NCBI GenBank assembly: GCA_902386555.1 | Contig: CABMJJ010000009.1 | Location: 213,680-277,679, forward strand | Length of the DNA stretch: 64,000 nucleotides | Source of the DNA: Candidatus Bilamarchaeum dharawalense | GTDB taxonomy: Archaea; Micrarchaeota; Micrarchaeia; Anstonellales; Bilamarchaeaceae | Direction: 5' to 3' | Shown here: positions 1-64,000 of the stretch, piece by piece | Position numbering within the stretch: the first letter of the stretch is position 1 | Layout of the letters: each line of letters starts with the position of its first letter | Program-made: the position numbers and the translations under genes | The notes under the pieces: generated by a model | Database searches by the model: none | Told to the model about the DNA's origin: nothing | What the model saw: the letters and a program-made list of their open reading frames with translations, nothing else

Positions 1-448
1 GACTCGATCAATTGGTTTTGGAATGAATTTGGTCACACCGAATTTTGACTGGATGGAAATGGGAGTAATGAACTGGGCAATTTTTTCTTGAAGTGTTTTG
101 GTCTGAGCATAGGCAAAATCAATTGCCCGTATCTGCTGTTTTGTTAATTCGGAAGCTTGTTTTTCGATTTCTTCTTTTGGAATTTTTATATTTTCCATGT
201 TGAGACGGAATTTATCAAATTTAAGTGAATAGTCTGCCAATGCAGAAAATTGCCTTTGGTCCATATCTGCAAGTAAAAGTTTGACAGAATCAGAAACAGA
301 AGCAGAGGATCTATTTTTCAATTTAGAAATTTCATTATCATTAGAACGTCTGACTAACCAGCATGTGAAGTAAATCCCTTTCCAATTCCACCTCATTCAC
401 CATTTCATTCACCTTTTCATCAATTAAAGATTCCCACAAAATTCCCAC
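1..448 (-). CDS. hisD: Histidinol dehydrogenase N-terminal part (runs off the window; reading frame appears broken near 349)
   Basis: Manual minus-strand translation gives ...VSDSVKLLLADMDQRQFSALADYSLKFDKFRLNMENIKIPKEEIEKQASELTKQQIRAIDFAYAQTKTLQEKIAQFITPISIQSKFGV, resembling the HisD N-terminus. TATA-like TTTATAAA at 469-476 with a possible leaderless GTG at 448. Confidence 0.55.
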
Positions 449-505
449 TTGATTCCTGTGGCAAACAATTTATAAAGGTTTGTTTTCTGTGGTAAAAGAT
501 GTAAG

Positions 506-895
506 TTAAAGTTTTTTTATAGATACGACAGTGGCTCCCTTGGACAGGAGTTTTTTCCTCAATTTGACAACATCGTATTTTTCCTTGAAGGCCCCGATGA
601 CACGCCAGACCGCACCCTTGGTCCTCAATACGGAATGAGATTCGGTAACAATCAGGTCAAAACTATTCTCGTAAAGCACAGTGGCCAACCAGGCCAAAGT
701 TCCTGGTTTGTCATTCATGGTTATGGTTATTTGAAAAAGATTTTTCTCGGAATATTGACTTAGGATCAGGGCATTGTTGGCATCATCCAGTGAAACAAAA
801 ACAGGATCATTTTCTCTAAGTCCGATGGCTTCGCGAAACGATTTGGGGATAAGTGCCCGACCTTTTGAATCAAGGTTTGTTTTTTCAATCTTCAT
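506..895 (-). CDS. SpoVT/AbrB-like domain plus ACT-like domain regulator (copy 1)
   Basis: N-term MKIEKTNLDSKGRALIPKSFREAIGL is AbrB-like; C-term ITITMNDKPGTLAWLATVLYENSFDLIVTESHSV is ACT-like. Confidence 0.7.
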   Translation of the reverse strand: MKIEKTNLDSKGRALIPKSFREAIGLRENDPVFVSLDDANNALILSQYSEKNLFQITITMNDKPGTLAWLATVLYENSFDLIVTESHSVLRTKGAVWRVIGAFKEKYDVVKLRKKLLSKGATVVSIKKL

Positions 896-907
896 ATTTA
901 ACCCTCT

Positions 908-1297
908 TTAGAGATGGATGATGGTAACCGAAGTGGCACCATTTTTCAAAAGATCTTTTTTTAAGTCAGCAGTGGTTGGTTTACCTTTAAAAGTACCAAT
1001 TACCCGCCACCAGGCACCCTTGGTACGAACAATGGAATGGGCTTCAGTAAAAACAAGATCGAAGTGGTGTTCATATAAAACCGTGGCCAACCAGGCTAGA
1101 GTTCCGGGTTTGTCATTCATGGTGATTAGCATCTCATACAAATCCGTAGCGTCAAACTGACTGACCCTAAGCGATTTGTTTTGTTCATCGAGTAAAAGAA
1201 AAACAAAATCATTAACTTTGAGATTTAATGATTCCAAATAGTCGTGTGGAATTTGCAATCTTCCATTCGGACCTATTCTGGTTTTTACTATTTTCAT
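908..1297 (-). CDS. SpoVT/AbrB-like plus ACT-like domain regulator (copy 2, tandem paralogue)
   Basis: Same architecture and high similarity to 506..895 (MNDKPGTLAWLATVLYE block identical). Confidence 0.7.
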   Translation of the reverse strand: MKIVKTRIGPNGRLQIPHDYLESLNLKVNDFVFLLLDEQNKSLRVSQFDATDLYEMLITMNDKPGTLAWLATVLYEHHFDLVFTEAHSIVRTKGAWWRVIGTFKGKPTTADLKKDLLKNGATSVTIIHL

Positions 1298-1327
1298 AGA
1301 TATTTATCTCAATCCTAGTTTAAATTT

Positions 1328-2440
1328 TTATGTTACCTGGATTTTCTTTAATTTGATTAGTTCGAATAAAGCTGCATAGATAAGCATGGAAAAACCAACA
1401 AGCATAAGTGGGATCAGCAGACTACCTGTAATCAGATACAGAATAAGTGAGAATACACTCCCCACGCTCCTGCCAAGATTAAGCATTATTTCCCGCGAGT
1501 ACATTATTTCTGGCGGGCATTTTTTGAAATCAAGCATGAGTGCCAGGGGAAATGGAAAAAAGACAACACGGAAAAAGTTCACAAGAGAAACTGCAATGAA
1601 CCACCAAACAAGATCATTTACCGATGCGGCAAAGATGGTGGATAGGGCTACACCAATGGCAGAGATGATGATGAATTCTCTTCTTTGTTTTGACTTGTCA
1701 GATATTTTTGACAGGATAAAAGAGGATGCAATGGAAAGAATTGCCGCAAGTGAAATGAACAAACCAAAGTCAGCGGGCTTTGGAAAGTATTGTATTGAAA
1801 TTATGGTTATTAGAAATACCGGTGCAACTTGATAGAACCCTTCTAAAAAGATGAGAGTTCTGAACCCGGATAAAAGATTTAGGCTTTCACCAAGATGAAG
1901 TGAAACTTTTTTATGGGGAGCGAGTTTCCAAGCAACAATGGCGGCAATTGTAAGTAGAATTGCAGTACCAAGGAAAACATAGTTAAAACCGAATTGCTGT
2001 GCCAAAAGACCAGATAATGCAGGCATCATCAATCCAAGAATCATCATTATCGCATTGTAGAGAGAACTATGAGAGGCATTTTCTTTCTGAATAGAAAACC
2101 AGAAATAATTGAATGGAGTCCAAAATAGGAAAAAAGAAAGTGCACCAATTGCAAAAAGAAGAAATGCACCCACGACACCACCCAGCAGGACATAGGCAAG
2201 ATAGGCAATGGCAACTGAAAAAATACCAAGTGGGATGGAATTTTTAGAATCGTATTCTCTGAACACAAGCAGATAGATCAGAGGGATAAGATAATTAAAA
2301 ATTGACAAAAATAACATTTGTTCGAGCGAAAAACCCAGAGCTGCGAATGAAGGAAAAACAAGATAGCCTGAGAAGGCTAGACCTAAATTCCATAGTAAAA
2401 ATATGACAGTTAAACGCTGAAATTCGCTTGTAAGTTGCAT
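1328..2440 (-). CDS. MFS-type multi-pass transporter
   Basis: About 12 hydrophobic segments in 370 aa; SKISDKSKQRREFI-like loop. Confidence 0.65.
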   Translation of the reverse strand: MQLTSEFQRLTVIFLLWNLGLAFSGYLVFPSFAALGFSLEQMLFLSIFNYLIPLIYLLVFREYDSKNSIPLGIFSVAIAYLAYVLLGGVVGAFLLFAIGALSFFLFWTPFNYFWFSIQKENASHSSLYNAIMMILGLMMPALSGLLAQQFGFNYVFLGTAILLTIAAIVAWKLAPHKKVSLHLGESLNLLSGFRTLIFLEGFYQVAPVFLITIISIQYFPKPADFGLFISLAAILSIASSFILSKISDKSKQRREFIIISAIGVALSTIFAASVNDLVWWFIAVSLVNFFRVVFFPFPLALMLDFKKCPPEIMYSREIMLNLGRSVGSVFSLILYLITGSLLIPLMLVGFSMLIYAALFELIKLKKIQVT

Positions 2441-2505
2441 AGTTTCACTCTTTTAGGATAAGCTTTTGTTTTTATTAGTTTCTCACAAGAATAATCTTGC
2501 TTCTC

Positions 2506-2578
2506 AGCCCCGTCGTCTAGTGGTCAAGGATAGGAGGCTCTGGACCTCTTGACAGCGGTTCGAATCCGCTCGGGTCTA
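2506..2578 (+). tRNA. tRNA-Gln(CUG)
   Basis: AGCCCCG...GGAGG CTCTGGA CCTCT...AGCGG TTCGAAT CCGCT CGGGTCT A; loop CTCTGGA gives anticodon CTG; A1-U72 as in archaeal tRNA-Gln; one C3/U70 mismatch. Confidence 0.85.
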
Positions 2579-2995
2579 TTTTGTTCCATTCCCAGTTGTA
2601 ATGCCAGCAATCTGATCGTAATAGGGCTGAATGGCATCACCAAAGGTAAATGAAGCAGCCATAACAAACGAGACAGTCGAGTTAACTATTCTAGTAAGAA
2701 TAGACATGGAGGGATCACGATCATCACCTGCAACCAGTTTATCTGTTGGTACCTGTTCTCGGACCAGTTTGTATAGCGGAACCGCAGTTTCCAAAGCAGA
2801 TCTAACCTGTTCCAGCGTTGGTTTTTTCCCGTTTGGCCTGATGAGTGAGGGCGTAACACGATCTATTTCTACACAGGACTCCTTCATTCTGCTTAGTTCT
2901 TTAGAAAGTGCCAGCCTAGCAGCTGGCGGAAGATCACTGAAACGTACGGCAGATTTTTGATGAGCTGGTCTAGATGTTGGTAAAGCTGCACCCAT
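2576..2995 (-). CDS. Hypothetical protein
   Basis: 139 aa ORF; its 3' end overlaps the tRNA-Gln 3' end on the other strand by 3 nt. Confidence 0.5.
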   Translation of the reverse strand: MGAALPTSRPAHQKSAVRFSDLPPAARLALSKELSRMKESCVEIDRVTPSLIRPNGKKPTLEQVRSALETAVPLYKLVREQVPTDKLVAGDDRDPSMSILTRIVNSTVSFVMAASFTFGDAIQPYYDQIAGITTGNGTK

Positions 2996-3073
2996 AAGAA
3001 TATATCAATAGTAACACCTTTTAAATATGATTACTTACGGATTAAAAAGGATTATCTTCCCATCTAAGCCTAA

Positions 3074-3481
3074 ATGACTCCTATCGAGAGTATTAGTGAT
3101 AGCCTAGCTTCTGCAGAATGGGATGCACTAGCGCATGCCCTGAAAAAAGTGAACATTGGCATACAAGGAAATGATGCGGGTGCAAAAAAATTACGCGCTG
3201 AACTCGGTATTGTTAGGATGATCATGTATGAAGAGATAAGAGAGTGGAATGGAAATAACACCATAGACCTGGCTTTTTTCGTAGCCTCTTTCAAAACCAT
3301 AAGAAAACTGGAAAAGCAATTCGAAAAACGCGGGATTAAAAAGAATGAATTCATGTTATTTCTTAGGCTTCTGTTTTATAAATTTAAAAAGCAGAAGATA
3401 GTAGCAGTAAAACCGCTGGAAAAGATGGGCGAGTTTAAAAAAATGAAGGGGGTAGTGGAGCATGGCTATGGTCTTATATGA
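3074..3481 (+). CDS. Hypothetical protein
   Basis: 135 aa ORF directly upstream of and overlapping the PGI gene. Confidence 0.55.
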   Translation: MTPIESISDSLASAEWDALAHALKKVNIGIQGNDAGAKKLRAELGIVRMIMYEEIREWNGNNTIDLAFFVASFKTIRKLEKQFEKRGIKKNEFMLFLRLLFYKFKKQKIVAVKPLEKMGEFKKMKGVVEHGYGLI

Positions 3482-4178
3482 AAAACCTCTCCACATTGAA
3501 GTGGTTGGGACTAATCTTTTGGTAAATGGACAGCACCACCATAAATCAGTTCGACTTCTGGGCCAAATGAAAAGAACACTGATGAACCCAGTGGAAGGCA
3601 ACCTTAATCCGGAAATGTATTACATGTTTAGAAATGTCTATCTAACTCATGATATTAGATATGACATAACGCTAATCCTGCCCATCGATATAAACGGTGA
3701 ATGCGCAAAAACCTATGGACACTACCACCCAGCAACTGAGAATGGCTTGGCCTATCCTGAAGTTTACCAGGTCCTAAAGGGCGAAGCAGTTTTCCTATTA
3801 CAGAAACCTAACAAAAACGGAAGCGTGGATACCATATTGATCCATGCTAAAGAAAAGGAAGTGCTTCTTATGCCTCCGGGATATGGACATGTATCGATAA
3901 ACCCAGGTGAGGAAGTACTTGTTCTAAGCAATGTTGTTTATGATAAATTCGAATCCATCTACAGCGATTTTGAAGATAATAGGGGTGGTGCCTATTACTA
4001 TCTCAAAGGTGGAGAAGTAGTTCAAAACTCTAATTACATTGTTCAAAGAAACGAAAGGTTGACAACTCAACAGTTGAATGAGAGATATAAATTCTCATGT
4101 AATGATATCCTGAAGGAATTTCACGATCACCCAAAGCAATTCGAATTTCTTGCTAAACCAGAATTACTTGGGAAGTAA
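3462..4178 (+). CDS. pgiA: Cupin-type (archaeal) glucose-6-phosphate isomerase
   Basis: YGHYHP...YPEVYQVLKGEAVFLLQ...MPPGYGHVSINPG cupin PGI motifs. Confidence 0.85.
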   Translation: MAMVLYEKPLHIEVVGTNLLVNGQHHHKSVRLLGQMKRTLMNPVEGNLNPEMYYMFRNVYLTHDIRYDITLILPIDINGECAKTYGHYHPATENGLAYPEVYQVLKGEAVFLLQKPNKNGSVDTILIHAKEKEVLLMPPGYGHVSINPGEEVLVLSNVVYDKFESIYSDFEDNRGGAYYYLKGGEVVQNSNYIVQRNERLTTQQLNERYKFSCNDILKEFHDHPKQFEFLAKPELLGK

Positions 4179-4183
4179 AGAGA

Positions 4184-4981
4184 TTGCAGGCGATACCAAT
4201 AACATTAGCGATAGATGTACTGAATCTTTCAAAAAAATACGGTGACGTAGTCGCAGTGGACAACATCTCATTCAAAGTAAAGCAAGGATCAGTATTTGCT
4301 TTCCTTGGACCAAATGGAGCTGGAAAGAGTACCACCATCAAGATGCTAACCACCCTTCTTGTTCCGACCAATGGTACTGTGACCCTCAATGGTTTTGATG
4401 TGGCCAAAAAATCAAACGAAGTGAGAAAGAATTTCGGCATAGTATTCCAGGATCCTTCACTGGATGATGATCTTACCGCCTATGAGAATATGGAACTTCA
4501 TGGAGTACTTTACAAGGTTGACAACATGAAGGAACGGATCGAGCAGTTATTGACATTTGTAGAATTATGGGACAGAAAAAATTCCCCGGTCAAAACTTTT
4601 TCAGGTGGAATGAAACGCAGACTGGAGATCGCACGCGGACTTATGCACCATCCAAAGATATTGTTCTTGGATGAGCCAACTCTGGGCCTTGACCCCCAGA
4701 CAAGAAATCACATTTGGAATTACATTAGCAAAATGAATAGGGAAGATGGCACCACGATTTTTTTCACAACCCATTACATGGAAGAAGCTGAGAAAGTTGC
4801 TGATGAAATAGTAATAATTGATCAAGGAAAAATTATAGCTCAGGGAACAAGCACAGAGTTAAAAGCAAAAACAAAGACAAACTCGCTTGAAGACGCGTTC
4901 ATTGACCTTACCGGACACGACATCAGGCCTGAAGAAGCACCGAAAAATGCACGTATGCGGGCATGGCATGGAAGGAGATAG
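4184..4981 (+). CDS. ABC transporter ATP-binding protein (DrrA-like)
   Basis: Walker A GPNGAGKSTT, signature FSGGMKRRLEIARGL, Walker B ILFLDEPTLGLDP. Confidence 0.92.
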   Translation: MQAIPITLAIDVLNLSKKYGDVVAVDNISFKVKQGSVFAFLGPNGAGKSTTIKMLTTLLVPTNGTVTLNGFDVAKKSNEVRKNFGIVFQDPSLDDDLTAYENMELHGVLYKVDNMKERIEQLLTFVELWDRKNSPVKTFSGGMKRRLEIARGLMHHPKILFLDEPTLGLDPQTRNHIWNYISKMNREDGTTIFFTTHYMEEAEKVADEIVIIDQGKIIAQGTSTELKAKTKTNSLEDAFIDLTGHDIRPEEAPKNARMRAWHGRR

Positions 4982-4982
4982 C

Positions 4983-5726
4983 ATGAATACCATCACCATT
5001 CTTTGGCTAAGGCAATTGAAGAAATATTTCAGATCACGATCAAGACTTATTGGGTCCATAGGTCAACCTTTACTTTTCCTTATTGCACTTGGTTTTGGAT
5101 TCGGACCAACCTTCCAGGCAGCAGGCGAAGGAAATTATATGAATTTCCTAGCCCCAGGTATCATTGCCATGAGCATTCTTTTCACGGCAATGTTTTCTGG
5201 AATAGAAATTATTTGGGATAGACAGTTCGGATTTCTGAAGGAAACTCTTGTAGCTCCAGTATCGCGCTATGAGATAATGATTGGCAGGACACTGGGTGGT
5301 GCGACCATTGCTCTGTGCCAGGGCACGATAGTGTTTTTTATTGCCATGTTGGTGGGATTCACTCCAAATCTAGTCATGCTCCCATTTGCATTTGTGTTTG
5401 CCCTACTGATATCATTGTTTTTCACAGCATTTGGTACTGCAATTGCGTCTGCGCTTGATGATATGCAGGGTTTTCAATTAATTATGAATTTTTTGATAAT
5501 GCCGATTTTCTTCCTATCTGGCGCATTGTTTCCACTCAAGGATCTGCCTGAAGTGATCTATTATATTACATTAATCGACCCGCTTACCTATGGAGTGGAT
5601 GGTCTGCGTGGAACTCTAGGTGCAGTAACACAATTCGGTCTATTGACAGACTTCACTGTTCTTGGGATTGCCACTGTAATTACATTGGCAGTTGGAAGCT
5701 ACTTGTTTTCTAGGATACAAGTTTAA
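4983..5726 (+). CDS. ABC-2 type transporter permease
   Basis: Start moved to ATG 4983 (MNTITILWLRQLKKYFRSRSR); ABC-2 membrane topology; adjacent to ATPase. Confidence 0.85.
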   Translation: MNTITILWLRQLKKYFRSRSRLIGSIGQPLLFLIALGFGFGPTFQAAGEGNYMNFLAPGIIAMSILFTAMFSGIEIIWDRQFGFLKETLVAPVSRYEIMIGRTLGGATIALCQGTIVFFIAMLVGFTPNLVMLPFAFVFALLISLFFTAFGTAIASALDDMQGFQLIMNFLIMPIFFLSGALFPLKDLPEVIYYITLIDPLTYGVDGLRGTLGAVTQFGLLTDFTVLGIATVITLAVGSYLFSRIQV

Positions 5727-5727
5727 T

Positions 5728-8412
5728 CTACAATTTCACCATTTCAACTTTTTTCGTCCTTCCCTGGGCGATTCTATCGCTTCCGCCACCAGAACCACCA
5801 AGTTCTTTCAGCACTTTTTCCAATAACAGTTTGGCACTGGCACCAGAATGCTTGCCAGCTGCGCAAACAAGATTACCATGTTTGTTTATAACACAGGCAG
5901 CTGCCTTATCGCTTTCAGCTATTTTTAGAGCCAGCTTTCTAAGTGAAGATTCATCTAGATCAAGAACTTTCATTATTGGTTTGCCTGCATGATCCTCGAT
6001 AACACATTTGGCCTCATCCTTAACTAGAACTTCTTCCAGGGATTCGATTTTCTTTCTTTGTTCTTTCCATTCCTCAAAAAATCTTTCAATGGTCTTTACC
6101 AGTTCGCTCTCGGAAACACTAACCGTATTTGCAGCCTGTTGTAAAAGCTGTTCTTTTTCCTGCATGTAGGCAATGGCAACCGAACCACATTTGTAGGTAA
6201 TTCGTTCAATTCCATCCTGCACACTTTCTCTTCTTACAATCTTGAAGCAGCCTATTTCGCCAGTGGTATTGAGCATGGTGTGAGTACCACCACAGGCTTC
6301 ATGATCAATGTTGCCAATGCTAACAACGCGAATTTCCTTTCCAGGAACTGCACCACCCTGGTACAGAGTGAAACCATATTTTGCTTCTGCCTGGGTTCTG
6401 GGTAAAATTTCAGTGGTAATTGGCATGTTCTGCATGATGTATTCATTTACTTTTTGTTCAATCCTACCAAGCTCTTCATTGGTTATTTTTTTGTAGTGGG
6501 TAACATCAAGATGGCCCTTCTCCTCGTCTTTATAGGACCCGCCTTGCCAAATATGAGAACCCAGAATTTCTCTGCAGGCTGCATTTACCATGTGTGCTGC
6601 GGTGTGATGTCGGGTGATGGTTTTTCTGCGCCCAACATCAACCATCCCTTTTACCTCATCACCCACAGCGAATTGGGATGGATCTTCCACTTCATGGAGT
6701 ATAACGCCTGCTTGTCGTGTGACAAACTTAACCTTCGCTTGGTTAAGTGTTCCGCCATCAGCAACCTGGCCTCCGCCTTCAGGATAGAATGCAGTGCGAT
6801 CAAGCACCACATATTTTCCCTTTACAATGCCTATTATTCCAGCATCGAATTCTCCCTGCTTATCATAGTAGAGGGACTCTGTCTTGGGAAGGTTCATGAC
6901 ATCAGATGCAAGAATCTTAACTTGTTGATTTTCCATGATTTTTTCTTCGCCTTCTCCTGCACGAACCTGTGCATAGAAATTTCCTGGGACTTCTACGTCA
7001 ACATCATTTTCCTTGGCAACTTCTTGAACTGCTTCTGGTGGAATACCCTGGCTTTTGTAAAGCGTAATTAGTTCATTGGGTGGAATTTTTCCTCCTTTTG
7101 ATTTTTTCACAAGGTTTGTAACTATTGTTTTTGCTTTTTCCTTGGTTGCCTGATATCTTTTTTGCTCTTCAGCAATAACATCTATGGTTGTATCGACACC
7201 ACTCTGCAAATGAGGGAATATGTATTCTAAGAAATCTGCATGACCCTGAATAATTTTTGCATAATCCAGATCATAGCCGAATCTGGATTGGAAACCGAAT
7301 GTACGTCTTAGTAGCATTCTGAGATTGTATCCTCCCCCGGAATTACTTGGGAGCATACCGTCAGTAACAGTAAACAACAGAGTGCACAGATGATCAGCGG
7401 ATGCATAGAGGGCCTGAAGTGGTTCCAAGGTCTCAAATAATTCTTTTTTGCTAACACCAAGAACAGCAGCAATCCTTTCCTTTTCTTTTTCCAAATCTGG
7501 AACTTCATCTTCATTAAGACTACCAGAAATCTTTGCAAACCTAACAAAAAATTCCCTATCTATCTTAACCCCGGCTTTTTTCTTCATGTTTTCGATAACT
7601 GGGCCAAAAACAACTTCATAACTGGTTGGTTCGCCAGAGGTAATCCAGGCAAGTCGGCTAAGACCTGCACCCATATCAATTACCTTGGTATTCAATTCCT
7701 TTGGACCCTTGGGAGTTACTGCATATTGCATAAAGACACAGTTTCCAAGCTCCAGTCCTCGGACAAAATATTCAATGCATGGACCGAAATTTCCTCCCCC
7801 GGCCCAAACATCTTCCTGGAACACTATTTCCTCTTCTGGAATGCCCAGTGCCTTGAGATAGTTAAGATCATGGGTGAGGGCTTCTTCCTTCCAATAAAAA
7901 TTGCCTGTTTTTTTTGTGTTAAACGCGTGCTGCCCTATCATGACAAAATTTGTGTAATGTCTTCCACTCACACCAACATTGCTAATGTCAGAGAAACGAA
8001 TGCATGGCTGGGGAACAATCAATGGATTGTGGGGTGGGTCCAGTTCACCATTCACAACGTAGGGTTGGAAATCATTGATGGATGCAATGGTAAAATAAAG
8101 ATCATCTCGCCACCGTGCCACTGTGGGGTAGGGTTTCACATAGCCATGGCCAGAATCCTTGAAATATTTCTCAATAACCTTCCAGGTATCAACATAACCA
8201 AGTTTCTTTTTTACAGGGGTGGAACCTATGAATTGATAGCCAATACAGGATGGATCACCACACTGGTCTCGGATGTCTTTGGTCCAGAACATTCTGGCGC
8301 ATTTTTTACATTTTTGTCTTTTGAAACCCCTTTGGATAAGAACATCGAGTTTGTAGTGTTTTTCCCATTCTGCAGCAAATTCTTTACGAAGCTGATTTTT
8401 GTCAACATCCAT
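5728..8412 (-). CDS. alaS: Alanyl-tRNA synthetase (archaeal type)
   Basis: Archaeal AlaRS N-term (MDVDKNQLRKEFAAEWEKHYKLDVLIQRGFKRQKCKKC); HHTAAH and CGGTH editing motifs. ORF-track start 8646 overlaps the next gene; ATG at 8412 preferred. Confidence 0.93.
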   Translation of the reverse strand: MDVDKNQLRKEFAAEWEKHYKLDVLIQRGFKRQKCKKCARMFWTKDIRDQCGDPSCIGYQFIGSTPVKKKLGYVDTWKVIEKYFKDSGHGYVKPYPTVARWRDDLYFTIASINDFQPYVVNGELDPPHNPLIVPQPCIRFSDISNVGVSGRHYTNFVMIGQHAFNTKKTGNFYWKEEALTHDLNYLKALGIPEEEIVFQEDVWAGGGNFGPCIEYFVRGLELGNCVFMQYAVTPKGPKELNTKVIDMGAGLSRLAWITSGEPTSYEVVFGPVIENMKKKAGVKIDREFFVRFAKISGSLNEDEVPDLEKEKERIAAVLGVSKKELFETLEPLQALYASADHLCTLLFTVTDGMLPSNSGGGYNLRMLLRRTFGFQSRFGYDLDYAKIIQGHADFLEYIFPHLQSGVDTTIDVIAEEQKRYQATKEKAKTIVTNLVKKSKGGKIPPNELITLYKSQGIPPEAVQEVAKENDVDVEVPGNFYAQVRAGEGEEKIMENQQVKILASDVMNLPKTESLYYDKQGEFDAGIIGIVKGKYVVLDRTAFYPEGGGQVADGGTLNQAKVKFVTRQAGVILHEVEDPSQFAVGDEVKGMVDVGRRKTITRHHTAAHMVNAACREILGSHIWQGGSYKDEEKGHLDVTHYKKITNEELGRIEQKVNEYIMQNMPITTEILPRTQAEAKYGFTLYQGGAVPGKEIRVVSIGNIDHEACGGTHTMLNTTGEIGCFKIVRRESVQDGIERITYKCGSVAIAYMQEKEQLLQQAANTVSVSESELVKTIERFFEEWKEQRKKIESLEEVLVKDEAKCVIEDHAGKPIMKVLDLDESSLRKLALKIAESDKAAACVINKHGNLVCAAGKHSGASAKLLLEKVLKELGGSGGGSDRIAQGRTKKVEMVKL

Positions 8413-8495
8413 GTGAAACCCCTTGAATAGTAGTTTAGAATCTACCAAAAACTTTAACCAAACAAATTTAACTTCTTTTGTGTTTTTCTTAAACC

Positions 8496-9542
8496 ATGCG
8501 ATTGATGGATTTGCTACTAATATTTGTTCCGATAACACTGGTTTTGAATTTTGTTGGTGCAGACAGCACTGTTCTTTTTGCAAGTTCTCTGTTTGCAATT
8601 CTGCCACTTGCTGCAAAAATGGGTGAAGCAACTGAAGAATTGGCAAAAATATACGGTGGCCAGATAGGAGGGTTGTTGAATGCTACTTTTGGTAATGCGG
8701 CTGAACTTATCATTGCCCTGCTGGCCATAAATCGGGGACTGGTGGACCTGGTAAAGGCATCACTGGCTGGTAGCATAATTGGGAATTTATTATTCGTTTT
8801 TGGATTAAGTATTCTTCTTGGCGGGTTCAGGTTCAAGGAACAGAAATTCTCTGCACCGCTTGCAGGCTTGAATTCCACCATGCTGCTGATCGCATTTATG
8901 AGTATCATGATTCCAAGTCTGTTTCATTTCGTACCTTTGGAACACCGCGGAAATGACGAGGTATTTCTAAGCACCAGCGTATCCGTATTGCTAATTGTAC
9001 TCTATCTTCTCAGCATGGTTTTCTCTCTCAAGACCCATAATTATCTTTTCAGAACAAAAGTAGGCCATGAAGAAAAAGCAAAATGGAGTAGAAATTTTGC
9101 GATTGGTGTTTTGGGTGTATCAACAATAGTGCTTGCACTTATCAGTGAAGTTTTTGTTGGTCAGATAGAACATGTTGCCCTGTCTTTAGGGCTCACCGAA
9201 TTATTTATAGGTGCGATTGTTGTCGCTCTGATAGGCAATGCGGCAGAGCACTTGGCAGCAGTTTCATTTGCATTAAAGAACGAGCTTGATCTTAGCATCA
9301 ATGTAACAGTTGGTTCGAGTCTTCAAATTGCCATGTTTGTTGCACCGGTTGCAGTTATTGCAAGCATATTCATGGGTAAGACAATGGATCTGGTGTTCAC
9401 TCCATTTGAAGTTATTGCAGTTTTTGCAAGTGTACTTATAGTTAATGAGATTTCAAGTGATGGAAGATGCAACTGGTTTGAAGGTGCACAGCTGGTAATA
9501 ATGTATTTGATCATTGCAGTGTTGTTTTTCTTTGTTAGATGA
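8496..9542 (+). CDS. Calcium/proton exchanger (CaCA/CAX family)
   Basis: Duplicated GNAAE motifs (NATFGNAAELI; ALIGNAAEHLAAV) in a multi-pass protein. Confidence 0.85.
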   Translation: MRLMDLLLIFVPITLVLNFVGADSTVLFASSLFAILPLAAKMGEATEELAKIYGGQIGGLLNATFGNAAELIIALLAINRGLVDLVKASLAGSIIGNLLFVFGLSILLGGFRFKEQKFSAPLAGLNSTMLLIAFMSIMIPSLFHFVPLEHRGNDEVFLSTSVSVLLIVLYLLSMVFSLKTHNYLFRTKVGHEEKAKWSRNFAIGVLGVSTIVLALISEVFVGQIEHVALSLGLTELFIGAIVVALIGNAAEHLAAVSFALKNELDLSINVTVGSSLQIAMFVAPVAVIASIFMGKTMDLVFTPFEVIAVFASVLIVNEISSDGRCNWFEGAQLVIMYLIIAVLFFFVR

Positions 9543-10308
9543 AGGCTGCGACCATGGCTTGGATAGATGAAGACCGAATAAGAGGCATGAGTGATTGAAT
9601 AAACGTAACAAATCTGTCCATTTGGCCTGCTTTTTCTGCATCTGACTGAGCAGTATGTAAAGTGAACCCCAGGGATCTGGCCTGAGTCTCATAGGTGGTA
9701 AGTCCAGACCCGGACTCTATCACCCAGTCAAGATCAAGGGGTTTTGCTATTCTTCCATGACCTGTTTCAAGCCAATGGAAACAATCGATGGTTGGTGCAT
9801 AGCCTGCATTTATTATACCTGCAAAATTGCTAACAAAGGCAGGGAGATGCGGAGGGACCATGGCATCTAAAAATTTTACATCGCCATAAAAATTGCTTTG
9901 CCCACCTGATTCGAAGACTTCGGAAACCTGTACCCACTCAGTAATACCTGTTGCTGGATTGTCCCAACGTAACATACAACCAACTGGTATATCCACTCCT
10001 TCTTTCAACAAACGAGTTATAGCAGTCTGATAAACAGCAGCCTTGCGGTGATCCATGCCTACCCAGGCCTTGAATCTTTTTACTGCAACTGGAAGAGAAG
10101 TTTCATGAGTGGATGTCATTGTACCTCTTTGCACATAACCATAGTCACCCTCACCAAGCAAAGCACGGCTAACCTGGAGGGAGCGGATATTTTTTGGATT
10201 AAAACATTCATGTAAAGGCAGGCGACCAACTAGGTCAGTGCCTTTTGGAACAGGAGTGGGACCGGGTTTATGGATAGGAATAATAACACCAGCAGATAGT
10301 CTGGTCAA
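9535..10308 (-). CDS. Divergent protein-kinase-like protein
   Basis: LLGEGDYGYVQRG (Gly-rich loop-like) followed by VAVKRF (VAIK-like Lys); later DLDW in a DFG-like position. Confidence 0.45.
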   Translation of the reverse strand: MTRLSAGVIIPIHKPGPTPVPKGTDLVGRLPLHECFNPKNIRSLQVSRALLGEGDYGYVQRGTMTSTHETSLPVAVKRFKAWVGMDHRKAAVYQTAITRLLKEGVDIPVGCMLRWDNPATGITEWVQVSEVFESGGQSNFYGDVKFLDAMVPPHLPAFVSNFAGIINAGYAPTIDCFHWLETGHGRIAKPLDLDWVIESGSGLTTYETQARSLGFTLHTAQSDAEKAGQMDRFVTFIQSLMPLIRSSSIQAMVAAFI

Positions 10309-10412
10309 TAGTGTATTTAAATGTATTTATGTGGCTTAAAAACTAGATGGTATCAGGAAAGAAAAGATAATAATACCCCGCACTGTAGTTAGACAATATA
10401 TAAGGTGAAAAC

Positions 10413-10886
10413 ATGGTTGATGTTGATTACAAAATGGCTGGGTTAACAATGAAATATCCTTCAGACTGGAAAGTGGAGAGCATGTCACCAGATGCAGCAG
10501 CTTTTTTACCTCCTGGAAAAGAAATAACTGATTTGTTTGGAGAAAAATTCATGATAATGAATTCGGATGTGAAACAATTTTCAAAAATGCCTGGATTGAA
10601 AGACAAGCCATTGACGCTTGAAAATATAGCAGATGAATCCATCAAAGCCATGAAACAACAGGGATATCAGGGCGGAGTCCAAAAAAATGAATCTGTAAAA
10701 ATAGGGGGACTGGCCGCTAAAAAAATGACCATTGAAGCAGAAATGGAAGGAACAAAACTAAAGATAAACCAGTACATTGTTCTCAATGCGGAAAAAGTTT
10801 ATTTGATAACCTACTCTGCAAAATCAGATGAATATGAAACATTCCTTTCTGCCATTGAAAAAATGATTAGCTCTATTCAGTTCTAG
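10413..10886 (+). CDS. Small PsbP/DUF1795-like protein
   Basis: MKYPSDWKVE... typical start of the fold; TATA-like AATATATAA just upstream. Confidence 0.4.
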   Translation: MVDVDYKMAGLTMKYPSDWKVESMSPDAAAFLPPGKEITDLFGEKFMIMNSDVKQFSKMPGLKDKPLTLENIADESIKAMKQQGYQGGVQKNESVKIGGLAAKKMTIEAEMEGTKLKINQYIVLNAEKVYLITYSAKSDEYETFLSAIEKMISSIQF

Positions 10887-11524
10887 ACCAATCGTAGGGA
10901 TCGTAGAATGGCTTCCTTCATATTATAGGCAATGTTGGGATCAAGTGCCACCAGGCGGACATTAAGGTGCATGGAATTTTCAGGGATGAATATACTAAGC
11001 GCATAACCATGATAAACCGTATTGAAATCCGATAATTTGAAAGAGAGTTGGGCAACGTAGAACCTTTCTGCTATGGTAAATTCAGTAACATTACCCAGTT
11101 CGTACCCACGAAGAAGGATGGTCATGGAGTCGTTTTTTCTATCATCAAGCAAAAAGTCAGTGGTTGTTTTGGTCGGATTGTCTAGGTAGATGCTATTTTG
11201 ATTAGGACCATATTTCTCACTGGTATTGGTGTAAACTATGGTCAAGGTTTCTGCTGGTTGATAGCCATAGGGACTTGGTAAATAACGAACACCAGAAAAA
11301 AGTCCGGTCTCACTTTTAGCTACCATATCCGCAGGATAATCAAAACTAAAAATATCATTGGAATATTTTATCCACACCGGAGGGGCTTGAATGATGGGAG
11401 CGGGGGCAGACGGTAACTGCTCGCCAGTGGTATTACTGGTACAACCAAAAAAAAGCAGTGGAAGGAATAATAGGATCCATCTCATAAACCAAACTCTCCT
11501 CTTGTGGAATCTAAAAACCGCCAA
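10883..11524 (-). CDS. Predicted lipoprotein of unknown function
   Basis: Hydrophobic signal with lipobox-like LLFFGC. Confidence 0.55.
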   Translation of the reverse strand: MAVFRFHKRRVWFMRWILLFLPLLFFGCTSNTTGEQLPSAPAPIIQAPPVWIKYSNDIFSFDYPADMVAKSETGLFSGVRYLPSPYGYQPAETLTIVYTNTSEKYGPNQNSIYLDNPTKTTTDFLLDDRKNDSMTILLRGYELGNVTEFTIAERFYVAQLSFKLSDFNTVYHGYALSIFIPENSMHLNVRLVALDPNIAYNMKEAILRSLRLV

Positions 11525-11889
11525 GCAAGCAACAGGGCCTGTTTAGATTCGTGTTTTTCAATGTTAAAGATTTTCCGTACGAGCCTTAATAAAACATGAT
11601 AGGAACCAGAACCGGAAGCCAGATCGATGGATTCCAGATGTTTCCATTCTTTAATCGGAAAAGTGGAATAGGTACGATCAAGATAGTCCATGGTTTGGTT
11701 AAGAGTTTTGAAAACACGACCATCACGAAAAAGTATGGCTGAGGACGCCATGCGCACGGAATTACGCGATTCTTCGAAAGCAGCAACATAATTTTTTTCA
11801 TTAAATTTATCTTTTGCAGTATCCAGCATGTACATTGCCACATCCAGAGCAAATGATGCACGAGAAAGATCTGGCTTGGGTTTTTTCAT
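11482..11889 (-). CDS. HEPN-like helical protein
   Basis: ALDVAMYMLDTAKDKFNEKNYVAAFEESRNSVRMASSAILF pattern. Confidence 0.45.
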   Translation of the reverse strand: MKKPKPDLSRASFALDVAMYMLDTAKDKFNEKNYVAAFEESRNSVRMASSAILFRDGRVFKTLNQTMDYLDRTYSTFPIKEWKHLESIDLASGSGSYHVLLRLVRKIFNIEKHESKQALLLAWRFLDSTRGEFGL

Positions 11890-11941
11890 CGCAAGGTTAT
11901 CTTCGGAAAATCATTTAAAACCGCATATACAAGAATAAACC

Positions 11942-13459
11942 ATGCAGCTTAGCGATATGATATTTGAATTAGCTCTCAAGAGGTCATTTTTCTTTCCAAG
12001 CAATGAGGCCTATGGCGCCATAGCCGGTTTCTATGAGTATGGCCCAGTTGGAGTGCTGATAAAACATAAAATAGAGAACCTTTGGCGTGAAACGTTCATT
12101 AAGAGCGAGGGATTTCACGAGGTGGAAACTAGCCTAATAACCCCAGAACCTGTTTTGGTGGCCTCTGGTCACGTTTCCAGTTTTGCCGATCCTGTTGTTG
12201 AATGCCAGAAATGCAAAACCAGAGTTAGAGCAGATAGCTTGGCAGAAGAAAAACACTATAGTTTACATGGAGAAAAATGGGATGGAAAATTGGAAAGTTT
12301 AGACCGAGTGATGGATGAGAAAAAGATAACTTGTCCGAAGTGCAAGGGAGCATTTGGAAAATGTTTCATGTTTAATTTGATGTTCCAAACCGGGATAGGA
12401 GGGGAAAGAACAGCTGCCTATTCCAGACCAGAAACAGCCCAGGGAATTTTTACAGCATTTCCAAGAATCTTCAAAAACCATGGAACAAAATTACCTCTGG
12501 CAGTTGGACAGGTTGGTAAGAGTTTTAGAAATGAGATATCACCAAGAAAAGGTTTGGTGAGAATGAGGGAGTTTACTCAAATGGAGCTGGAATATTTCTT
12601 CAACCCATCTGAACCCAATATGGAGAAGTTTGAAATTGTCAAAAATATGGAATTGACCATGGGCATCAAAAATGACCTCAGGCAGATGACAACCAGCCAG
12701 ATTGTTGAGGAAAAAGTAGCTGCAAACCAGATAATGGCGTATTTTCTTGCACGCCAGTGGGAGTTCTACAAAAAGGTTGGGATCAATGAGAAGAAGATGT
12801 ACCTTCGCGTTCTAGACAGTCAGGAAGTTCCCCACTATTCCAAAGGGAACATAGATATGGAAGTGGAAACCTCGTTTGGAAAAATTGAAACCATAGGAAA
12901 TGCCTACAGAACGGATTTTGACCTGACCTCCCATACAAAACACAGCGGTCAGGATTTCAGTGTTTTTGTTGAATCGGAAAAGAAAAAAGTTATGCCCCAT
13001 GTATTTGAACTTTCCATGGGTGTGGATAGGACATTCTACTGCATACTTGAACATTGTTTTAGGGATAAGGATCAGAAGGATGAAAACGGAAACTGGAAAC
13101 TTGGAACCGGAAAGGAATGGGAGTGGTTTGACTTCCCACCGGTTATTGCACCCTACCATGTTGCTGTTTTCCCACTAATGACAAAAGACGGACTTGATAA
13201 AAAAGCAGAAGAGATTGCAGAATCATTGCGTAGCAGCGGATTGGATGTTGCCTACCGCGACAGTGGAAGCATAGGAAGGAGATATGCCAGAAATGATGAG
13301 ATAGGTGTACCCTATGCACTTACCGTTGATTATGATAGTCTGAAAGATGGTACCACCACCATAAGATATAGAAATGATGGTAAACAGGAAAGAATAAAAA
13401 TTTCCGATTGTGAAAAAATAATTAAGGAGAACGTAAAGAACGGAAAGGTGTCCCTATGA
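11942..13459 (+). CDS. glyS: Glycyl-tRNA synthetase
   Basis: Class II GlyRS motifs (YGPVGVLIKHKIENLWRE; RPETAQGIF; FRNEISPRKGLVRMREFTQME). Confidence 0.95.
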   Translation: MQLSDMIFELALKRSFFFPSNEAYGAIAGFYEYGPVGVLIKHKIENLWRETFIKSEGFHEVETSLITPEPVLVASGHVSSFADPVVECQKCKTRVRADSLAEEKHYSLHGEKWDGKLESLDRVMDEKKITCPKCKGAFGKCFMFNLMFQTGIGGERTAAYSRPETAQGIFTAFPRIFKNHGTKLPLAVGQVGKSFRNEISPRKGLVRMREFTQMELEYFFNPSEPNMEKFEIVKNMELTMGIKNDLRQMTTSQIVEEKVAANQIMAYFLARQWEFYKKVGINEKKMYLRVLDSQEVPHYSKGNIDMEVETSFGKIETIGNAYRTDFDLTSHTKHSGQDFSVFVESEKKKVMPHVFELSMGVDRTFYCILEHCFRDKDQKDENGNWKLGTGKEWEWFDFPPVIAPYHVAVFPLMTKDGLDKKAEEIAESLRSSGLDVAYRDSGSIGRRYARNDEIGVPYALTVDYDSLKDGTTTIRYRNDGKQERIKISDCEKIIKENVKNGKVSL

Positions 13460-14484
13460 AGAAAATCCTTTTTGGTTTGGTATTGTTCATTTTGCTATTT
13501 GGTTGTTTCGAAGGAACGCCACCGGAGCAGAATCAAACACCCATCGAAGATAATGGATCGACAAATAACAATGGGCAGGTAAATATTATTGTTGGTGGCC
13601 AAACCAATCAGACCATAGGAAAGAATGTAACAGAAAATCAAACAGAGGATAACACAACAATGATAAAAGAATTGGAGTACACCTACAATCCAAATCTTCC
13701 TTTCGGTGTTTATTTTATTGATGTCGGAGGATCGGGGGGACACGGAAATGCTATTTTGATTAAGAAAGGAGATCTTGATGTTCTTGTGGATGCGGGACCA
13801 GCGGAAACAGCAAGCAAGGTTATTGATTTTCTAAGAGCAAAGGAAGTGGATGACATTGAAGTCATGATATCAACAAATGCAGATCCAAAACAATATGGTG
13901 GAATGGCTGCCGTTGCCAACAGCTTCAAAGTGGAACAGTTTTGGTGGAGTGATGATTCCTTTGGTGACAGCGCCTATATTGCAATAGTAGACAAGATGGT
14001 ACAAACAACAAAGGACGTTAAACGCATTGATGCTGGTATGAGCGTGGATCTTAATGGAATGAACTTTACTTTTATCAACCCACCAACCCAGAGGTTTAAT
14101 GATATAAACAATGACGCAGTTGTTACAAAAATTACAGATAGAAATTTTTCTTTGTTGCTCACTTCAGGCATACAAACTGGAGCTCAGGGAAAGCTGATCA
14201 ATCAGCCTGAACTATTGAAAGCAACAATAATGCAAGCACCCTACTACGGTGTTGGCGCTGGAACGAGCAACATTGCCATATTCCTATTGAAAGTTGAACC
14301 CGAAGTCGTAGTAATAACTGGCAGCAGCGATGAATCAGCAATACAGGGTGGATCCAGAGAGCCATTTAAGAGATTGATGACCCAATATGGCATTGCCTGG
14401 AATGAGACCTATTTCAACGGAACAGTGAGGATTGTGAGTGATGGTGAGGGTTATGCCCTGGATGCACTTGGTATGGGTCAATAA
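13456..14484 (+). CDS. ComEC/Rec2-like metallo-beta-lactamase-fold lipoprotein
   Basis: Lipobox LLFGC; YFIDVGGSGGHGNAILIKKGDLDVLVDAGP as in ComEC C-terminal-like proteins. Confidence 0.6.
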   Translation: MKKILFGLVLFILLFGCFEGTPPEQNQTPIEDNGSTNNNGQVNIIVGGQTNQTIGKNVTENQTEDNTTMIKELEYTYNPNLPFGVYFIDVGGSGGHGNAILIKKGDLDVLVDAGPAETASKVIDFLRAKEVDDIEVMISTNADPKQYGGMAAVANSFKVEQFWWSDDSFGDSAYIAIVDKMVQTTKDVKRIDAGMSVDLNGMNFTFINPPTQRFNDINNDAVVTKITDRNFSLLLTSGIQTGAQGKLINQPELLKATIMQAPYYGVGAGTSNIAIFLLKVEPEVVVITGSSDESAIQGGSREPFKRLMTQYGIAWNETYFNGTVRIVSDGEGYALDALGMGQ

Positions 14485-14527
14485 ACCTCCATTTAAATTA
14501 TTTTCTTATGAACATTTCTTCTCCAAT

Positions 14528-14701
14528 GGGCCTGTAGCTCAGCTTTGTTTTGCTAATTTTTGCTTCGCAAAAATGCAAAACCTGGAGTAACTTGGTAGAG
14601 CGACGGACTCTTACTTTTGTAAGGTGGAAAGCCAGTTTTGGCTCTACCTTTTACTAAAAGGTGGAATCCGTGTGTCGAGAGTTCAAATCTCTCCAGGCCC
14701 G
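14528..14701 (+). tRNA. tRNA-Lys(CUU) with two insertions: D-loop (about 14543..14590) and canonical 37/38 (about 14614..14665)
   Basis: GGGCCTG/CAGGCCC acceptor; GCTC..GAGC D-stem interrupted by 48 nt; ACGGA CTCTTA[52 nt]A TCCGT anticodon arm; GAGAG TTCAAAT CTCTC T-arm. Confidence 0.8.
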
Positions 14702-14774
14702 TTTTTGTTAAATTAAGGAACCTACGGTTCCTTGGACTTCCATTTTACGTAATATCTAAAGGAGGTGTGGAACC

Positions 14775-15329
14775 TTGGTTCCGCAAATGAGGATAATTGC
14801 GATTTCAGGATCGCCACGAAGCGGTAACTGCGAACGGTTAGTTAAAGAAGCTGCAGAAGGAGCCAGATCTGAAGGTGCGGAAGTAGAAATTTTTTTATTA
14901 AGAAATTTAAAATTCGCTGGTTGTTGTGGCCGGGACCAGTGCTATCATGATGGAATCTGTTTAGTTAAAGATGAGGTCACACCAGTACTTAAAAAAATAC
15001 AGAAATGCGATGGACTAATTATAGCATCACCAAATTATTTCAATAATGTTTCTGGCCTAATGAAAAATTTCATGGACCGAACCAACCCATATTGTAAAGA
15101 TAAAAAGTGGAAAGGAAAAAAAGCAGCTATAATGGTTGTTGGTGGTGCGACAAAAAGATCAGCCATACGATGCTCCAGGACAATCAATGACTTTTTATGG
15201 ATACATGGAATTGAACTGGTCGGCTCCAGGTCTTTTCTAGCTGAAGGACCAAGAGATGCAGAACAAAATAAAGATTATTTAAAGAAAGCAAGACTGCTTG
15301 GAAAGAACCTTGCAATGGCAAAAAACTAG
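14775..15329 (+). CDS. NADPH-dependent FMN reductase / iron-sulfur flavoprotein-like
   Basis: IAISGSPRSGNCERLV...CCGRDQCYHDGICLVKDEV...ASPNYFNNVSGLMKNFMDR. TTG 14775 or ATG 14787 start; SD GGAGGTG at 14761. Confidence 0.8.
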   Translation: MVPQMRIIAISGSPRSGNCERLVKEAAEGARSEGAEVEIFLLRNLKFAGCCGRDQCYHDGICLVKDEVTPVLKKIQKCDGLIIASPNYFNNVSGLMKNFMDRTNPYCKDKKWKGKKAAIMVVGGATKRSAIRCSRTINDFLWIHGIELVGSRSFLAEGPRDAEQNKDYLKKARLLGKNLAMAKN

Positions 15330-15511
15330 AGTTTTTTGACTGCCGCGAATTCACCAATTCGCTCCATGGCGAAAAACTAAGGTTGAACAAGGTTCAAGGA
15401 CAGGAACTGAACTGCCAACGCACTTCAGTACTATCTTGAAGCTTTGCTTCAAGGACAAGTCTTAATAAATACAATATATCTATAGTCATTTGAGGCAATG
15501 GAGGTATAATT

Positions 15512-16207
15512 ATGGCTAATATTATTTCTGTACGCGGATTAGTATTCCTGACGCTTTTTACTCTATTGGCGCTTGCAGGGATGCAGATTACGTTCTCACA
15601 ATTAGTTGGATCTAGCAACCAATCCCTGACATTCTTCCAATTCCTTGGGCCCATGGCCGGTGGATTTCTAGGGATGTTTGGCGCTGTGGCAGTGTTGGGT
15701 GCACAAATTTTGAATGTGATATTGTTCACTCACAAAATAGATTTGCTTACTGTTGCAAGATTTCTACCTATGATGTTTGGTGCCTATTACTTTAGCCGAA
15801 ATACAAAAAGAGGATTTGATGACCGATTAGGCATTATAATTCCGCTCTTGGCCATGGCCATCTTCTGGATGGACCCAGTAGGCCAACAGGCATGGTATTA
15901 TGCTCTCTTCTGGACAATCCCGCTTTTGGTCAAATTCCTTCCGGATAATTTGTTCCTAAGAAGCTTGGGTGCAACATTTACTGCCCATGCAATTGGAGGA
16001 GCAATCTGGATCCTGGCAGCAATACCAATGACTCCGGAGGCATGGACTGCTCTATTGCCTGTAACTGCAACTGAAAGACTTTTGTTTGCAGCAGGAATAG
16101 CAGTGAGTTATGTGTTTTTCACCAATGTTCTTAGTGCAGTAGACAAAGCAACAGATGCAGGCAAATATTTGAACATTGAAAAGAAGTATGTTTTATTAAA
16201 AAATTAA
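15512..16207 (+). CDS. Multi-pass membrane protein of unknown function
   Basis: 231 aa, about 6 hydrophobic segments; SD GGAGGT upstream. Confidence 0.6.
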   Translation: MANIISVRGLVFLTLFTLLALAGMQITFSQLVGSSNQSLTFFQFLGPMAGGFLGMFGAVAVLGAQILNVILFTHKIDLLTVARFLPMMFGAYYFSRNTKRGFDDRLGIIIPLLAMAIFWMDPVGQQAWYYALFWTIPLLVKFLPDNLFLRSLGATFTAHAIGGAIWILAAIPMTPEAWTALLPVTATERLLFAAGIAVSYVFFTNVLSAVDKATDAGKYLNIEKKYVLLKN

Positions 16208-16224
16208 TTTTTTATTTTTCTATC

Positions 16225-16851
16225 TTATTTTTTAATTGGGAAATTGATGAATTGGGTTCTTCTTCCTTTCAAAACGTAGGCTCCTTTTGAGAATGAATCG
16301 ACTACCTTAGCATAGGCTTTGTGTTCAACTTTCAGGATTTTCGCTGCAGTTTCTTCAGCACTATTGCAATCGCTAATATCAACTGCTTCTTGATAGATGA
16401 TTGGCCCGCCATCCAATGTTTCATCAACAAAATGAATTGTTACGCCAGAAATTTTTACACCTGCATCAAATGCCTGTTTCTGTGCATCTTCACCTTTGAA
16501 TGCCGGTAAAAGTGCTGGGTGAATATTGATGATCCTATTTCTATAGGCCTCAAGCAAAGACTTACCTTTTAGGATAAGCATGTAGCCTGCAAGCACCACA
16601 AGTTCAGTTTTGTACTTGTCTAGAAGCAGTTTTATGTAATCATCCATTTCTTCTCGTTTCTTGAATTTAGTTCTATCAATAAATTCAACTGGGATGGAAT
16701 TTTTCTTGGCAATTTCAATTGCCGGGGCTTCTGGATTATTGGTAATTAGAACTTTTATTTCAGCATTGCACCTACCTGCGTTTATTTCATTGAGAATAGC
16801 TAGAAAGTTGCTTCCTCGGCCTGAGGCTAGAATTGCGATTTTGATTGCCAT
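16225..16851 (-). CDS. purN: Phosphoribosylglycinamide formyltransferase
   Basis: ILASGRGSNFLAIL...VLAGYMLIL...NIHPALLPAFKG motifs. Confidence 0.92.
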   Translation of the reverse strand: MAIKIAILASGRGSNFLAILNEINAGRCNAEIKVLITNNPEAPAIEIAKKNSIPVEFIDRTKFKKREEMDDYIKLLLDKYKTELVVLAGYMLILKGKSLLEAYRNRIINIHPALLPAFKGEDAQKQAFDAGVKISGVTIHFVDETLDGGPIIYQEAVDISDCNSAEETAAKILKVEHKAYAKVVDSFSKGAYVLKGRRTQFINFPIKK

Positions 16852-16926
16852 AGATATAGTTAGGGTAAATTAGATATAAAAAAGGATATTGAAAGAGGGA
16901 GATTGGAAAAGAACCGTAGGTTCTTT

Positions 16927-17166
16927 TCATTTCCAGGCTGGCATGGATGCCATTCTTTCATCAACATAGGCTGATGCAGTAGCCCGGTCCTGTTTTTTGG
17001 TCTTCATATAGAAAAGTATCATATTTTCTCTGACTTCATGTCTTGGCTTTAATACACCATTTGGCAGGGTACAGTATTTGCAGTATTTGTTATCCATCTT
17101 CCCGCCACCGAAATCTGATTTCTGAGCCATTGGCATTCCACAACTTTCACACATCACAAGGGTCAT
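16927..17166 (-). CDS. Zinc-ribbon domain protein
   Basis: CESCGMPM...YCKYCTLPNG Cys pairs. Confidence 0.65.
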   Translation of the reverse strand: MTLVMCESCGMPMAQKSDFGGGKMDNKYCKYCTLPNGVLKPRHEVRENMILFYMKTKKQDRATASAYVDERMASMPAWK

Positions 17167-17304
17167 GTTTTCACCAGGGTTTAGACTAAGTATTATGGAT
17201 TGCTATCGGAGAAAAGCTGTTTATATCTTTCTGTAGTTCAAAAAAATAAAATCAGGATGTAATAAAAAGTTAATTATGCACTTATCATTTCCTAACTCTT
17301 TATC

Positions 17305-17468
17305 GCCGAGGTAGCTCAGTCGGCTAGAGTGCTCGACTCATAGGTAAAATCCGATGAGTGATGAGGGTTCGCCCGATGATATTACCACTCTACCAAACTC
17401 GCGGGGTGTGGGGTATTCCCACAAACTGAGAGATCGAGAGGCCGGGGATTCGAATTCCCCCCTCGGCA
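17305..17468 (+). tRNA. Elongator tRNA-Met(CAU) with a 90-nt 37/38 intron (17343..17432)
   Basis: GCCGAGG/CCTCGGC; CTCGA CTCATA[intron]A TCGAG. BHB: central helix CTCA/TGAG, bulges TA^G and AG^A. Confidence 0.88.
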
Positions 17469-17562
17469 ATATTTCCATATTGACCATAGGGAACAGAATT
17501 TCCTGGTCGGCAAATATTAATTTAGGTAGGTAGATATATTTACACGAATTTTGGGTTTTCAA

Positions 17563-20500
17563 ATGGTCGATTACCTTAGCACATTGCGGGACGAACTTCA
17601 GCGTGCCTATGCAGCAGCCAGCGAAGCTCGCAGACAAGGTTTTGATCCATCTGACGACATAGAAGTAAAAATAGCCAAAGACGTGGCAGCCAGAGTGGAA
17701 GGTATTGTTGGCCCACCGGGAGTTGCAGAGATTATCCGAGCATTGGAAGCAGGAGGAATGCCACGGGAAGATATTGCATTTGAAGTTGCACGGAAAATTG
17801 CTGCCGGAGAAATCATCAAGGCCAGTAAAGAAAAAATGATAGAACAGGCAGTGCGAACTGGATTGGGAATCTTAACCGAAGGAGTACTTGTGGCACCAAC
17901 AGAGGGAATTTCTAAAGTAAAAATAAACACCAATCCAGACGGAAGCGATTATGTTGCGGTCTATTATGCTGGACCAATACGAAGTGCCGGTGGAACTGCA
18001 GCTGCACTTAGTCTTGTTTTGGCAGATATTGCCAGAAAAGTCTGTGGTGTAGGGGACTATCGAGCAACGGATTCCCAGATTATGAGATTTATAGAAGAAG
18101 TCACCACCTACGAGACACGCTGTGTTCACCTTCAATATTTACCTCCTGAGGATGATATTAGGGTTATTGCAGGAAGTTGTCCGATTTGCATCAATGGCGA
18201 TCCAACCGAGGATATAGAAGTTTCAGCATACCGGGGGGTCCCAGGCATTGAAACAGATCGAGTGCGAGGGGGAGTTCCGCTGGTTATGTGCGAGGGTGTG
18301 GCAGCAAAAGCAGCCAAACTTTTCAAATATACCAAAAGGCTAAAACTTGGATGGGACTGGTTGGAAAAAATAATCAAGATCAAAAAGAAACAGGATAAGA
18401 TCGAGATAAAACCAGACTGGACCTATATGGAAGGCTTGGTAGCCGGAAGGCCAGTTTTTAGTCACCCATCGGCAAAGGGTGGGTTCAGACTTAGATATGG
18501 TAGAAGTAAAACAAATGGTCTTATGGGAAAGAATGTTCATCCTGCGACCATGATAATTTTGAGTAATTTTCTGGCCTATGGAACGCACATGAAAATCGAA
18601 CGGCCAGGGAAAGGATGTGTTGTTGCTGCCCATGAGGGATTAGAACCACCAGTGGTAAAATTGAAAAACGGCAGTGTAATCAAAATTAAAACGATAGAGG
18701 AAGCCTATGCCTACACTGAAGAAGTAGAGGAGATTTTATTTCTCGGGGATATGCTTTGCACCTATGGAGATTTTCTTAAATCAAACCATCCCCTGCTGGC
18801 TTCTGGCTATTGTGAAGAATGGTGGCATAAGGAAGTGGAAGCAAAGGGGGTACAGGTACCGGAAAATTTAGACGCTCAAACTGCATTTCATTTTTCCAAG
18901 GTGCATGGCCTTCCCCTTCACCCAAAATTCACCTACCCCTGGCACGATATAAGTTCAGAACAGCTAAATGCGCTTGTCCAGTGGCTCAAGAAAAGTCAGT
19001 TGGAGATGGATGGTACTACACTCAAGGCACTTGTGATTCAGGGCACTGGAGCAAAAAGAGTGCTTGAAGAACTTTTAATTGAACATAGATTAGGAGACGA
19101 AAAAGTAATTGTTGGGGGAGAAGACGGATATGCTTTGCTTTCCTCTCTTGGAGCCATTACACCAGACTGGAAGGTGGATTTCACAAATTTTGATAACAGA
19201 TGGAATGCGACAATTGTACCATTGGAACTTGTCAATGAACTTGCAGGAATAAAGATCAAAGCAAAGGCACCAACCTATATTGGTGCCAGAATGGGCAGAC
19301 CAGAGAAGGCCAAGGAAAGAAAGATGGATGGAAGTCCGCATGTTCTTTTTCCCACTGGCTCGTTCAAAAATCGAAGTTTAAGCAAACAGTACAGACTTCT
19401 GAAAAGCCGGGAAGGAGAAAAAACAATAAACCTGGAAATTGTTAGATTCCGCTGCAGCAAATGCAGAAAGCTTGGATTTTACAGAAAATGCGATGTTTGC
19501 GGTGAGAGAGCAAATGAAGAAAGAATCTGCCAACAATGTGGACGAGTGGTGGAAACAGAAATGCATTGTGACCGAGACACTCTGGTCTATGATCGCAGGC
19601 CAGTGGATTTAATCGAACTTTTTGAAAATGTGAAAAGTGATGTTGGTACGCCATCGGATGATATCAAAGGAGTGAAAGGACTTTCAAATGCAATGAGAAT
19701 TCCAGAAAGATTGGAAAAGGGGTTCCTAAGAGCAAAACATGACGTCTACGTATTTAGAGACGGAACTTCGCGATTTGATGCCACAGATGTCCCACTCACC
19801 CATTTTACACCAAAGGAAGTTGGATTGCCTTTGGAAAGAGCACTTGAACTTGGCTATGAAAAGGACTATTTGGATAACAAGCTGGAAAGAGAGGACCAGC
19901 TAATTCCGCTTCTTCATCAGGATATAATTCTAGCAGATTCTGGAGCAGAGTACTTTATGAGGGTAGCTAATTTTATCGACGATATGTTGGTTAATCTCTA
20001 TGGTCAGAAACCATTTTATAATATTAAAACCAGGGAGGATCTGATTGGCCACATGGCAGTGGGGTTGTCACCACACACCAGCGCAGGAGTTCTGTGCAGG
20101 ATAGTTGGCTTTACCAAGGCAAATGTGGGCTATGGTCACCCCTATTTCCATACTGCTAAGAGAAGAAACTGTGATGGCGACGAAGATTGTGTTATGCTTC
20201 TCATGGATGCACTTCTCAACTTTTCAAGAAAATATTTAAGCGAAAATAGAGGCGGAACCATGGATGCCCCTCTTGTTCTTTCAATTGAAATAAATCCAAA
20301 GGAAGTGGATGATGAAGCCCATAACATTGAATTTGTTTCACACTACCCACTTGAGTTCTATGAAGCGGCTGAGAAGAACACACCACCGGGAGAGGTAAAA
20401 ATAAAGACCGTGAAGGATGTTCTTGGAAGTCCAGAACAATATGAGCTACCAATAACACATCCAGGTGGAACTCTTGATGTTGGCAATAATAGAACAGCCT

Positions 20501-20913
20501 ATGTTACCCTGGAATCCATCCCAGATAAAATAGATATTCAATTCAGACTTCAGGGAAGATTACGACCAGTTGATAGTAAGGACGCTGCCGAGAGGCTTAT
20601 ACTCAGTCATTTCATACCAGATCTCTATGGAAACCTACGTTCCTATTCACGCCAAACCTTCAGATGTGTTTCCTGCAATTCCATATTTCGTCGCGTTCCC
20701 TTGGCTGGAAAATGCAACCGATGTGGTGGCAATCTTCTTTTGACAATAAACAAAGGGGGAATTGAGAAATATCTGCAGATATCACGAGACATTGTGGATA
20801 AATATGACCTTCCAGTTTACCTTAAGCAGCGCCTTGAACTGGTGGAAAGAGAGATCAGAAGTATTTTTGAGGACGACAAGATCAAGCAGATGGGATTGTC
20901 TGACTTCCTATAG
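17563..20913 (+). CDS. polC: DNA polymerase II (PolD) large subunit DP2
   Basis: 1116 aa, no intein evident; GPIRSAGGTAAALS, SPHTSAGVLCRIVGFT, NCDGDEDCVMLLMD, zinc-binding CRKLGFYRKCDVCGE. Confidence 0.95.
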   Translation: MVDYLSTLRDELQRAYAAASEARRQGFDPSDDIEVKIAKDVAARVEGIVGPPGVAEIIRALEAGGMPREDIAFEVARKIAAGEIIKASKEKMIEQAVRTGLGILTEGVLVAPTEGISKVKINTNPDGSDYVAVYYAGPIRSAGGTAAALSLVLADIARKVCGVGDYRATDSQIMRFIEEVTTYETRCVHLQYLPPEDDIRVIAGSCPICINGDPTEDIEVSAYRGVPGIETDRVRGGVPLVMCEGVAAKAAKLFKYTKRLKLGWDWLEKIIKIKKKQDKIEIKPDWTYMEGLVAGRPVFSHPSAKGGFRLRYGRSKTNGLMGKNVHPATMIILSNFLAYGTHMKIERPGKGCVVAAHEGLEPPVVKLKNGSVIKIKTIEEAYAYTEEVEEILFLGDMLCTYGDFLKSNHPLLASGYCEEWWHKEVEAKGVQVPENLDAQTAFHFSKVHGLPLHPKFTYPWHDISSEQLNALVQWLKKSQLEMDGTTLKALVIQGTGAKRVLEELLIEHRLGDEKVIVGGEDGYALLSSLGAITPDWKVDFTNFDNRWNATIVPLELVNELAGIKIKAKAPTYIGARMGRPEKAKERKMDGSPHVLFPTGSFKNRSLSKQYRLLKSREGEKTINLEIVRFRCSKCRKLGFYRKCDVCGERANEERICQQCGRVVETEMHCDRDTLVYDRRPVDLIELFENVKSDVGTPSDDIKGVKGLSNAMRIPERLEKGFLRAKHDVYVFRDGTSRFDATDVPLTHFTPKEVGLPLERALELGYEKDYLDNKLEREDQLIPLLHQDIILADSGAEYFMRVANFIDDMLVNLYGQKPFYNIKTREDLIGHMAVGLSPHTSAGVLCRIVGFTKANVGYGHPYFHTAKRRNCDGDEDCVMLLMDALLNFSRKYLSENRGGTMDAPLVLSIEINPKEVDDEAHNIEFVSHYPLEFYEAAEKNTPPGEVKIKTVKDVLGSPEQYELPITHPGGTLDVGNNRTAYVTLESIPDKIDIQFRLQGRLRPVDSKDAAERLILSHFIPDLYGNLRSYSRQTFRCVSCNSIFRRVPLAGKCNRCGGNLLLTINKGGIEKYLQISRDIVDKYDLPVYLKQRLELVEREIRSIFEDDKIKQMGLSDFL

Positions 20914-20935
20914 AAATATAATTATTGCACCTGAT

Positions 20936-21394
20936 GTGTTTCCAGGTGATAATGTGGATTTTGGTAAGTGCATAAAAGCTGCTATTTTACCTACTTTAGC
21001 GATTATTGTTTTAGGTATTATTGCAGTTGTAATCGGAGCCATCCCTTTCTTGAGTCTTGTGCTATGCTGTGTTGGCTGGCCGATGGGATTGATAACTCTT
21101 GCTCTTCTTACATGGGCAGGGTTTAATGCAGGAAAAGAAGGCCAGGGCATGGGTGGCGGTGCAGTAGCAGGATTGGGTGCTGGTTTACTCAGCTCGATTG
21201 TTATTGCCATATTAAACTTCATAGTATCCCTATTGGGATTTGCAGTTGGAACTGCAATGGGCAATGACCTGGTAAGTGGTCTCATAAACGGTCCTGCAGG
21301 AGCAATAGTACTACAAGCGCTTGGAATTATATTCTGGGCAGTCTGTGGGCTTGTTCTTGGTGTAGTTGGTGCACTTGTTGCAGGCAATAAATAA
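20936..21394 (+). CDS. Small Gly/Ala-rich membrane protein
   Basis: ORF-track start (20762) lies inside polC; GTG at 20936 is a plausible start; hydrophobic, Gly-rich. Confidence 0.5.
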   Translation: MFPGDNVDFGKCIKAAILPTLAIIVLGIIAVVIGAIPFLSLVLCCVGWPMGLITLALLTWAGFNAGKEGQGMGGGAVAGLGAGLLSSIVIAILNFIVSLLGFAVGTAMGNDLVSGLINGPAGAIVLQALGIIFWAVCGLVLGVVGALVAGNK

Positions 21395-21404
21395 ATTATT
21401 TTTT

Positions 21405-21782
21405 TTATTTTATTATTATCTTATCAGCAAAACTACTGATTATTGGTAATCTGAACCTTGATCCATTATAGGCTTTCCATGCAAAGAAAAGACGCAAAAC
21501 AAACATGACCAATGAGAATGCCATAACAACGATCCAGACAATCCAAAATGAAGCAAAAAATCCAAGAAAATTTGCACCTCCTATGACGAATACCAGGGCA
21601 AAGGCAGCGATGGCAATAAAGGAAGAAACAAACATAACAAAGATATCAAACAAAATGGCCTGGGCGGTATGATATTTTACGTATTGATCATCTTTTTTTA
21701 CAATAAACAGGATTAACGCGATCATGATGCCGAAAATGTAACCAATTGCTCCGAAAATATAACTATCCCGGTCTTCAACCAT
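21405..21782 (-). CDS. DUF4870-like membrane protein
   Basis: Starts MVEDRDSYIFGAIGYIFG; VKYHTAQAILFDI motif; paralogous to next ORF. Confidence 0.6.
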   Translation of the reverse strand: MVEDRDSYIFGAIGYIFGIMIALILFIVKKDDQYVKYHTAQAILFDIFVMFVSSFIAIAAFALVFVIGGANFLGFFASFWIVWIVVMAFSLVMFVLRLFFAWKAYNGSRFRLPIISSFADKIIIK

Positions 21783-21831
21783 GAATAGAAATAGGGATGA
21801 GACTTTAAAAATTAATAATAAAAATAAAAAA

Positions 21832-22272
21832 TTATTTGTTTGCCTGTTTCTCTGCAAAGTCACCTATTAGTGGGAGTTTCATTTTTTCTCCTTGATAGGT
21901 TTTGTATGCAACAAACAGCATTGCCAAGAATACTAGTAACACCAAAGGCAATAACAGACAGCTCAATATGGCTCCGATGCCTCCAGTAACCAAACTAATA
22001 ATCATGACTACAATCCAAGCTCCGAAGAATACCACAAACAATAGGATATCAAGAATCAAACCCTGCCAAGCATGGAATGCCAATGTCTTATTCTGTTTCT
22101 TTTCAGTTAATAGGATGAAAAGAGGAACGAATAGGCTCAAACCAAACAAACCAACGTAACAGAGTGCACCGAATAAATTATCCTCGTTACCTGAAGTAGG
22201 TTTTGGTGCTTCTTTTGGTGTCTCTACTGGTTTTGGTGCCTCAACTGGTTCTGTAGTTTTTTTTCCCGCCAT
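21832..22272 (-). CDS. DUF4870-like membrane protein with Pro/Lys/Glu-rich N-terminal tail
   Basis: EAPKPVETPKEAPKP tail; LAFHAWQGLILDI motif. Confidence 0.6.
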   Translation of the reverse strand: MAGKKTTEPVEAPKPVETPKEAPKPTSGNEDNLFGALCYVGLFGLSLFVPLFILLTEKKQNKTLAFHAWQGLILDILLFVVFFGAWIVVMIISLVTGGIGAILSCLLLPLVLLVFLAMLFVAYKTYQGEKMKLPLIGDFAEKQANK

Positions 22273-22365
22273 TTTTTTACCTCCTAGCTCCGACACATGC
22301 CGAAGTATTGTAAATCATACTCACATACTATGTTTATAAATATTTTTCGGGACGAAATTCGTCTA

Positions 22366-23817
22366 ATGCAATTTCTGGATTCCCTAACTAAGGAGATAAA
22401 GACGTTTTTACCTGTTCAAAATAGAGTGGTGATGTACGTTTGCGGTCTCACTCCCTATGATAGTGCCCACATAGGACATGCAAGAACCTATGTCTCATTT
22501 GATGTGATAAAAAGATATCTGATAAAAAAAGGCTACTCCGTATTCCACATCCAAAATATTACAGACGTGGATGATAAGATAATAAAAAGATGTAAAGAAA
22601 CTGGTGCGAATCCAAAAAACCTCACTGAACAAAATCACAATGAGGCCCTTGAATTATTTGGACAGCTGCATATCCTACCCGCAGATGTTTACCCGAAAGT
22701 TACCGAACATATTCCCCAGATCATAGATCTCATAAAATTGATTATGGATAACGGAAATGCCTATGAAACTGAAACTGGGGTATATTTTGATGTATCCTCC
22801 TTTGGTGGATATGGAAAGCTCTCAGGCCAGGATATGGAAGAAATAGAGGCAGGTTCAAGAAAAGAAGTGGACGAGAGTAAGAATGACCCTGCGGATTTTG
22901 CTTTGTGGAAAAAAACCAAGAATGAAATAATCGAATTTGACAGCCCCTGGGGACGGGGAAGACCAGGATGGCACATTGAATGCTCTGCGATGGTGAGAAC
23001 GCATGCAAAGCAAACATTGGACATTCATGGTGGTGCACGAGATTTGATTTTCCCCCATCACGAAAATGAAATTGCCCAGAGTGAGGCAGGAACAAAAAAG
23101 AAATTCTGCAATTGCTGGATGCATACCGGGTTCCTAACAGTAAATGGAGAAAAGATGAGTAAATCCTTGGGTAATTTCATAACATTAAGGCAGGCACTTT
23201 CTAATTCCACTCCGAATGCCCTTAGACTCTTTTATTTGCAAGCCCATTATCGCAGTCCGCTGGATTATGATGAAGACAATTTACAGGCAACTGAGGAGAG
23301 TGTGGAGAGGATATTCAATACCCTAGGGCTCCTTAATGAGACTCTTGCAAACGCCGGATCCCATGTGGATCAGGACTTTAGAGAAAAAACAAACTCGCTG
23401 GTAGCGACATTTTACAAGAACATGGAAAATGATTGTAACACCCCAGAAGCATTGTCTTCGCTGTTCAGCCTTCTTCGTATGATCAATGGTCATCTGGCCA
23501 GTGGAAAGGTAGATCATGCACAACTCAGGATTGTAAAAAACGCCCTTCAAGACATGCTGTGGATACTAGGTCTTGAAGAGAAAAGGAAGGGACTGGAGGA
23601 GAAGAAAGAGGACATACTTGCACTGGCGATTAAACTAGGAGCACCAAAACCAGAAACACCGGAACAGGCACTTGAATTTTTAATAAAATTAAGAGAGGAT
23701 TCCAGGGCTGCGAAGGATTATAAAAAATCCGATGAAATAAGGGACAAACTCAAGGCAATTGGAATTATTTTAGAAGATAAAACAGGTACCAGCGGCTCCA
23801 GATGGAAAATTATCTAA
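22366..23817 (+). CDS. cysS: Cysteinyl-tRNA synthetase
   Basis: MYVCGLTPYDSAHIGHARTYVSFD; GWHIECSAM; KMSKSLGNF. Confidence 0.95.
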   Translation: MQFLDSLTKEIKTFLPVQNRVVMYVCGLTPYDSAHIGHARTYVSFDVIKRYLIKKGYSVFHIQNITDVDDKIIKRCKETGANPKNLTEQNHNEALELFGQLHILPADVYPKVTEHIPQIIDLIKLIMDNGNAYETETGVYFDVSSFGGYGKLSGQDMEEIEAGSRKEVDESKNDPADFALWKKTKNEIIEFDSPWGRGRPGWHIECSAMVRTHAKQTLDIHGGARDLIFPHHENEIAQSEAGTKKKFCNCWMHTGFLTVNGEKMSKSLGNFITLRQALSNSTPNALRLFYLQAHYRSPLDYDEDNLQATEESVERIFNTLGLLNETLANAGSHVDQDFREKTNSLVATFYKNMENDCNTPEALSSLFSLLRMINGHLASGKVDHAQLRIVKNALQDMLWILGLEEKRKGLEEKKEDILALAIKLGAPKPETPEQALEFLIKLREDSRAAKDYKKSDEIRDKLKAIGIILEDKTGTSGSRWKII

Positions 23818-24676
23818 CTGGTTTGTAACTTTGAAACGGGGTTTTTCCCATGTGTGATTTAATGAAATTACTAGTGTGAAAAGCAAGATATTTTCTATAC
23901 CCCCATTTTTTCACCCGCCGCATGGACATAAAACAAACCGCATTAGGACGGTAGACCACCCGGCCAACAAGCATCAGTCTTTTCATCAGGTCAGTATCTT
24001 CACCAGTAATCAGAGAAGTATTGAAACCACCTATTCTGTCAAATACATCCTTTCGTACAGCCATGTTTCCAGCTGCGGCAAATGGAGTCTTAACTAAATA
24101 GGAAAAAGATGCAACTGGATGGAGAACTGCGTCGGCAAAAAACTTTTCTATGGTATTACCATCAGCAGGTGCGAGTTTTCCGCAGGTTGCAACAACATCT
24201 TTTCTAAGGGACTTCATGATAATTTTTAGCCATTTTGGAGTGCGGGTAGGGTGATTTTGCAGAGATTTTGTTATTTCTTTCAACCATTTTGGAGATGATC
24301 TGGGATCTTTTTTCAATGTTTTGGTAATTGCCTTCAACCATTTCAAAGAAGAAGTATTTTTATCACAGGACAGGAGTGGATCGGTTATCTCATCCAACCA
24401 GTTGGGGGGGTAGATTGTATCTGCATCACAGGAAACGATTATTTTTCCTTTTGCATATTTTGCTGCAGCCTGCCTGCCCAGGGCAATGATTCCAGGCTCA
24501 ACGGTTACAACTCTGCAGCCATATTCTTTTGCTATGTCCACAGTTTTATCTGAACTTTCCCCATCACCGATGATTATTTCAAATTTTTTACTGGTATTTT
24601 GATTTACTAGGGATTCGAGAGTAGGTCTAAGAAATTTTTCTTCGTTTAAAGTTGCCAGGATTATGGAAACATCCAT
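23810..24676 (-). CDS. Family 2 glycosyltransferase with internal repeat insertion
   Basis: SIILATLNEEKFLRPTLESL; IIGDGESSDKTVDIA; SCDADTIYP; GEDTDLMKRL. Confidence 0.88.
   Translation of the reverse strand: MDVSIILATLNEEKFLRPTLESLVNQNTSKKFEIIIGDGESSDKTVDIAKEYGCRVVTVEPGIIALGRQAAAKYAKGKIIVSCDADTIYPPNWLDEITDPLLSCDKNTSSLKWLKAITKTLKKDPRSSPKWLKEITKSLQNHPTRTPKWLKIIMKSLRKDVVATCGKLAPADGNTIEKFFADAVLHPVASFSYLVKTPFAAAGNMAVRKDVFDRIGGFNTSLITGEDTDLMKRLMLVGRVVYRPNAVCFMSMRRVKKWGYRKYLAFHTSNFIKSHMGKTPFQSYKPVR
24228..24410 (-). repeat. Coding tandem repeat (3 copies of 54 bp plus the ancestral PPNWLDEIT segment) inside the glycosyltransferase
   Basis: cattttggag/catttcaaag start points at 24231, 24285 and 24339 (54-bp period). 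Confidence 0.85.
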
Positions 24677-24750
24677 GAATAGATGAACCCCATATTGTTT
24701 AAATTACCTTGCTTAGGCTGGCTGAAGAGAAGTGGTGCACGCGCCGAAAA

Positions 24751-25080
24751 TTACACTTTGAATTGACCAAGTTGGGTAGACAGAAGCTGACATTGCTCTT
24801 TTAATTTATTCAGTTCGTCAATGCTGAAGGTAGATCGTTGTGCTTCACGGATCTGACTTATCCTCGATTCCCAGAGCTTGAAACTAAAATTGCTTTTTGT
24901 GGTGTTGATACGTCTTGCTTGTTGCATAAGGATTAGACAATCAAAGTCAATTTTTTTTCTCAGGGTATCAATCATTGTGTCTATTGGCACGGCATCTTGA
25001 ACATCCGGAACCGCAAACCGGTCTGTTTTTCCTGCCATACTGGCTACTGGGTAAAGCATGCTTATATATTTTCTGTTCAT
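24751..25080 (-). CDS. Hypothetical protein
   Basis: 109 aa ORF with few competing frames. Confidence 0.5.
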   Translation of the reverse strand: MNRKYISMLYPVASMAGKTDRFAVPDVQDAVPIDTMIDTLRKKIDFDCLILMQQARRINTTKSNFSFKLWESRISQIREAQRSTFSIDELNKLKEQCQLLSTQLGQFKV

Positions 25081-25186
25081 GATTTTTTAGAAGTAATTTT
25101 TCAAAAAAGAGAGAAAAAAATGTTACAAAAAGTTGTTTTTGTGATGGAAAAATGTCGAGGTAAAAACAATCATTTATAATAACGTA

Positions 25187-25384
25187 ATGCGTAATGAAAA
25201 AGGGATGACCATGTCCGATGAGAGAGTAACGTTTCCAGCAGTTGAGGCCAATGTTCCAGTCGCTGCAGCTCTTTCAGAAGCTCAAAAAATTAAGAAAGGT
25301 ATTTGCCCTTCTTGTGATGGCAATCTAGTTTTTCAAGAAGGATGTAAAGTTTGCTATTCCTGCGGCTGGGGCGGCTGCGAATAG
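25187..25384 (+). CDS. Small zinc-ribbon protein resembling the C-terminal ribbon of class II ribonucleotide reductase
   Basis: CPSCDGNLVFQEGCKVCYSCGWGGCE; TATA-like TTTATAAT upstream. Confidence 0.6.
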   Translation: MRNEKGMTMSDERVTFPAVEANVPVAAALSEAQKIKKGICPSCDGNLVFQEGCKVCYSCGWGGCE

Positions 25385-25508
25385 TCTTTGATTTTCCATA
25401 AAAGATATTGTCTTGACCTAATGGATTGGAATTCCAAGAAATTGACTAATTTTTAAAAGGAATGCTATCCTATTTATGCTGCTTGTATGTGATTAGTAGT
25501 TCTCAAAT

Positions 25509-25580
25509 GGGCTCGTAGCTCAGCAGCAGAGCATTCGCCTTGCACGCGAGAGGCCGGGGGTGCGAGTCCCCCCGAGTCCA
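25509..25580 (+). tRNA. tRNA-Ala(UGC)
   Basis: GGGCTCG/CGAGTCC with G3:U70; TTCGC CTTGCAC GCGAG; T-loop TGCGAGT; D-loop AGCAGCA. Confidence 0.9.
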
Positions 25581-25609
25581 TTTTATATCTATCCATCTAA
25601 TTCTAACTT

Positions 25610-25691
25610 GCGGTCGTGATGAGAAGAGGTATTTCTGATAATGGCAAACTTTGTTTGCTAGAACCTGATGATAACGTCATGTCTGAACCGC
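25610..25691 (+). ncRNA. C/D box sRNA
   Basis: GCGGT [C]GTGATGA (C, 25616-25622) GAAGAGGTATTT CTGA (D', 25635-25638) ... TGATGA (C', 25666-25671) TAACGTCATGT CTGA (D, 25683-25686) ACCGC; terminal stem GCGGT/ACCGC. Confidence 0.75.
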
Positions 25692-25743
25692 TTTTATGAA
25701 TGAAAATCGCCATAAAATTTGAAGGGGTTTCGGGGAATAAAAA

Positions 25744-26268
25744 ATGGATAGGAAAATAGAAGGCGCTGCGCAAATCGCATTTGCAATTATAGTAGTTGCA
25801 GCAGTACTTTATTTTTCAAATGATATTGAAAAACTCCAGACCTATGGCTATCTCGGTGCTTTTCTAATATCCATGCTAAGTTCTGCAACTCTGTTCTTTC
25901 CAGCACCAGGTTGGGCGGCAGTTATTGCCATGAGCAGCATTCTGGATCCAGTATATTTGGGTATAGCCGCAGGATTGGGAAGTGCCATAGGCGAGCTTAC
26001 CGGCTATGTTGCAGGTGATGGCGCACGAGACATACTTAACAAAAACATTAGGGAGAGTAAAAAGATAGAAGAATTCGTAAAAAAATATGATCTGGCAGCC
26101 ATTTTCTTTTTTGCATTCATACCAAACCCACTTTTTGATATAGCCGGTATTGTGGCAGGTGGTTTGAAAATACCATGGTGGCGCTATCTAATTGCCTGCG
26201 CAGCTGGGCGTGTATTAAGATATACTCTGCTAGCCGCGGTGGGTAATTTCGCACTTGCTGCCATCTAA
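25744..26268 (+). CDS. VTT-domain/DedA-like membrane protein
   Basis: SSATLFFPAPGWA...GLGSAIGELTGYVAGDGARDIL...FFFAFIPNPLFDIAGIVAGGL. Confidence 0.75.
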   Translation: MDRKIEGAAQIAFAIIVVAAVLYFSNDIEKLQTYGYLGAFLISMLSSATLFFPAPGWAAVIAMSSILDPVYLGIAAGLGSAIGELTGYVAGDGARDILNKNIRESKKIEEFVKKYDLAAIFFFAFIPNPLFDIAGIVAGGLKIPWWRYLIACAAGRVLRYTLLAAVGNFALAAI

Positions 26269-26339
26269 TTACAGACAAGCTCACGTGGAGTATCGTCATT
26301 GAGAACAAGTACTAATTCCAAATCTAATTCATCTCTCAT
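26265..26339 (-). CDS. Putative 24-aa microprotein MRDELDLELVLVLNDDTPRELVCN
   Basis: Not in the ORF track (too short). ATG at 26339, strong SD GGAGGTGGG (26344-26352), TATA-like TTTAAATA (26380-26387) at the expected distance. Confidence 0.4.
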   Translation of the reverse strand: MRDELDLELVLVLNDDTPRELVCN

Positions 26340-26475
26340 TTAACCCACCTCCATATGTTATAATATATGGTAAAAAGAGTATTTAAACATATGTATCAAT
26401 AAATTTGAGAGACTAGAAAATAACGGTTGGTTTGAACGACTATCGTTCAAAGTCCGCAATTTACAAAATAAAAAT

Positions 26476-26591
26476 AGCGGGGGGTAGATTTGAACTACCG
26501 GTCCCTGGGTTATGAGCTTCACCCCTGACATTCTTTAAAAAAATTCGGAATGCCAAGTCCAGTGGGAACTCCAAGCTTCCCTACCCCGCTT
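26476..26591 (-). tRNA. Initiator tRNA-Met(CAU) with 41-nt noncanonical intron at 30/31 (26519..26559)
   Basis: AGCGGGG/CCCCGCT; after removing the intron the anticodon arm is CTGGG CTCATAA CCCAG with the initiator GGG:CCC signature; BHB CACT[GG^A]...GGTG[AA^G]. Confidence 0.9.
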
Positions 26592-26651
26592 TTACTTGGA
26601 GAGTACTAACCCAGTACAGGATAGATGATAGAGAGGTAGCTTATATAAAAG

Positions 26652-27065
26652 CTACTTTTTCCCGGTTTCCATCTTTTTTACCAATCTGTGAATAACAGCG
26701 CGTTTCAATTGGTCTTCCACCTTGCTCTGTTCATCCACCTGGCCCTTGTGATAATAGAATCCAGCCAGGAACATGAGAACTGAAAGCACCAGTAGAAGTA
26801 ATGGCAAACCAAAGTATAGGAAAGGCAAGATCATGGTATTCATGTCTGTCTTTAATTTGGTAAGTTCAGATGGAACTAAAATCCCACATTCTTGAAAATT
26901 AGAAAGACCAATTTTGCCAAGGAAATCGATTATGGCATTAAGCATACCATTGGCATAGCCAGCCGAAAAGAAAACAAAAACCGCGATTAGAAGAATTGCA
27001 AGCAAAACGAAAAGGTAGCCCATGGATTTGGATTTGTTCATAATAACACCATAAAGACTATTCAT
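26652..27065 (-). CDS. Two-TM membrane protein of unknown function
   Basis: Two hydrophobic segments, charged C-tail. Confidence 0.55.
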   Translation of the reverse strand: MNSLYGVIMNKSKSMGYLFVLLAILLIAVFVFFSAGYANGMLNAIIDFLGKIGLSNFQECGILVPSELTKLKTDMNTMILPFLYFGLPLLLLVLSVLMFLAGFYYHKGQVDEQSKVEDQLKRAVIHRLVKKMETGKK

Positions 27066-27771
27066 TTAAAGTAAAATAAATCCTTCGGTTTTCCTTTCCT
27101 TTGTTATCCAGCCTCAAAATTGAGATTTGACCCACCTCTTTCAGGTTTTTTATATGAGTTCCACCGTCGGCTTGGATATCTATTCCGGGGATCTCCACTA
27201 TCCTCAGCGTAGTTATGGAAGGAGGAAGTGCACCTGCCAATTTGACCACCCCTTCTATTTTCATTGCATCATCACGTGGCAGTGAATAAATTTTTAGCTC
27301 AACATCCTTCAAAAGCTCCTGGTTGGCCTTTTCAACAACTTTTTCAAAAACATTTCGATCAAATTCTGCCATTGTAAAATCAAACCTGGTTTTATCTTCT
27401 TCCAGTTGATTTCCACTTATCAGAACTCCCAGTTCCTTATACATAACTGAACCCAGAACATGGGCTGCGGTGTGCATTCTCATTAATTTATATCTTCTTG
27501 GCCAATCAAGGATACATTTTACATTGGCTCCAACCACCAGACCAGAACTTTCGGTTTCAAGTTCATGAATAATTTGTCCATCCTTCTTCATAACCATGAC
27601 AACCTTGAATTCCTGACCAGAATCGGAAATAACCTTACCGGTGTCATTTGGTTGGCCTCCACCCCGTGGATAGAAAAGATTTTTATCAAGGACAATGTCT
27701 TTACCAGTAACTGCCACAACCGTTGCTTCGCATTCCTTTAGATAGCTATTTTCAAGATAAAGCGCTTCCAT
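27058..27771 (-). CDS. alaX: AlaX-type alanyl-tRNA editing protein
   Basis: FYPRGGGQPNDTG; MHTAAHVLGSVM; DGGTHIKN. Confidence 0.9.
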   Translation of the reverse strand: MEALYLENSYLKECEATVVAVTGKDIVLDKNLFYPRGGGQPNDTGKVISDSGQEFKVVMVMKKDGQIIHELETESSGLVVGANVKCILDWPRRYKLMRMHTAAHVLGSVMYKELGVLISGNQLEEDKTRFDFTMAEFDRNVFEKVVEKANQELLKDVELKIYSLPRDDAMKIEGVVKLAGALPPSITTLRIVEIPGIDIQADGGTHIKNLKEVGQISILRLDNKGKENRRIYFTLNE

Positions 27772-27809
27772 AATGTTTTAAATAAGAAGAAGGATTATTA
27801 TAGATAGGG

Positions 27810-28292
27810 ATGTTTATGACTGATGATGATACGCAAAGGATGTTATCTAAACCACCTCAGGCAGGTCCGCAAGAATCACTTAGATTCACACCAATAAGGA
27901 CTGATGCTGCGATAAAAGCAGCCGCGGCAGTTGGAGATAGAAAAGCAACTACAGAACAACGCGCCCAGGCAGTAATTCTTCCAGTTGAAGATGAGTTCAA
28001 AAGAGCAGCACTCGCAGGGGACTTTTCCATGAGAGATCAGGCAAAAACTTCCAAACTATTCAAAATAGTCGAACAACCAGGCGCATTTAGGGATTGTAGA
28101 ATGAAATACGCATACGACAATAAACAGGACATCTACAGCGTCTCGGTTACTCTTAATAACCAACCAATGGTAGTGACAGTACGAACCGGCGGCGCGTTTA
28201 CAGAATTATCACTTTCCGATAGACAGGGAAACGTAGTAGAAATGTGGAGACAGGAAGAAGGAAAAGGAGTAAGTGTATACAGGAGAGAATAA
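27810..28292 (+). CDS. Hypothetical protein
   Basis: 160 aa ORF; stop overlaps rpiA start (TAATG). Confidence 0.5.
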   Translation: MFMTDDDTQRMLSKPPQAGPQESLRFTPIRTDAAIKAAAAVGDRKATTEQRAQAVILPVEDEFKRAALAGDFSMRDQAKTSKLFKIVEQPGAFRDCRMKYAYDNKQDIYSVSVTLNNQPMVVTVRTGGAFTELSLSDRQGNVVEMWRQEEGKGVSVYRRE

Positions 28293-28945
28293 TGTCTCAA
28301 GAAAAAATCAACGCTGCTAAAGCAGCACTTGAATACGTAAAAAGTGGAATGTGTATTGGGTTGGGCAGCGGTAGCACAACAAAAGAATTTATCAGACTGC
28401 TTGGTGAAAAAGTACGAAAAGGCCTGAAAATAACCTGTGTTACCACCTCTTTTGATTCAAGAATGCTGGCCATTGAAAATGGTATATTCGTTACTGAAAC
28501 TGATGCAATTGACGAGATAGACTTGGCAGTGGATGGAGCCGACAGGGTCACCAAAACCGCTCTTTTGAAAGGTGGAGGCGGTGCACTAACAAGAGAAAAA
28601 ATAATCGGCTATAATGCAAAAAAGTTCATTATAATTGTGGATGAAAGCAAAGTTCAGCACGGAGTATTGGAAGGTGAGGTTAATTTAGAGGTTCTACCTT
28701 TTGCTGCACCACTGGTTATGCGCCAGCTGAAAAAATTTAATCCAAAAATAAGAATGGCCAAAGCAAAACTCGGTCCTGTGATAAGCGATAATGGAAGTTT
28801 TATCATAGATTGTGATATGAAGATAGATGATCCAAAAAAAATGGAAAGTTGGTTGAAAAGCATGCCTGGAATCATTGAAAATGGCATATTTACAAAATTT
28901 GATATGATAATTGTTGGCATGGAAAAAGGCCATCGAATTCTCTAA
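28292..28945 (+). CDS. rpiA: Ribose-5-phosphate isomerase A
   Basis: GLGSGSTTKEFI; AVDGADRV; LKGGGGALTREKI. Confidence 0.93.
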   Translation: MSQEKINAAKAALEYVKSGMCIGLGSGSTTKEFIRLLGEKVRKGLKITCVTTSFDSRMLAIENGIFVTETDAIDEIDLAVDGADRVTKTALLKGGGGALTREKIIGYNAKKFIIIVDESKVQHGVLEGEVNLEVLPFAAPLVMRQLKKFNPKIRMAKAKLGPVISDNGSFIIDCDMKIDDPKKMESWLKSMPGIIENGIFTKFDMIIVGMEKGHRIL

Positions 28946-28953
28946 GGGAGAAA

Positions 28954-29475
28954 ATGAATATCCCTGATGAAATAAAAAATGAACTGAAAAAACCACTGGG
29001 AAGATTGGTTCAGATTCAAGAAATGAAAGAGATTAGTTTGAGTAAAAAGATAATTTCTGTTGGGGATGTTTGCACTCTGAATCTAATATCCATAGGTATA
29101 ACCCCCCACCTGGCTGTTTTTGATCACATTTACATGAGAAAAAACCTTGACCCCGAATCAGTTAGGATACTGCATACAAAATTTTCCAAACCAAAAAAAT
29201 ACAAAAATCCTCCAGGAACCCTGTCCAATAGAATCATAAATGATGCAAAAAAATTGATTGAAAATGGAGGTGCAGTTCTTATCGATGGCGAGGAAGACCT
29301 TACTGCTCTTGCATTCATTCTAGCTGCAAATGAGAATTATGTTGTTGTCTACGGACAGCCAAATGAGGGAATGATTTTGGTTGAACCTGAAAAAGGGATA
29401 AAGAAAAAAATAGAGAAACTAATTTCCGCCGCGGCTCTTGGCCATGAAATAAAGAGCGATGAAAGCGAAAATTGA
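28954..29475 (+). CDS. GTP-dependent dephospho-CoA kinase (DUF359)
   Basis: VGDVCTLNLISIGITPHLAVFDHI; NPPGTLSNRI; VDGEEDLTAL-like IDGEEDLTALAFI; VVYGQPNEGMI. Confidence 0.85.
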   Translation: MNIPDEIKNELKKPLGRLVQIQEMKEISLSKKIISVGDVCTLNLISIGITPHLAVFDHIYMRKNLDPESVRILHTKFSKPKKYKNPPGTLSNRIINDAKKLIENGGAVLIDGEEDLTALAFILAANENYVVVYGQPNEGMILVEPEKGIKKKIEKLISAAALGHEIKSDESEN

Positions 29476-29607
29476 GATGGTTATTGCTATAATTATGAAG
29501 GTTTGTTGATCAAACTTAATTATGGTAGATGAAAAATAGGTCATACCTACTCCTATAATGAGTGAACCCAGTAGAAGCAGGAAATTACCTAAGGCACTAC
29601 TACCCAT
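29419..29607 (-). CDS. Small two-TM membrane protein
   Basis: 62 aa, two hydrophobic segments; overlaps end of DUF359 gene convergently. Confidence 0.4.
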   Translation of the reverse strand: MGSSALGNFLLLLGSLIIGVGMTYFSSTIIKFDQQTFIIIAITISIFAFIALYFMAKSRGGN

Positions 29608-29617
29608 AAGAATACCT

Positions 29618-29875
29618 TTATTCAGGTGCGTTTGGCGCAGATAAACCTTTTGTTACAACGATAACATCTTCAACAGATTTTACATTTTTGTAAAGAATGC
29701 TTTTTTCACGGAGGGCTTTTTTTGCGTCATCTTTACCCAATGGTAAGGATTCGATCAGGATTCTTGAAACTTCTCCACCTTCAAGATCAACAATGAAGTC
29801 CTGTGCATTGCCAATGAACTTTCCTGAGTCCGTAAAAATATCCATACCGTATAGTCTCGATAGCTTTGTGCTCAT
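29618..29875 (-). CDS. PRC-barrel domain protein
   Basis: SRLYGMDIFTDSGKFIGNAQDFIVDLEGGEVSRILIE. Confidence 0.8.
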   Translation of the reverse strand: MSTKLSRLYGMDIFTDSGKFIGNAQDFIVDLEGGEVSRILIESLPLGKDDAKKALREKSILYKNVKSVEDVIVVTKGLSAPNAPE

Positions 29876-29938
29876 CAGATCACCTTGAACAGTAATCGGG
29901 AAACTAATTAAAAAACCTTTCTCTACCTAAATACGACG

Positions 29939-30523
29939 ATGAAAAGCGAATACATTATCTATATCGCCTATGTGGTGTTTTTTTTATTACTTGTTGGTGC
30001 CGCAATATATGTGCCGATTTTAGCATTTAATGAGGATGCAACCGGGGGATATGTTGCTTTTTCCTATACCTGCCATCAAAAAATTTCACGCTCCCTGTGT
30101 ATTTTCAATACCGACAATTCTTTGTGGATTGGAGATTGTACGCTACAAAATGGAACATTTATTGATAGCAGACAGGATCGCACCACCACCAGAGTGGAAA
30201 CAGGTTCTACAATTGGATACAAAATACCGATTTGTGCAAGGGATTTGGGAATCTACACTGCGATGCTTCTGGCTGCCCTGGTTTATCCATTTGTTCGAAA
30301 GATAGACGATACTCATGTTTACCCTGCAATATTTCTCATCATCGCAATTGTACCATTGGGATTGGATGGAACGGTGCAGCTATTATCTGAACTAGGTATA
30401 CTCCCATTCATCTACGAGAGTACAAATATGACAAGACTGTTAACTGGACTCCTGGCTGGATTTGCGGCCACATTCTACGCCATTCCAATTTTGATGAATA
30501 TGTTCAGAAGCAAAGCTTCTTGA
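29939..30523 (+). CDS. DUF2085-like membrane protein
   Basis: FSYTCHQKISRSLCIF; CARDLGIYTAM; PLGLDGTVQLLSELG. Confidence 0.75.
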   Translation: MKSEYIIYIAYVVFFLLLVGAAIYVPILAFNEDATGGYVAFSYTCHQKISRSLCIFNTDNSLWIGDCTLQNGTFIDSRQDRTTTRVETGSTIGYKIPICARDLGIYTAMLLAALVYPFVRKIDDTHVYPAIFLIIAIVPLGLDGTVQLLSELGILPFIYESTNMTRLLTGLLAGFAATFYAIPILMNMFRSKAS

Positions 30524-30566
30524 CTGCCATGCTATTGTTCGACGTTTAGAACAAAAAACACAGAAA

Positions 30567-31808
30567 TTAAAAATCGTCCAGGCTCTTTTGCTTTCTATCA
30601 ATTGACTTTTTATCATGATTAAAATCATCCAGAATCAGTTGACCAAAAACACCATCATAGCCAGGGATCCAACGAATTTTCCCCTGTTGAACACGCAACA
30701 AAGAATCTGCAATCTCAGGTGTGGTGGCTAAACGAATCTGATCGGTGTGAGCTTCATAAACAGCAAATTCGTTTCCAAAATAACGGACCAGCTTTGAATA
30801 TTCTTCTGCAACTGAGGATGACGTTTCTGGTTTTTTTAGGGTTTTAGAAATTACAGTTGTAAGCGGAACAGTGTATTGAAATGGAACCGCATTTTTTGGT
30901 TTGAATCCAAGTTTTCTGTCGGCCAATTCACACACTCGATTTAATACGCCCAAGGTAAGTTTTTTCTTACAGACAGGACAAATGTTATTATGAGATTGGG
31001 ATTCGGCTGGCGCATAGAGAATGTTACATGCCCTGTGCCCATCGAAGTGATATTTGCCTTCTTCGGGATAAAATTCATAGGTTTTCGTAAACCCTTTTTT
31101 AGTTTTTATGGCATCCATAAGCGAGCCATAGCTCAAATGTTCTAAATCAAAAACATTGGCCTCTCTTCCTAATTTTTCAGGGCTGTGGGCATCACTATTG
31201 GATAGCAAGGAAAAAGAATCAAGCTGGCTCAGCATCCAGTTCATTGACGGATCAGAAGACAATCCAGTTTCCAATGCAAAGACACGATCGGATTTGTCTT
31301 CAAATGCTTCCCTGATCGAGTTCACACCAGTCTCAGAACCGAAAATACCAAAATATGGTGTCCAGGCATGGGCAGGGAATATGAAAAAATCTTTGGATAT
31401 GGACTCGCATTCTTCGATAAGAGCTGCAGAGGATAGTTTAAGCATTGGTCGTCCATCTGCAATCAGACTGCCGTATTTCTTTAAAACATCGTTAAGCTGT
31501 TCTGCCTCTTCCATTCCAGGTGCAAGTACCACATTGTGAAGCCGTAGGGATTTCCCATTGGCTTTATAGAACAAGGCAACTTCGCTGGAGAGGATAAAAT
31601 GAATATCATGGTAAAAAAACAAACCATTGTTTTCTTGCGTTAGGTGTGTTTTCAATTCGTTAAAGTAGGTTGGGTGGGTAAAATCTCCAGTTGCAATAAC
31701 ATTTATTCCTTTGATTTTTGCACCTTCGGCCAGACCAGGAATATCACACCTAGGGCTGGTTGCTCGAGCGTATTTGCTGTGAACATGAAGATCAGCAATA
31801 ATTCGCAT
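30567..31808 (-). CDS. PHP-family endonuclease Q-like protein
   Basis: IADLHVHSKYARATSPRCD; ATGDFTHP; FPAHAWTPYFG; SNSDAHSPEKLGREAN; zinc Cys pair CPVCKK. Confidence 0.85.
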   Translation of the reverse strand: MRIIADLHVHSKYARATSPRCDIPGLAEGAKIKGINVIATGDFTHPTYFNELKTHLTQENNGLFFYHDIHFILSSEVALFYKANGKSLRLHNVVLAPGMEEAEQLNDVLKKYGSLIADGRPMLKLSSAALIEECESISKDFFIFPAHAWTPYFGIFGSETGVNSIREAFEDKSDRVFALETGLSSDPSMNWMLSQLDSFSLLSNSDAHSPEKLGREANVFDLEHLSYGSLMDAIKTKKGFTKTYEFYPEEGKYHFDGHRACNILYAPAESQSHNNICPVCKKKLTLGVLNRVCELADRKLGFKPKNAVPFQYTVPLTTVISKTLKKPETSSSVAEEYSKLVRYFGNEFAVYEAHTDQIRLATTPEIADSLLRVQQGKIRWIPGYDGVFGQLILDDFNHDKKSIDRKQKSLDDF

Positions 31809-31860
31809 GGAAATGTTAGGCTGGTGCAAATTAAAAAACAGATATTACAATAGCTTGGAT

Positions 31861-32580
31861 ATGAGCGGGAAAAAGACATTTGAAAAATTAAAAAAACAGA
31901 TCAAGACTTTTTCGCCTTTGGTAACAAGCTGGAACAGTGCCAAAGAGCTTTTTAATCCAAAAACGATCGACAAAACATTAACCGAAATTGTCGGACTGGC
32001 AAACCTGAGGCTGGCAGTGACTATTTTTATAATCGCAGCTTTTCTTTCAACCCTGCTTTCTATTCTGGCATTGATTGAATCGGCACAGCTGGTGAATTTC
32101 ACTTCTGAGACGATAACCGAAGCACTTGGAGTGGAAGGACAGAAGGTTGGTTTCGCAGAAACCGCACCATTGGCCCTATTTCAATTGATAACAGGACTGC
32201 CTCTGGCATTGATTGTTAATATGGTAGGGGAATGGATCGGCTATAGACTAGCAAAAATAAGTGGGGGCAAAGGAACCTTTGAAAAACAATTTTATTTGGC
32301 ATCCGTAATAACACTTTCACTGGCAATGGTTAATGTGTTAGCTCTTTTAACACCAATTCCATGTGTTCAAGTAATCGCCTGGATGGGAATCGTAATCGGA
32401 ATGATCTATCTCGGAGCGTATGTGATGTGCAAAGCCTATTCAATGGTACACGAAATAAGTTTTGTTCACTCGCTTGCCATTGTGCTGATGGTTTCGATTA
32501 TGCGAGCTGCAGTAATAATATTTGTGATGAACTTGATTTCTGCCTGGCTTAATTTGCCGGCATATTTTGAGCTTCAATAA
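31861..32580 (+). CDS. Yip1-like multi-pass membrane protein
   Basis: Multi-TM, FNPKTIDKTLTE N-region. Confidence 0.5.
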   Translation: MSGKKTFEKLKKQIKTFSPLVTSWNSAKELFNPKTIDKTLTEIVGLANLRLAVTIFIIAAFLSTLLSILALIESAQLVNFTSETITEALGVEGQKVGFAETAPLALFQLITGLPLALIVNMVGEWIGYRLAKISGGKGTFEKQFYLASVITLSLAMVNVLALLTPIPCVQVIAWMGIVIGMIYLGAYVMCKAYSMVHEISFVHSLAIVLMVSIMRAAVIIFVMNLISAWLNLPAYFELQ

Positions 32581-32592
32581 TGGGGGGAGAAA

Positions 32593-33552
32593 ATGGTATT
32601 TAATCCGAAAAAATTCATCGTTGAGTCGCAGGATGACATTAAGAAAAAAATTGGAAAAGAACATGCAATAACTGCACTTTCAGGTGGAGTTGATTCTTTT
32701 GTTGCTGCCACACTTGCTTCAAAGGCATTACCAGGCCAAATCCATGCGTTTTATGTGGACAATGGACTTATGAGAAAGGATGAAACTGAAAAGGTTTCAA
32801 AAGTAGCCAAATCCCTGGGTGTGGAACTAACAGTTATTGATGCAAAAAAACGATTTTTGGATGCGTTGAAAGGAGCCAGCGATCCTGAAACCAAACGTAA
32901 AATAATCGGTGAAACCTTTGTACGAATTTTCGAGGAAGAAGCAAGGAAAAAGAAAAACGTTTCGTTCCTTATCCAGGGAACCATCGCACCAGATTGGATC
33001 GAAAGCGGAGGCATGGGAAGAGACACCATAAAAAGTCATCATAATGTAGGAGGACTTCCTGAAAAAATGCATTTGAAACTTTGCGAACCATTGCGCGAAC
33101 TTTACAAACACGAGGTTAGAATTGTAGGTAAAGAATTAGGTTTGCCGGAGATTGTCCACCAACGCCAACCATTCCCAGGACCAGGTCTTGCAGTTCGAAT
33201 TGTTGGTGAGATAACAGAAGAAAAAGTGAAGATAGTTCAGGATGCGTGTGATATTGTTGAAACAGAATTGGACAATGCGGTTGCGGCTAAAAAAATGGAA
33301 CGACCATGGCAATATTTTGCAGCACTTCTGCCTTCAAAAACAGTTGGAGTGAGGGGCGATGAAAGAGCATACCAGTATACTGTTATCGTGAGGGCAGTCC
33401 GAAGTTTGGATGGTATGACTGCCAACTTTTCACATATTCCCATGGATGTTCTAGAAAGAATTTCAACCAGGATTACCAATGAGATTAGATCAGTTGGCCG
33501 GGTGGCCTATGACATTACAAATAAACCTCCAGGAACAATAGAAATGGAATAA
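32593..33552 (+). CDS. guaA: GMP synthase, ATP-pyrophosphatase subunit (archaeal two-subunit type)
   Basis: ALSGGVDSFVAA; GTIAPDWIESG; KSHHNVGGLPE; C-term TNKPPGTIEME. Confidence 0.93.
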   Translation: MVFNPKKFIVESQDDIKKKIGKEHAITALSGGVDSFVAATLASKALPGQIHAFYVDNGLMRKDETEKVSKVAKSLGVELTVIDAKKRFLDALKGASDPETKRKIIGETFVRIFEEEARKKKNVSFLIQGTIAPDWIESGGMGRDTIKSHHNVGGLPEKMHLKLCEPLRELYKHEVRIVGKELGLPEIVHQRQPFPGPGLAVRIVGEITEEKVKIVQDACDIVETELDNAVAAKKMERPWQYFAALLPSKTVGVRGDERAYQYTVIVRAVRSLDGMTANFSHIPMDVLERISTRITNEIRSVGRVAYDITNKPPGTIEME

Positions 33553-33819
33553 TTAGACTTTTTCCACAAGGGCAGCAAAACGACGATCAAGTGGATTGCC
33601 TTCATTAAAAAGTTTTTGAGCACGATCAGCAACAGCCACAGAACGATCAGCCTTTGGAACAGTGGAATAGGTAGCTTCCGAGGGAACACGAAAGTTCCCA
33701 CCGGCTCGAGAAAGAGTGGTTAGTTCGTCATATTCCCTTCGTTCGGTTCTACTGGCTATGGGAAGTTCTGACAGATTAGGCGGTTTGGCCTTTTTAACGT
33801 CTTGGAGTACTTCAGCCAT
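33553..33819 (-). CDS. Hypothetical protein
   Basis: 88 aa ORF; TATA-like element upstream. Confidence 0.4.
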   Translation of the reverse strand: MAEVLQDVKKAKPPNLSELPIASRTERREYDELTTLSRAGGNFRVPSEATYSTVPKADRSVAVADRAQKLFNEGNPLDRRFAALVEKV

Positions 33820-33894
33820 ATTCCCACATTTTTACATTATTTGTAATAAGACATTGTATAAAACCCTTTAAAAGGTTACCTTCAAAGGGATATT

Positions 33895-34404
33895 ATGGCA
33901 GGATTCGACGAAGCACGAAATCTACTTACTCAGCAGAGATACAAAGAGGCTGCCAGCGTACTGGACAGGGTAATATCAGAGAATAAAAACAAAGATGAGT
34001 TTTGGTATCTTCGTGGAGTAGTATCGCTTAAGCTAAGAAATTACGATGTTGCACAGGAATGTTTTGAAAGAGCATTGCTACTTGACAGAAAATCAAAATA
34101 TTACCAGATAAAAGGAATGGCCCATTTTGAACTTTTCGAAATAGAAGATGCAGTTGAAGCATTCCTAAATGCTTTGGCACTGGAACCAAACAATGCAGCA
34201 ACCAATTTCTTCCTATCCATATGTTACCTGTTCTTGGATGATCCCCGATCAGATTTTTACATTAGAAAGGCACACAATGTGGACTCAAAAAAGACAAAAC
34301 AACTTTTGCTGAATTTTTACACCTTCTTTTTGAAAAATGATCCACGCATGAGCCCAGCAATGAAAGCGAAGGTAGAGGCAAAGCTTCATGATATGCGAAG
34401 TTAG
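33895..34404 (+). CDS. TPR-repeat protein
   Basis: TPR-like helices: FWYLRGVVSLKLRNYDVAQECFERALLLD. Confidence 0.7.
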   Translation: MAGFDEARNLLTQQRYKEAASVLDRVISENKNKDEFWYLRGVVSLKLRNYDVAQECFERALLLDRKSKYYQIKGMAHFELFEIEDAVEAFLNALALEPNNAATNFFLSICYLFLDDPRSDFYIRKAHNVDSKKTKQLLLNFYTFFLKNDPRMSPAMKAKVEAKLHDMRS

Positions 34405-34433
34405 AAAAGAATAAGAAAGTTGCAGCTCCTACA

Positions 34434-34889
34434 TTGGATATGAAATTCTATACCATTCTTGGAATTTTGGTTTTACTAGTTTGTTTTGGTTGTATCCAGC
34501 CAAAAAGCACAACCATTCCTTCAGATTTGGAAATCACCCATAGTTTTGGTGCATGCCATGCTGACTGGGGTACAACGACAATTACCATAGATGCTCAGGG
34601 AGATGGGGTCTATGAAAGTACCAGAGACGGTCAGGTGGAATTTAGAAAAACATTCAAATTAAATGAAGAGGAATTACTCGGATTGCTTAACAAGATAGAA
34701 GAAAGTGGGTTCTATTCACTTAATGATTTTTATAACGACCCAGGTGTAATGGATGGATCCTGTGAATCCGTATTTGTTACAAAAAACAGTTCAACAAAAA
34801 GCGTGGCTGTTTCCAATACTCCGGCACCAAAGGCCTACACAACAGCCGCCGATGCCATAGTTGCAATTGCCGAAGACAAGACAAAATAG
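34434..34889 (+). CDS. Predicted lipoprotein
   Basis: Lipobox LVCFGC; DLEITHSFGACHADWGTTTITID. Confidence 0.55.
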   Translation: MDMKFYTILGILVLLVCFGCIQPKSTTIPSDLEITHSFGACHADWGTTTITIDAQGDGVYESTRDGQVEFRKTFKLNEEELLGLLNKIEESGFYSLNDFYNDPGVMDGSCESVFVTKNSSTKSVAVSNTPAPKAYTTAADAIVAIAEDKTK

Positions 34890-34917
34890 TTATAATCCTA
34901 TGATGTATTAGCCTACC

Positions 34918-37275
34918 ATGAAACTAATTCTTGTTCTTTTTGTAATTTTTGTTTGGCTATCTCTTTCCTATGCTGAAGTGCCTGAACACGAACCAAGTTG
35001 GGATAGTAATTGTGGCGAAGGATTCCAATGGAGCAGAGGAACTGCAAGTTGTAAGCAGGCTGATTGCCCGTCTGGAGCTGGTAGAACTTATACCTATGAA
35101 TGTAACTGTGGAGAAGCATGGGACAAACCTTTCAGAACATGCTATGATCCAAAGAGACCTGGTTATGTCATAGCTTGTGTGGCAGCAGGAGCCAAATGCC
35201 CTGGAGAAGAGATCAACACCCCACCATCTGCAGAAAGTTGTGATTATGATTCTGACTGCCCAACAGGATATGTTTGTAATCCCACAACCAATAGATGCGA
35301 ACAGCTAGGACCAAGCGGGTGCACATCAGATTATAATTGCCAAAGTGGGTACAGGTGCAAACTATCCAGCCATCAATGTGAAAAAATACCTGAGGATCAA
35401 ACCTGTAACGAAGTCTCCTGCGCGTTATCAGGTGGAACATGTGAAAATGGTAAATGCATAGACAAATGTAAGGACGTAACCTGCAACCCAAAATGTGATG
35501 GAGGAGAATTCAGAACAAGTGGAAGTTGTAGAAGTGGGAACTGCATATATGGAGTTAATGTTCCCTGTAAAGCAGGTTGCTCAAAATTCCCTAGTCGTTG
35601 TAAAATAATTGTGGGGAAATTAAATTTCCTTGATATTGATAACACCCTTAAACCCATAAAAAATGCAAAAATCGAAACAACCTGGTATGATTTATCAATG
35701 GCAGTTAAGGCCAGTTTACCTACTCGCTATTCAAAAGAGGACGGAACCATTGAGTATACGGAAAACGAATTGGAGATGTTTCAAAACGGCACATTGGAAG
35801 TAAAGGTAATTTTTGAAGATCAATTCGATAGGATACAGGTTGTGGATGGGAGTGGATTGACAAACACATCAACTGATGCACAACGCACTGCAGCTCCGGT
35901 AGCACATGCAACATACAGACTTGATCTTAATATGCCAACAAGCCATACTGACCTTAATCTTACTCTTACCAGAACGAATCCAAATGCCGTCTATGCAAAA
36001 ATTTATTTTTATTCACTTCAGGCAGCAGATTTCATGAAAAACGATCTTAAACTGGTGATGAAACATCCACCTGAACGGGTATATGCAAATGACCAAAGCG
36101 CGAATGGCGCTTTCCACAATGGCGGATGTGCGAATGGTATAGCAGATAGAGGGGTTTCCATCGATCCAGTGGCCAGTTCTTTCGATGATCCTGCAGCCCC
36201 AACAAACCGCGAATGGCATGAATTTGGGCACCATATAATGTATGAAGTCTATGGCTATCATCTTTGTGGAAGGACAAAAAACCATGGCGGATATTGGAAT
36301 CCTGATTCAGTTGATTCCTACACTGAAGGATTTGCAGAATTCATGTCCATGATGATGTTGGATTACCATAACTATCCAAAAAAGAATCTTTACTTTGTAG
36401 GGGCCACGCCCTATGACATGGAAGTGAATTACAAGGTCAATTCCAGGGTAGGTCGTATGGAACTTGAAGAAACAGCACTTGCCTCTATTTATTATGACCT
36501 GTTGGACGGAGGACCAAATGACGACGATGGCATACAACTAAGCCGGGAGCAGATTTGGAATCTTATTTCCACAAAACATAATTTGGATGGCAATATGAAG
36601 TATATCGAAAGTATATGGGACGCGTATAGAGTGCTGAATGCAAGCAATCTTCCTGGTCTGCATGATGACTTTTTGTCTGGCTATCTAAACCCAGCATTTC
36701 ATGTAAGCAAACTAGATCGTATTTTCATAACCCACGGGGTATATGCAGATCGAAATTACAACAGTATATGGGAACCTGGTGAAGATGTTGGATTTACCAT
36801 ATTTGCAGGAAGAGCAAGAGCAGATGCACCTGAGAATGAACAGTATAACAAACCAGTGGTAGATGGAAGTTACATAAAAATAAATGCGAAAAACGAGGTA
36901 ACAGGAGATCTTGTGGACCATTACCCGATCCATGTGGTGGAAACCATAACTGGAACAGAAGAAGGGATTCCAGTATCCTACAGTCTTGAATTTGATACCG
37001 TACCAGATGAAAAGGGAGAGATAAACATAAACATGCCACCAGAAGATTACAATACAACCATGAAATTTTCATTTGGCGGGGATGATAACTTTGAAAAAAC
37101 AGATGGATTCGAACTTACCAGCACAGAATTTTTCCAAAAACTAAATCCTGATGTGCATACATTTAACAGCTATACAGTCCAACTGAAACCAAAAATAAAA
37201 ATAGGTGAAATTAGCTGTTGTACTTCTGGGTTTGTTGTACTTCTGTTGGGAGGGGCATTGATCATAAAAAATTAG
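34918..37275 (+). CDS. Secreted Cys-rich putative zinc metallopeptidase with C-terminal TM anchor
   Basis: Signal peptide; CDYDSDCPTGYVCNPTTNRC-type repeats; HEFGHHI plus SYTEGFAEFMSMM; hydrophobic C-terminus. Confidence 0.7.
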   Translation: MKLILVLFVIFVWLSLSYAEVPEHEPSWDSNCGEGFQWSRGTASCKQADCPSGAGRTYTYECNCGEAWDKPFRTCYDPKRPGYVIACVAAGAKCPGEEINTPPSAESCDYDSDCPTGYVCNPTTNRCEQLGPSGCTSDYNCQSGYRCKLSSHQCEKIPEDQTCNEVSCALSGGTCENGKCIDKCKDVTCNPKCDGGEFRTSGSCRSGNCIYGVNVPCKAGCSKFPSRCKIIVGKLNFLDIDNTLKPIKNAKIETTWYDLSMAVKASLPTRYSKEDGTIEYTENELEMFQNGTLEVKVIFEDQFDRIQVVDGSGLTNTSTDAQRTAAPVAHATYRLDLNMPTSHTDLNLTLTRTNPNAVYAKIYFYSLQAADFMKNDLKLVMKHPPERVYANDQSANGAFHNGGCANGIADRGVSIDPVASSFDDPAAPTNREWHEFGHHIMYEVYGYHLCGRTKNHGGYWNPDSVDSYTEGFAEFMSMMMLDYHNYPKKNLYFVGATPYDMEVNYKVNSRVGRMELEETALASIYYDLLDGGPNDDDGIQLSREQIWNLISTKHNLDGNMKYIESIWDAYRVLNASNLPGLHDDFLSGYLNPAFHVSKLDRIFITHGVYADRNYNSIWEPGEDVGFTIFAGRARADAPENEQYNKPVVDGSYIKINAKNEVTGDLVDHYPIHVVETITGTEEGIPVSYSLEFDTVPDEKGEININMPPEDYNTTMKFSFGGDDNFEKTDGFELTSTEFFQKLNPDVHTFNSYTVQLKPKIKIGEISCCTSGFVVLLLGGALIIKN

Positions 37276-38168
37276 CCGTCTAATTTTTTCTTCATTTCAT
37301 CCAGCCACACTCGCTCTTTCAATGAGTGAGGGGTAATCTCCTGAGCGAACTTTTCTGCACCCCCGGATTTTTCACGAGACAGCCAGTTCTTTTTTTGCTT
37401 AATTTTTTTTAGGTATTCTGGATTGGCCAGTAGAATTTGTCTTAAAATTCTCTCGTAGCGATTTTTCTTTCTTGAAACTTCTTCAAGTTTTCTTTGGGCT
37501 GCGGTTTCTGCTATGGTACCCTTACCCGTAACTCTCACCAGTTGGGCTTTGGCAACAGATTCCTCATAGCGAAATTGATTTATTTTAGCCATGAATTTGG
37601 CAATTGGAATTTTAATCAAAGAATCAGAAATAAGCAGCAGCCAGCCTTCCTTAAGAACAACTTTTTCTGCATGTTTTATTGCTTCCAGTGCATCGGCTTT
37701 TATCATATCCTGATTGATAAAACCTCGTAGAACAGGATATTTGACTGTCATAGAACGGGAATTGACCTTACCAACCCAGCCACGCAAGGATTCTCTTGCA
37801 TCTTTGATTTGATTACGCCATTCCATAAGCTGGTCAAGTTTAAGTGACGCTTCCTGTGGTGGAACGGATTTGAAATCCAGAAGCCATATTTTCTTGGAAA
37901 CAACCTTACCAACATCCTCATCTTCTACTATAACTTGGAGAAGTTCTGGAAAATATTTATGCAAGGCCCGAAATTCTTCCAAATTTAGAAGGAGTTGGTC
38001 TATCACTTCCCCTCTTTTTTTACCTATTTCCCTCCAGGTGGATGACATTTCTTTCTTTAGATCACCATCGTAAACATTGTGAAACTGACGTTCCAGTTTG
38101 CGTATTTTGGCTTTCTTTTCATGGAGAAAAACAGCAGCCTCTTCAAGATATTCAATAAGCAGCATCAT
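37272..38168 (-). CDS. Hypothetical helical/coiled-coil protein
   Basis: 298 aa, heptad-like charged helices; translationally coupled to the next gene (4-nt overlap). Confidence 0.55.
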   Translation of the reverse strand: MMLLIEYLEEAAVFLHEKKAKIRKLERQFHNVYDGDLKKEMSSTWREIGKKRGEVIDQLLLNLEEFRALHKYFPELLQVIVEDEDVGKVVSKKIWLLDFKSVPPQEASLKLDQLMEWRNQIKDARESLRGWVGKVNSRSMTVKYPVLRGFINQDMIKADALEAIKHAEKVVLKEGWLLLISDSLIKIPIAKFMAKINQFRYEESVAKAQLVRVTGKGTIAETAAQRKLEEVSRKKNRYERILRQILLANPEYLKKIKQKKNWLSREKSGGAEKFAQEITPHSLKERVWLDEMKKKLDG

Positions 38169-39004
38169 AATCCCTTCTTCATTTTTTCATATTCTTTTTT
38201 CAGCAAGAGGGCATCCAGATCTAATTTTGGTGTCTCACAGATCACTGTTCCAGAATAACCATTTTCAGCAAGTACTTTCATAAATGGTTTGAAGGGAGGC
38301 TCGTTGTTTGTACCGAGGACAAAATGATTGAGTTCTCCCTTATCAGAATAATTTATCTCTGAAAAATGGCAGTGGAATCTTTTAACATAGTCACCCAGTT
38401 CTTTTTCTAATTTGTCAAAGATAGCAAGGTAATCTTTCTCACTGGTTATTCTGAAATCCCCCCGGGCATGAAGATGGGCAAAATCAATCGCAGGTTCAAC
38501 CATTTCCAATTGCTGAGATAATTTAATGTTTTCATCTAACCCACCGAAAGCACTTTTTTTACCAACCGTCTCAGCACCGAGCCTAATTTTGATGGAGTGT
38601 TGCTTAAGTGAGACCTCTATATCCTGTAGGTTTTTCTTTGCAATGGCAAATGCCTCGTCTTTAGATAATTTCTGATAGAAACCAGGATGAAAAACTGTAA
38701 TGTTCCCCCCACAAAGAAAGGTGGTTCTTGCTGATTCAAAAATATGTTTTTTGGAATTGTGTATTTTTTGTTCATCACTGGTACATAGATTCACATAATA
38801 GGGTGCATGGGATGAAAGAGAGATATCCTGTTTTTTAGCCAGGGTGGCAGCTTCCCTGGCCACATCATCCTTCATTCTAACTCCATGAACAAATTCCATT
38901 TCCATGGCACCAAGACCCAGTTTTGAACAGCATTCGATACCTTCGATGGTGCTTGTACCCTGGCATTGAATAGGAATACCTGCCGGACCAAAACGAATAG
39001 CCAT
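38165..39004 (-). CDS. Endonuclease IV / xylose isomerase-like TIM barrel protein
   Basis: MEMEFVHG; LSSHAPYYVNL; FHPGFY; GAETVGK; HLHARGDF; FHCHFSEI; GTVICETP. Confidence 0.8.
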   Translation of the reverse strand: MAIRFGPAGIPIQCQGTSTIEGIECCSKLGLGAMEMEFVHGVRMKDDVAREAATLAKKQDISLSSHAPYYVNLCTSDEQKIHNSKKHIFESARTTFLCGGNITVFHPGFYQKLSKDEAFAIAKKNLQDIEVSLKQHSIKIRLGAETVGKKSAFGGLDENIKLSQQLEMVEPAIDFAHLHARGDFRITSEKDYLAIFDKLEKELGDYVKRFHCHFSEINYSDKGELNHFVLGTNNEPPFKPFMKVLAENGYSGTVICETPKLDLDALLLKKEYEKMKKGL

Positions 39005-39071
39005 GGCTTAGATAAGAAAGTGAAAAGATAAAAAGAAGTTAGAAAGGATGACAAGGACACCCCAGTCCTTT

Positions 39072-39923
39072 TCATTGACAGAGGTGGGTTTGCTGGTTAC
39101 ATTGTTCTCCTTGTACACAATCAGCCACTGTGTTGCAGTAACCTACTTTTGCATTGCAAAAATGGCTGCTATCGCAAACCTGCCAGCTTCCGCAATCTGC
39201 ATTGGTATTGCAGCGATCGCTATCTGGAACACATCTATGGGTTTGGCTGCTGCAGAGTTCCCATTCGTTACATTCGTTGTGTGCCAGACAATAGCCTTGT
39301 CTTGCAACGCATTTGTTGGTGGTTTTATCGCAGCTAGACCAACCAGCAGGACAGTCTTCGCTACTTATACAGAATCCAGATTTAGGAAGACAAACGTGGG
39401 ATTTGACTTCACAGGTCTGCCAACCTACGCAATCACCTTCAACATCACATTTACCAGGAAGAAGAATGCATCTTTTTGAGGTAATTTCACATTGTCTCCA
39501 GGAGTCACAATCTCGAGTATCAACACAAAAACCAGGTGCTGGACCGCATTGGTGTTTAGCAGGATTACAGAACTCGGATGGTTGATTACATTGATTATCT
39601 GCATCGCAATAGCCTGGTGCTGGTCTGCATCTTAATTCAGAATCGCAAACCTGCCAGTTCTGACAATCACTGGTTTTTCTACAGTAACCAGATTTGAAAA
39701 GACAAAGATGAGTTGTGGTTGCATCACAGGAAGTTAAATTGTCAGTACAATCTGTATCCACAAAACAATAGCCAGCGCGTAGAGAGCAAACCTTGCCAGA
39801 TATATTACATGTCTCCCATGCCTGACAGTTGGCATCAGAAGTACATGCAGTTGGTCCGCTACTTCCCCCACATCCAGCTAATAAAAAAACAAGAGCCACA
39901 AGCCCGATTAATATAAGTCTCAT
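39072..39923 (-). CDS. Cys-rich lipoprotein made of about 10 tandem four-Cys repeats
   Basis: Lipobox LLAGC; units such as CRKTSDCQNWQVCDSELRCRPAPGY. Confidence 0.75.
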   Translation of the reverse strand: MRLILIGLVALVFLLAGCGGSSGPTACTSDANCQAWETCNISGKVCSLRAGYCFVDTDCTDNLTSCDATTTHLCLFKSGYCRKTSDCQNWQVCDSELRCRPAPGYCDADNQCNQPSEFCNPAKHQCGPAPGFCVDTRDCDSWRQCEITSKRCILLPGKCDVEGDCVGWQTCEVKSHVCLPKSGFCISSEDCPAGWSSCDKTTNKCVARQGYCLAHNECNEWELCSSQTHRCVPDSDRCNTNADCGSWQVCDSSHFCNAKVGYCNTVADCVQGEQCNQQTHLCQ

Positions 39924-39955
39924 GGTGTGTTATTGGATTGATGGTTTTATATTTC

Positions 39956-40615
39956 TTACTTGAATCTATGAAAAATAGGTAAAAGCCCGCCAATATCTCT
40001 TATGGTAAAATCTGCCCTACTTTTAATAGAGGAGTATTTACCTGTTAAAACACGGATAGTTCGGATACCAACCGATTTGGCAGGCAGAATATCAGCATCT
40101 TCTCTATCTCCTATGATTATACATTCTTCTGGCTTGGCTTTCAGTTTAACGAGAATACGTTTGTAGAACATTTGATCTTTTTCTTTTTCAGTAACAAAGA
40201 CCCCATCAAAATAAAGCGCCAACCTCAATCGGATCAGCTTATCCCACTGTTTGATGGAATTTCCACTTGTTGCAACATAGATTTTGAATCCCGACTCCTT
40301 AAGATGCAACAGTGTCAATGGTACTGTGGAGAATGGTTGGATTGCAGTTTTAGTATCATGATAGGCAGCTATGGCAGCTGCAATAAATCGTTCCGGTTCA
40401 CTGACTTTTAATTGCCTGCAGAGTTCATTAAAATGTCCCTCATAATTGGAACCCTTCTTCTCAATGATTTTAGTTAATCTGGAATTCAACGATTGATAAT
40501 TTGTATCAAGCCCCATGCTAATCATTGCATTGAGAGCATTTTTTCTAGCCAGTGTGGAGAATTCAGTTGATGGAAAAAGAGTATCGTCAATATCAAATAA
40601 AACGAATTTAAGCAT
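39956..40615 (-). CDS. HAD-superfamily hydrolase
   Basis: FDIDDTLF; VATSGN; IIGDREDADILPAKSVGI. Confidence 0.88.
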   Translation of the reverse strand: MLKFVLFDIDDTLFPSTEFSTLARKNALNAMISMGLDTNYQSLNSRLTKIIEKKGSNYEGHFNELCRQLKVSEPERFIAAAIAAYHDTKTAIQPFSTVPLTLLHLKESGFKIYVATSGNSIKQWDKLIRLRLALYFDGVFVTEKEKDQMFYKRILVKLKAKPEECIIIGDREDADILPAKSVGIRTIRVLTGKYSSIKSRADFTIRDIGGLLPIFHRFK

Positions 40616-40646
40616 AATATAGAATTAGAGAAATAAAAATAAAGAG

Positions 40647-41684
40647 TTATCTTTCTCTTTCAACTGGGATAGTCACTGGACTCAAGGTCACCGTGCATCT
40701 GCCAGAATCAACCTGGACCAACCCTTTTTGAGCCATTGTAAGTACGTCAGTTTGGCCATCCTGTTTTGTACAGCCACCATTGCCACATTCAACGGTTCCG
40801 CTTTTGATTTTTGGATTGCCTGAATCATCAACATCAATGGATACTGAAACTTCGATTAATTGTCTTTCAGCACCCAATGCTGCTCGGATTGATCGTACTC
40901 TTTGGAATATTGCTTTTTTCATTGATTGGTAAAGACTGTCTGCAACTTCTTCAGAACATTCTGGAACTTTAACTCTCATGACTTTTGGACAGTCAGCTTC
41001 ACAGTAGTTTGGTGCTCTTTTGTTGCATGATTCGTTTACTGTTACTGAAGCGTATTCGTAGGAAGTTGTCCCGTCTGGTCTTGTTACTGGAACTAAAACA
41101 CCAGTCTCAACGTTTCGGTCAACCTTACCATTTCCGCAGTGAGTATCAGCCAAACAAACTTCTGGTTGGGCAGTTTTTGGAGTAACATCAACTTCGCCAG
41201 ATAATCTTGCTTTATCAAATGGAGTATCAACACTTGGGATTTCTAAAGCGCCAACTTTACCATCACCACAGCGGCCACAGCTTGCTTCATCATAATTTGG
41301 TGATCGGTGATCCCCTTCTCCCTTATCCAATTCACATTTCTTATCTCCTTTTACTGGAGGAGGTGCGCAATCAAGGCAGCCTTCTTTTGGAACTGCAACT
41401 GGATAGAATTCAACATCATATTGAACGATTACTTCTTTTTCATGAATAGTAACACATTGCCTTGCTTCTGCTTTTTCTACTGCAACTATTGGTGCTGGAG
41501 TAGTGGCTAATTGAACCGGACTTTCAGTCATTGGACCACCACAGGTCTTAAGAAAAATAAGGGCTGCGGCTACGGCTGCAGTACCACCTACAGTGGCATA
41601 GCTTTTCCATCCTACTTTTCTTGATTCCGACTCAGATGAACGAGATACTCTAGTCATTTTTTCACCTTTATAACCAAAACCCAT
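40647..41684 (-). CDS. Membrane-anchored Cys-containing hypothetical protein
   Basis: N-terminal TM (YATVGGTAAVAAALIFLKTC), then CXXC/EADC motifs. Confidence 0.55.
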   Translation of the reverse strand: MGFGYKGEKMTRVSRSSESESRKVGWKSYATVGGTAAVAAALIFLKTCGGPMTESPVQLATTPAPIVAVEKAEARQCVTIHEKEVIVQYDVEFYPVAVPKEGCLDCAPPPVKGDKKCELDKGEGDHRSPNYDEASCGRCGDGKVGALEIPSVDTPFDKARLSGEVDVTPKTAQPEVCLADTHCGNGKVDRNVETGVLVPVTRPDGTTSYEYASVTVNESCNKRAPNYCEADCPKVMRVKVPECSEEVADSLYQSMKKAIFQRVRSIRAALGAERQLIEVSVSIDVDDSGNPKIKSGTVECGNGGCTKQDGQTDVLTMAQKGLVQVDSGRCTVTLSPVTIPVERER

Positions 41685-41766
41685 CTTGGGTAATTGTGTT
41701 ACAATGTATACTTTAGTGGCAAACTATATTTAAACCTATCATTTGTCAAAAATAAAGAAAAAAACA

Positions 41767-42960
41767 TCATTTTACCTCTAAAGTTGCTGCTTCCCTATCA
41801 AGGTTACCATTTCTTGTTCTCTGAGACCAGGTAACCATGGCTGCCTGAGCAGCACCAAGACCCATGATTATTGGGTTGAATGCAGCACCAAGAAGCTGGC
41901 TGGCTTCAGCAGTAATTGGGGTAAACAACAGTGCAGCATCGATAGCAAGACAAATTGCAGTTGTCACGATCTCAGGAACATATGGTTTTATTCTGAGATT
42001 GGTTAATGTTTCAGCAACTCCGCCTTGGGTTTTTGCAAGTTTTTCAACAACTGGTTTTGGACCCTTGATCAGGTATTCAACTTGTTTACCATCGTGCAAT
42101 CGAGCGGTTAGAGTTATCTTGCCATAGGTGGTTAGTATCTCTCTAGTAACTGCCTCGCCTGCATGAAGACTAATATTTTCTCTTCCTTTTGGAGTGTGAA
42201 GGACCAGGTCGTACTGCCCCGAGGTGGATTTGGTATATTCCAAATAACAACCAGTAAACAATCGCCTTTGTGTACCTGGAAGACCGAGGGTTGTTTTAAG
42301 TGTTTTTGAATGTGGGATATCTGCCGCTTTTTGCAGGATACCTTCAACTTCACCTGCTAATCTTATTGCATCTACATATCTTTTTTCAGCAATAGCAGTG
42401 TTGGCTTCTCCTTTTTTAGCAGCAGCATCAGATAGATCTTTTCCTAATTTCGCTGCAGCATCTATTTTGGCAGATGCTTTATCAACTGCCTTGCGAGCAT
42501 CTTTTTCAGTAGGACCTTTTGGAACTTTTGGTGCTTTGACTGGTTTTACAACAACCGGCTTTGGAGCTGGTGTTGGTGCTATTTTTGGTGGTTCATCAAC
42601 GTGAAATGGAATGGGTGCTGGTGCATCTGCTGCAGATCCAGATGGTTTTGGTGCTTCTCTAACAAATGGAGGATCTCTTGGTAGGTCACCAAGATCAATT
42701 GGTTTATCTCTGTCTGGACCAAAGCCTCTAGCAAGAACATCAGTTCTATCATGTGGTTCTTCTCTTACCGGTGCAACAACTTTTGGTGCTGCTTCTGGTT
42801 TTGGTACTGGACCTCCTGGAAGACCATCAGTCAAACCTTTTTCTGCAACTCTTGCTGCAAGTGGTGCGCCAGGATTAACAGCTCGGTTAGCTGCATCCAA
42901 TCCGGCATTGACTTCATCCCTGAGTGAAGAACCCCCGCCTCTTCCTCGTGGAGGTGCCAT
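41767..42960 (-). CDS. Hypothetical Pro/Ala/Lys-rich protein with C-terminal hydrophobic segments
   Basis: 397 aa; shares AARVAEKGLTDGLPGGPVPKPEAAPKVVAPV with the next ORF. Confidence 0.6.
   Translation of the reverse strand: MAPPRGRGGGSSLRDEVNAGLDAANRAVNPGAPLAARVAEKGLTDGLPGGPVPKPEAAPKVVAPVREEPHDRTDVLARGFGPDRDKPIDLGDLPRDPPFVREAPKPSGSAADAPAPIPFHVDEPPKIAPTPAPKPVVVKPVKAPKVPKGPTEKDARKAVDKASAKIDAAAKLGKDLSDAAAKKGEANTAIAEKRYVDAIRLAGEVEGILQKAADIPHSKTLKTTLGLPGTQRRLFTGCYLEYTKSTSGQYDLVLHTPKGRENISLHAGEAVTREILTTYGKITLTARLHDGKQVEYLIKGPKPVVEKLAKTQGGVAETLTNLRIKPYVPEIVTTAICLAIDAALLFTPITAEASQLLGAAFNPIIMGLGAAQAAMVTWSQRTRNGNLDREAATLEVK
42766..42859. repeat. 94-bp exact direct repeat, copy 1
   Basis: Identical to 43842..43935 by direct comparison. 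Confidence 0.9.
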
Positions 42961-44021
42961 TAGGCTTCACCCACTGGTCTTACACTTTCCCAATTAATTT
43001 GAGAAAGGCAAGCGTTGGCTCTGGCAACTACAACAGCAGTACGAAGTTCTATCTGTGCTTTAAGTGCTGCATTTTCTGGTAATGCAAGAGCAGTTGGATT
43101 TGTGTTCTCTTCTGCTGAAATCATTGCAACCACATTTGCACTGACAGTCATATCTGCTAAAATACCTTTGGTTGTTTCAACACCAGATTTTCTAGCGATG
43201 TCAACCACTGGACCAAAGTCTAAACCATTGTCAGCTCTTGTGCCTGCAACTTTTGGATCTTTTGGAAGATTTGCAGTTAATTCACCAAGAACATAGTGGG
43301 AGACTTGCATTACCGTCATTGCTCTGACGATACCTGCACTCTCTGCTCCTGTTCCAAATGCTCGATCAACATCGCTTTCGAGTTGGTCGAGTCTTGCTCT
43401 TAAGCCTTGTGCTGGATTTGGTTCTGCTTCGGTGGGTACTTTACCTTCAATTGCATCAACTAAAGAAGTGATTGAATTTCTTACACCGGCCATGAATGGA
43501 TCAATAACTGTTTGGCGCAATTCTTGCAATACACCAGCAACAAATTCTGGTCTTTGTTTTGCTAATGCAGCTGCAACTAAAGCATCAATATCCAATGGTG
43601 GTTTCTCTTCAGCAACTGATTTTGGTGCTTCAACTGGTGCTGGAGCAGATTGTTTAGGTGGTTCAACAGCTGCAACTACATCGCGTGTTGAAACTTCACC
43701 AGGTTCAGGAATATCAACTGGTGCTGATGATGGTGTAGACGATGCTGAGAATCCTGCAAGTATATCTTCTACTGGTGCAACAACTTTTGGTGCTGCTTCT
43801 GGTTCTACTGGTGCAACAACTTTTGGTGCTGCTTCTGGTTCTACCGGTGCAACAACTTTTGGTGCTGCTTCTGGTTTTGGTACTGGACCTCCTGGAAGAC
43901 CATCAGTCAAACCTTTTTCTGCAACTCTTGCTGCAGCTGGTACAACTGGTGTTACTGGAGCCTTACCCTGTAATCCTATTTTTTTCAATCTATCTGCTAA
44001 TGATTCAGTCATTATAATCAC
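42960..44021 (-). CDS. Hypothetical repeat-containing protein
   Basis: 353 aa; three EAAPKVVAPVEP repeats; start/stop overlaps with both neighbours (operon). Confidence 0.6.
   Translation of the reverse strand: MIIMTESLADRLKKIGLQGKAPVTPVVPAAARVAEKGLTDGLPGGPVPKPEAAPKVVAPVEPEAAPKVVAPVEPEAAPKVVAPVEDILAGFSASSTPSSAPVDIPEPGEVSTRDVVAAVEPPKQSAPAPVEAPKSVAEEKPPLDIDALVAAALAKQRPEFVAGVLQELRQTVIDPFMAGVRNSITSLVDAIEGKVPTEAEPNPAQGLRARLDQLESDVDRAFGTGAESAGIVRAMTVMQVSHYVLGELTANLPKDPKVAGTRADNGLDFGPVVDIARKSGVETTKGILADMTVSANVVAMISAEENTNPTALALPENAALKAQIELRTAVVVARANACLSQINWESVRPVGEA
43774..43881. repeat. 36-bp tandem repeat, 3 copies (starts 43774, 43810, 43846)
   Basis: ggtgcaacaacttttggtgctgcttctggttctac[t/c] units; third unit diverges at its end. 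Confidence 0.9.
43842..43935. repeat. 94-bp exact direct repeat, copy 2
   Basis: Identical to 42766..42859. Confidence 0.9.
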
Positions 44022-45511
44022 CCTTTAGAAAGATCAACTGGCGTATCCTTAACCGCAAGACCTTGAGCAATAGTTTCTGTTCTTCCTTCAACTGGTGCTG
44101 CTGTTACTGGATTCTTGAAGCTTGGTTCAGCAATTAGTGCACTCACATCTGGAGAAAGTAACACCTCAAGGGTAATTTCTCCTTTTAAAAATTTGGCAAA
44201 CAAGTCAAGCTTTGCATCTACTGCAGCAAACCCATCTGCAATTGCTTTTGGCAAAGCAGCTAGCTGGCCTTCCACTTTAGTTACAGCCGCCTGAGCGCCT
44301 TCTGCAGCTTTTTGTGCAGCTCCAAGAAGACCTTCAGCTCGTTGTGCTGCAGCTTTTGCTTCTTCAGCTTGTCTTACTGCAGAACCTGCGCTAGTCTTGG
44401 CAGTCCGAACTTCTGAGAAAAGGAAATCAGCAAGTGCTGGACCACGAAGTTCAATATCAGCTTGACCAGGTTCATTTACTTTTAACACAAACACATCTTC
44501 AACTGCTTTTCTTGTCATATCTGGCAGGTCGAATTTTATTTTCTCCAATGCGCCAACAATATGACCAAGTAACGCAACTCCCTTCATTTCAACATTTTCT
44601 ACTTTATCACCTGTTTTAACAGAGACAGTAGCTGTGAAAAGAGATTCCAATGCACCTTGAACACGAGTAGCAAAGGCACCAGCGTCCTGTGCATTTTCAA
44701 TCTGTGCGCATATAAATTCCAATGCCTCGAAACCAGTGATTCTTTCTTTCACCGTGGTTGGTTTACCATCTTGACCATTGGGACCTGGACCCTCACGATT
44801 AACACTAAGCGAACCAATTCCAGTTACAATCTCGCTCAATGCATCAACACCAGTAATGGTGCTTTTTCCGCGTTTAAGTTCCAAACCACTAACATTAGAG
44901 AGTAAAGTTTGCAATGCTTCGGTACCAGACACATCAGACTGACCATATTTCATAGATAGGGCAGCCAGTGCACCTACAATTTCATTAATTTTTTCAAGAG
45001 CCTTTTCACCAGTCAAAGTTTCTTGTTTTCCTTTGACAACAACAGAAATGGAAACTGTGTCTATGGTAGATTTAATATCACGAGCAAGAGTTTCTGTTCT
45101 TTCTGCAGCGTCCTGTGATTTTTGTGCTGCGCCTTTTGCTTCTTCAGTATTGGTTCTAATTTCTCCTGCCAATGTTCTTTCTTCACCGATAAATGCTTCT
45201 ATTGCAGTATTGTTATCATGAACTGCTGCCTGTGCAGCTACGACTTTTTCTCCAGCTTCATGAAGTAGATCTCTTGCTTCTTCAACTTGTTTACCTGCAT
45301 CGGTAGCAGCTTCTTTGGCTCCTCGAGCATCTGCTCTAAGATCATCCAATTGAGCATCAACAACGCCCTTGACTGCGTCCAAACCCTCAGTAAGGCTTGC
45401 GCCAACTGAGCCCTTTTCGCCACCAAGAACTTTTTGAATATTTCTTTTTGCTCCGTCGAAATCTGGTTTCTGTGGAGTAACTTTCTGACCCGGATTACCT
45501 TCGCCTGCCAA
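44018..45511 (-). CDS. Long helical/coiled-coil hypothetical protein
   Basis: Ala/Glu-rich helices, repeated degenerate segments (GxEALxxIxxxIGxL...SVxxK); TTG 45511 preferred over GTG 45520 from SD spacing. Confidence 0.6.
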   Translation of the reverse strand: MAGEGNPGQKVTPQKPDFDGAKRNIQKVLGGEKGSVGASLTEGLDAVKGVVDAQLDDLRADARGAKEAATDAGKQVEEARDLLHEAGEKVVAAQAAVHDNNTAIEAFIGEERTLAGEIRTNTEEAKGAAQKSQDAAERTETLARDIKSTIDTVSISVVVKGKQETLTGEKALEKINEIVGALAALSMKYGQSDVSGTEALQTLLSNVSGLELKRGKSTITGVDALSEIVTGIGSLSVNREGPGPNGQDGKPTTVKERITGFEALEFICAQIENAQDAGAFATRVQGALESLFTATVSVKTGDKVENVEMKGVALLGHIVGALEKIKFDLPDMTRKAVEDVFVLKVNEPGQADIELRGPALADFLFSEVRTAKTSAGSAVRQAEEAKAAAQRAEGLLGAAQKAAEGAQAAVTKVEGQLAALPKAIADGFAAVDAKLDLFAKFLKGEITLEVLLSPDVSALIAEPSFKNPVTAAPVEGRTETIAQGLAVKDTPVDLSKG

Positions 45512-45612
45512 ACATATCACCTCATGATATAGTATAAAATGTGTCTTATGGTATACTTTAGTGGGGATTGTTATTTAAATGTTTGCATTAGTGTTTTTTT
45601 GTAATTTTGGAA

Positions 45613-46614
45613 CTATTGACTGCTCTCGGTGGGTTGGTGGTGTTCATATAATTTAGTGTAACGACCCTCAAACAGAGTTGCCCGTACCAGCCCAAGGATA
45701 AAGCTTGGGGATTCCCTCATTCGTCTAACAGAATAGGGGAACTCATTAGGGCCATATGGTTCATATATTTCAATTGGAACTCCCTGAGTAACCAGTTGAT
45801 CTGCAAGTTTTTTCATAACCCCTCTAAGCATTTGAACTACGAAATAATCTTTTTGGAAATCACCCTGCTGAAATGCCACTGCTTCGGCAATTCGTTCGCT
45901 ATGGTGAGAGCCAATGGCAACACCAAAACTAGAGGATGATTGTGTAAACGCAATTTCTATCAATTCGGCAAATGCACGGTGAATCTCTTCGTTTTTCATA
46001 AATGCAATTCCAGGAGATTCGGGGTAGATTCCTTTTACCAAACGAACCGTGGCCTGATCTCTTTGCATAAGATCCCTAAGGTCATCTGGAGTTCTTTTGA
46101 GATTTGCTTGAAGTACAAGACGAACAAGACGACCCTGCACTTCCAGTAATCTTTTGTATAGTCCTATGGTAAAGTCAGTGGTATCACTACCTTCCATGTC
46201 CATCCAAACAGGAATGCCTTTACGACTGGCAAGAGCAACAATATGTGACATATTTCCTGCAGTATAATTTTCCGGAGTGGACAAACCAGCAACATCCAAC
46301 CCGAACTGGGTGGGTTTCATACTAATTGCTGGGACAAATGTTGGATCGAGTAATTCAGATGAGGAAAGAAAAGTAGCAAGACGTTCTATCAATGTTTCGT
46401 ATGCTTCCATATTATGCATAACTTCTTCTTTAGTTTTACAATGTTCACCAAGATAATTTACAAGGGCGCCTTTACCCTCATCATGATCTTTTTGAATGGC
46501 GCGAAGGACATGTTCCACAGTTGGACCAGCACACCATTTACGTCCAACAGTTGCGTGAAAAATAGCCCCACCAACTCCTGCATGTTGTCTCTGTTTCATT
46601 AGTTCCACCCACAT
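45613..46614 (-). CDS. Proline dehydrogenase-like (PutA/PRODH) protein
   Basis: ISMKPTQFGLD; WMDMEGSDTTDFTI; VLQANLKRTPDDL; RLVKGIYPE; VQMLRGV; EIYEPYGPNEFPYSVRRMRE. Confidence 0.75.
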   Translation of the reverse strand: MWVELMKQRQHAGVGGAIFHATVGRKWCAGPTVEHVLRAIQKDHDEGKGALVNYLGEHCKTKEEVMHNMEAYETLIERLATFLSSSELLDPTFVPAISMKPTQFGLDVAGLSTPENYTAGNMSHIVALASRKGIPVWMDMEGSDTTDFTIGLYKRLLEVQGRLVRLVLQANLKRTPDDLRDLMQRDQATVRLVKGIYPESPGIAFMKNEEIHRAFAELIEIAFTQSSSSFGVAIGSHHSERIAEAVAFQQGDFQKDYFVVQMLRGVMKKLADQLVTQGVPIEIYEPYGPNEFPYSVRRMRESPSFILGLVRATLFEGRYTKLYEHHQPTESSQ

Positions 46615-46691
46615 TTTGTTCTAAGAAGACACCACAATATACCATAAAATAAACAATTTATAAAAGCTAGTTATTTTTTCCTATTATATAG

Positions 46692-48935
46692 TTAGTTAGA
46701 AAAAGAAACTCTGCGAAGCATTACTGTTTTATCGTCATCGGTTTTACCTGGACGTAACTCGGTGCACTGACAGATGGTTTCGAAACTAGTTACGGCAGTG
46801 GGGGTGGGTTTACCCTCGGCATCCAGAATAGGTTTGCCATCTGGACCTTCCAATACCGGTCCATCCTGATTATCCGCTCTTCTAGATTCAGCCATGTTAA
46901 TAAGCGCAGCTCTTGCCTCCGCAAGATCACCATGGTATAATTCTATTACTCTGGCAAATTCGTGGGGACACACAGGTACTCCAACACCATCGCTATTTGC
47001 AACGACAATATCTCCATTTTCAAGGATTATTGGTTCATGTTGGTATACGCGATTATTGATGAAAATAAGCCCTGCGCCTGCGCCTGCTGCAGAACCAATG
47101 TGATTTGCTGGGAATGGAAATTCTTTGGTTTTTTCAAGAACAAGTTTATAAAACTCTCTTGTTTGCTCTGGAGTAAGGTTGTGCAATTCCAAACCTTTTC
47201 TTCTAAGATCAGCCAGGACAAACTCATAGGCAAAGGAAAGACTTCTAGAATGACCAGTACTTTCCTCGAGTGTTTCACCATCACGAATTATTCTCCAATC
47301 ACTGTCGCCGCAGTGGATACCATAAAATTCTTTGCCTTTTTGAAATGTTACGGTAACCGTAGTTCCCATGTTATTTTCCTGGTAACTGGAATCGTTGGTT
47401 TTGGAGTTAATTTGTTCCATAACAATGGCAAGGTCTATCATGACAATAATACGTCTAACATCTTCCGGTGTTTTGAGCCAGCCAGCTATGGCAGCTAATT
47501 CAAAAACTTCTTTTGCAATTTCACTTGCTCTTTCACCACCAAAATGTCCGCCCATTCCATCAAATACAGCATCCAGTTGGATCACATGGCCACCGGGTGT
47601 GATGATGGTAGCTGAAGAAAAATTATCTTCACAAACTTTCGGATTGCCATTTTCGTCTCTTTTGGCTTTCATCACAGTATCATTGTAGGAAACTTCCCCG
47701 TGGGCTGAATGTTCGACCCAAAGAAAACTACGAAGAAGATTGAATTGTGCTTCTTTGAAAGCAGCTCGCCTAAGAGAACCCAGATCCATTGCCGAATCAA
47801 ATGCTGCAATATCCAGAATATTGGGCTGATATCTGCGATTGCTGGTTGGACTTACAAATGCTCTTCTTAATGCGTTTTGAATTTCTGGACTCAGATCTCT
47901 ATCTGAAAATGATTCGTCCAGGCTTGTGGGTAAATTTTCCGCCGATCGCTTATAACGACCCTTATGCTGGGGAAGAGAAACGAATGAATCAACCAAACCA
48001 ACTTCCTCTCTTGAAAATTTTGGATCAGGATCAAAACGAACTTTGTGAGCTAGAGAAGCAGCAGTAAACAGATCCAAAGAACCATGGTGCCAGTATTGAC
48101 ATCGTTCTTCCATTGGCGTTTTAAACCATAGATCATAGTGTGCATGAAGTTTTTCTCCAATGTGATTATAGGCAGTAGTGGCAACTGAACGATCCAGAAC
48201 AAAACCTTTTTTTCCTGGAGTTAAAATGGAAACGTTTTCAACGCGCTCCAGCCAACGGAGAATTTCAACATCCTGTTCAGTTAATTTTTTCCTTTCAGCA
48301 GTGAGCACTGTTCTAAGGGAATCCAAGGATGCTCGAGATGGATATAGAGCATTCCATAATTTGCTAAGTGTTTGATTATCATTTCCCACCCATGCAGTGA
48401 AGAGTTCAAGTTTCAAAGCCATTTCAGGTGGAACTATGGACTGAAACCGTGCCTGGGTTGGAAGAACAGATCTCATGGGAGTGAACATAAGTGAATTTAG
48501 AAATTGTGCCTGGAGATAGGAGGGTGCGATTGCAACTGCTTCCAATTGCTCCTGTTGTGTTGCTGGAGTGAAATTGCATTTTTCAATAAGTGATTCTACA
48601 GTAGCATTACGGGTTTGAATTTCCTGTTTCCAGGTTGGTAGTGCCCAGCCTTCAGTGACCACAATTTGCATTCTTAAATCTCTCACACCCGCATGCAATT
48701 GTAGAAATTGCTCCAATGTTTGCTGGTCAAAGGGTGTACCTTTTTTACCTAAAACCATGATTATGAAATCTTTTTCTGTTGAGGTTAGTTGAGTAAAAAT
48801 TTGTTCACTGCGATTAATCGGAATGGGTTCGTAGACATGTACCCCCCACTTGTAGGCTAAAGAACGAACAACCATAGCTAGGTGTGGCTGTAATACATGA
48901 TGACCTTGTGAACGACGAGGATCTGTCTCTGCCAT
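46692..48935 (-). CDS. PP2C-type protein phosphatase-like protein with a long novel N-terminal region
   Basis: DAVFDGMGGHFGGERASE; MGTTVTVTF; HCGDSDWRIIRDG; VVANSDGVGV. N-term VVRSLAYKWGVHVYEPI shared with the 49976..51643 product. Confidence 0.7.
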   Translation of the reverse strand: MAETDPRRSQGHHVLQPHLAMVVRSLAYKWGVHVYEPIPINRSEQIFTQLTSTEKDFIIMVLGKKGTPFDQQTLEQFLQLHAGVRDLRMQIVVTEGWALPTWKQEIQTRNATVESLIEKCNFTPATQQEQLEAVAIAPSYLQAQFLNSLMFTPMRSVLPTQARFQSIVPPEMALKLELFTAWVGNDNQTLSKLWNALYPSRASLDSLRTVLTAERKKLTEQDVEILRWLERVENVSILTPGKKGFVLDRSVATTAYNHIGEKLHAHYDLWFKTPMEERCQYWHHGSLDLFTAASLAHKVRFDPDPKFSREEVGLVDSFVSLPQHKGRYKRSAENLPTSLDESFSDRDLSPEIQNALRRAFVSPTSNRRYQPNILDIAAFDSAMDLGSLRRAAFKEAQFNLLRSFLWVEHSAHGEVSYNDTVMKAKRDENGNPKVCEDNFSSATIITPGGHVIQLDAVFDGMGGHFGGERASEIAKEVFELAAIAGWLKTPEDVRRIIVMIDLAIVMEQINSKTNDSSYQENNMGTTVTVTFQKGKEFYGIHCGDSDWRIIRDGETLEESTGHSRSLSFAYEFVLADLRRKGLELHNLTPEQTREFYKLVLEKTKEFPFPANHIGSAAGAGAGLIFINNRVYQHEPIILENGDIVVANSDGVGVPVCPHEFARVIELYHGDLAEARAALINMAESRRADNQDGPVLEGPDGKPILDAEGKPTPTAVTSFETICQCTELRPGKTDDDKTVMLRRVSFSN

Positions 48936-49002
48936 TTTATCTCCTGTACTTATAAGTGTAAATTTGTGGGAATCGATTTATAAATCTATGGAAAGTTTTT
49001 TA

Positions 49003-49707
49003 CTAGGAAACAGGGACTTGGAAAATGACACCAACCGCATAACCAGCAACTGCAGCAGCACCACCAATTATCATGAGTTCGAATCCACCAACGAACCATT
49101 TGCCGGAAATTTGATGACTTTTGTATGCACCCAAAACAAAGAGAGTGATGAAAGAGAGGATTAATCCTAGCCAAATGGAGGTTGAAACTGGGAAAAAGAA
49201 GAATGGAAAAAGTGGGATCAGAGAACCAATAATTGCACTCACTCCAACAAGAATACTTTGCTTCACTGGACTCATTCCATCCCGTGGATCTTCGAGGTGA
49301 AGCTCGTCCTTCATCATTGTTTCAAGCCAAACTTTTTTATTTGAAATAATTTTATCAACAACCTGATCCAGGAGTTTGCCTGAAAATCCCTTGGCTTTGT
49401 AAATCTGGACGATTTCATCTTTTTCACGTTCAGGAAGATTCTCCATTTCCCAAAGCTCTCGTTTTAGTTCGGCATCGTAATGCTCAACTTCTGCGCGTGA
49501 AGAAGTGAACGCAACTGCAGCCATGCTAACACTTTCAGCAAAGGCAGCCGCAAGACCAGCAAGAATAACTAGAGGCGTTGATTGGGTTGCAACAGCTACA
49601 CCTAATATAATACCAAGAACATTGACCAGGCCGTCCTGTCCACCTAGAATTAGATTTCGGAAAAGTTCACCGCGACCAGTGCGGTGTTGTTCTGCATGTT
49701 CTTGCAT
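49003..49707 (-). CDS. VIT1/CCC1-family transporter
   Basis: RNLILGGQDGLVNVLGIILGVA; SVSMAAVAFTSSRAEVEHY; DPRDGMSPVKQSILVGVSAIIGSLIPL. Confidence 0.85.
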   Translation of the reverse strand: MQEHAEQHRTGRGELFRNLILGGQDGLVNVLGIILGVAVATQSTPLVILAGLAAAFAESVSMAAVAFTSSRAEVEHYDAELKRELWEMENLPEREKDEIVQIYKAKGFSGKLLDQVVDKIISNKKVWLETMMKDELHLEDPRDGMSPVKQSILVGVSAIIGSLIPLFPFFFFPVSTSIWLGLILSFITLFVLGAYKSHQISGKWFVGGFELMIIGGAAAVAGYAVGVIFQVPVS

Positions 49708-49736
49708 ATGTTTTCTTAGTATTATAAACTTAAAAA

Positions 49737-49888
49737 TGGACTTGAGGGGACTCGCACCCCTGGCCTCCTGAATGCGAATCAGGCGCTCTGCTTCCAGCTT
49801 TTAGGAATTACTTCCTAAAAGATATTTCTCTAGTTTGACATTTTTCGCGAAGCGAAAAATTAACAAAACCAAACTGAGCTACAAGCCC
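49737..49888 (-). tRNA. tRNA-Ala(CGC) with a D-loop insertion of about 76 nt (about 49798..49873)
   Basis: GGGCTTG/CAAGTCC with G3:U70; CCTGA TTCGCAT TCAGG; T-loop TGCGAGT; D-stem GCTC/GAGC separated by 87 nt. Confidence 0.82.
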
Positions 49889-49975
49889 GAAAAATGTTAT
49901 TATATTAATGCCAAATATAAAATAATGCTTTACTGAACACAAAAAATTAGTAAATATATTCTACACGTTAGTTTA

Positions 49976-51643
49976 TTATATAGAACCTGAGTGCGTGCTT
50001 TCTTCCTGATCCCTAGCCCATCTATCGGCCATGGTATCCAGGTGACTGCGAACTCTTTGAAATTTTTCTGCAAGTGCTTTTTGATAGTCTGGATTGCTGG
50101 CATAGTCATCAGATCCATAACCATAGCGCTGCATTTGAGTTATCACAAATCGGGTATATCTTGTGAGTGCAGTTAACTCCCTAGATGTTAGGTCAAATTC
50201 AAGCATTAGACTGGCACGATGGCGTTGTGCAATATCACTCTCACCAGATGGTAATTCTAAAAATAGATCAATGTATTTGTCAAGAGCTTTGGAAAGTTGA
50301 TCGTATCTTTTTGTGACCAGCCCAGAATCTGCATGAACCACTCTCATGGGAAGATGATCTGCCAATGGAAGGATTCGACCATTGGAACGAATGCTTTCCA
50401 AAAATGCATCTATTTCTTGATATCTTTCTTCGCGCATTAATCTATATACTCGCCAGAGACCGGCATTTAATTCAAACAAGGGACTGCTTGGATCATCATG
50501 CAGCCCGAGAATCCTTTTTCTTGTAGTACCATGGCTCATGTCAAAGGAAACCGTATCCTGAACTCTGACTCCCCTTGCCCCGTCTAACTTCCTTTCCCTG
50601 GCTGTTTTTTCAACATACTCTGCATATTCAACTATTGGAGTTAATAGGAAAGACATGGGGTTACTTAACACTGCACCACGGACAGGAGCACCAACAATAT
50701 TAATTCCTGGAGGGTTTTTTGCTTGTGCATATTTCATGAACAAACCTTCATCAGTAACTGCAATGCAAAGATCGTGAAATTTAGTGGAAACCACAAAATT
50801 AAGATGACGACCATAGGCTCCCTCTTTTTTATCTCCAGACCACCAGAAACCAACTAAGGTTGATGGTTTGTCCTCGGGCCTTTGGAAATCAAGTGGAGGG
50901 GCTCCTGATTTCATTGAATTTTGGATCATTCTTTCCGCATTTTTTATCATGTTCTCTGCAACCTGAAGTTCATACTCCCCTTGAGCAACTGCGTTGATTC
51001 CCAATTGTTGCAGGCTAAACAGCATACAGGAACGACCATGGGAGAGAACATGAAGGGTGTGAGCTTTAGCATAAACAGCGTCGATTGTTTTTTGAATATC
51101 CCAATCAAAATTTTGCAAATGTTCATTCTCGCCTTTCCAATAGATTTTACGGGTTTTGCCTTCGTTATCAATATATCTTACTTCGCCAACAAATCTTCGC
51201 CAGCTTTCCTGGGATTTGGAACGGTAGGCAAAATTTAATCTTGTCTCACCATTAACATGTACGAAGACTGGAATAGCTTGATAACCAATGTTAATTGGAC
51301 TGCCAACAGCCACCCAACCATCCTGGATGTTGATAACTTCCCGGATTCGAAATGCTTCTGGATTTTGAGCCATAAGCTCACGGATATAGGTATCATATCT
51401 TTTTACAAGCAATTCGGCAGTTGTCCTTTCTGACGACTCTACGGCAATTGTTGCATTGGGATCAAGAGTGGTAAACTTTTTTGGAACCTGACCGACTTCA
51501 AAAATCCTAGCTGGCTTGGGAGTTTGTTTTGGTAGTACGATTGGATCTGCAAATGGCATGCCCCATTTGTATGCCAGTGATCTTGCTATCACTGACGGAT
51601 CAATACAGTGAGGATTATATTTCAACGGACGTTCTGGGCGCAT
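49976..51643 (-). CDS. Hypothetical protein, N-term motif shared with the PP2C-like protein
   Basis: 555 aa; IARSLAYKWGMPFADPI near N-term. Confidence 0.6.
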   Translation of the reverse strand: MRPERPLKYNPHCIDPSVIARSLAYKWGMPFADPIVLPKQTPKPARIFEVGQVPKKFTTLDPNATIAVESSERTTAELLVKRYDTYIRELMAQNPEAFRIREVINIQDGWVAVGSPINIGYQAIPVFVHVNGETRLNFAYRSKSQESWRRFVGEVRYIDNEGKTRKIYWKGENEHLQNFDWDIQKTIDAVYAKAHTLHVLSHGRSCMLFSLQQLGINAVAQGEYELQVAENMIKNAERMIQNSMKSGAPPLDFQRPEDKPSTLVGFWWSGDKKEGAYGRHLNFVVSTKFHDLCIAVTDEGLFMKYAQAKNPPGINIVGAPVRGAVLSNPMSFLLTPIVEYAEYVEKTARERKLDGARGVRVQDTVSFDMSHGTTRKRILGLHDDPSSPLFELNAGLWRVYRLMREERYQEIDAFLESIRSNGRILPLADHLPMRVVHADSGLVTKRYDQLSKALDKYIDLFLELPSGESDIAQRHRASLMLEFDLTSRELTALTRYTRFVITQMQRYGYGSDDYASNPDYQKALAEKFQRVRSHLDTMADRWARDQEESTHSGSI

Positions 51644-51755
51644 AAATAAACCTTGGGGATGTGATTATATGTGTTAATTAGTGTAGAAACAGTTTTTAAA
51701 TATAACTAAAATGCGGTTTTTTATATATTAGTGTACAATTCCTCCTAAGATTCTA

Positions 51756-52844
51756 ATGTTACCTAATATCTATAAAGGAAATTATGTACTACTGGCAATA
51801 TTCCCGATTATACTGATTGCACTGTCCCTATATTTCATACCATCAATTAAACTTGGTGTGGATTTTCAGGGAGGTACGTTAGTTACACTTTCACTGAAAG
51901 AAAATGTTAATGCAGAAGAACTTCAGAATCAGCTAAAAACAGAAGGTTTGGATGCCTCGGTACAGGTTTTTCAAACTGCAGTTGGAACACGAGCTGAGAT
52001 AGAGGTACCCCAAAGTCAAAATCTCATAAAGGCCGATGACCTACGAACAAAGTTTAATACTTTATTGCCAGAGGTCACCCAGTTGGAGGTTGCCAATTAT
52101 CAAAATGCAACTTTTGATGAGGAGTACAAAGCAAAGAAAGCTGAACTTGATGGAATAGCTGACGAGATGTTTGGCCTTGCAGGAAAAGACCGCAATAAAC
52201 TGAATATTTCAAGCACCAACGAACTGCAACAGGCATTTACTCAAGCCTATTCTGATGTTTATAAAAATTACCAGGATTCTATCTCACAGCCAATAAACAA
52301 ACATGTTCAATATGATTCCATTTCAGTCCAGACCGTAAGTCCTGCACTTACCACACATTTTATCGAGGTTGCAACTAATATCGTAATACTTTCGATTGCA
52401 CTAAGTCTTATTTTGGTCTTCATATTTTTCAGAACAGTGGCCCCAAGTTTAGCAGTTTTACTGGGTGCCTTGAGTGATATTACCATTGCCCTTGGTGCCA
52501 TGGGACTATTGGGGGTACCATTAACACTTGCATCTTTTGCTGCATTGCTTATGCTTCTTGCATTCTCACTTGATACGGATATACTACTAACAACCAGATT
52601 GCTCAAGAGAAAGGGTGACCCAAGGGAAAATGCCTTTGATGCGATGAAAACAGGTATGACCATGAGCATCATGGCCATGATTGCATTTCTTGCATTATTC
52701 ATTCTTGCAAGTCTTACGCACATACCAACCTACTATGAAATATCAGCCGTGGCAATTGCCGGTTTAGTAGGGGACATTTTTGCCACATGGGGCATCAATG
52801 GTGTGATAATTTTATACTATGTCGAACACAGGAGGAGAGCCTAA
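51756..52844 (+). CDS. secF: Protein translocase subunit SecF
   Basis: LGVDFQGGTLV; single 6-TM domain ending GDIFATWGINGVIILYYVEHRRRA. Confidence 0.88.
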   Translation: MLPNIYKGNYVLLAIFPIILIALSLYFIPSIKLGVDFQGGTLVTLSLKENVNAEELQNQLKTEGLDASVQVFQTAVGTRAEIEVPQSQNLIKADDLRTKFNTLLPEVTQLEVANYQNATFDEEYKAKKAELDGIADEMFGLAGKDRNKLNISSTNELQQAFTQAYSDVYKNYQDSISQPINKHVQYDSISVQTVSPALTTHFIEVATNIVILSIALSLILVFIFFRTVAPSLAVLLGALSDITIALGAMGLLGVPLTLASFAALLMLLAFSLDTDILLTTRLLKRKGDPRENAFDAMKTGMTMSIMAMIAFLALFILASLTHIPTYYEISAVAIAGLVGDIFATWGINGVIILYYVEHRRRA

Positions 52845-54559
52845 TGGAATTCTACAAAGACACGCATTTTCTTTTCCTGCTGGTCGTGTTCTTGATATTT
52901 GCAGCAGCCATAACCTTCTTTGCAAGCTGGCTACTCATAGTTGCCCTGATGTTCTTTGGAATCACTTCCTTGATGTGGAAGGAGTCACACATTAAATTGT
53001 CTGGAATGGTATTCCTTGTTTTGCTAGCATTGCTAAGTATCTATGTCCATGGTATGAACTTTGGTATTGATTTTGTCGGTGGTACCAGAATTCCGGTTGT
53101 TCTTGAGCATTCCGTTGATCAGCAAACCATGAATGAGATGGTAAACACAATAAAAAGCAGGGCAAACACCCTTGGTCTTAAGGAAATTAAGGCAAGGGCA
53201 GTTGGAAACACGATCATAAATGTTGAAGTTGCAAGCAGTGATGAGGCAACCATTGCATATATTGAAAAAACTCTATCACAGCAGGGCGTTTACCTTGGTG
53301 TTGTTGATGGTAAGGTTGCAGTAAGCGGAGATCATATTTTTAGAACATCAATTCATGCACTTGCAGCAAATGAATTGATACAGCAGGGAAATGCTGATTG
53401 GGGTGTTGGTTTTTCAGTGGATAGGGAAGGGGGAGACCTTTTTGCAAATGCAGCAAAAGGCAAAGCAGATTACCCGGTTTACATGTTCATAGACCGTCCA
53501 AATGATGCGGTATTATTTTACGATAAAGAAACCTTCAAATCATACATGCTAGCTGATGCTGGAGAAAAAGAATCAGTCAAAGCATTAACTGAAATGCTCA
53601 GGCTGGAGGATGGTAAGGATATCCCAGTTTATATCATACAGGATATGCCAGCTAACTTAACTGCTGCGACCAACTTAACAAAGGCAATGGTGGCATCCAA
53701 TGTTTCAGCTGAAGTAAAGGAAAATTTAACCAAACGCGGCTTTACTGTTGTTGAGTACCCAGAAGAAAAAATGAAACCAGGATTCATGAGAACGCGAACC
53801 GGTGTGCTTGTGGTAGATAAACTGGAGGCAGCAGGATTGCTTACCTCACCACTTCTTAGCGGTGGAGTTACCAGCGGGGTTCCAAATTATAATTATGTTA
53901 TCACTGGGCGAGTTGAATCCACAGGCAGTGCAACGGACAAGAACAAAGCGGCACTTGAAAAAGTAAAAAGTATTGAATCTATTTTGAAAGGTGGCGCGCT
54001 TCCAGTCCAGATTTCGCTTGGTTCACGAACAACATTGCCAGCATCACTGGGAAGCCAGTTCTTGGAGTTGAGCTTACTTGCCATAGGCGGATCACTTATT
54101 GCCATTGCAGCACTTATAGGTATTAGATACAGAAATATTCGAGCAACCATGCCCATTGTTCTTATTAGTTTAGCAGAACTGGTTATTTTACTTGCGATAC
54201 TTGGATCATTCACCATTGATTTGGCAGCCATGGCCGGAATTATTGCAGCCATTGGTGTTGGCGTGGATGCACAGATAGTTATTACCGATGAACTTTTGAA
54301 AAAAGATGATCATAAGATGTCTGAAAAAGTCGAATTGGCCTTTGGTATCATCAAAACAAATGCCATTGTTGCAATATTTTCAATGCTTCCACTTTTGTTT
54401 TCCGGCCTTGTTGAGATTATTGGTTTTGCCATGTCTACCATGCTTGGTGCTTTGCTTGGGTATCTTTTGACAAGACCAGCCTATGCAGCATTGGTGGAGA
54501 AGGTATTGGATGCAGAAAAGAAAGGAGAAGAACACAAACACGGACACCCAATTGCCTAG
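52844..54559 (+). CDS. secD: Protein translocase subunit SecD
   Basis: GIDFVGGTRI; LGLKEIKARAVGN; MAGIIAAIGVGVDAQIVITDE; overlaps secF stop. Confidence 0.88.
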   Translation: MEFYKDTHFLFLLVVFLIFAAAITFFASWLLIVALMFFGITSLMWKESHIKLSGMVFLVLLALLSIYVHGMNFGIDFVGGTRIPVVLEHSVDQQTMNEMVNTIKSRANTLGLKEIKARAVGNTIINVEVASSDEATIAYIEKTLSQQGVYLGVVDGKVAVSGDHIFRTSIHALAANELIQQGNADWGVGFSVDREGGDLFANAAKGKADYPVYMFIDRPNDAVLFYDKETFKSYMLADAGEKESVKALTEMLRLEDGKDIPVYIIQDMPANLTAATNLTKAMVASNVSAEVKENLTKRGFTVVEYPEEKMKPGFMRTRTGVLVVDKLEAAGLLTSPLLSGGVTSGVPNYNYVITGRVESTGSATDKNKAALEKVKSIESILKGGALPVQISLGSRTTLPASLGSQFLELSLLAIGGSLIAIAALIGIRYRNIRATMPIVLISLAELVILLAILGSFTIDLAAMAGIIAAIGVGVDAQIVITDELLKKDDHKMSEKVELAFGIIKTNAIVAIFSMLPLLFSGLVEIIGFAMSTMLGALLGYLLTRPAYAALVEKVLDAEKKGEEHKHGHPIA

Positions 54560-54620
54560 ATTTCTGCACTGGATTTCAATTGAGCCAACAGTTAAAAACT
54601 CTAATTGAATTAGTAGGAAC

Positions 54621-57071
54621 ATGTGTAACTTATACCTAGAAGGTACAAGGGCAATTGTGGACCTGGCCAAGTGTCCCTACGAATTTGCCTCACCTGAATT
54701 TCTTAATCTTCACCTAAAAGATCTTTCCACCACCGAGTCTCCCATAAAAACTCTTAGATATGAGGAAGAAATAGTTGTAGAATTAAATGAAGAAAAGACA
54801 ACCATTCTAACCCAATATGCATCTTTTATTCGCCAACTTGAAACCATATTGCTTAAAGATGATATTTACGGTTTGAAACAGGACCCGGCCAATGAAGGAC
54901 GACGTAAACTACTGAAACGATTTTACGAATATGTTTTCTTGAATCCGATGATGGCATCGCAACAGCTGAGAGACTACAATGAGACCGAACCGGAAAAAGC
55001 AATTTATGTTAAAGGCTATCAAACTTTCAAAAGCTGGGTTGCTGGAATTCTGAAAAGCTACGAAAATACCAAATTGTACAGCCTGGTAAAAGAAACTGGG
55101 GACCTGCGTGCAGCATTTCTGGAATTGGTTGGACTAAAAACACTTTATTTTGTCCCATCATTGGTGTTGGGTATCCCAAAGGAAGCTGTGCCACTAAAAG
55201 GCCCGGAGGCAAAATACAGTTTGCCATTTGGAGTGGATGTGCAGATATATGAAATACCAGGTGCCGAAGCCTATCTTTATGTTCAGGAAAACAAAATCGT
55301 AGATACTCTGTCACAGGACCTGAACAAACTTCTAAAAACTACCATCAACGAGCAATTCAAGGAAACCTTTTCCAATGTCGACTGGGACATTTTAATGAAT
55401 TTGAAAACCAGAGAATATCGCCAATTTTTCATTGACAGGGCCGTTATTGATGGAATAGAGATAACACCTCAACAGGCCATGGCCATGGGTCACGAGTGTG
55501 CAGCTTGGGTGGTTGGTCTTGGGGCACACATAGAAAATTTATCATTGGATAAGGAGAATATTACAGATATCTATATCGACAGTGAAAACTCACCCTTGTA
55601 TGTTGAACATGCAAAATATGGCCTTTGCCACACTCTCTATAGGTATAATCGTGATCTGCTCGACAGATCATTCAAAAATATTGTTTATACACTTAGGGGG
55701 ACTAGAAAATTCGATGAAAGCAATCCCATTGTGGATGTTGTATTGAAAAGACTCTCCATGAGGTGCCACCTTCAAAGACCACCGGCAACATTTGGTGAAT
55801 TACAGGCAGCACTTAGAATTATGAAGGAACAACCATTCACCTATGCCCAGTATCTTAATTTTGGATCGTTTACTCCGCTTTTTGCTGGTTATGATGATAC
55901 CATGGTTACCCTTGGATGTTCGGAAGCAGTTCTCGGACTGAAAGGTGTGGGAAAAACTTCTTTCACTGCAGCTAAGATTACGTCCATAGGTACCAGAAGA
56001 AGAGTGATTCCTGTTCAGGATATTGAGGAAATTCCAGTTCGTGCATTTAGAAAACGAGGATTCCATATTGGTGCTGCCAGAGTTCAGAGTTCTGATTCAG
56101 AAGAATCAAACACCAAGGAACTTGATCTTGTTACCATGGCCAATGCACTTCTGCGTATGGGTGATGCTGCACTTATTATCAACGAAGTCCGATCGCGTGT
56201 CGCAGTTCAGGGTATTATTAACCTGTTAAACACCCAGCCAGGTGTCTTCCTGCTCTACAACCTTCATGCCGAATCTCTTCGAGATATACAGGACAGATTG
56301 GAATTGGTATTTGGTCTTCCTGCGGCAAGTATGTATGCTACCGACAGATACACTTTCCTCAAGAAAGTCAGATTTGGAAGAAAAGGAAGAGTCTATCGTG
56401 TTCTGGGTTTTGAATTTGAAAGTGACATTGAAGAGAAAAAGTTTGCTGAGGTATTTAGATTTAAGAGAGGGGATAGCATAACCAACTGCACCTGGGAAGC
56501 TAAATTCCTAAGAAACCCAGAAGCAAGCATGTGGGACTTTGATAAGGTGAATATCAAAAAACTCACTAAAGAGCTAGATATTGCATTTGTACCACCAGCA
56601 CTTGGAAGAAGAAGTGAAGAAACCGGTATTTCTCCAGAGCAGTACATGTTACAGGCATTCTGGAAGGGAAAAATGTATTATGAAATATTCAAACTCAGCC
56701 AACAAATGAACGATAAGTTGATGCTTGAACTGGATTTTGTACTTAAGGTGAATACGGCGGCAGGAAGATTGCTTGTTTCCATGGAAAAAGAACAGGGAGA
56801 AATTGACTTTGGAGAAGCATGGGAACGCTGGGTGCCTATGTTCAAAGAAGTTGTTAAACAAGACCTGGAAAAACGAAAATTGGGTGCTGTTCCGGATATA
56901 CCTGTGGAAACAGAAGTTGAAGCACCACAACCAAAAAGCGAAATTGAAGATGAACCCGCTGCTGAGGAAGAGAGCGATGAAGGAACCAGACCAGAAGACG
57001 AAGAAGATCCAAGGCTACGAACACTGAGAGAAAAATTAAGAGAAAAAAGATTGGCTGCAAAGAAAAAATAA
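54621..57071 (+). CDS. Type II/IV secretion system ATPase (VirB11/TadA/GspE-like)
   Basis: GLKGVGKTSF Walker A; IPVQDIEEIPVRAF; ALIINEVRSRVAVQGIINLLNTQPG; NLHAESLRDIQDR. Confidence 0.85.
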   Translation: MCNLYLEGTRAIVDLAKCPYEFASPEFLNLHLKDLSTTESPIKTLRYEEEIVVELNEEKTTILTQYASFIRQLETILLKDDIYGLKQDPANEGRRKLLKRFYEYVFLNPMMASQQLRDYNETEPEKAIYVKGYQTFKSWVAGILKSYENTKLYSLVKETGDLRAAFLELVGLKTLYFVPSLVLGIPKEAVPLKGPEAKYSLPFGVDVQIYEIPGAEAYLYVQENKIVDTLSQDLNKLLKTTINEQFKETFSNVDWDILMNLKTREYRQFFIDRAVIDGIEITPQQAMAMGHECAAWVVGLGAHIENLSLDKENITDIYIDSENSPLYVEHAKYGLCHTLYRYNRDLLDRSFKNIVYTLRGTRKFDESNPIVDVVLKRLSMRCHLQRPPATFGELQAALRIMKEQPFTYAQYLNFGSFTPLFAGYDDTMVTLGCSEAVLGLKGVGKTSFTAAKITSIGTRRRVIPVQDIEEIPVRAFRKRGFHIGAARVQSSDSEESNTKELDLVTMANALLRMGDAALIINEVRSRVAVQGIINLLNTQPGVFLLYNLHAESLRDIQDRLELVFGLPAASMYATDRYTFLKKVRFGRKGRVYRVLGFEFESDIEEKKFAEVFRFKRGDSITNCTWEAKFLRNPEASMWDFDKVNIKKLTKELDIAFVPPALGRRSEETGISPEQYMLQAFWKGKMYYEIFKLSQQMNDKLMLELDFVLKVNTAAGRLLVSMEKEQGEIDFGEAWERWVPMFKEVVKQDLEKRKLGAVPDIPVETEVEAPQPKSEIEDEPAAEEESDEGTRPEDEEDPRLRTLREKLREKRLAAKKK

Positions 57072-57073
57072 AT

Positions 57074-58231
57074 TTATTTGCTGTTTTTCATATACCTGGC
57101 TACTCTATCCATTGCCTCATTTATTTGTTCTGGCGATCCGAGGAAAACAACTCGGAAGTATTTGCCCTTGTCGGTTGGCAGGAAACCAGAACCAGGAACC
57201 GTGACCACTCCTTCCTTGAGAAGCCCCCGGACAAATTCTGCATCATTTTTCCAAGGACCATCAACTTTTATGAATGCATAGAATGCACCTTTAGGCGCAG
57301 CCAAACTTAGTCCCGGAATTTCCTTCACTCGTTTTGCTAAAATGTCTCTTCTTTTTTTGAGATCGGCATTGAATTTGGCAATGTGATCATGGGGCCCTTT
57401 TAATGCAGCCATATAGGCACGTTGCATTTCCCAGTTTACAGAAAGTCTCTGGTTACATAAACGTTGGAGTGCATCCTTCATTACGCTCCATTGTTCTCCA
57501 TGAAATGCAATATAGCCAACTCTGGCACCGGGATAGATGTAGTTTTTGGAGATTGAGTTACCGGAAACCAGTGGAACATCCTTGTGGATCGTTCTTAGGT
57601 TTGTATATTCGCCATCAAAAACAAGTTTTTCGTAGGCATCATCAGAAATTATCGGGAGGTTGTGTTCACCGGCAATATCAACAATTGCTTCCAGTGTTTT
57701 TCTGGAATAGACAGAACCAGTTGGGTTGTTTGGATTTATCACCAACAGTGCCCGAGTATATTTGGTAATACTCTTACGAAGATTATCAACATCAGGCTCG
57801 AAATTGGAATCGCAATCATAGAATTCTATGGTACCATAACTAAGACGTTGTTTTGTAAGATAAAGAGGGTAGGTTGGGACTGGAAGAAGGATGTTTCTAC
57901 CTGGGTCCACCAGTGCTTGAAATAGGAAATCAATACCTTCGCTTAAACCAGAAGTAACAAAAACATCTTCCGGTGCAACTTTTTCATAGTTTGCAATTGT
58001 GCTACGAAGCTCTGGATCGCCTTCTGATGGTGCATAGCCAGAATAATTTTGCTTAAGGGCTTCGGCAGCAGCATCAAGAATGTGTTGCGGTGGTCTAAAA
58101 CCAAATGGCGCCGGATCACCAATGTTAAGATAGATCATTTTGGTGCCCTGCTTTTCCAAACGTTTTGCCTCCTGAACAATATCACGAATTGGATATGAAA
58201 CTAATTCGCTTCTTACTGATGGTTGAATCAT
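57074..58231 (-). CDS. Class I/II PLP aminotransferase
   Basis: LNIGDPAPFGF; NYSGYAPSEGDPELR; NPNNPTGSVY; SDDAYEKLVFDG; SGNSISKNYIYPGARVGY. Confidence 0.92.
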   Translation of the reverse strand: MIQPSVRSELVSYPIRDIVQEAKRLEKQGTKMIYLNIGDPAPFGFRPPQHILDAAAEALKQNYSGYAPSEGDPELRSTIANYEKVAPEDVFVTSGLSEGIDFLFQALVDPGRNILLPVPTYPLYLTKQRLSYGTIEFYDCDSNFEPDVDNLRKSITKYTRALLVINPNNPTGSVYSRKTLEAIVDIAGEHNLPIISDDAYEKLVFDGEYTNLRTIHKDVPLVSGNSISKNYIYPGARVGYIAFHGEQWSVMKDALQRLCNQRLSVNWEMQRAYMAALKGPHDHIAKFNADLKKRRDILAKRVKEIPGLSLAAPKGAFYAFIKVDGPWKNDAEFVRGLLKEGVVTVPGSGFLPTDKGKYFRVVFLGSPEQINEAMDRVARYMKNSK

Positions 58232-58309
58232 TTGAAAACCTCCGTTTGTTTTTTAGTGGAGGTTTTCGATCCCAATCGAAGAATCAACTTCAATTAGTTG
58301 AAAACCTCC
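58232..58309 (-). promoter_or_regulatory. Candidate SD-sequestering switch in the aminotransferase 5' UTR
   Basis: Minus strand: GGAGGTTTTCAA (58309-58298), GAAAACCTCC (58267-58258), GGAGGTTTTCAA (58243-58232) immediately followed by ATG (58231). Confidence 0.6.
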
Positions 58310-58402
58310 TTTCATGGTCCTATAGGAATATCACTACCAAATTAACTAATCAAATAGGGGATGGAATGTTTTTATTGCTGTTGATACGTCAGACGTCGAT
58401 AG

Positions 58403-58771
58403 TTATCTCGATGATATGGAAAACGTAGTTTTTTTCAGTGCACCATTGAAGATAATTGTTTTCGAAATAGATACTAATTTTTTATGGGGCTCACCAGATC
58501 TGCAATTGGTATATTCTATTCCCTCAATAAAAAAACAAAGACTGGTTTGATTACCGATGATACCAAGATCAGATTCGATTTTTGGCCTTCCGAGTTCAGA
58601 TAGGCTCTGGAAATCACCACGCAAGTAAAGAACGCGCCAGACGTCCTCGGCAAGTTGAATCTGGTATAGGGAATGGTCAGGTTGTTCTGTATTTGGAAGA
58701 ATAGGGATTAGTATGGTGATGAAAAATAATAATGACAAAAACGCTTCAATGGATTGCATCAGCCACCACAC
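58403..58771 (-). CDS. Small pilin-like protein (N-terminal TM)
   Basis: MWWLMQSIEAFLSLLFFITILIPIL N-terminal hydrophobic helix; part of a 4-gene overlapping cluster. Confidence 0.5.
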   Translation of the reverse strand: MWWLMQSIEAFLSLLFFITILIPILPNTEQPDHSLYQIQLAEDVWRVLYLRGDFQSLSELGRPKIESDLGIIGNQTSLCFFIEGIEYTNCRSGEPHKKLVSISKTIIFNGALKKTTFSISSR

Positions 58772-59163
58772 ACAAAAAGTTGTTTGATTTGTTTTTCTGA
58801 TCCAATTACTACGATACGATAAATACAGACTGAATAGCTGAGGGATGGACTTTTCACTCCGATATAAAGGGAAGAAAGATCGCTCCCATCACGCAAGGTT
58901 TCAATTGTAATAGCGTTCAGTTTTTTCTCATCGATCCAGTTTGGATAGCGAATCTCACCCTCCTCAACTACTGCTCCACTCTTAACAACATAATCAGCAA
59001 TTCCAACAAGTCTGTTGAATATCTTCTGATGATGGGCGCCGGTAGCAGTTTCGTTTGAAAAAAATGAAACGGTCTCAATTAGTATAATTAGTATTAGTAA
59101 AATTGGGATTAGACTAACCATTGCATCGATGGCAACAAATCCACTAAACCGGTTCCTTATCAT
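58759..59163 (-). CDS. Small pilin-like protein (N-terminal TM)
   Basis: Start at ATG 59163: MIRNRFSGFVAIDAMVSLIPILLILIILIETVSFF. Confidence 0.5.
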   Translation of the reverse strand: MIRNRFSGFVAIDAMVSLIPILLILIILIETVSFFSNETATGAHHQKIFNRLVGIADYVVKSGAVVEEGEIRYPNWIDEKKLNAITIETLRDGSDLSSLYIGVKSPSLSYSVCIYRIVVIGSEKQIKQLFVCGG

Positions 59164-59440
59164 TATTTGCAAAAACACCACCCACTTCGATAAGTTTCCC
59201 TTCATAATTGATGTGTAATTTGTTTTGTTCAACACTAAAGAATTCAGAGACATTGGCATCCAAACCAGCATTCAAAGCCATGTCAACTGCCAATGTTATG
59301 GATTCTGCAGAGTGGACTCGTTCCGACTCTCTTGCCACCATTTTTGCATCGTCAATTTGAAGGGAGATAACTTTGACAAAGAAAAGGATCATAATGGCAG
59401 ATAATAGAAGAGTGATCAAAAATTCAATCGTCAGTGGCAA
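59144..59440 (-). CDS. Small pilin-like protein (N-terminal TM)
   Basis: MPLTIEFLITLLLSAIMILFFVKVISLQ. Confidence 0.5.
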   Translation of the reverse strand: MPLTIEFLITLLLSAIMILFFVKVISLQIDDAKMVARESERVHSAESITLAVDMALNAGLDANVSEFFSVEQNKLHINYEGKLIEVGGVFANNDKEPV

Positions 59441-59991
59441 GAAATCACCAATTTTGGAAGTTTGGATTTTGTTGAGATAAATTTTGAACTTAGAATGATT
59501 GGAATCTCGCCATCAACGCTCATGTAGTCAAGCGAGAATCCATTTTTGGAGAGTTTGCTGGGTTTTAGAAAAACAGATAATTGGGGGTCAGTGAATGAGA
59601 CTGAAAAATCAGGATCGAATTTATGATTTTTTAAATTTGTAATTTTTTGTTGTGCTGTTTGGATCGCACTGGCACGGGCATCGTTTTCTCTGAAGCAGAT
59701 GGAACATAGATGATCATCGCAATAATTGGGATAGTCTCGATCATAGGTACAAAAATGGTCTTGGCAGTGCCTACACAGTCGGATATCATGATTATTATCA
59801 TAGATGGCAAATCCCTCATTCGCACCCTGTCTTGCAGATTCAATAAGAATCTCCTTGATGTTCATGGAAAGACCATAGGCTCGTTCGATGGCAACTGCTT
59901 GAGAAAAATCACTTTTTGAAACTGAGAGAAGCATGGTAAAAACTAGCAAAAGAGAAACAAAAACAAGAATAAATGTAAAGTAGCCTCGCAT
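59431..59991 (-). CDS. N-terminally anchored protein with a Cys/His cluster
   Basis: TM helix, then CRHCQDHFCTYDRDYPNYCDDHLCSICF. Confidence 0.55.
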   Translation of the reverse strand: MRGYFTFILVFVSLLLVFTMLLSVSKSDFSQAVAIERAYGLSMNIKEILIESARQGANEGFAIYDNNHDIRLCRHCQDHFCTYDRDYPNYCDDHLCSICFRENDARASAIQTAQQKITNLKNHKFDPDFSVSFTDPQLSVFLKPSKLSKNGFSLDYMSVDGEIPIILSSKFISTKSKLPKLVISCH

Positions 59992-60025
59992 TCATCCCCC
60001 AAAATAGTAGGTAGACAAAATTAAA

Positions 60026-60538
60026 ATGCCTTTTGGGATAGCACTATGTGGGAAAATGACGCTGGAACCAAAGAGTGTTGAAAACGAAAAAGAATTTGTC
60101 AAGATAATTAGTGAAAGTGCTAACAAAAGTAAATCGAAAAACTTTGTTCTTATGATTGATGCTGGACTTACGGGAAACAATTTCGTAACATTATATGAAG
60201 CTAGTGAAAGCAAATTTCCAACAAAAATAAACGGGATGGAACATATCCCTGAACATCTGCAGGATAGGGAGTTTGTAAAAGGAACGTTGATGGAATTTCT
60301 GGTGGTGGAAAAAAAGAGTCTGGGGAAGATGATAAGTGCTTTGGTTGGTTTTAATGTGGAACCCCAATTTGAACTGGGACAGTTAGAGGATAATGATAAA
60401 CCAAATGAATATGGACAGATCACTGAGGAAACGCTGATTATCGCACTGACAAAAAAAGGCCTGTTTTTTCTTCAAAAACTAACTGTGGAAAAAATAGATT
60501 ATGTAAAAAACGTCTATAGAAAAAATAAGTTAAAATAA
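60026..60538 (+). CDS. Hypothetical protein
   Basis: 170 aa ORF. Confidence 0.5.
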   Translation: MPFGIALCGKMTLEPKSVENEKEFVKIISESANKSKSKNFVLMIDAGLTGNNFVTLYEASESKFPTKINGMEHIPEHLQDREFVKGTLMEFLVVEKKSLGKMISALVGFNVEPQFELGQLEDNDKPNEYGQITEETLIIALTKKGLFFLQKLTVEKIDYVKNVYRKNKLK

Positions 60539-60576
60539 AAAAAGAAGGACCTTACCCAAAATCCACATGGACCTTT

Positions 60577-60759
60577 TTATCTTACCTTGACTGCATAGCT
60601 GCCAACCACATTCACTTCGACAATTTTGGCAACTTCTGAGCGCTCTGCATCAAGTATAACTACCATGCCAGAGTATTTTTCTGAAAGTTCGCCCTGGCAT
60701 TTTGGACAGACCTTGTCCTTAGTTTGAACTATGTATCTACATTGTTTACAGGCACTCAT
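60577..60759 (-). CDS. spt4: RNA polymerase subunit E'' / Spt4
   Basis: MSACKQCRYIVQTKDKVCPKCQGELSEKYSGMVVILDAERSEVAKI. Confidence 0.92.
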   Translation of the reverse strand: MSACKQCRYIVQTKDKVCPKCQGELSEKYSGMVVILDAERSEVAKIVEVNVVGSYAVKVR

Positions 60760-61337
60760 TTCTCTTCACCTTTTTCTTTCTTCTTTTCTTTTTTCGGAGC
60801 TGCCTTTGCTTCAAGCCACTCAGGCCTTCCAAGACCATCCGGTCGCATGGTTAAACCGATTTTCGTATCTGAAGAAGTTGATTTCATACTTACAGTAGAA
60901 ACCTTCACTATGACATCATCACTTTTCTTAATTGCTTTTTTCAAAACCTTGGAGCTCAATGTCTTAGCTTTCTTATCGTAGTAGAATTTCTCCTTGTCTA
61001 TCTGTGAAACGTGCAAAAGACCTTGGAATGGACCAATGGAAGCAAATGCACCGAATTCAACGATTTCTTTTATTTCTGCTTTGTAGACTTCGTTGACCAT
61101 TGGATAGAAGCACAATGCATCATATTGCACTGAATAATAGGCACCACTATCACCGGGTATGATCATACCATCGGAAACAACTTTCGGGTTGTTGACTGAG
61201 AGGATAATACCTAAATCCTTGTAAATGCGCCCTTCATAGCGTTCTCTTAAAATAGCCTGAACTGCATCCTCGAGCTCGCTGCCAAACATGGCAGGGGGAA
61301 CCCTAATCCTGTCTTCAATTGTTTTTATATAATACAT
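60756..61337 (-). CDS. rpoE: RNA polymerase subunit E' (Rpb7-like)
   Basis: MYYIKTIEDRIRVPPAMFG; S1-like FGAFASIGPFQGLLHVSQI; IGLTMRPDGLGRPEWL. Confidence 0.93.
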   Translation of the reverse strand: MYYIKTIEDRIRVPPAMFGSELEDAVQAILRERYEGRIYKDLGIILSVNNPKVVSDGMIIPGDSGAYYSVQYDALCFYPMVNEVYKAEIKEIVEFGAFASIGPFQGLLHVSQIDKEKFYYDKKAKTLSSKVLKKAIKKSDDVIVKVSTVSMKSTSSDTKIGLTMRPDGLGRPEWLEAKAAPKKEKKKEKGEEK

Positions 61338-61482
61338 AATTTGACCTCCGTCATTCGCTCTTTTTCACTTAGGGGGCATTGCCCCTCAAACCCCCGCGGA
61401 ACGCAGGAGAGAAAAGAGAGAGTCTAGCCAGTAATTTACAGGCGTATTACCTTTGAAGAGGGGGGTTTAAATTCCTATCCCA

Positions 61483-62199
61483 TTAGCCCAGATTGGCCAG
61501 ATGATGCTGGAACGCAGCTATTGCCAAATCCCTTAGATCAGCAAATCTAGGATCCAAAGCTCTAAGGAAATTAAACACTTGAACTGTTTCCAAACGCAGA
61601 TTTATAGAAAGCTCGAGTGTTTCGTATTCAGCAACCTTCAGACGGACAGCCTTGGCAACAGTTGAAGCTATTTTTTCAAGCCTGGAATCACGATCAGCAG
61701 GAACAGAATCGTCTGCATTGCGGATGTATGGAACAGCATAGAAACCGATTATTGTGGCCTCATCAAAACAGGCTGCTCGGATATAAAGTTCACTTGCTTT
61801 TCTAAATTTATCATAGGTTTCAAGAGGAGTGGTGCTATAGGTTGATGCTGCAGAATAAAGCAGAGCTGCAACAAAGGAACTGGCCGGATCAATTTTATCT
61901 TCAAGTTTTTTGGCTTCTCTCATCAAGAAATCATGAATATCTGGCTGTTGTTTGCAACCATCTAAAGCTTCTGTAATCAATGATGCGATCTGGCCTCGCC
62001 TTGGATTCTGACTGGTTTCAAAATCCATAATGCCGTGGGTTGCACTCAGACCATGCCGACCTATTTTCTGACCTTGCTCAATTGCATCCAAAAGAGCCCC
62101 AAATCTTTTTTTGTTATCGAAATAAGCATGTGCTCTTGGAAAATGTCTTGCTAGAAATCCTTTATCCAGTTCTCCTGATTTCCCTGTAAGTTGTTTCAT
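61483..62199 (-). CDS. Hypothetical helical protein
   Basis: ORF-track start (62289) overlaps next gene; ATG at 62199 preferred. Confidence 0.5.
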   Translation of the reverse strand: MKQLTGKSGELDKGFLARHFPRAHAYFDNKKRFGALLDAIEQGQKIGRHGLSATHGIMDFETSQNPRRGQIASLITEALDGCKQQPDIHDFLMREAKKLEDKIDPASSFVAALLYSAASTYSTTPLETYDKFRKASELYIRAACFDEATIIGFYAVPYIRNADDSVPADRDSRLEKIASTVAKAVRLKVAEYETLELSINLRLETVQVFNFLRALDPRFADLRDLAIAAFQHHLANLG

Positions 62200-62209
62200 A
62201 AAAATAACC

Positions 62210-63709
62210 TTATGGACAAATGCTCGGAATACGAACATTCTTTGGGCAAATGTCTTTAGATTCTGGTTCATAGACCCGCTCTGAACCACTGTACCAATAC
62301 CATTTGCTTAATTCGTGATCAAAATGCTCCCATATTATTTTACCATCTCGATAATGAAATCTGTTGTGGATGTAGGCATAATAAATGTCTCCAGAGATTT
62401 GCCTTCCGATCATATCATTCATTTTTAGGGCTTCGGTGTGGGCAACATAGTAACCAAGTTCAATATCATTGAATGAATCCATACCGTAAACCAGTCGACC
62501 TGCAAGAGGATGATCGCATTTCTTGCCAGGAATGGATGCACAGATAGACATTGCCTCTTTCTCATCAAGCCAATAATTTCGATCCTCGTCTGCATAGACC
62601 AATGCTTGTGCTTCTAACAATTTTCTGTTAAGGTCTTGAACCTGGATTTCTTGTCTTATGTATCCCCAAACTGCCAAGGTGGTAACTGCAGCAGCTACCG
62701 CAGCCACAGCTGCATATTTCAGCCCAGTTATCAATCTTTTCACCCAGTGTTTTTCAACGGCCTTTTTGTCGTATATACCTTCACCAGTATTGATGATGAC
62801 TACGCGATCATCTGAACTAAATCCATAACTAAAAGCACCAGCAAATCCTGCAGCTGCTGATGGTTCTGAGTGAATTCCAAGCTCTTGTAATCTTCGATAT
62901 GCTCTAAGGATTTTACCATCGCTCACAGTAAGTAGATTCAATCGTCCAGACCTAACCAGATCATCTGCCATTTCATGGTAAGGAGTACAGGGTGCAGTAA
63001 GCTTATCAGCCACGCTTCTATCCCGCTTTTTTGAAAACTCACTGCCAAGTGCAATTGCATTTTTTGGCGTTGTGACGCCAATAATTAGTGGAGCATTACT
63101 TCCCCAAATTCTTCTTGCTTCAGCCTCCAGCTCAACAACCAATTCACCACTACCAATTGGACAAATTAAATGAGTCGGAGGCAGGGTTATACCTTTAGCT
63201 GCTAAATCTTCTTGGATTTCATGAACAATATTGCCATACCCTTGAGGAAGTTTATAGCTTTCAACCATCCTTATTTGTTCATCGCTACAACTAGTCAATT
63301 TTCTTGCAATTTCACGCATTTCTTCTTGAGTGACTTCGTGTTTGCTAAGGTCCATCTCATGAACAATGGAACATTCACGCAATCGATCTTTTACAACTCT
63401 AGGAATATCTTTTGAAACGATATTTACAACTTGAATACGGAAATCTTTCCAGTCTTTTCCTTCAGATTCTGCTAGCTGTTTTGTTAATTCGCCAGTGCTG
63501 AGACCCGAATTGCCACAGGTAATGTGAACCAGCACCGCGCTCTCGTCTGGTTTAATGGTAGCTAGCAAAGCCTCGCATCGCCTATCCTTATGGGTACCTG
63601 AAATTTCATTGGCGCTTTCATCTTTGATAAAAACCTTGGCTCTATGACATAGGCCTGAAATCTGGTGATACTCACGTAGAGGCGTATGACCTATTCTAAG
63701 TTGTCTCAT
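62210..63709 (-). CDS. PLP fold-type II (threonine synthase-like) enzyme fused to a TM segment and an extra C-terminal domain
   Basis: GHTPLREY; KDESANEISGTHKDRR; TCGNSGLSTGELTKQLAE; PIGSGELV; then GLKYAAVAAVAAAVTTLAVWGYI. Confidence 0.7.
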   Translation of the reverse strand: MRQLRIGHTPLREYHQISGLCHRAKVFIKDESANEISGTHKDRRCEALLATIKPDESAVLVHITCGNSGLSTGELTKQLAESEGKDWKDFRIQVVNIVSKDIPRVVKDRLRECSIVHEMDLSKHEVTQEEMREIARKLTSCSDEQIRMVESYKLPQGYGNIVHEIQEDLAAKGITLPPTHLICPIGSGELVVELEAEARRIWGSNAPLIIGVTTPKNAIALGSEFSKKRDRSVADKLTAPCTPYHEMADDLVRSGRLNLLTVSDGKILRAYRRLQELGIHSEPSAAAGFAGAFSYGFSSDDRVVIINTGEGIYDKKAVEKHWVKRLITGLKYAAVAAVAAAVTTLAVWGYIRQEIQVQDLNRKLLEAQALVYADEDRNYWLDEKEAMSICASIPGKKCDHPLAGRLVYGMDSFNDIELGYYVAHTEALKMNDMIGRQISGDIYYAYIHNRFHYRDGKIIWEHFDHELSKWYWYSGSERVYEPESKDICPKNVRIPSICP

Positions 63710-63846
63710 ATCTCTCCATACTTATTGTGGTTGTTTGTGTTTTTAAATGTTAGTTTTTATGCAATCTAGTGGAAAATGGAGAAAGTGTTTAAAAATAGAT
63801 GGATATGGAGCAAATGTTTAAATATGGTTTTAGACAGAATAGGCTT

Positions 63847-64000
63847 ATGAAATTCTGTGAAATAGGAGTTTACCATCATGATTGTTGGTTTACTGATGCC
63901 ATAAACAAGTTCCCAGAATTACAGGTTAGAGAGATCAGTGCACGCATTTGCGAATTGGGCTCTGGAGTGAAAATAAACAGAGCAAGTTATCGTATTTTTA
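63847..64000 (+). CDS. N-terminal fragment of an unknown protein (runs off the window)
   Basis: MKFCEIGVYHHDCWFTDAINKFPELQVREISARICELGSGVKINRASYRIF; TATA-like TTTAAATA upstream. Confidence 0.45.
   Translation, partial: MKFCEIGVYHHDCWFTDAINKFPELQVREISARICELGSGVKINRASYRIF

What the first reader, a model, noticed from the sequence alone, without database searches (positions are those of the whole stretch)
14541..14597. Homologous hairpin insertion at the same D-loop site of two unrelated tRNA genes (Lys-CUU copy)
Seen directly: the D-arm GCTC AG | 48 nt | CTTGGTA GAGC is interrupted by CTTTGTTTTGCTAATTTTTGCTTCGCAAAAATGCAAAACCTGGAGTAA. The tRNA-Ala(CGC) gene at 49737..49888 carries a related sequence at the same place: TTTGGTTTTGTTAATTTTTCGCTTCGCGAAAAATGTCAAACTAGAG. 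Both have the core TTTG-N-TTTTG-N-TAATTTTT(C)GCTTCGC(G)AAAAATG and fold as ATTTTTGC-TTC-GCAAAAAT or ATTTTTCGC-TTC-GCGAAAAAT, so the stem is kept while its length changes. In Lys a bulge-helix-bulge is possible: GCTC (14537-14540) with GAGT (14585-14588), bulges AG^C and AA^C, giving a normal D-loop AGCTTGGTA. Established knowledge: D-loop introns exist in some archaea, mainly Thermoproteales. Homology of one insert between tRNAs of different specificity suggests a spreading intron family. Mobility is inference.
Basis: partly seen in the sequence, partly recalled or inferred. Interest (0 to 1): 0.82.

Follow-up and report, generated by a model that had tools for sequence, protein, structure and literature searches.

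The report
Hairpin element spreading as tRNA introns
In a group of tiny uncultured archaea (Micrarchaeota), a small hairpin-shaped repeat has spread into the loops of many different transfer-RNA genes, where it should be cut out like an intron, and it also sits beside RNA genes and between genes, which makes the unexplained gain and spread of archaeal tRNA introns directly testable.

Summary
A 48-nt insert (14543-14590) interrupts the D-loop of an otherwise intact tRNA-Lys(CUU), and a homologous insert starts at the same site in tRNA-Ala(CGC) (49873-49825, minus strand). A covariance model built only from six D-loop inserts of another species ranks them first and fourth in the whole 1.27-Mb genome. 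The host is a Micrarchaeota MAG with an epsilon-2 (ARMAN-type) splicing endonuclease. About 17 of 44 tRNAs carry D-loop introns; the D-stem 5' strand pairs with the intron's 3' end and changes with it across isotypes (33/54 perfect 4-bp, 0/2000 permutations reach this). At one syntenic locus the tRNA-Lys D-arm differs almost species by species.

The insert (P1) belongs, with a second hairpin element (P2), to a dispersed repeat family: 54 P2 copies here, 32 inside tRNAs (D, anticodon and T loops), 8 with the hairpin base 0-2 nt from RNA gene ends, about 13 intergenic; 16 of 17 congeneric genomes have copies. A composite shares 115 nt at 90% identity between the tRNA-Asp anticodon loop and the tRNA-Pro T-loop. 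This looks like a hairpin-ended, non-autonomous mobile element tolerated because it is spliced. Shown: sequence, copy number, placement. Inferred: splicing and mode of movement. No transposase or RT was found.

The parts
14528..14542 (+). tRNA-Lys(CTT) exon 1 (acceptor strand, D-stem 5' strand GCTC, A14 G15)
   Evidence: 7-bp acceptor stem, T arm and D stem match
14543..14590 (+). D-loop intron at 15/16: P1 hairpin element (GTTTTGC TA ATTTTTGC-TTC-GCAAAAAT GCAAAAC ... GAGT AA)
   Evidence: best hit of out-of-species model R3 in whole genome, E 1.6e-5; GAGT pairs with GCTC
14585..14588 (+). GAGT, intron partner of D-stem strand GCTC (14537-14540); putative central helix of relaxed BHB
   Evidence: statistical test over 54 introns; in MFE fold of the arm
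14591..14613 (+). tRNA-Lys exon 2 (rest of D-loop, D-stem 3' strand, anticodon CTT)
14614..14665 (+). anticodon-loop intron at 37/38, 52 nt
   Evidence: homologous introns in relatives
14620..14665 (-). P2 hairpin element in reverse orientation within the anticodon-loop intron
   Evidence: model R1, 47.0 bits; included in the model's training set
14666..14701 (+). tRNA-Lys exon 3
49874..49888 (-). tRNA-Ala(CGC) exon 1
49825..49873 (-). P1 hairpin element in D-loop of tRNA-Ala(CGC)
   Evidence: R3 hit 32.8 bits, E 0.0011 in 1.27 Mb
49797..49824 (-). second hairpin CTTTTAGGAA-GTAA-TTCCTAAAAG in the same D-loop; exact 3' splice site unclear
   Evidence: sequence; fold
49737..49796 (-). tRNA-Ala(CGC) 3' exon (about TGGAAGCA GAGC ... 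discriminator A)

Best explanation
The D-loop inserts are BHB-type tRNA introns belonging to a dispersed family of small non-coding hairpin elements. P1 is TTTGTTTTGCTAATTTTT..AAAAATGCAAAAC. P2 is a variable-stem CTTTTTAGGAAAAAG hairpin followed by CAAAAACTGGTTGCTAA; P1-like sequence often follows the P2 tail. The elements act as a non-autonomous mobile element that prefers tRNA genes: they insert into loops (15/16, anticodon, T-loop) and directly beside RNA gene ends, with the hairpin base at the junction. Inside a tRNA the D-stem strand pairs with the intron's 3' end, and the broad epsilon-2 endonuclease plus ligase remove the element, so the insertion is tolerated. Shown: homology, copy number, positions, pairing statistics, fast turnover, endonuclease type. 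Inferred: actual splicing, and movement as a mobile element by a factor not identified.
For: Independent model R3 recovers Lys and Ala inserts. G004 has the same insert in the D-loops of Lys(TTT), Thr(CGT), Thr(TGT), Asn, Ile and Met, while three other species' tRNA-Met lack it. P2 hits in own genome: 54, of which 32 in tRNA bodies that fill 0.55% of the genome, 8 with hairpin base 0-2 nt from RNA gene ends, all with the hairpin facing the gene, about 13 intergenic; zero hits in block-shuffled sequence with the hairpin finder. R1 hits in 16 of 17 congeneric genomes, up to 59 copies, nearly absent elsewhere apart from a second genus and G063. Asp anticodon-loop and Pro T-loop copies 103/115 identical. 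D5/intron-3' pairing 33/54 versus 19.3 permuted; non-GCTC D-stems 17/23 versus 5.9. EndA matches ARMAN-2 4fz2 at E 3e-131, with Y/H/K triad and loop lysine kept. Syntenic tRNA-Lys: empty, three insertion sites, P1, P2 or unrelated inserts, not following the GlyRS tree.
Against: No RNA data: splicing is not observed. No target-site duplication was evident at tRNA sites, and no Y1 transposase or reverse transcriptase is in this genome; their presence elsewhere does not track copy number. For Ala the 3' junction is unclear and the D5 pairing is only 3 bp. Permutations ignore relatedness of introns. Copies at RNA 3' ends could be selected processing or termination hairpins rather than insertions.
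Confidence: 0.66

Rival explanations
1. RNA-level spread: excised (circular or linear) intron RNA is inserted into loops or ends of structured RNAs by the endonuclease/ligase pair (reverse splicing or mis-ligation), copied to DNA and recombined in.
For: Placement in RNA loops and at RNA gene ends within 0-2 nt; no target duplications evident; P2 also abuts the SRP RNA 3' end.
Against: No reverse transcriptase in this genome, and RT presence in the genus does not track copy number; copies also abut tRNA 5' ends and lie in plain intergenic DNA.
Confidence: 0.2
2. Inherited introns spread by gene conversion between tRNA genes that share exon sequence, without any mobile element.
For: Exons around 15/16 (TAGCTCAG..GG) are alike in many tRNAs; anticodon introns of Lys and Arg resemble each other.
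Against: The same element sits in different loops (Asp anticodon loop versus Pro T-loop), at RNA gene ends and intergenically, where there is no exon homology.
Confidence: 0.08
3. The hairpins are functional RNA signals (terminators, processing or guide elements) placed at tRNAs by selection, not mobile.
For: Strict hairpin, T-run/A-run length match (34/40), location at 3' ends of RNA genes.
Against: Presence, position and orientation differ between close species for the same gene; copies inside D, anticodon and T loops cannot be terminators of those genes.
Confidence: 0.05
4. The two genes are pseudogenes disrupted by insertions.
For: Other isoacceptors (Lys TTT, Ala TGC and GGC) exist.
Against: All exon stems are intact, no intronless copies are found, and so many tRNAs (including the only Trp, Asp and Phe found) carry such inserts that they must be removed.
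Confidence: 0.01

Closest known systems
Transposed tRNA introns of Thermoproteales (Fujishima et al. 2010, as described in PMC4033280 and PMC4090602)
   Same: Similar introns in tRNAs of different specificity at canonical and non-canonical sites; many introns per genome; mechanism unknown.
   Different: Here the same elements are also found outside tRNA genes, abut RNA gene ends, have a defined hairpin end, and the host is a Micrarchaeota genus. I could not read the 2010 paper itself.
Introns cut by epsilon-2 endonuclease in ARMAN-1/2 (Fujishima 2011; Hirata 2012; PMC6379350, PMC12397907)
   Same: Same phylum, same endonuclease type (E 3e-131, triad and loop lysine conserved), non-canonical intron positions including the D-arm.
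   Different: No repeat family linking introns with intergenic copies is described in the papers I could read.
tRNA-Thr intron gain by a mobile element in Caldiarchaeum (Sugahara 2012, PMC3293823)
   Same: Links tRNA intron gain with mobile DNA.
   Different: There a plasmid-type integration with an integrase was proposed at one locus; here the intron itself is the repeated element in dozens of loci.
MITEs / introner elements of eukaryotes
   Same: Short non-coding elements with inverted or hairpin ends that become introns on insertion.
   Different: Protein-spliced tRNA introns, no target duplication seen, no partner transposase found.

Membership tests
Archaeal BHB-type tRNA intron | Removal of the insert leaves a standard tRNA | tested here: met
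   tRNA-Lys exons give a normal acceptor, D, anticodon and T arm set; Ala junction ambiguous
Archaeal BHB-type tRNA intron | BHB or relaxed BHB at the exon-intron junctions | tested here: inconclusive
   4-bp D5/intron-3' helix statistically supported and Lys GCTC/GAGT possible; a strict outer helix is not shown
Archaeal BHB-type tRNA intron | Splicing endonuclease able to cut non-canonical sites is encoded | tested here: met
   391-aa epsilon-2 EndA plus a 166-aa second EndA-like protein
Archaeal BHB-type tRNA intron | Spliced RNA observed | not testable with these tools
   no transcript data
Thermoproteales-type transposed tRNA introns | Similar introns in tRNAs of different specificity | tested here: met
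Thermoproteales-type transposed tRNA introns | Family confined to tRNA introns (as described in the reviews read) | tested here: not met
   P2 and P1 copies at RNA gene ends and intergenic
MITE-like mobile element | Short, non-coding, multi-copy, dispersed, with inverted or hairpin ends | tested here: met
   54 P2 copies; F..R composites always hairpin-out
MITE-like mobile element | Target-site duplication | tested here: inconclusive
   none evident at tRNA sites by inspection (a CTT repeat at Lys only, not in G004 copies); no empty intergenic sites compared
MITE-like mobile element | Related autonomous element or transposase | tested here: not met
   no Y1 transposase and no RT in this genome; other transposase classes not searched
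Group I or group II intron | Catalytic core detectable by covariance model | tested here: not met
   Rfam scan of the window gives only two tRNAs; inserts are 48-77 nt

The most novel reading that the evidence does not exclude
An archaeal counterpart of eukaryotic introner elements: a hairpin-ended, non-autonomous mobile element that targets tRNA genes at loops and gene ends and is itself a functional tRNA intron wherever it lands inside a gene, so that tRNA intron gain in these archaea is transposition of a genomic repeat.
Probability: 0.6. Interest if true: 0.86.

Novelty: new variant of a known kind. Interest (0 to 1): 0.75.

Why it matters
How archaeal tRNA introns are gained is an old open question; similar introns in different tRNAs have been known since 2010 without a mechanism. 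Here the intron sequence is a dispersed repeat with copies outside tRNA genes, a recognisable end, preferred target positions and fast turnover between close species, so insertion, target choice and splicing tolerance can be tested directly. It also shows that standard tRNA annotation misses a large part of the tRNA set in such genomes.

Tried and rejected
A degenerate pattern with a misplaced base found nothing and was replaced by covariance models. Group I/II intron and other known RNA family: no Rfam hit. IS200/IS605-type Y1 transposase or reverse transcriptase as the driver: absent from this genome and not tracking copy number in the genus. Gene conversion between tRNA genes: cannot explain copies in different loops and outside tRNAs. 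SRP RNA intron: the Rfam SRP match is full length and ends where the element begins, so the element is at its 3' end, not inside. Pairing counts on alignment A1 are not used as evidence because the finder demanded a paired stem. Four finder hits were judged spurious (C1:70220, C8:6886, C8:6891, C9:285339). P1 hits with E near 0.01 in G009 and G015 beside another RNA gene were not counted. A C/D guide reading of the tRNA-Met intron was not pursued (no Rfam match).

Full report
1. Observation. The insert is present as quoted. tRNA-Lys(CTT) is window 14528-14701 with two introns: 48 nt in the D-loop between G15 and position 16 (14543-14590) and 52 nt at 37/38 (14614-14665). tRNA-Ala(CGC) is 49888-49737, minus strand; a homologous insert (49873-49825) starts at the same site, followed by about 28 nt with a second hairpin, so its 3' junction is not certain. 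Both genes are invisible to ARAGORN without introns and to Rfam at the gathering score.

2. Host. GlyRS from the window matches Candidatus Micrarchaeota genomes (best 80% identity). The genome is a 1.27-Mb MAG, 88% complete. I rebuilt 1,272,886 of its bases from stretches.

3. Is the similarity more than chance? A covariance model (R3) made only from six D-loop inserts of another species (G004: Lys(TTT), Thr(CGT), Thr(TGT), Asn, Ile, Met) was run on the whole own genome. Best hit: the Lys insert (41 bits, E 1.6e-5). Fourth: the Ala insert (E 0.0011). Also hit, the later ones weakly: an intergenic copy at C9:412513, the 3' flank of tRNA-Gln(TTG), the SRP 3' flank, and the D-loop inserts of Ile(GAT) and Arg(CCT). 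The family therefore spans at least two and probably four tRNAs here, and six in G004.

4. Scale. Scans that allow introns in the D, anticodon and T loops show that about 17 of the 44 tRNA genes found have D-loop introns, and many have two or three introns. tRNAs such as the only Trp, Asp, Phe and Lys(CTT) found carry introns, so the cell must remove them.

5. How the D-loop introns should be recognised. In the 15/16 class the D-stem 5' strand (positions 10-13) pairs with the last bases of the intron before a 2-nt bulge: GCTC/GAGC, GCTC/GAGT, GTCG/CGAC, GCGA/TCGC, GCGC/GTGC, ACTC/GAGT. Over 54 D-loop introns, 33 have a perfect 4-bp match versus 19.3 when D-stems are permuted (0 of 2000); for D-stems other than GCTC, 17 of 23 versus 5.9 with a foreign D-stem (0 of 2000). 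Relatedness between introns makes these figures approximate. A second class sits at 17/18, by inspection with TCAG/CTGA (for example L123, L071). The Lys arm folds about equally well with D5 paired to the intron (-17.2) or to the exon (-16.9 kcal/mol). The endonuclease is a 391-aa epsilon-2 protein, E 3e-131 to ARMAN-2 4fz2, with Y236/H251/K282 and loop K161 (numbering of PMC6379350) conserved by my reading of the alignment. This type is described there as broad in specificity.

6. Beyond tRNAs. A second element, P2, is a hairpin with variable outer stem around CTTTTTAGGAAAAAG, followed by CAAAAACTGGTTGCTAA. A finder gives 46 hits in the genome and none in block-shuffled sequence. Model R1 gives 54 hits: 32 inside tRNA genes (0.55% of the genome), 9 close to an RNA gene end, 13 elsewhere outside genes, none within a coding sequence apart from one at an ORF start that is probably misassigned (counted among the 13). 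Eight of the nine flank copies have the hairpin base 0-2 nt from the mature RNA end, always facing it: six at 3' ends (His, Gly, Pro, Ser, Arg, SRP) and two at 5' ends (the Leu(TAG) gene at a contig end is uncertain). Inside tRNAs 19 copies run with the tRNA and 13 against it; in composites the order is always hairpin-out at both ends (my count). At the SRP RNA, P2 is followed directly by P1. In G002, P1 abuts the 3' ends of tRNA-Gly, Leu and Trp.

7. Movement. The tRNA-Asp anticodon-loop intron and the tRNA-Pro(GGG) T-loop intron share a composite, 103 of 115 identical: the same element in another loop of another tRNA. At the syntenic tRNA-Lys(CTT) downstream of GlyRS, eleven species show an empty D-arm (2), P1 at 15/16 (own), P2 or a P2 composite at 15/16 (2), unrelated inserts at 17/18 (3) or in the D-stem 3' side (3), and sister species differ. 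tRNA-Met has P1 in G004 but not in three other species. R1 hits occur in 16 of 17 congeneric genomes (1 to 59 copies, candidates capped at 62), in a second genus (27 and 23), and in few of the others among 99. Of 20 best hits from 18 genomes, 17 lie inside tRNAs or appear to, and 2 abut one within 2 nt, by the tool's parse plus my reading of two of them.

8. Mechanism and limits. The simplest account is a hairpin-ended non-autonomous element that prefers tRNA genes and is tolerated because epsilon-2 EndA removes it. Shown: homology, copy number, placement, pairing, turnover. Inferred: splicing itself, and transposition. No driver was found: no Y1 transposase and no RT in this genome; other families were not searched. 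RNA-level insertion is the main rival.

9. Known background. Transposed tRNA introns are known in Thermoproteales (PMC4033280, PMC4090602), intron-rich tRNAs in Asgard archaea (PMC11291895), D-loop BHB introns in archaea and broad epsilon-2 enzymes in ARMAN (PMC6379350, PMC12397907). Paper searches for Micrarchaeota tRNA introns or archaeal introner-like elements found nothing on this family, within the open library only.

Noticed in passing
genome-wide; example window 14620-14665 (minus): In P2 the number of T in the hairpin arm equals the number of A in the downstream CAAAAAC tail in 34 of 40 copies (r 0.89, 0 of 5000 permutations). Could be a triplex, strand exchange, or inherited subfamilies.
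   Followed up: partly
window 17305-17468 (+): tRNA-Met has a 90-nt anticodon-loop intron whose inner part (GATGAGTKATGAG ... RATGATAT) is conserved in three congeneric species; it resembles C/D boxes, but Rfam finds nothing.
   Followed up: partly
window 26475-26590 (minus): Probable initiator tRNA-Met (AGCGGGG..., CTCATAA) with a non-canonical intron inside the anticodon stem; my parser mislabelled it as Pro.
   Followed up: no
window 14716-14736 and 14770-14784: Short palindromes GGAACC..GGTTCC after tRNA-Lys; similar palindromes precede or follow many genes in this genome, apparently another repeated hairpin.
   Followed up: no
L155 7775-8275 (own C11), homologues in most of the 17 congeneric genomes: Nearly every genome of the genus has a second, about 170-aa splicing-endonuclease-like protein beside the epsilon-2 enzyme, related to the M. 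jannaschii alpha subunit. Role unknown.
   Followed up: partly
own C4:29184-29455, C7:39907-40198, C7:88472-88725, C2:4016-4191: tRNA genes Gly(CCC), Arg(GCG), Pro(GGG) and Trp with introns in two or three loops including the T-loop; annotation tools without such introns will miss or mislabel them.
   Followed up: partly
L205 (G063, another family of the order): A P2-like hairpin abuts the 3' end of an intronless tRNA-Arg, so the element's placement at tRNA ends extends beyond the genus.
   Followed up: no
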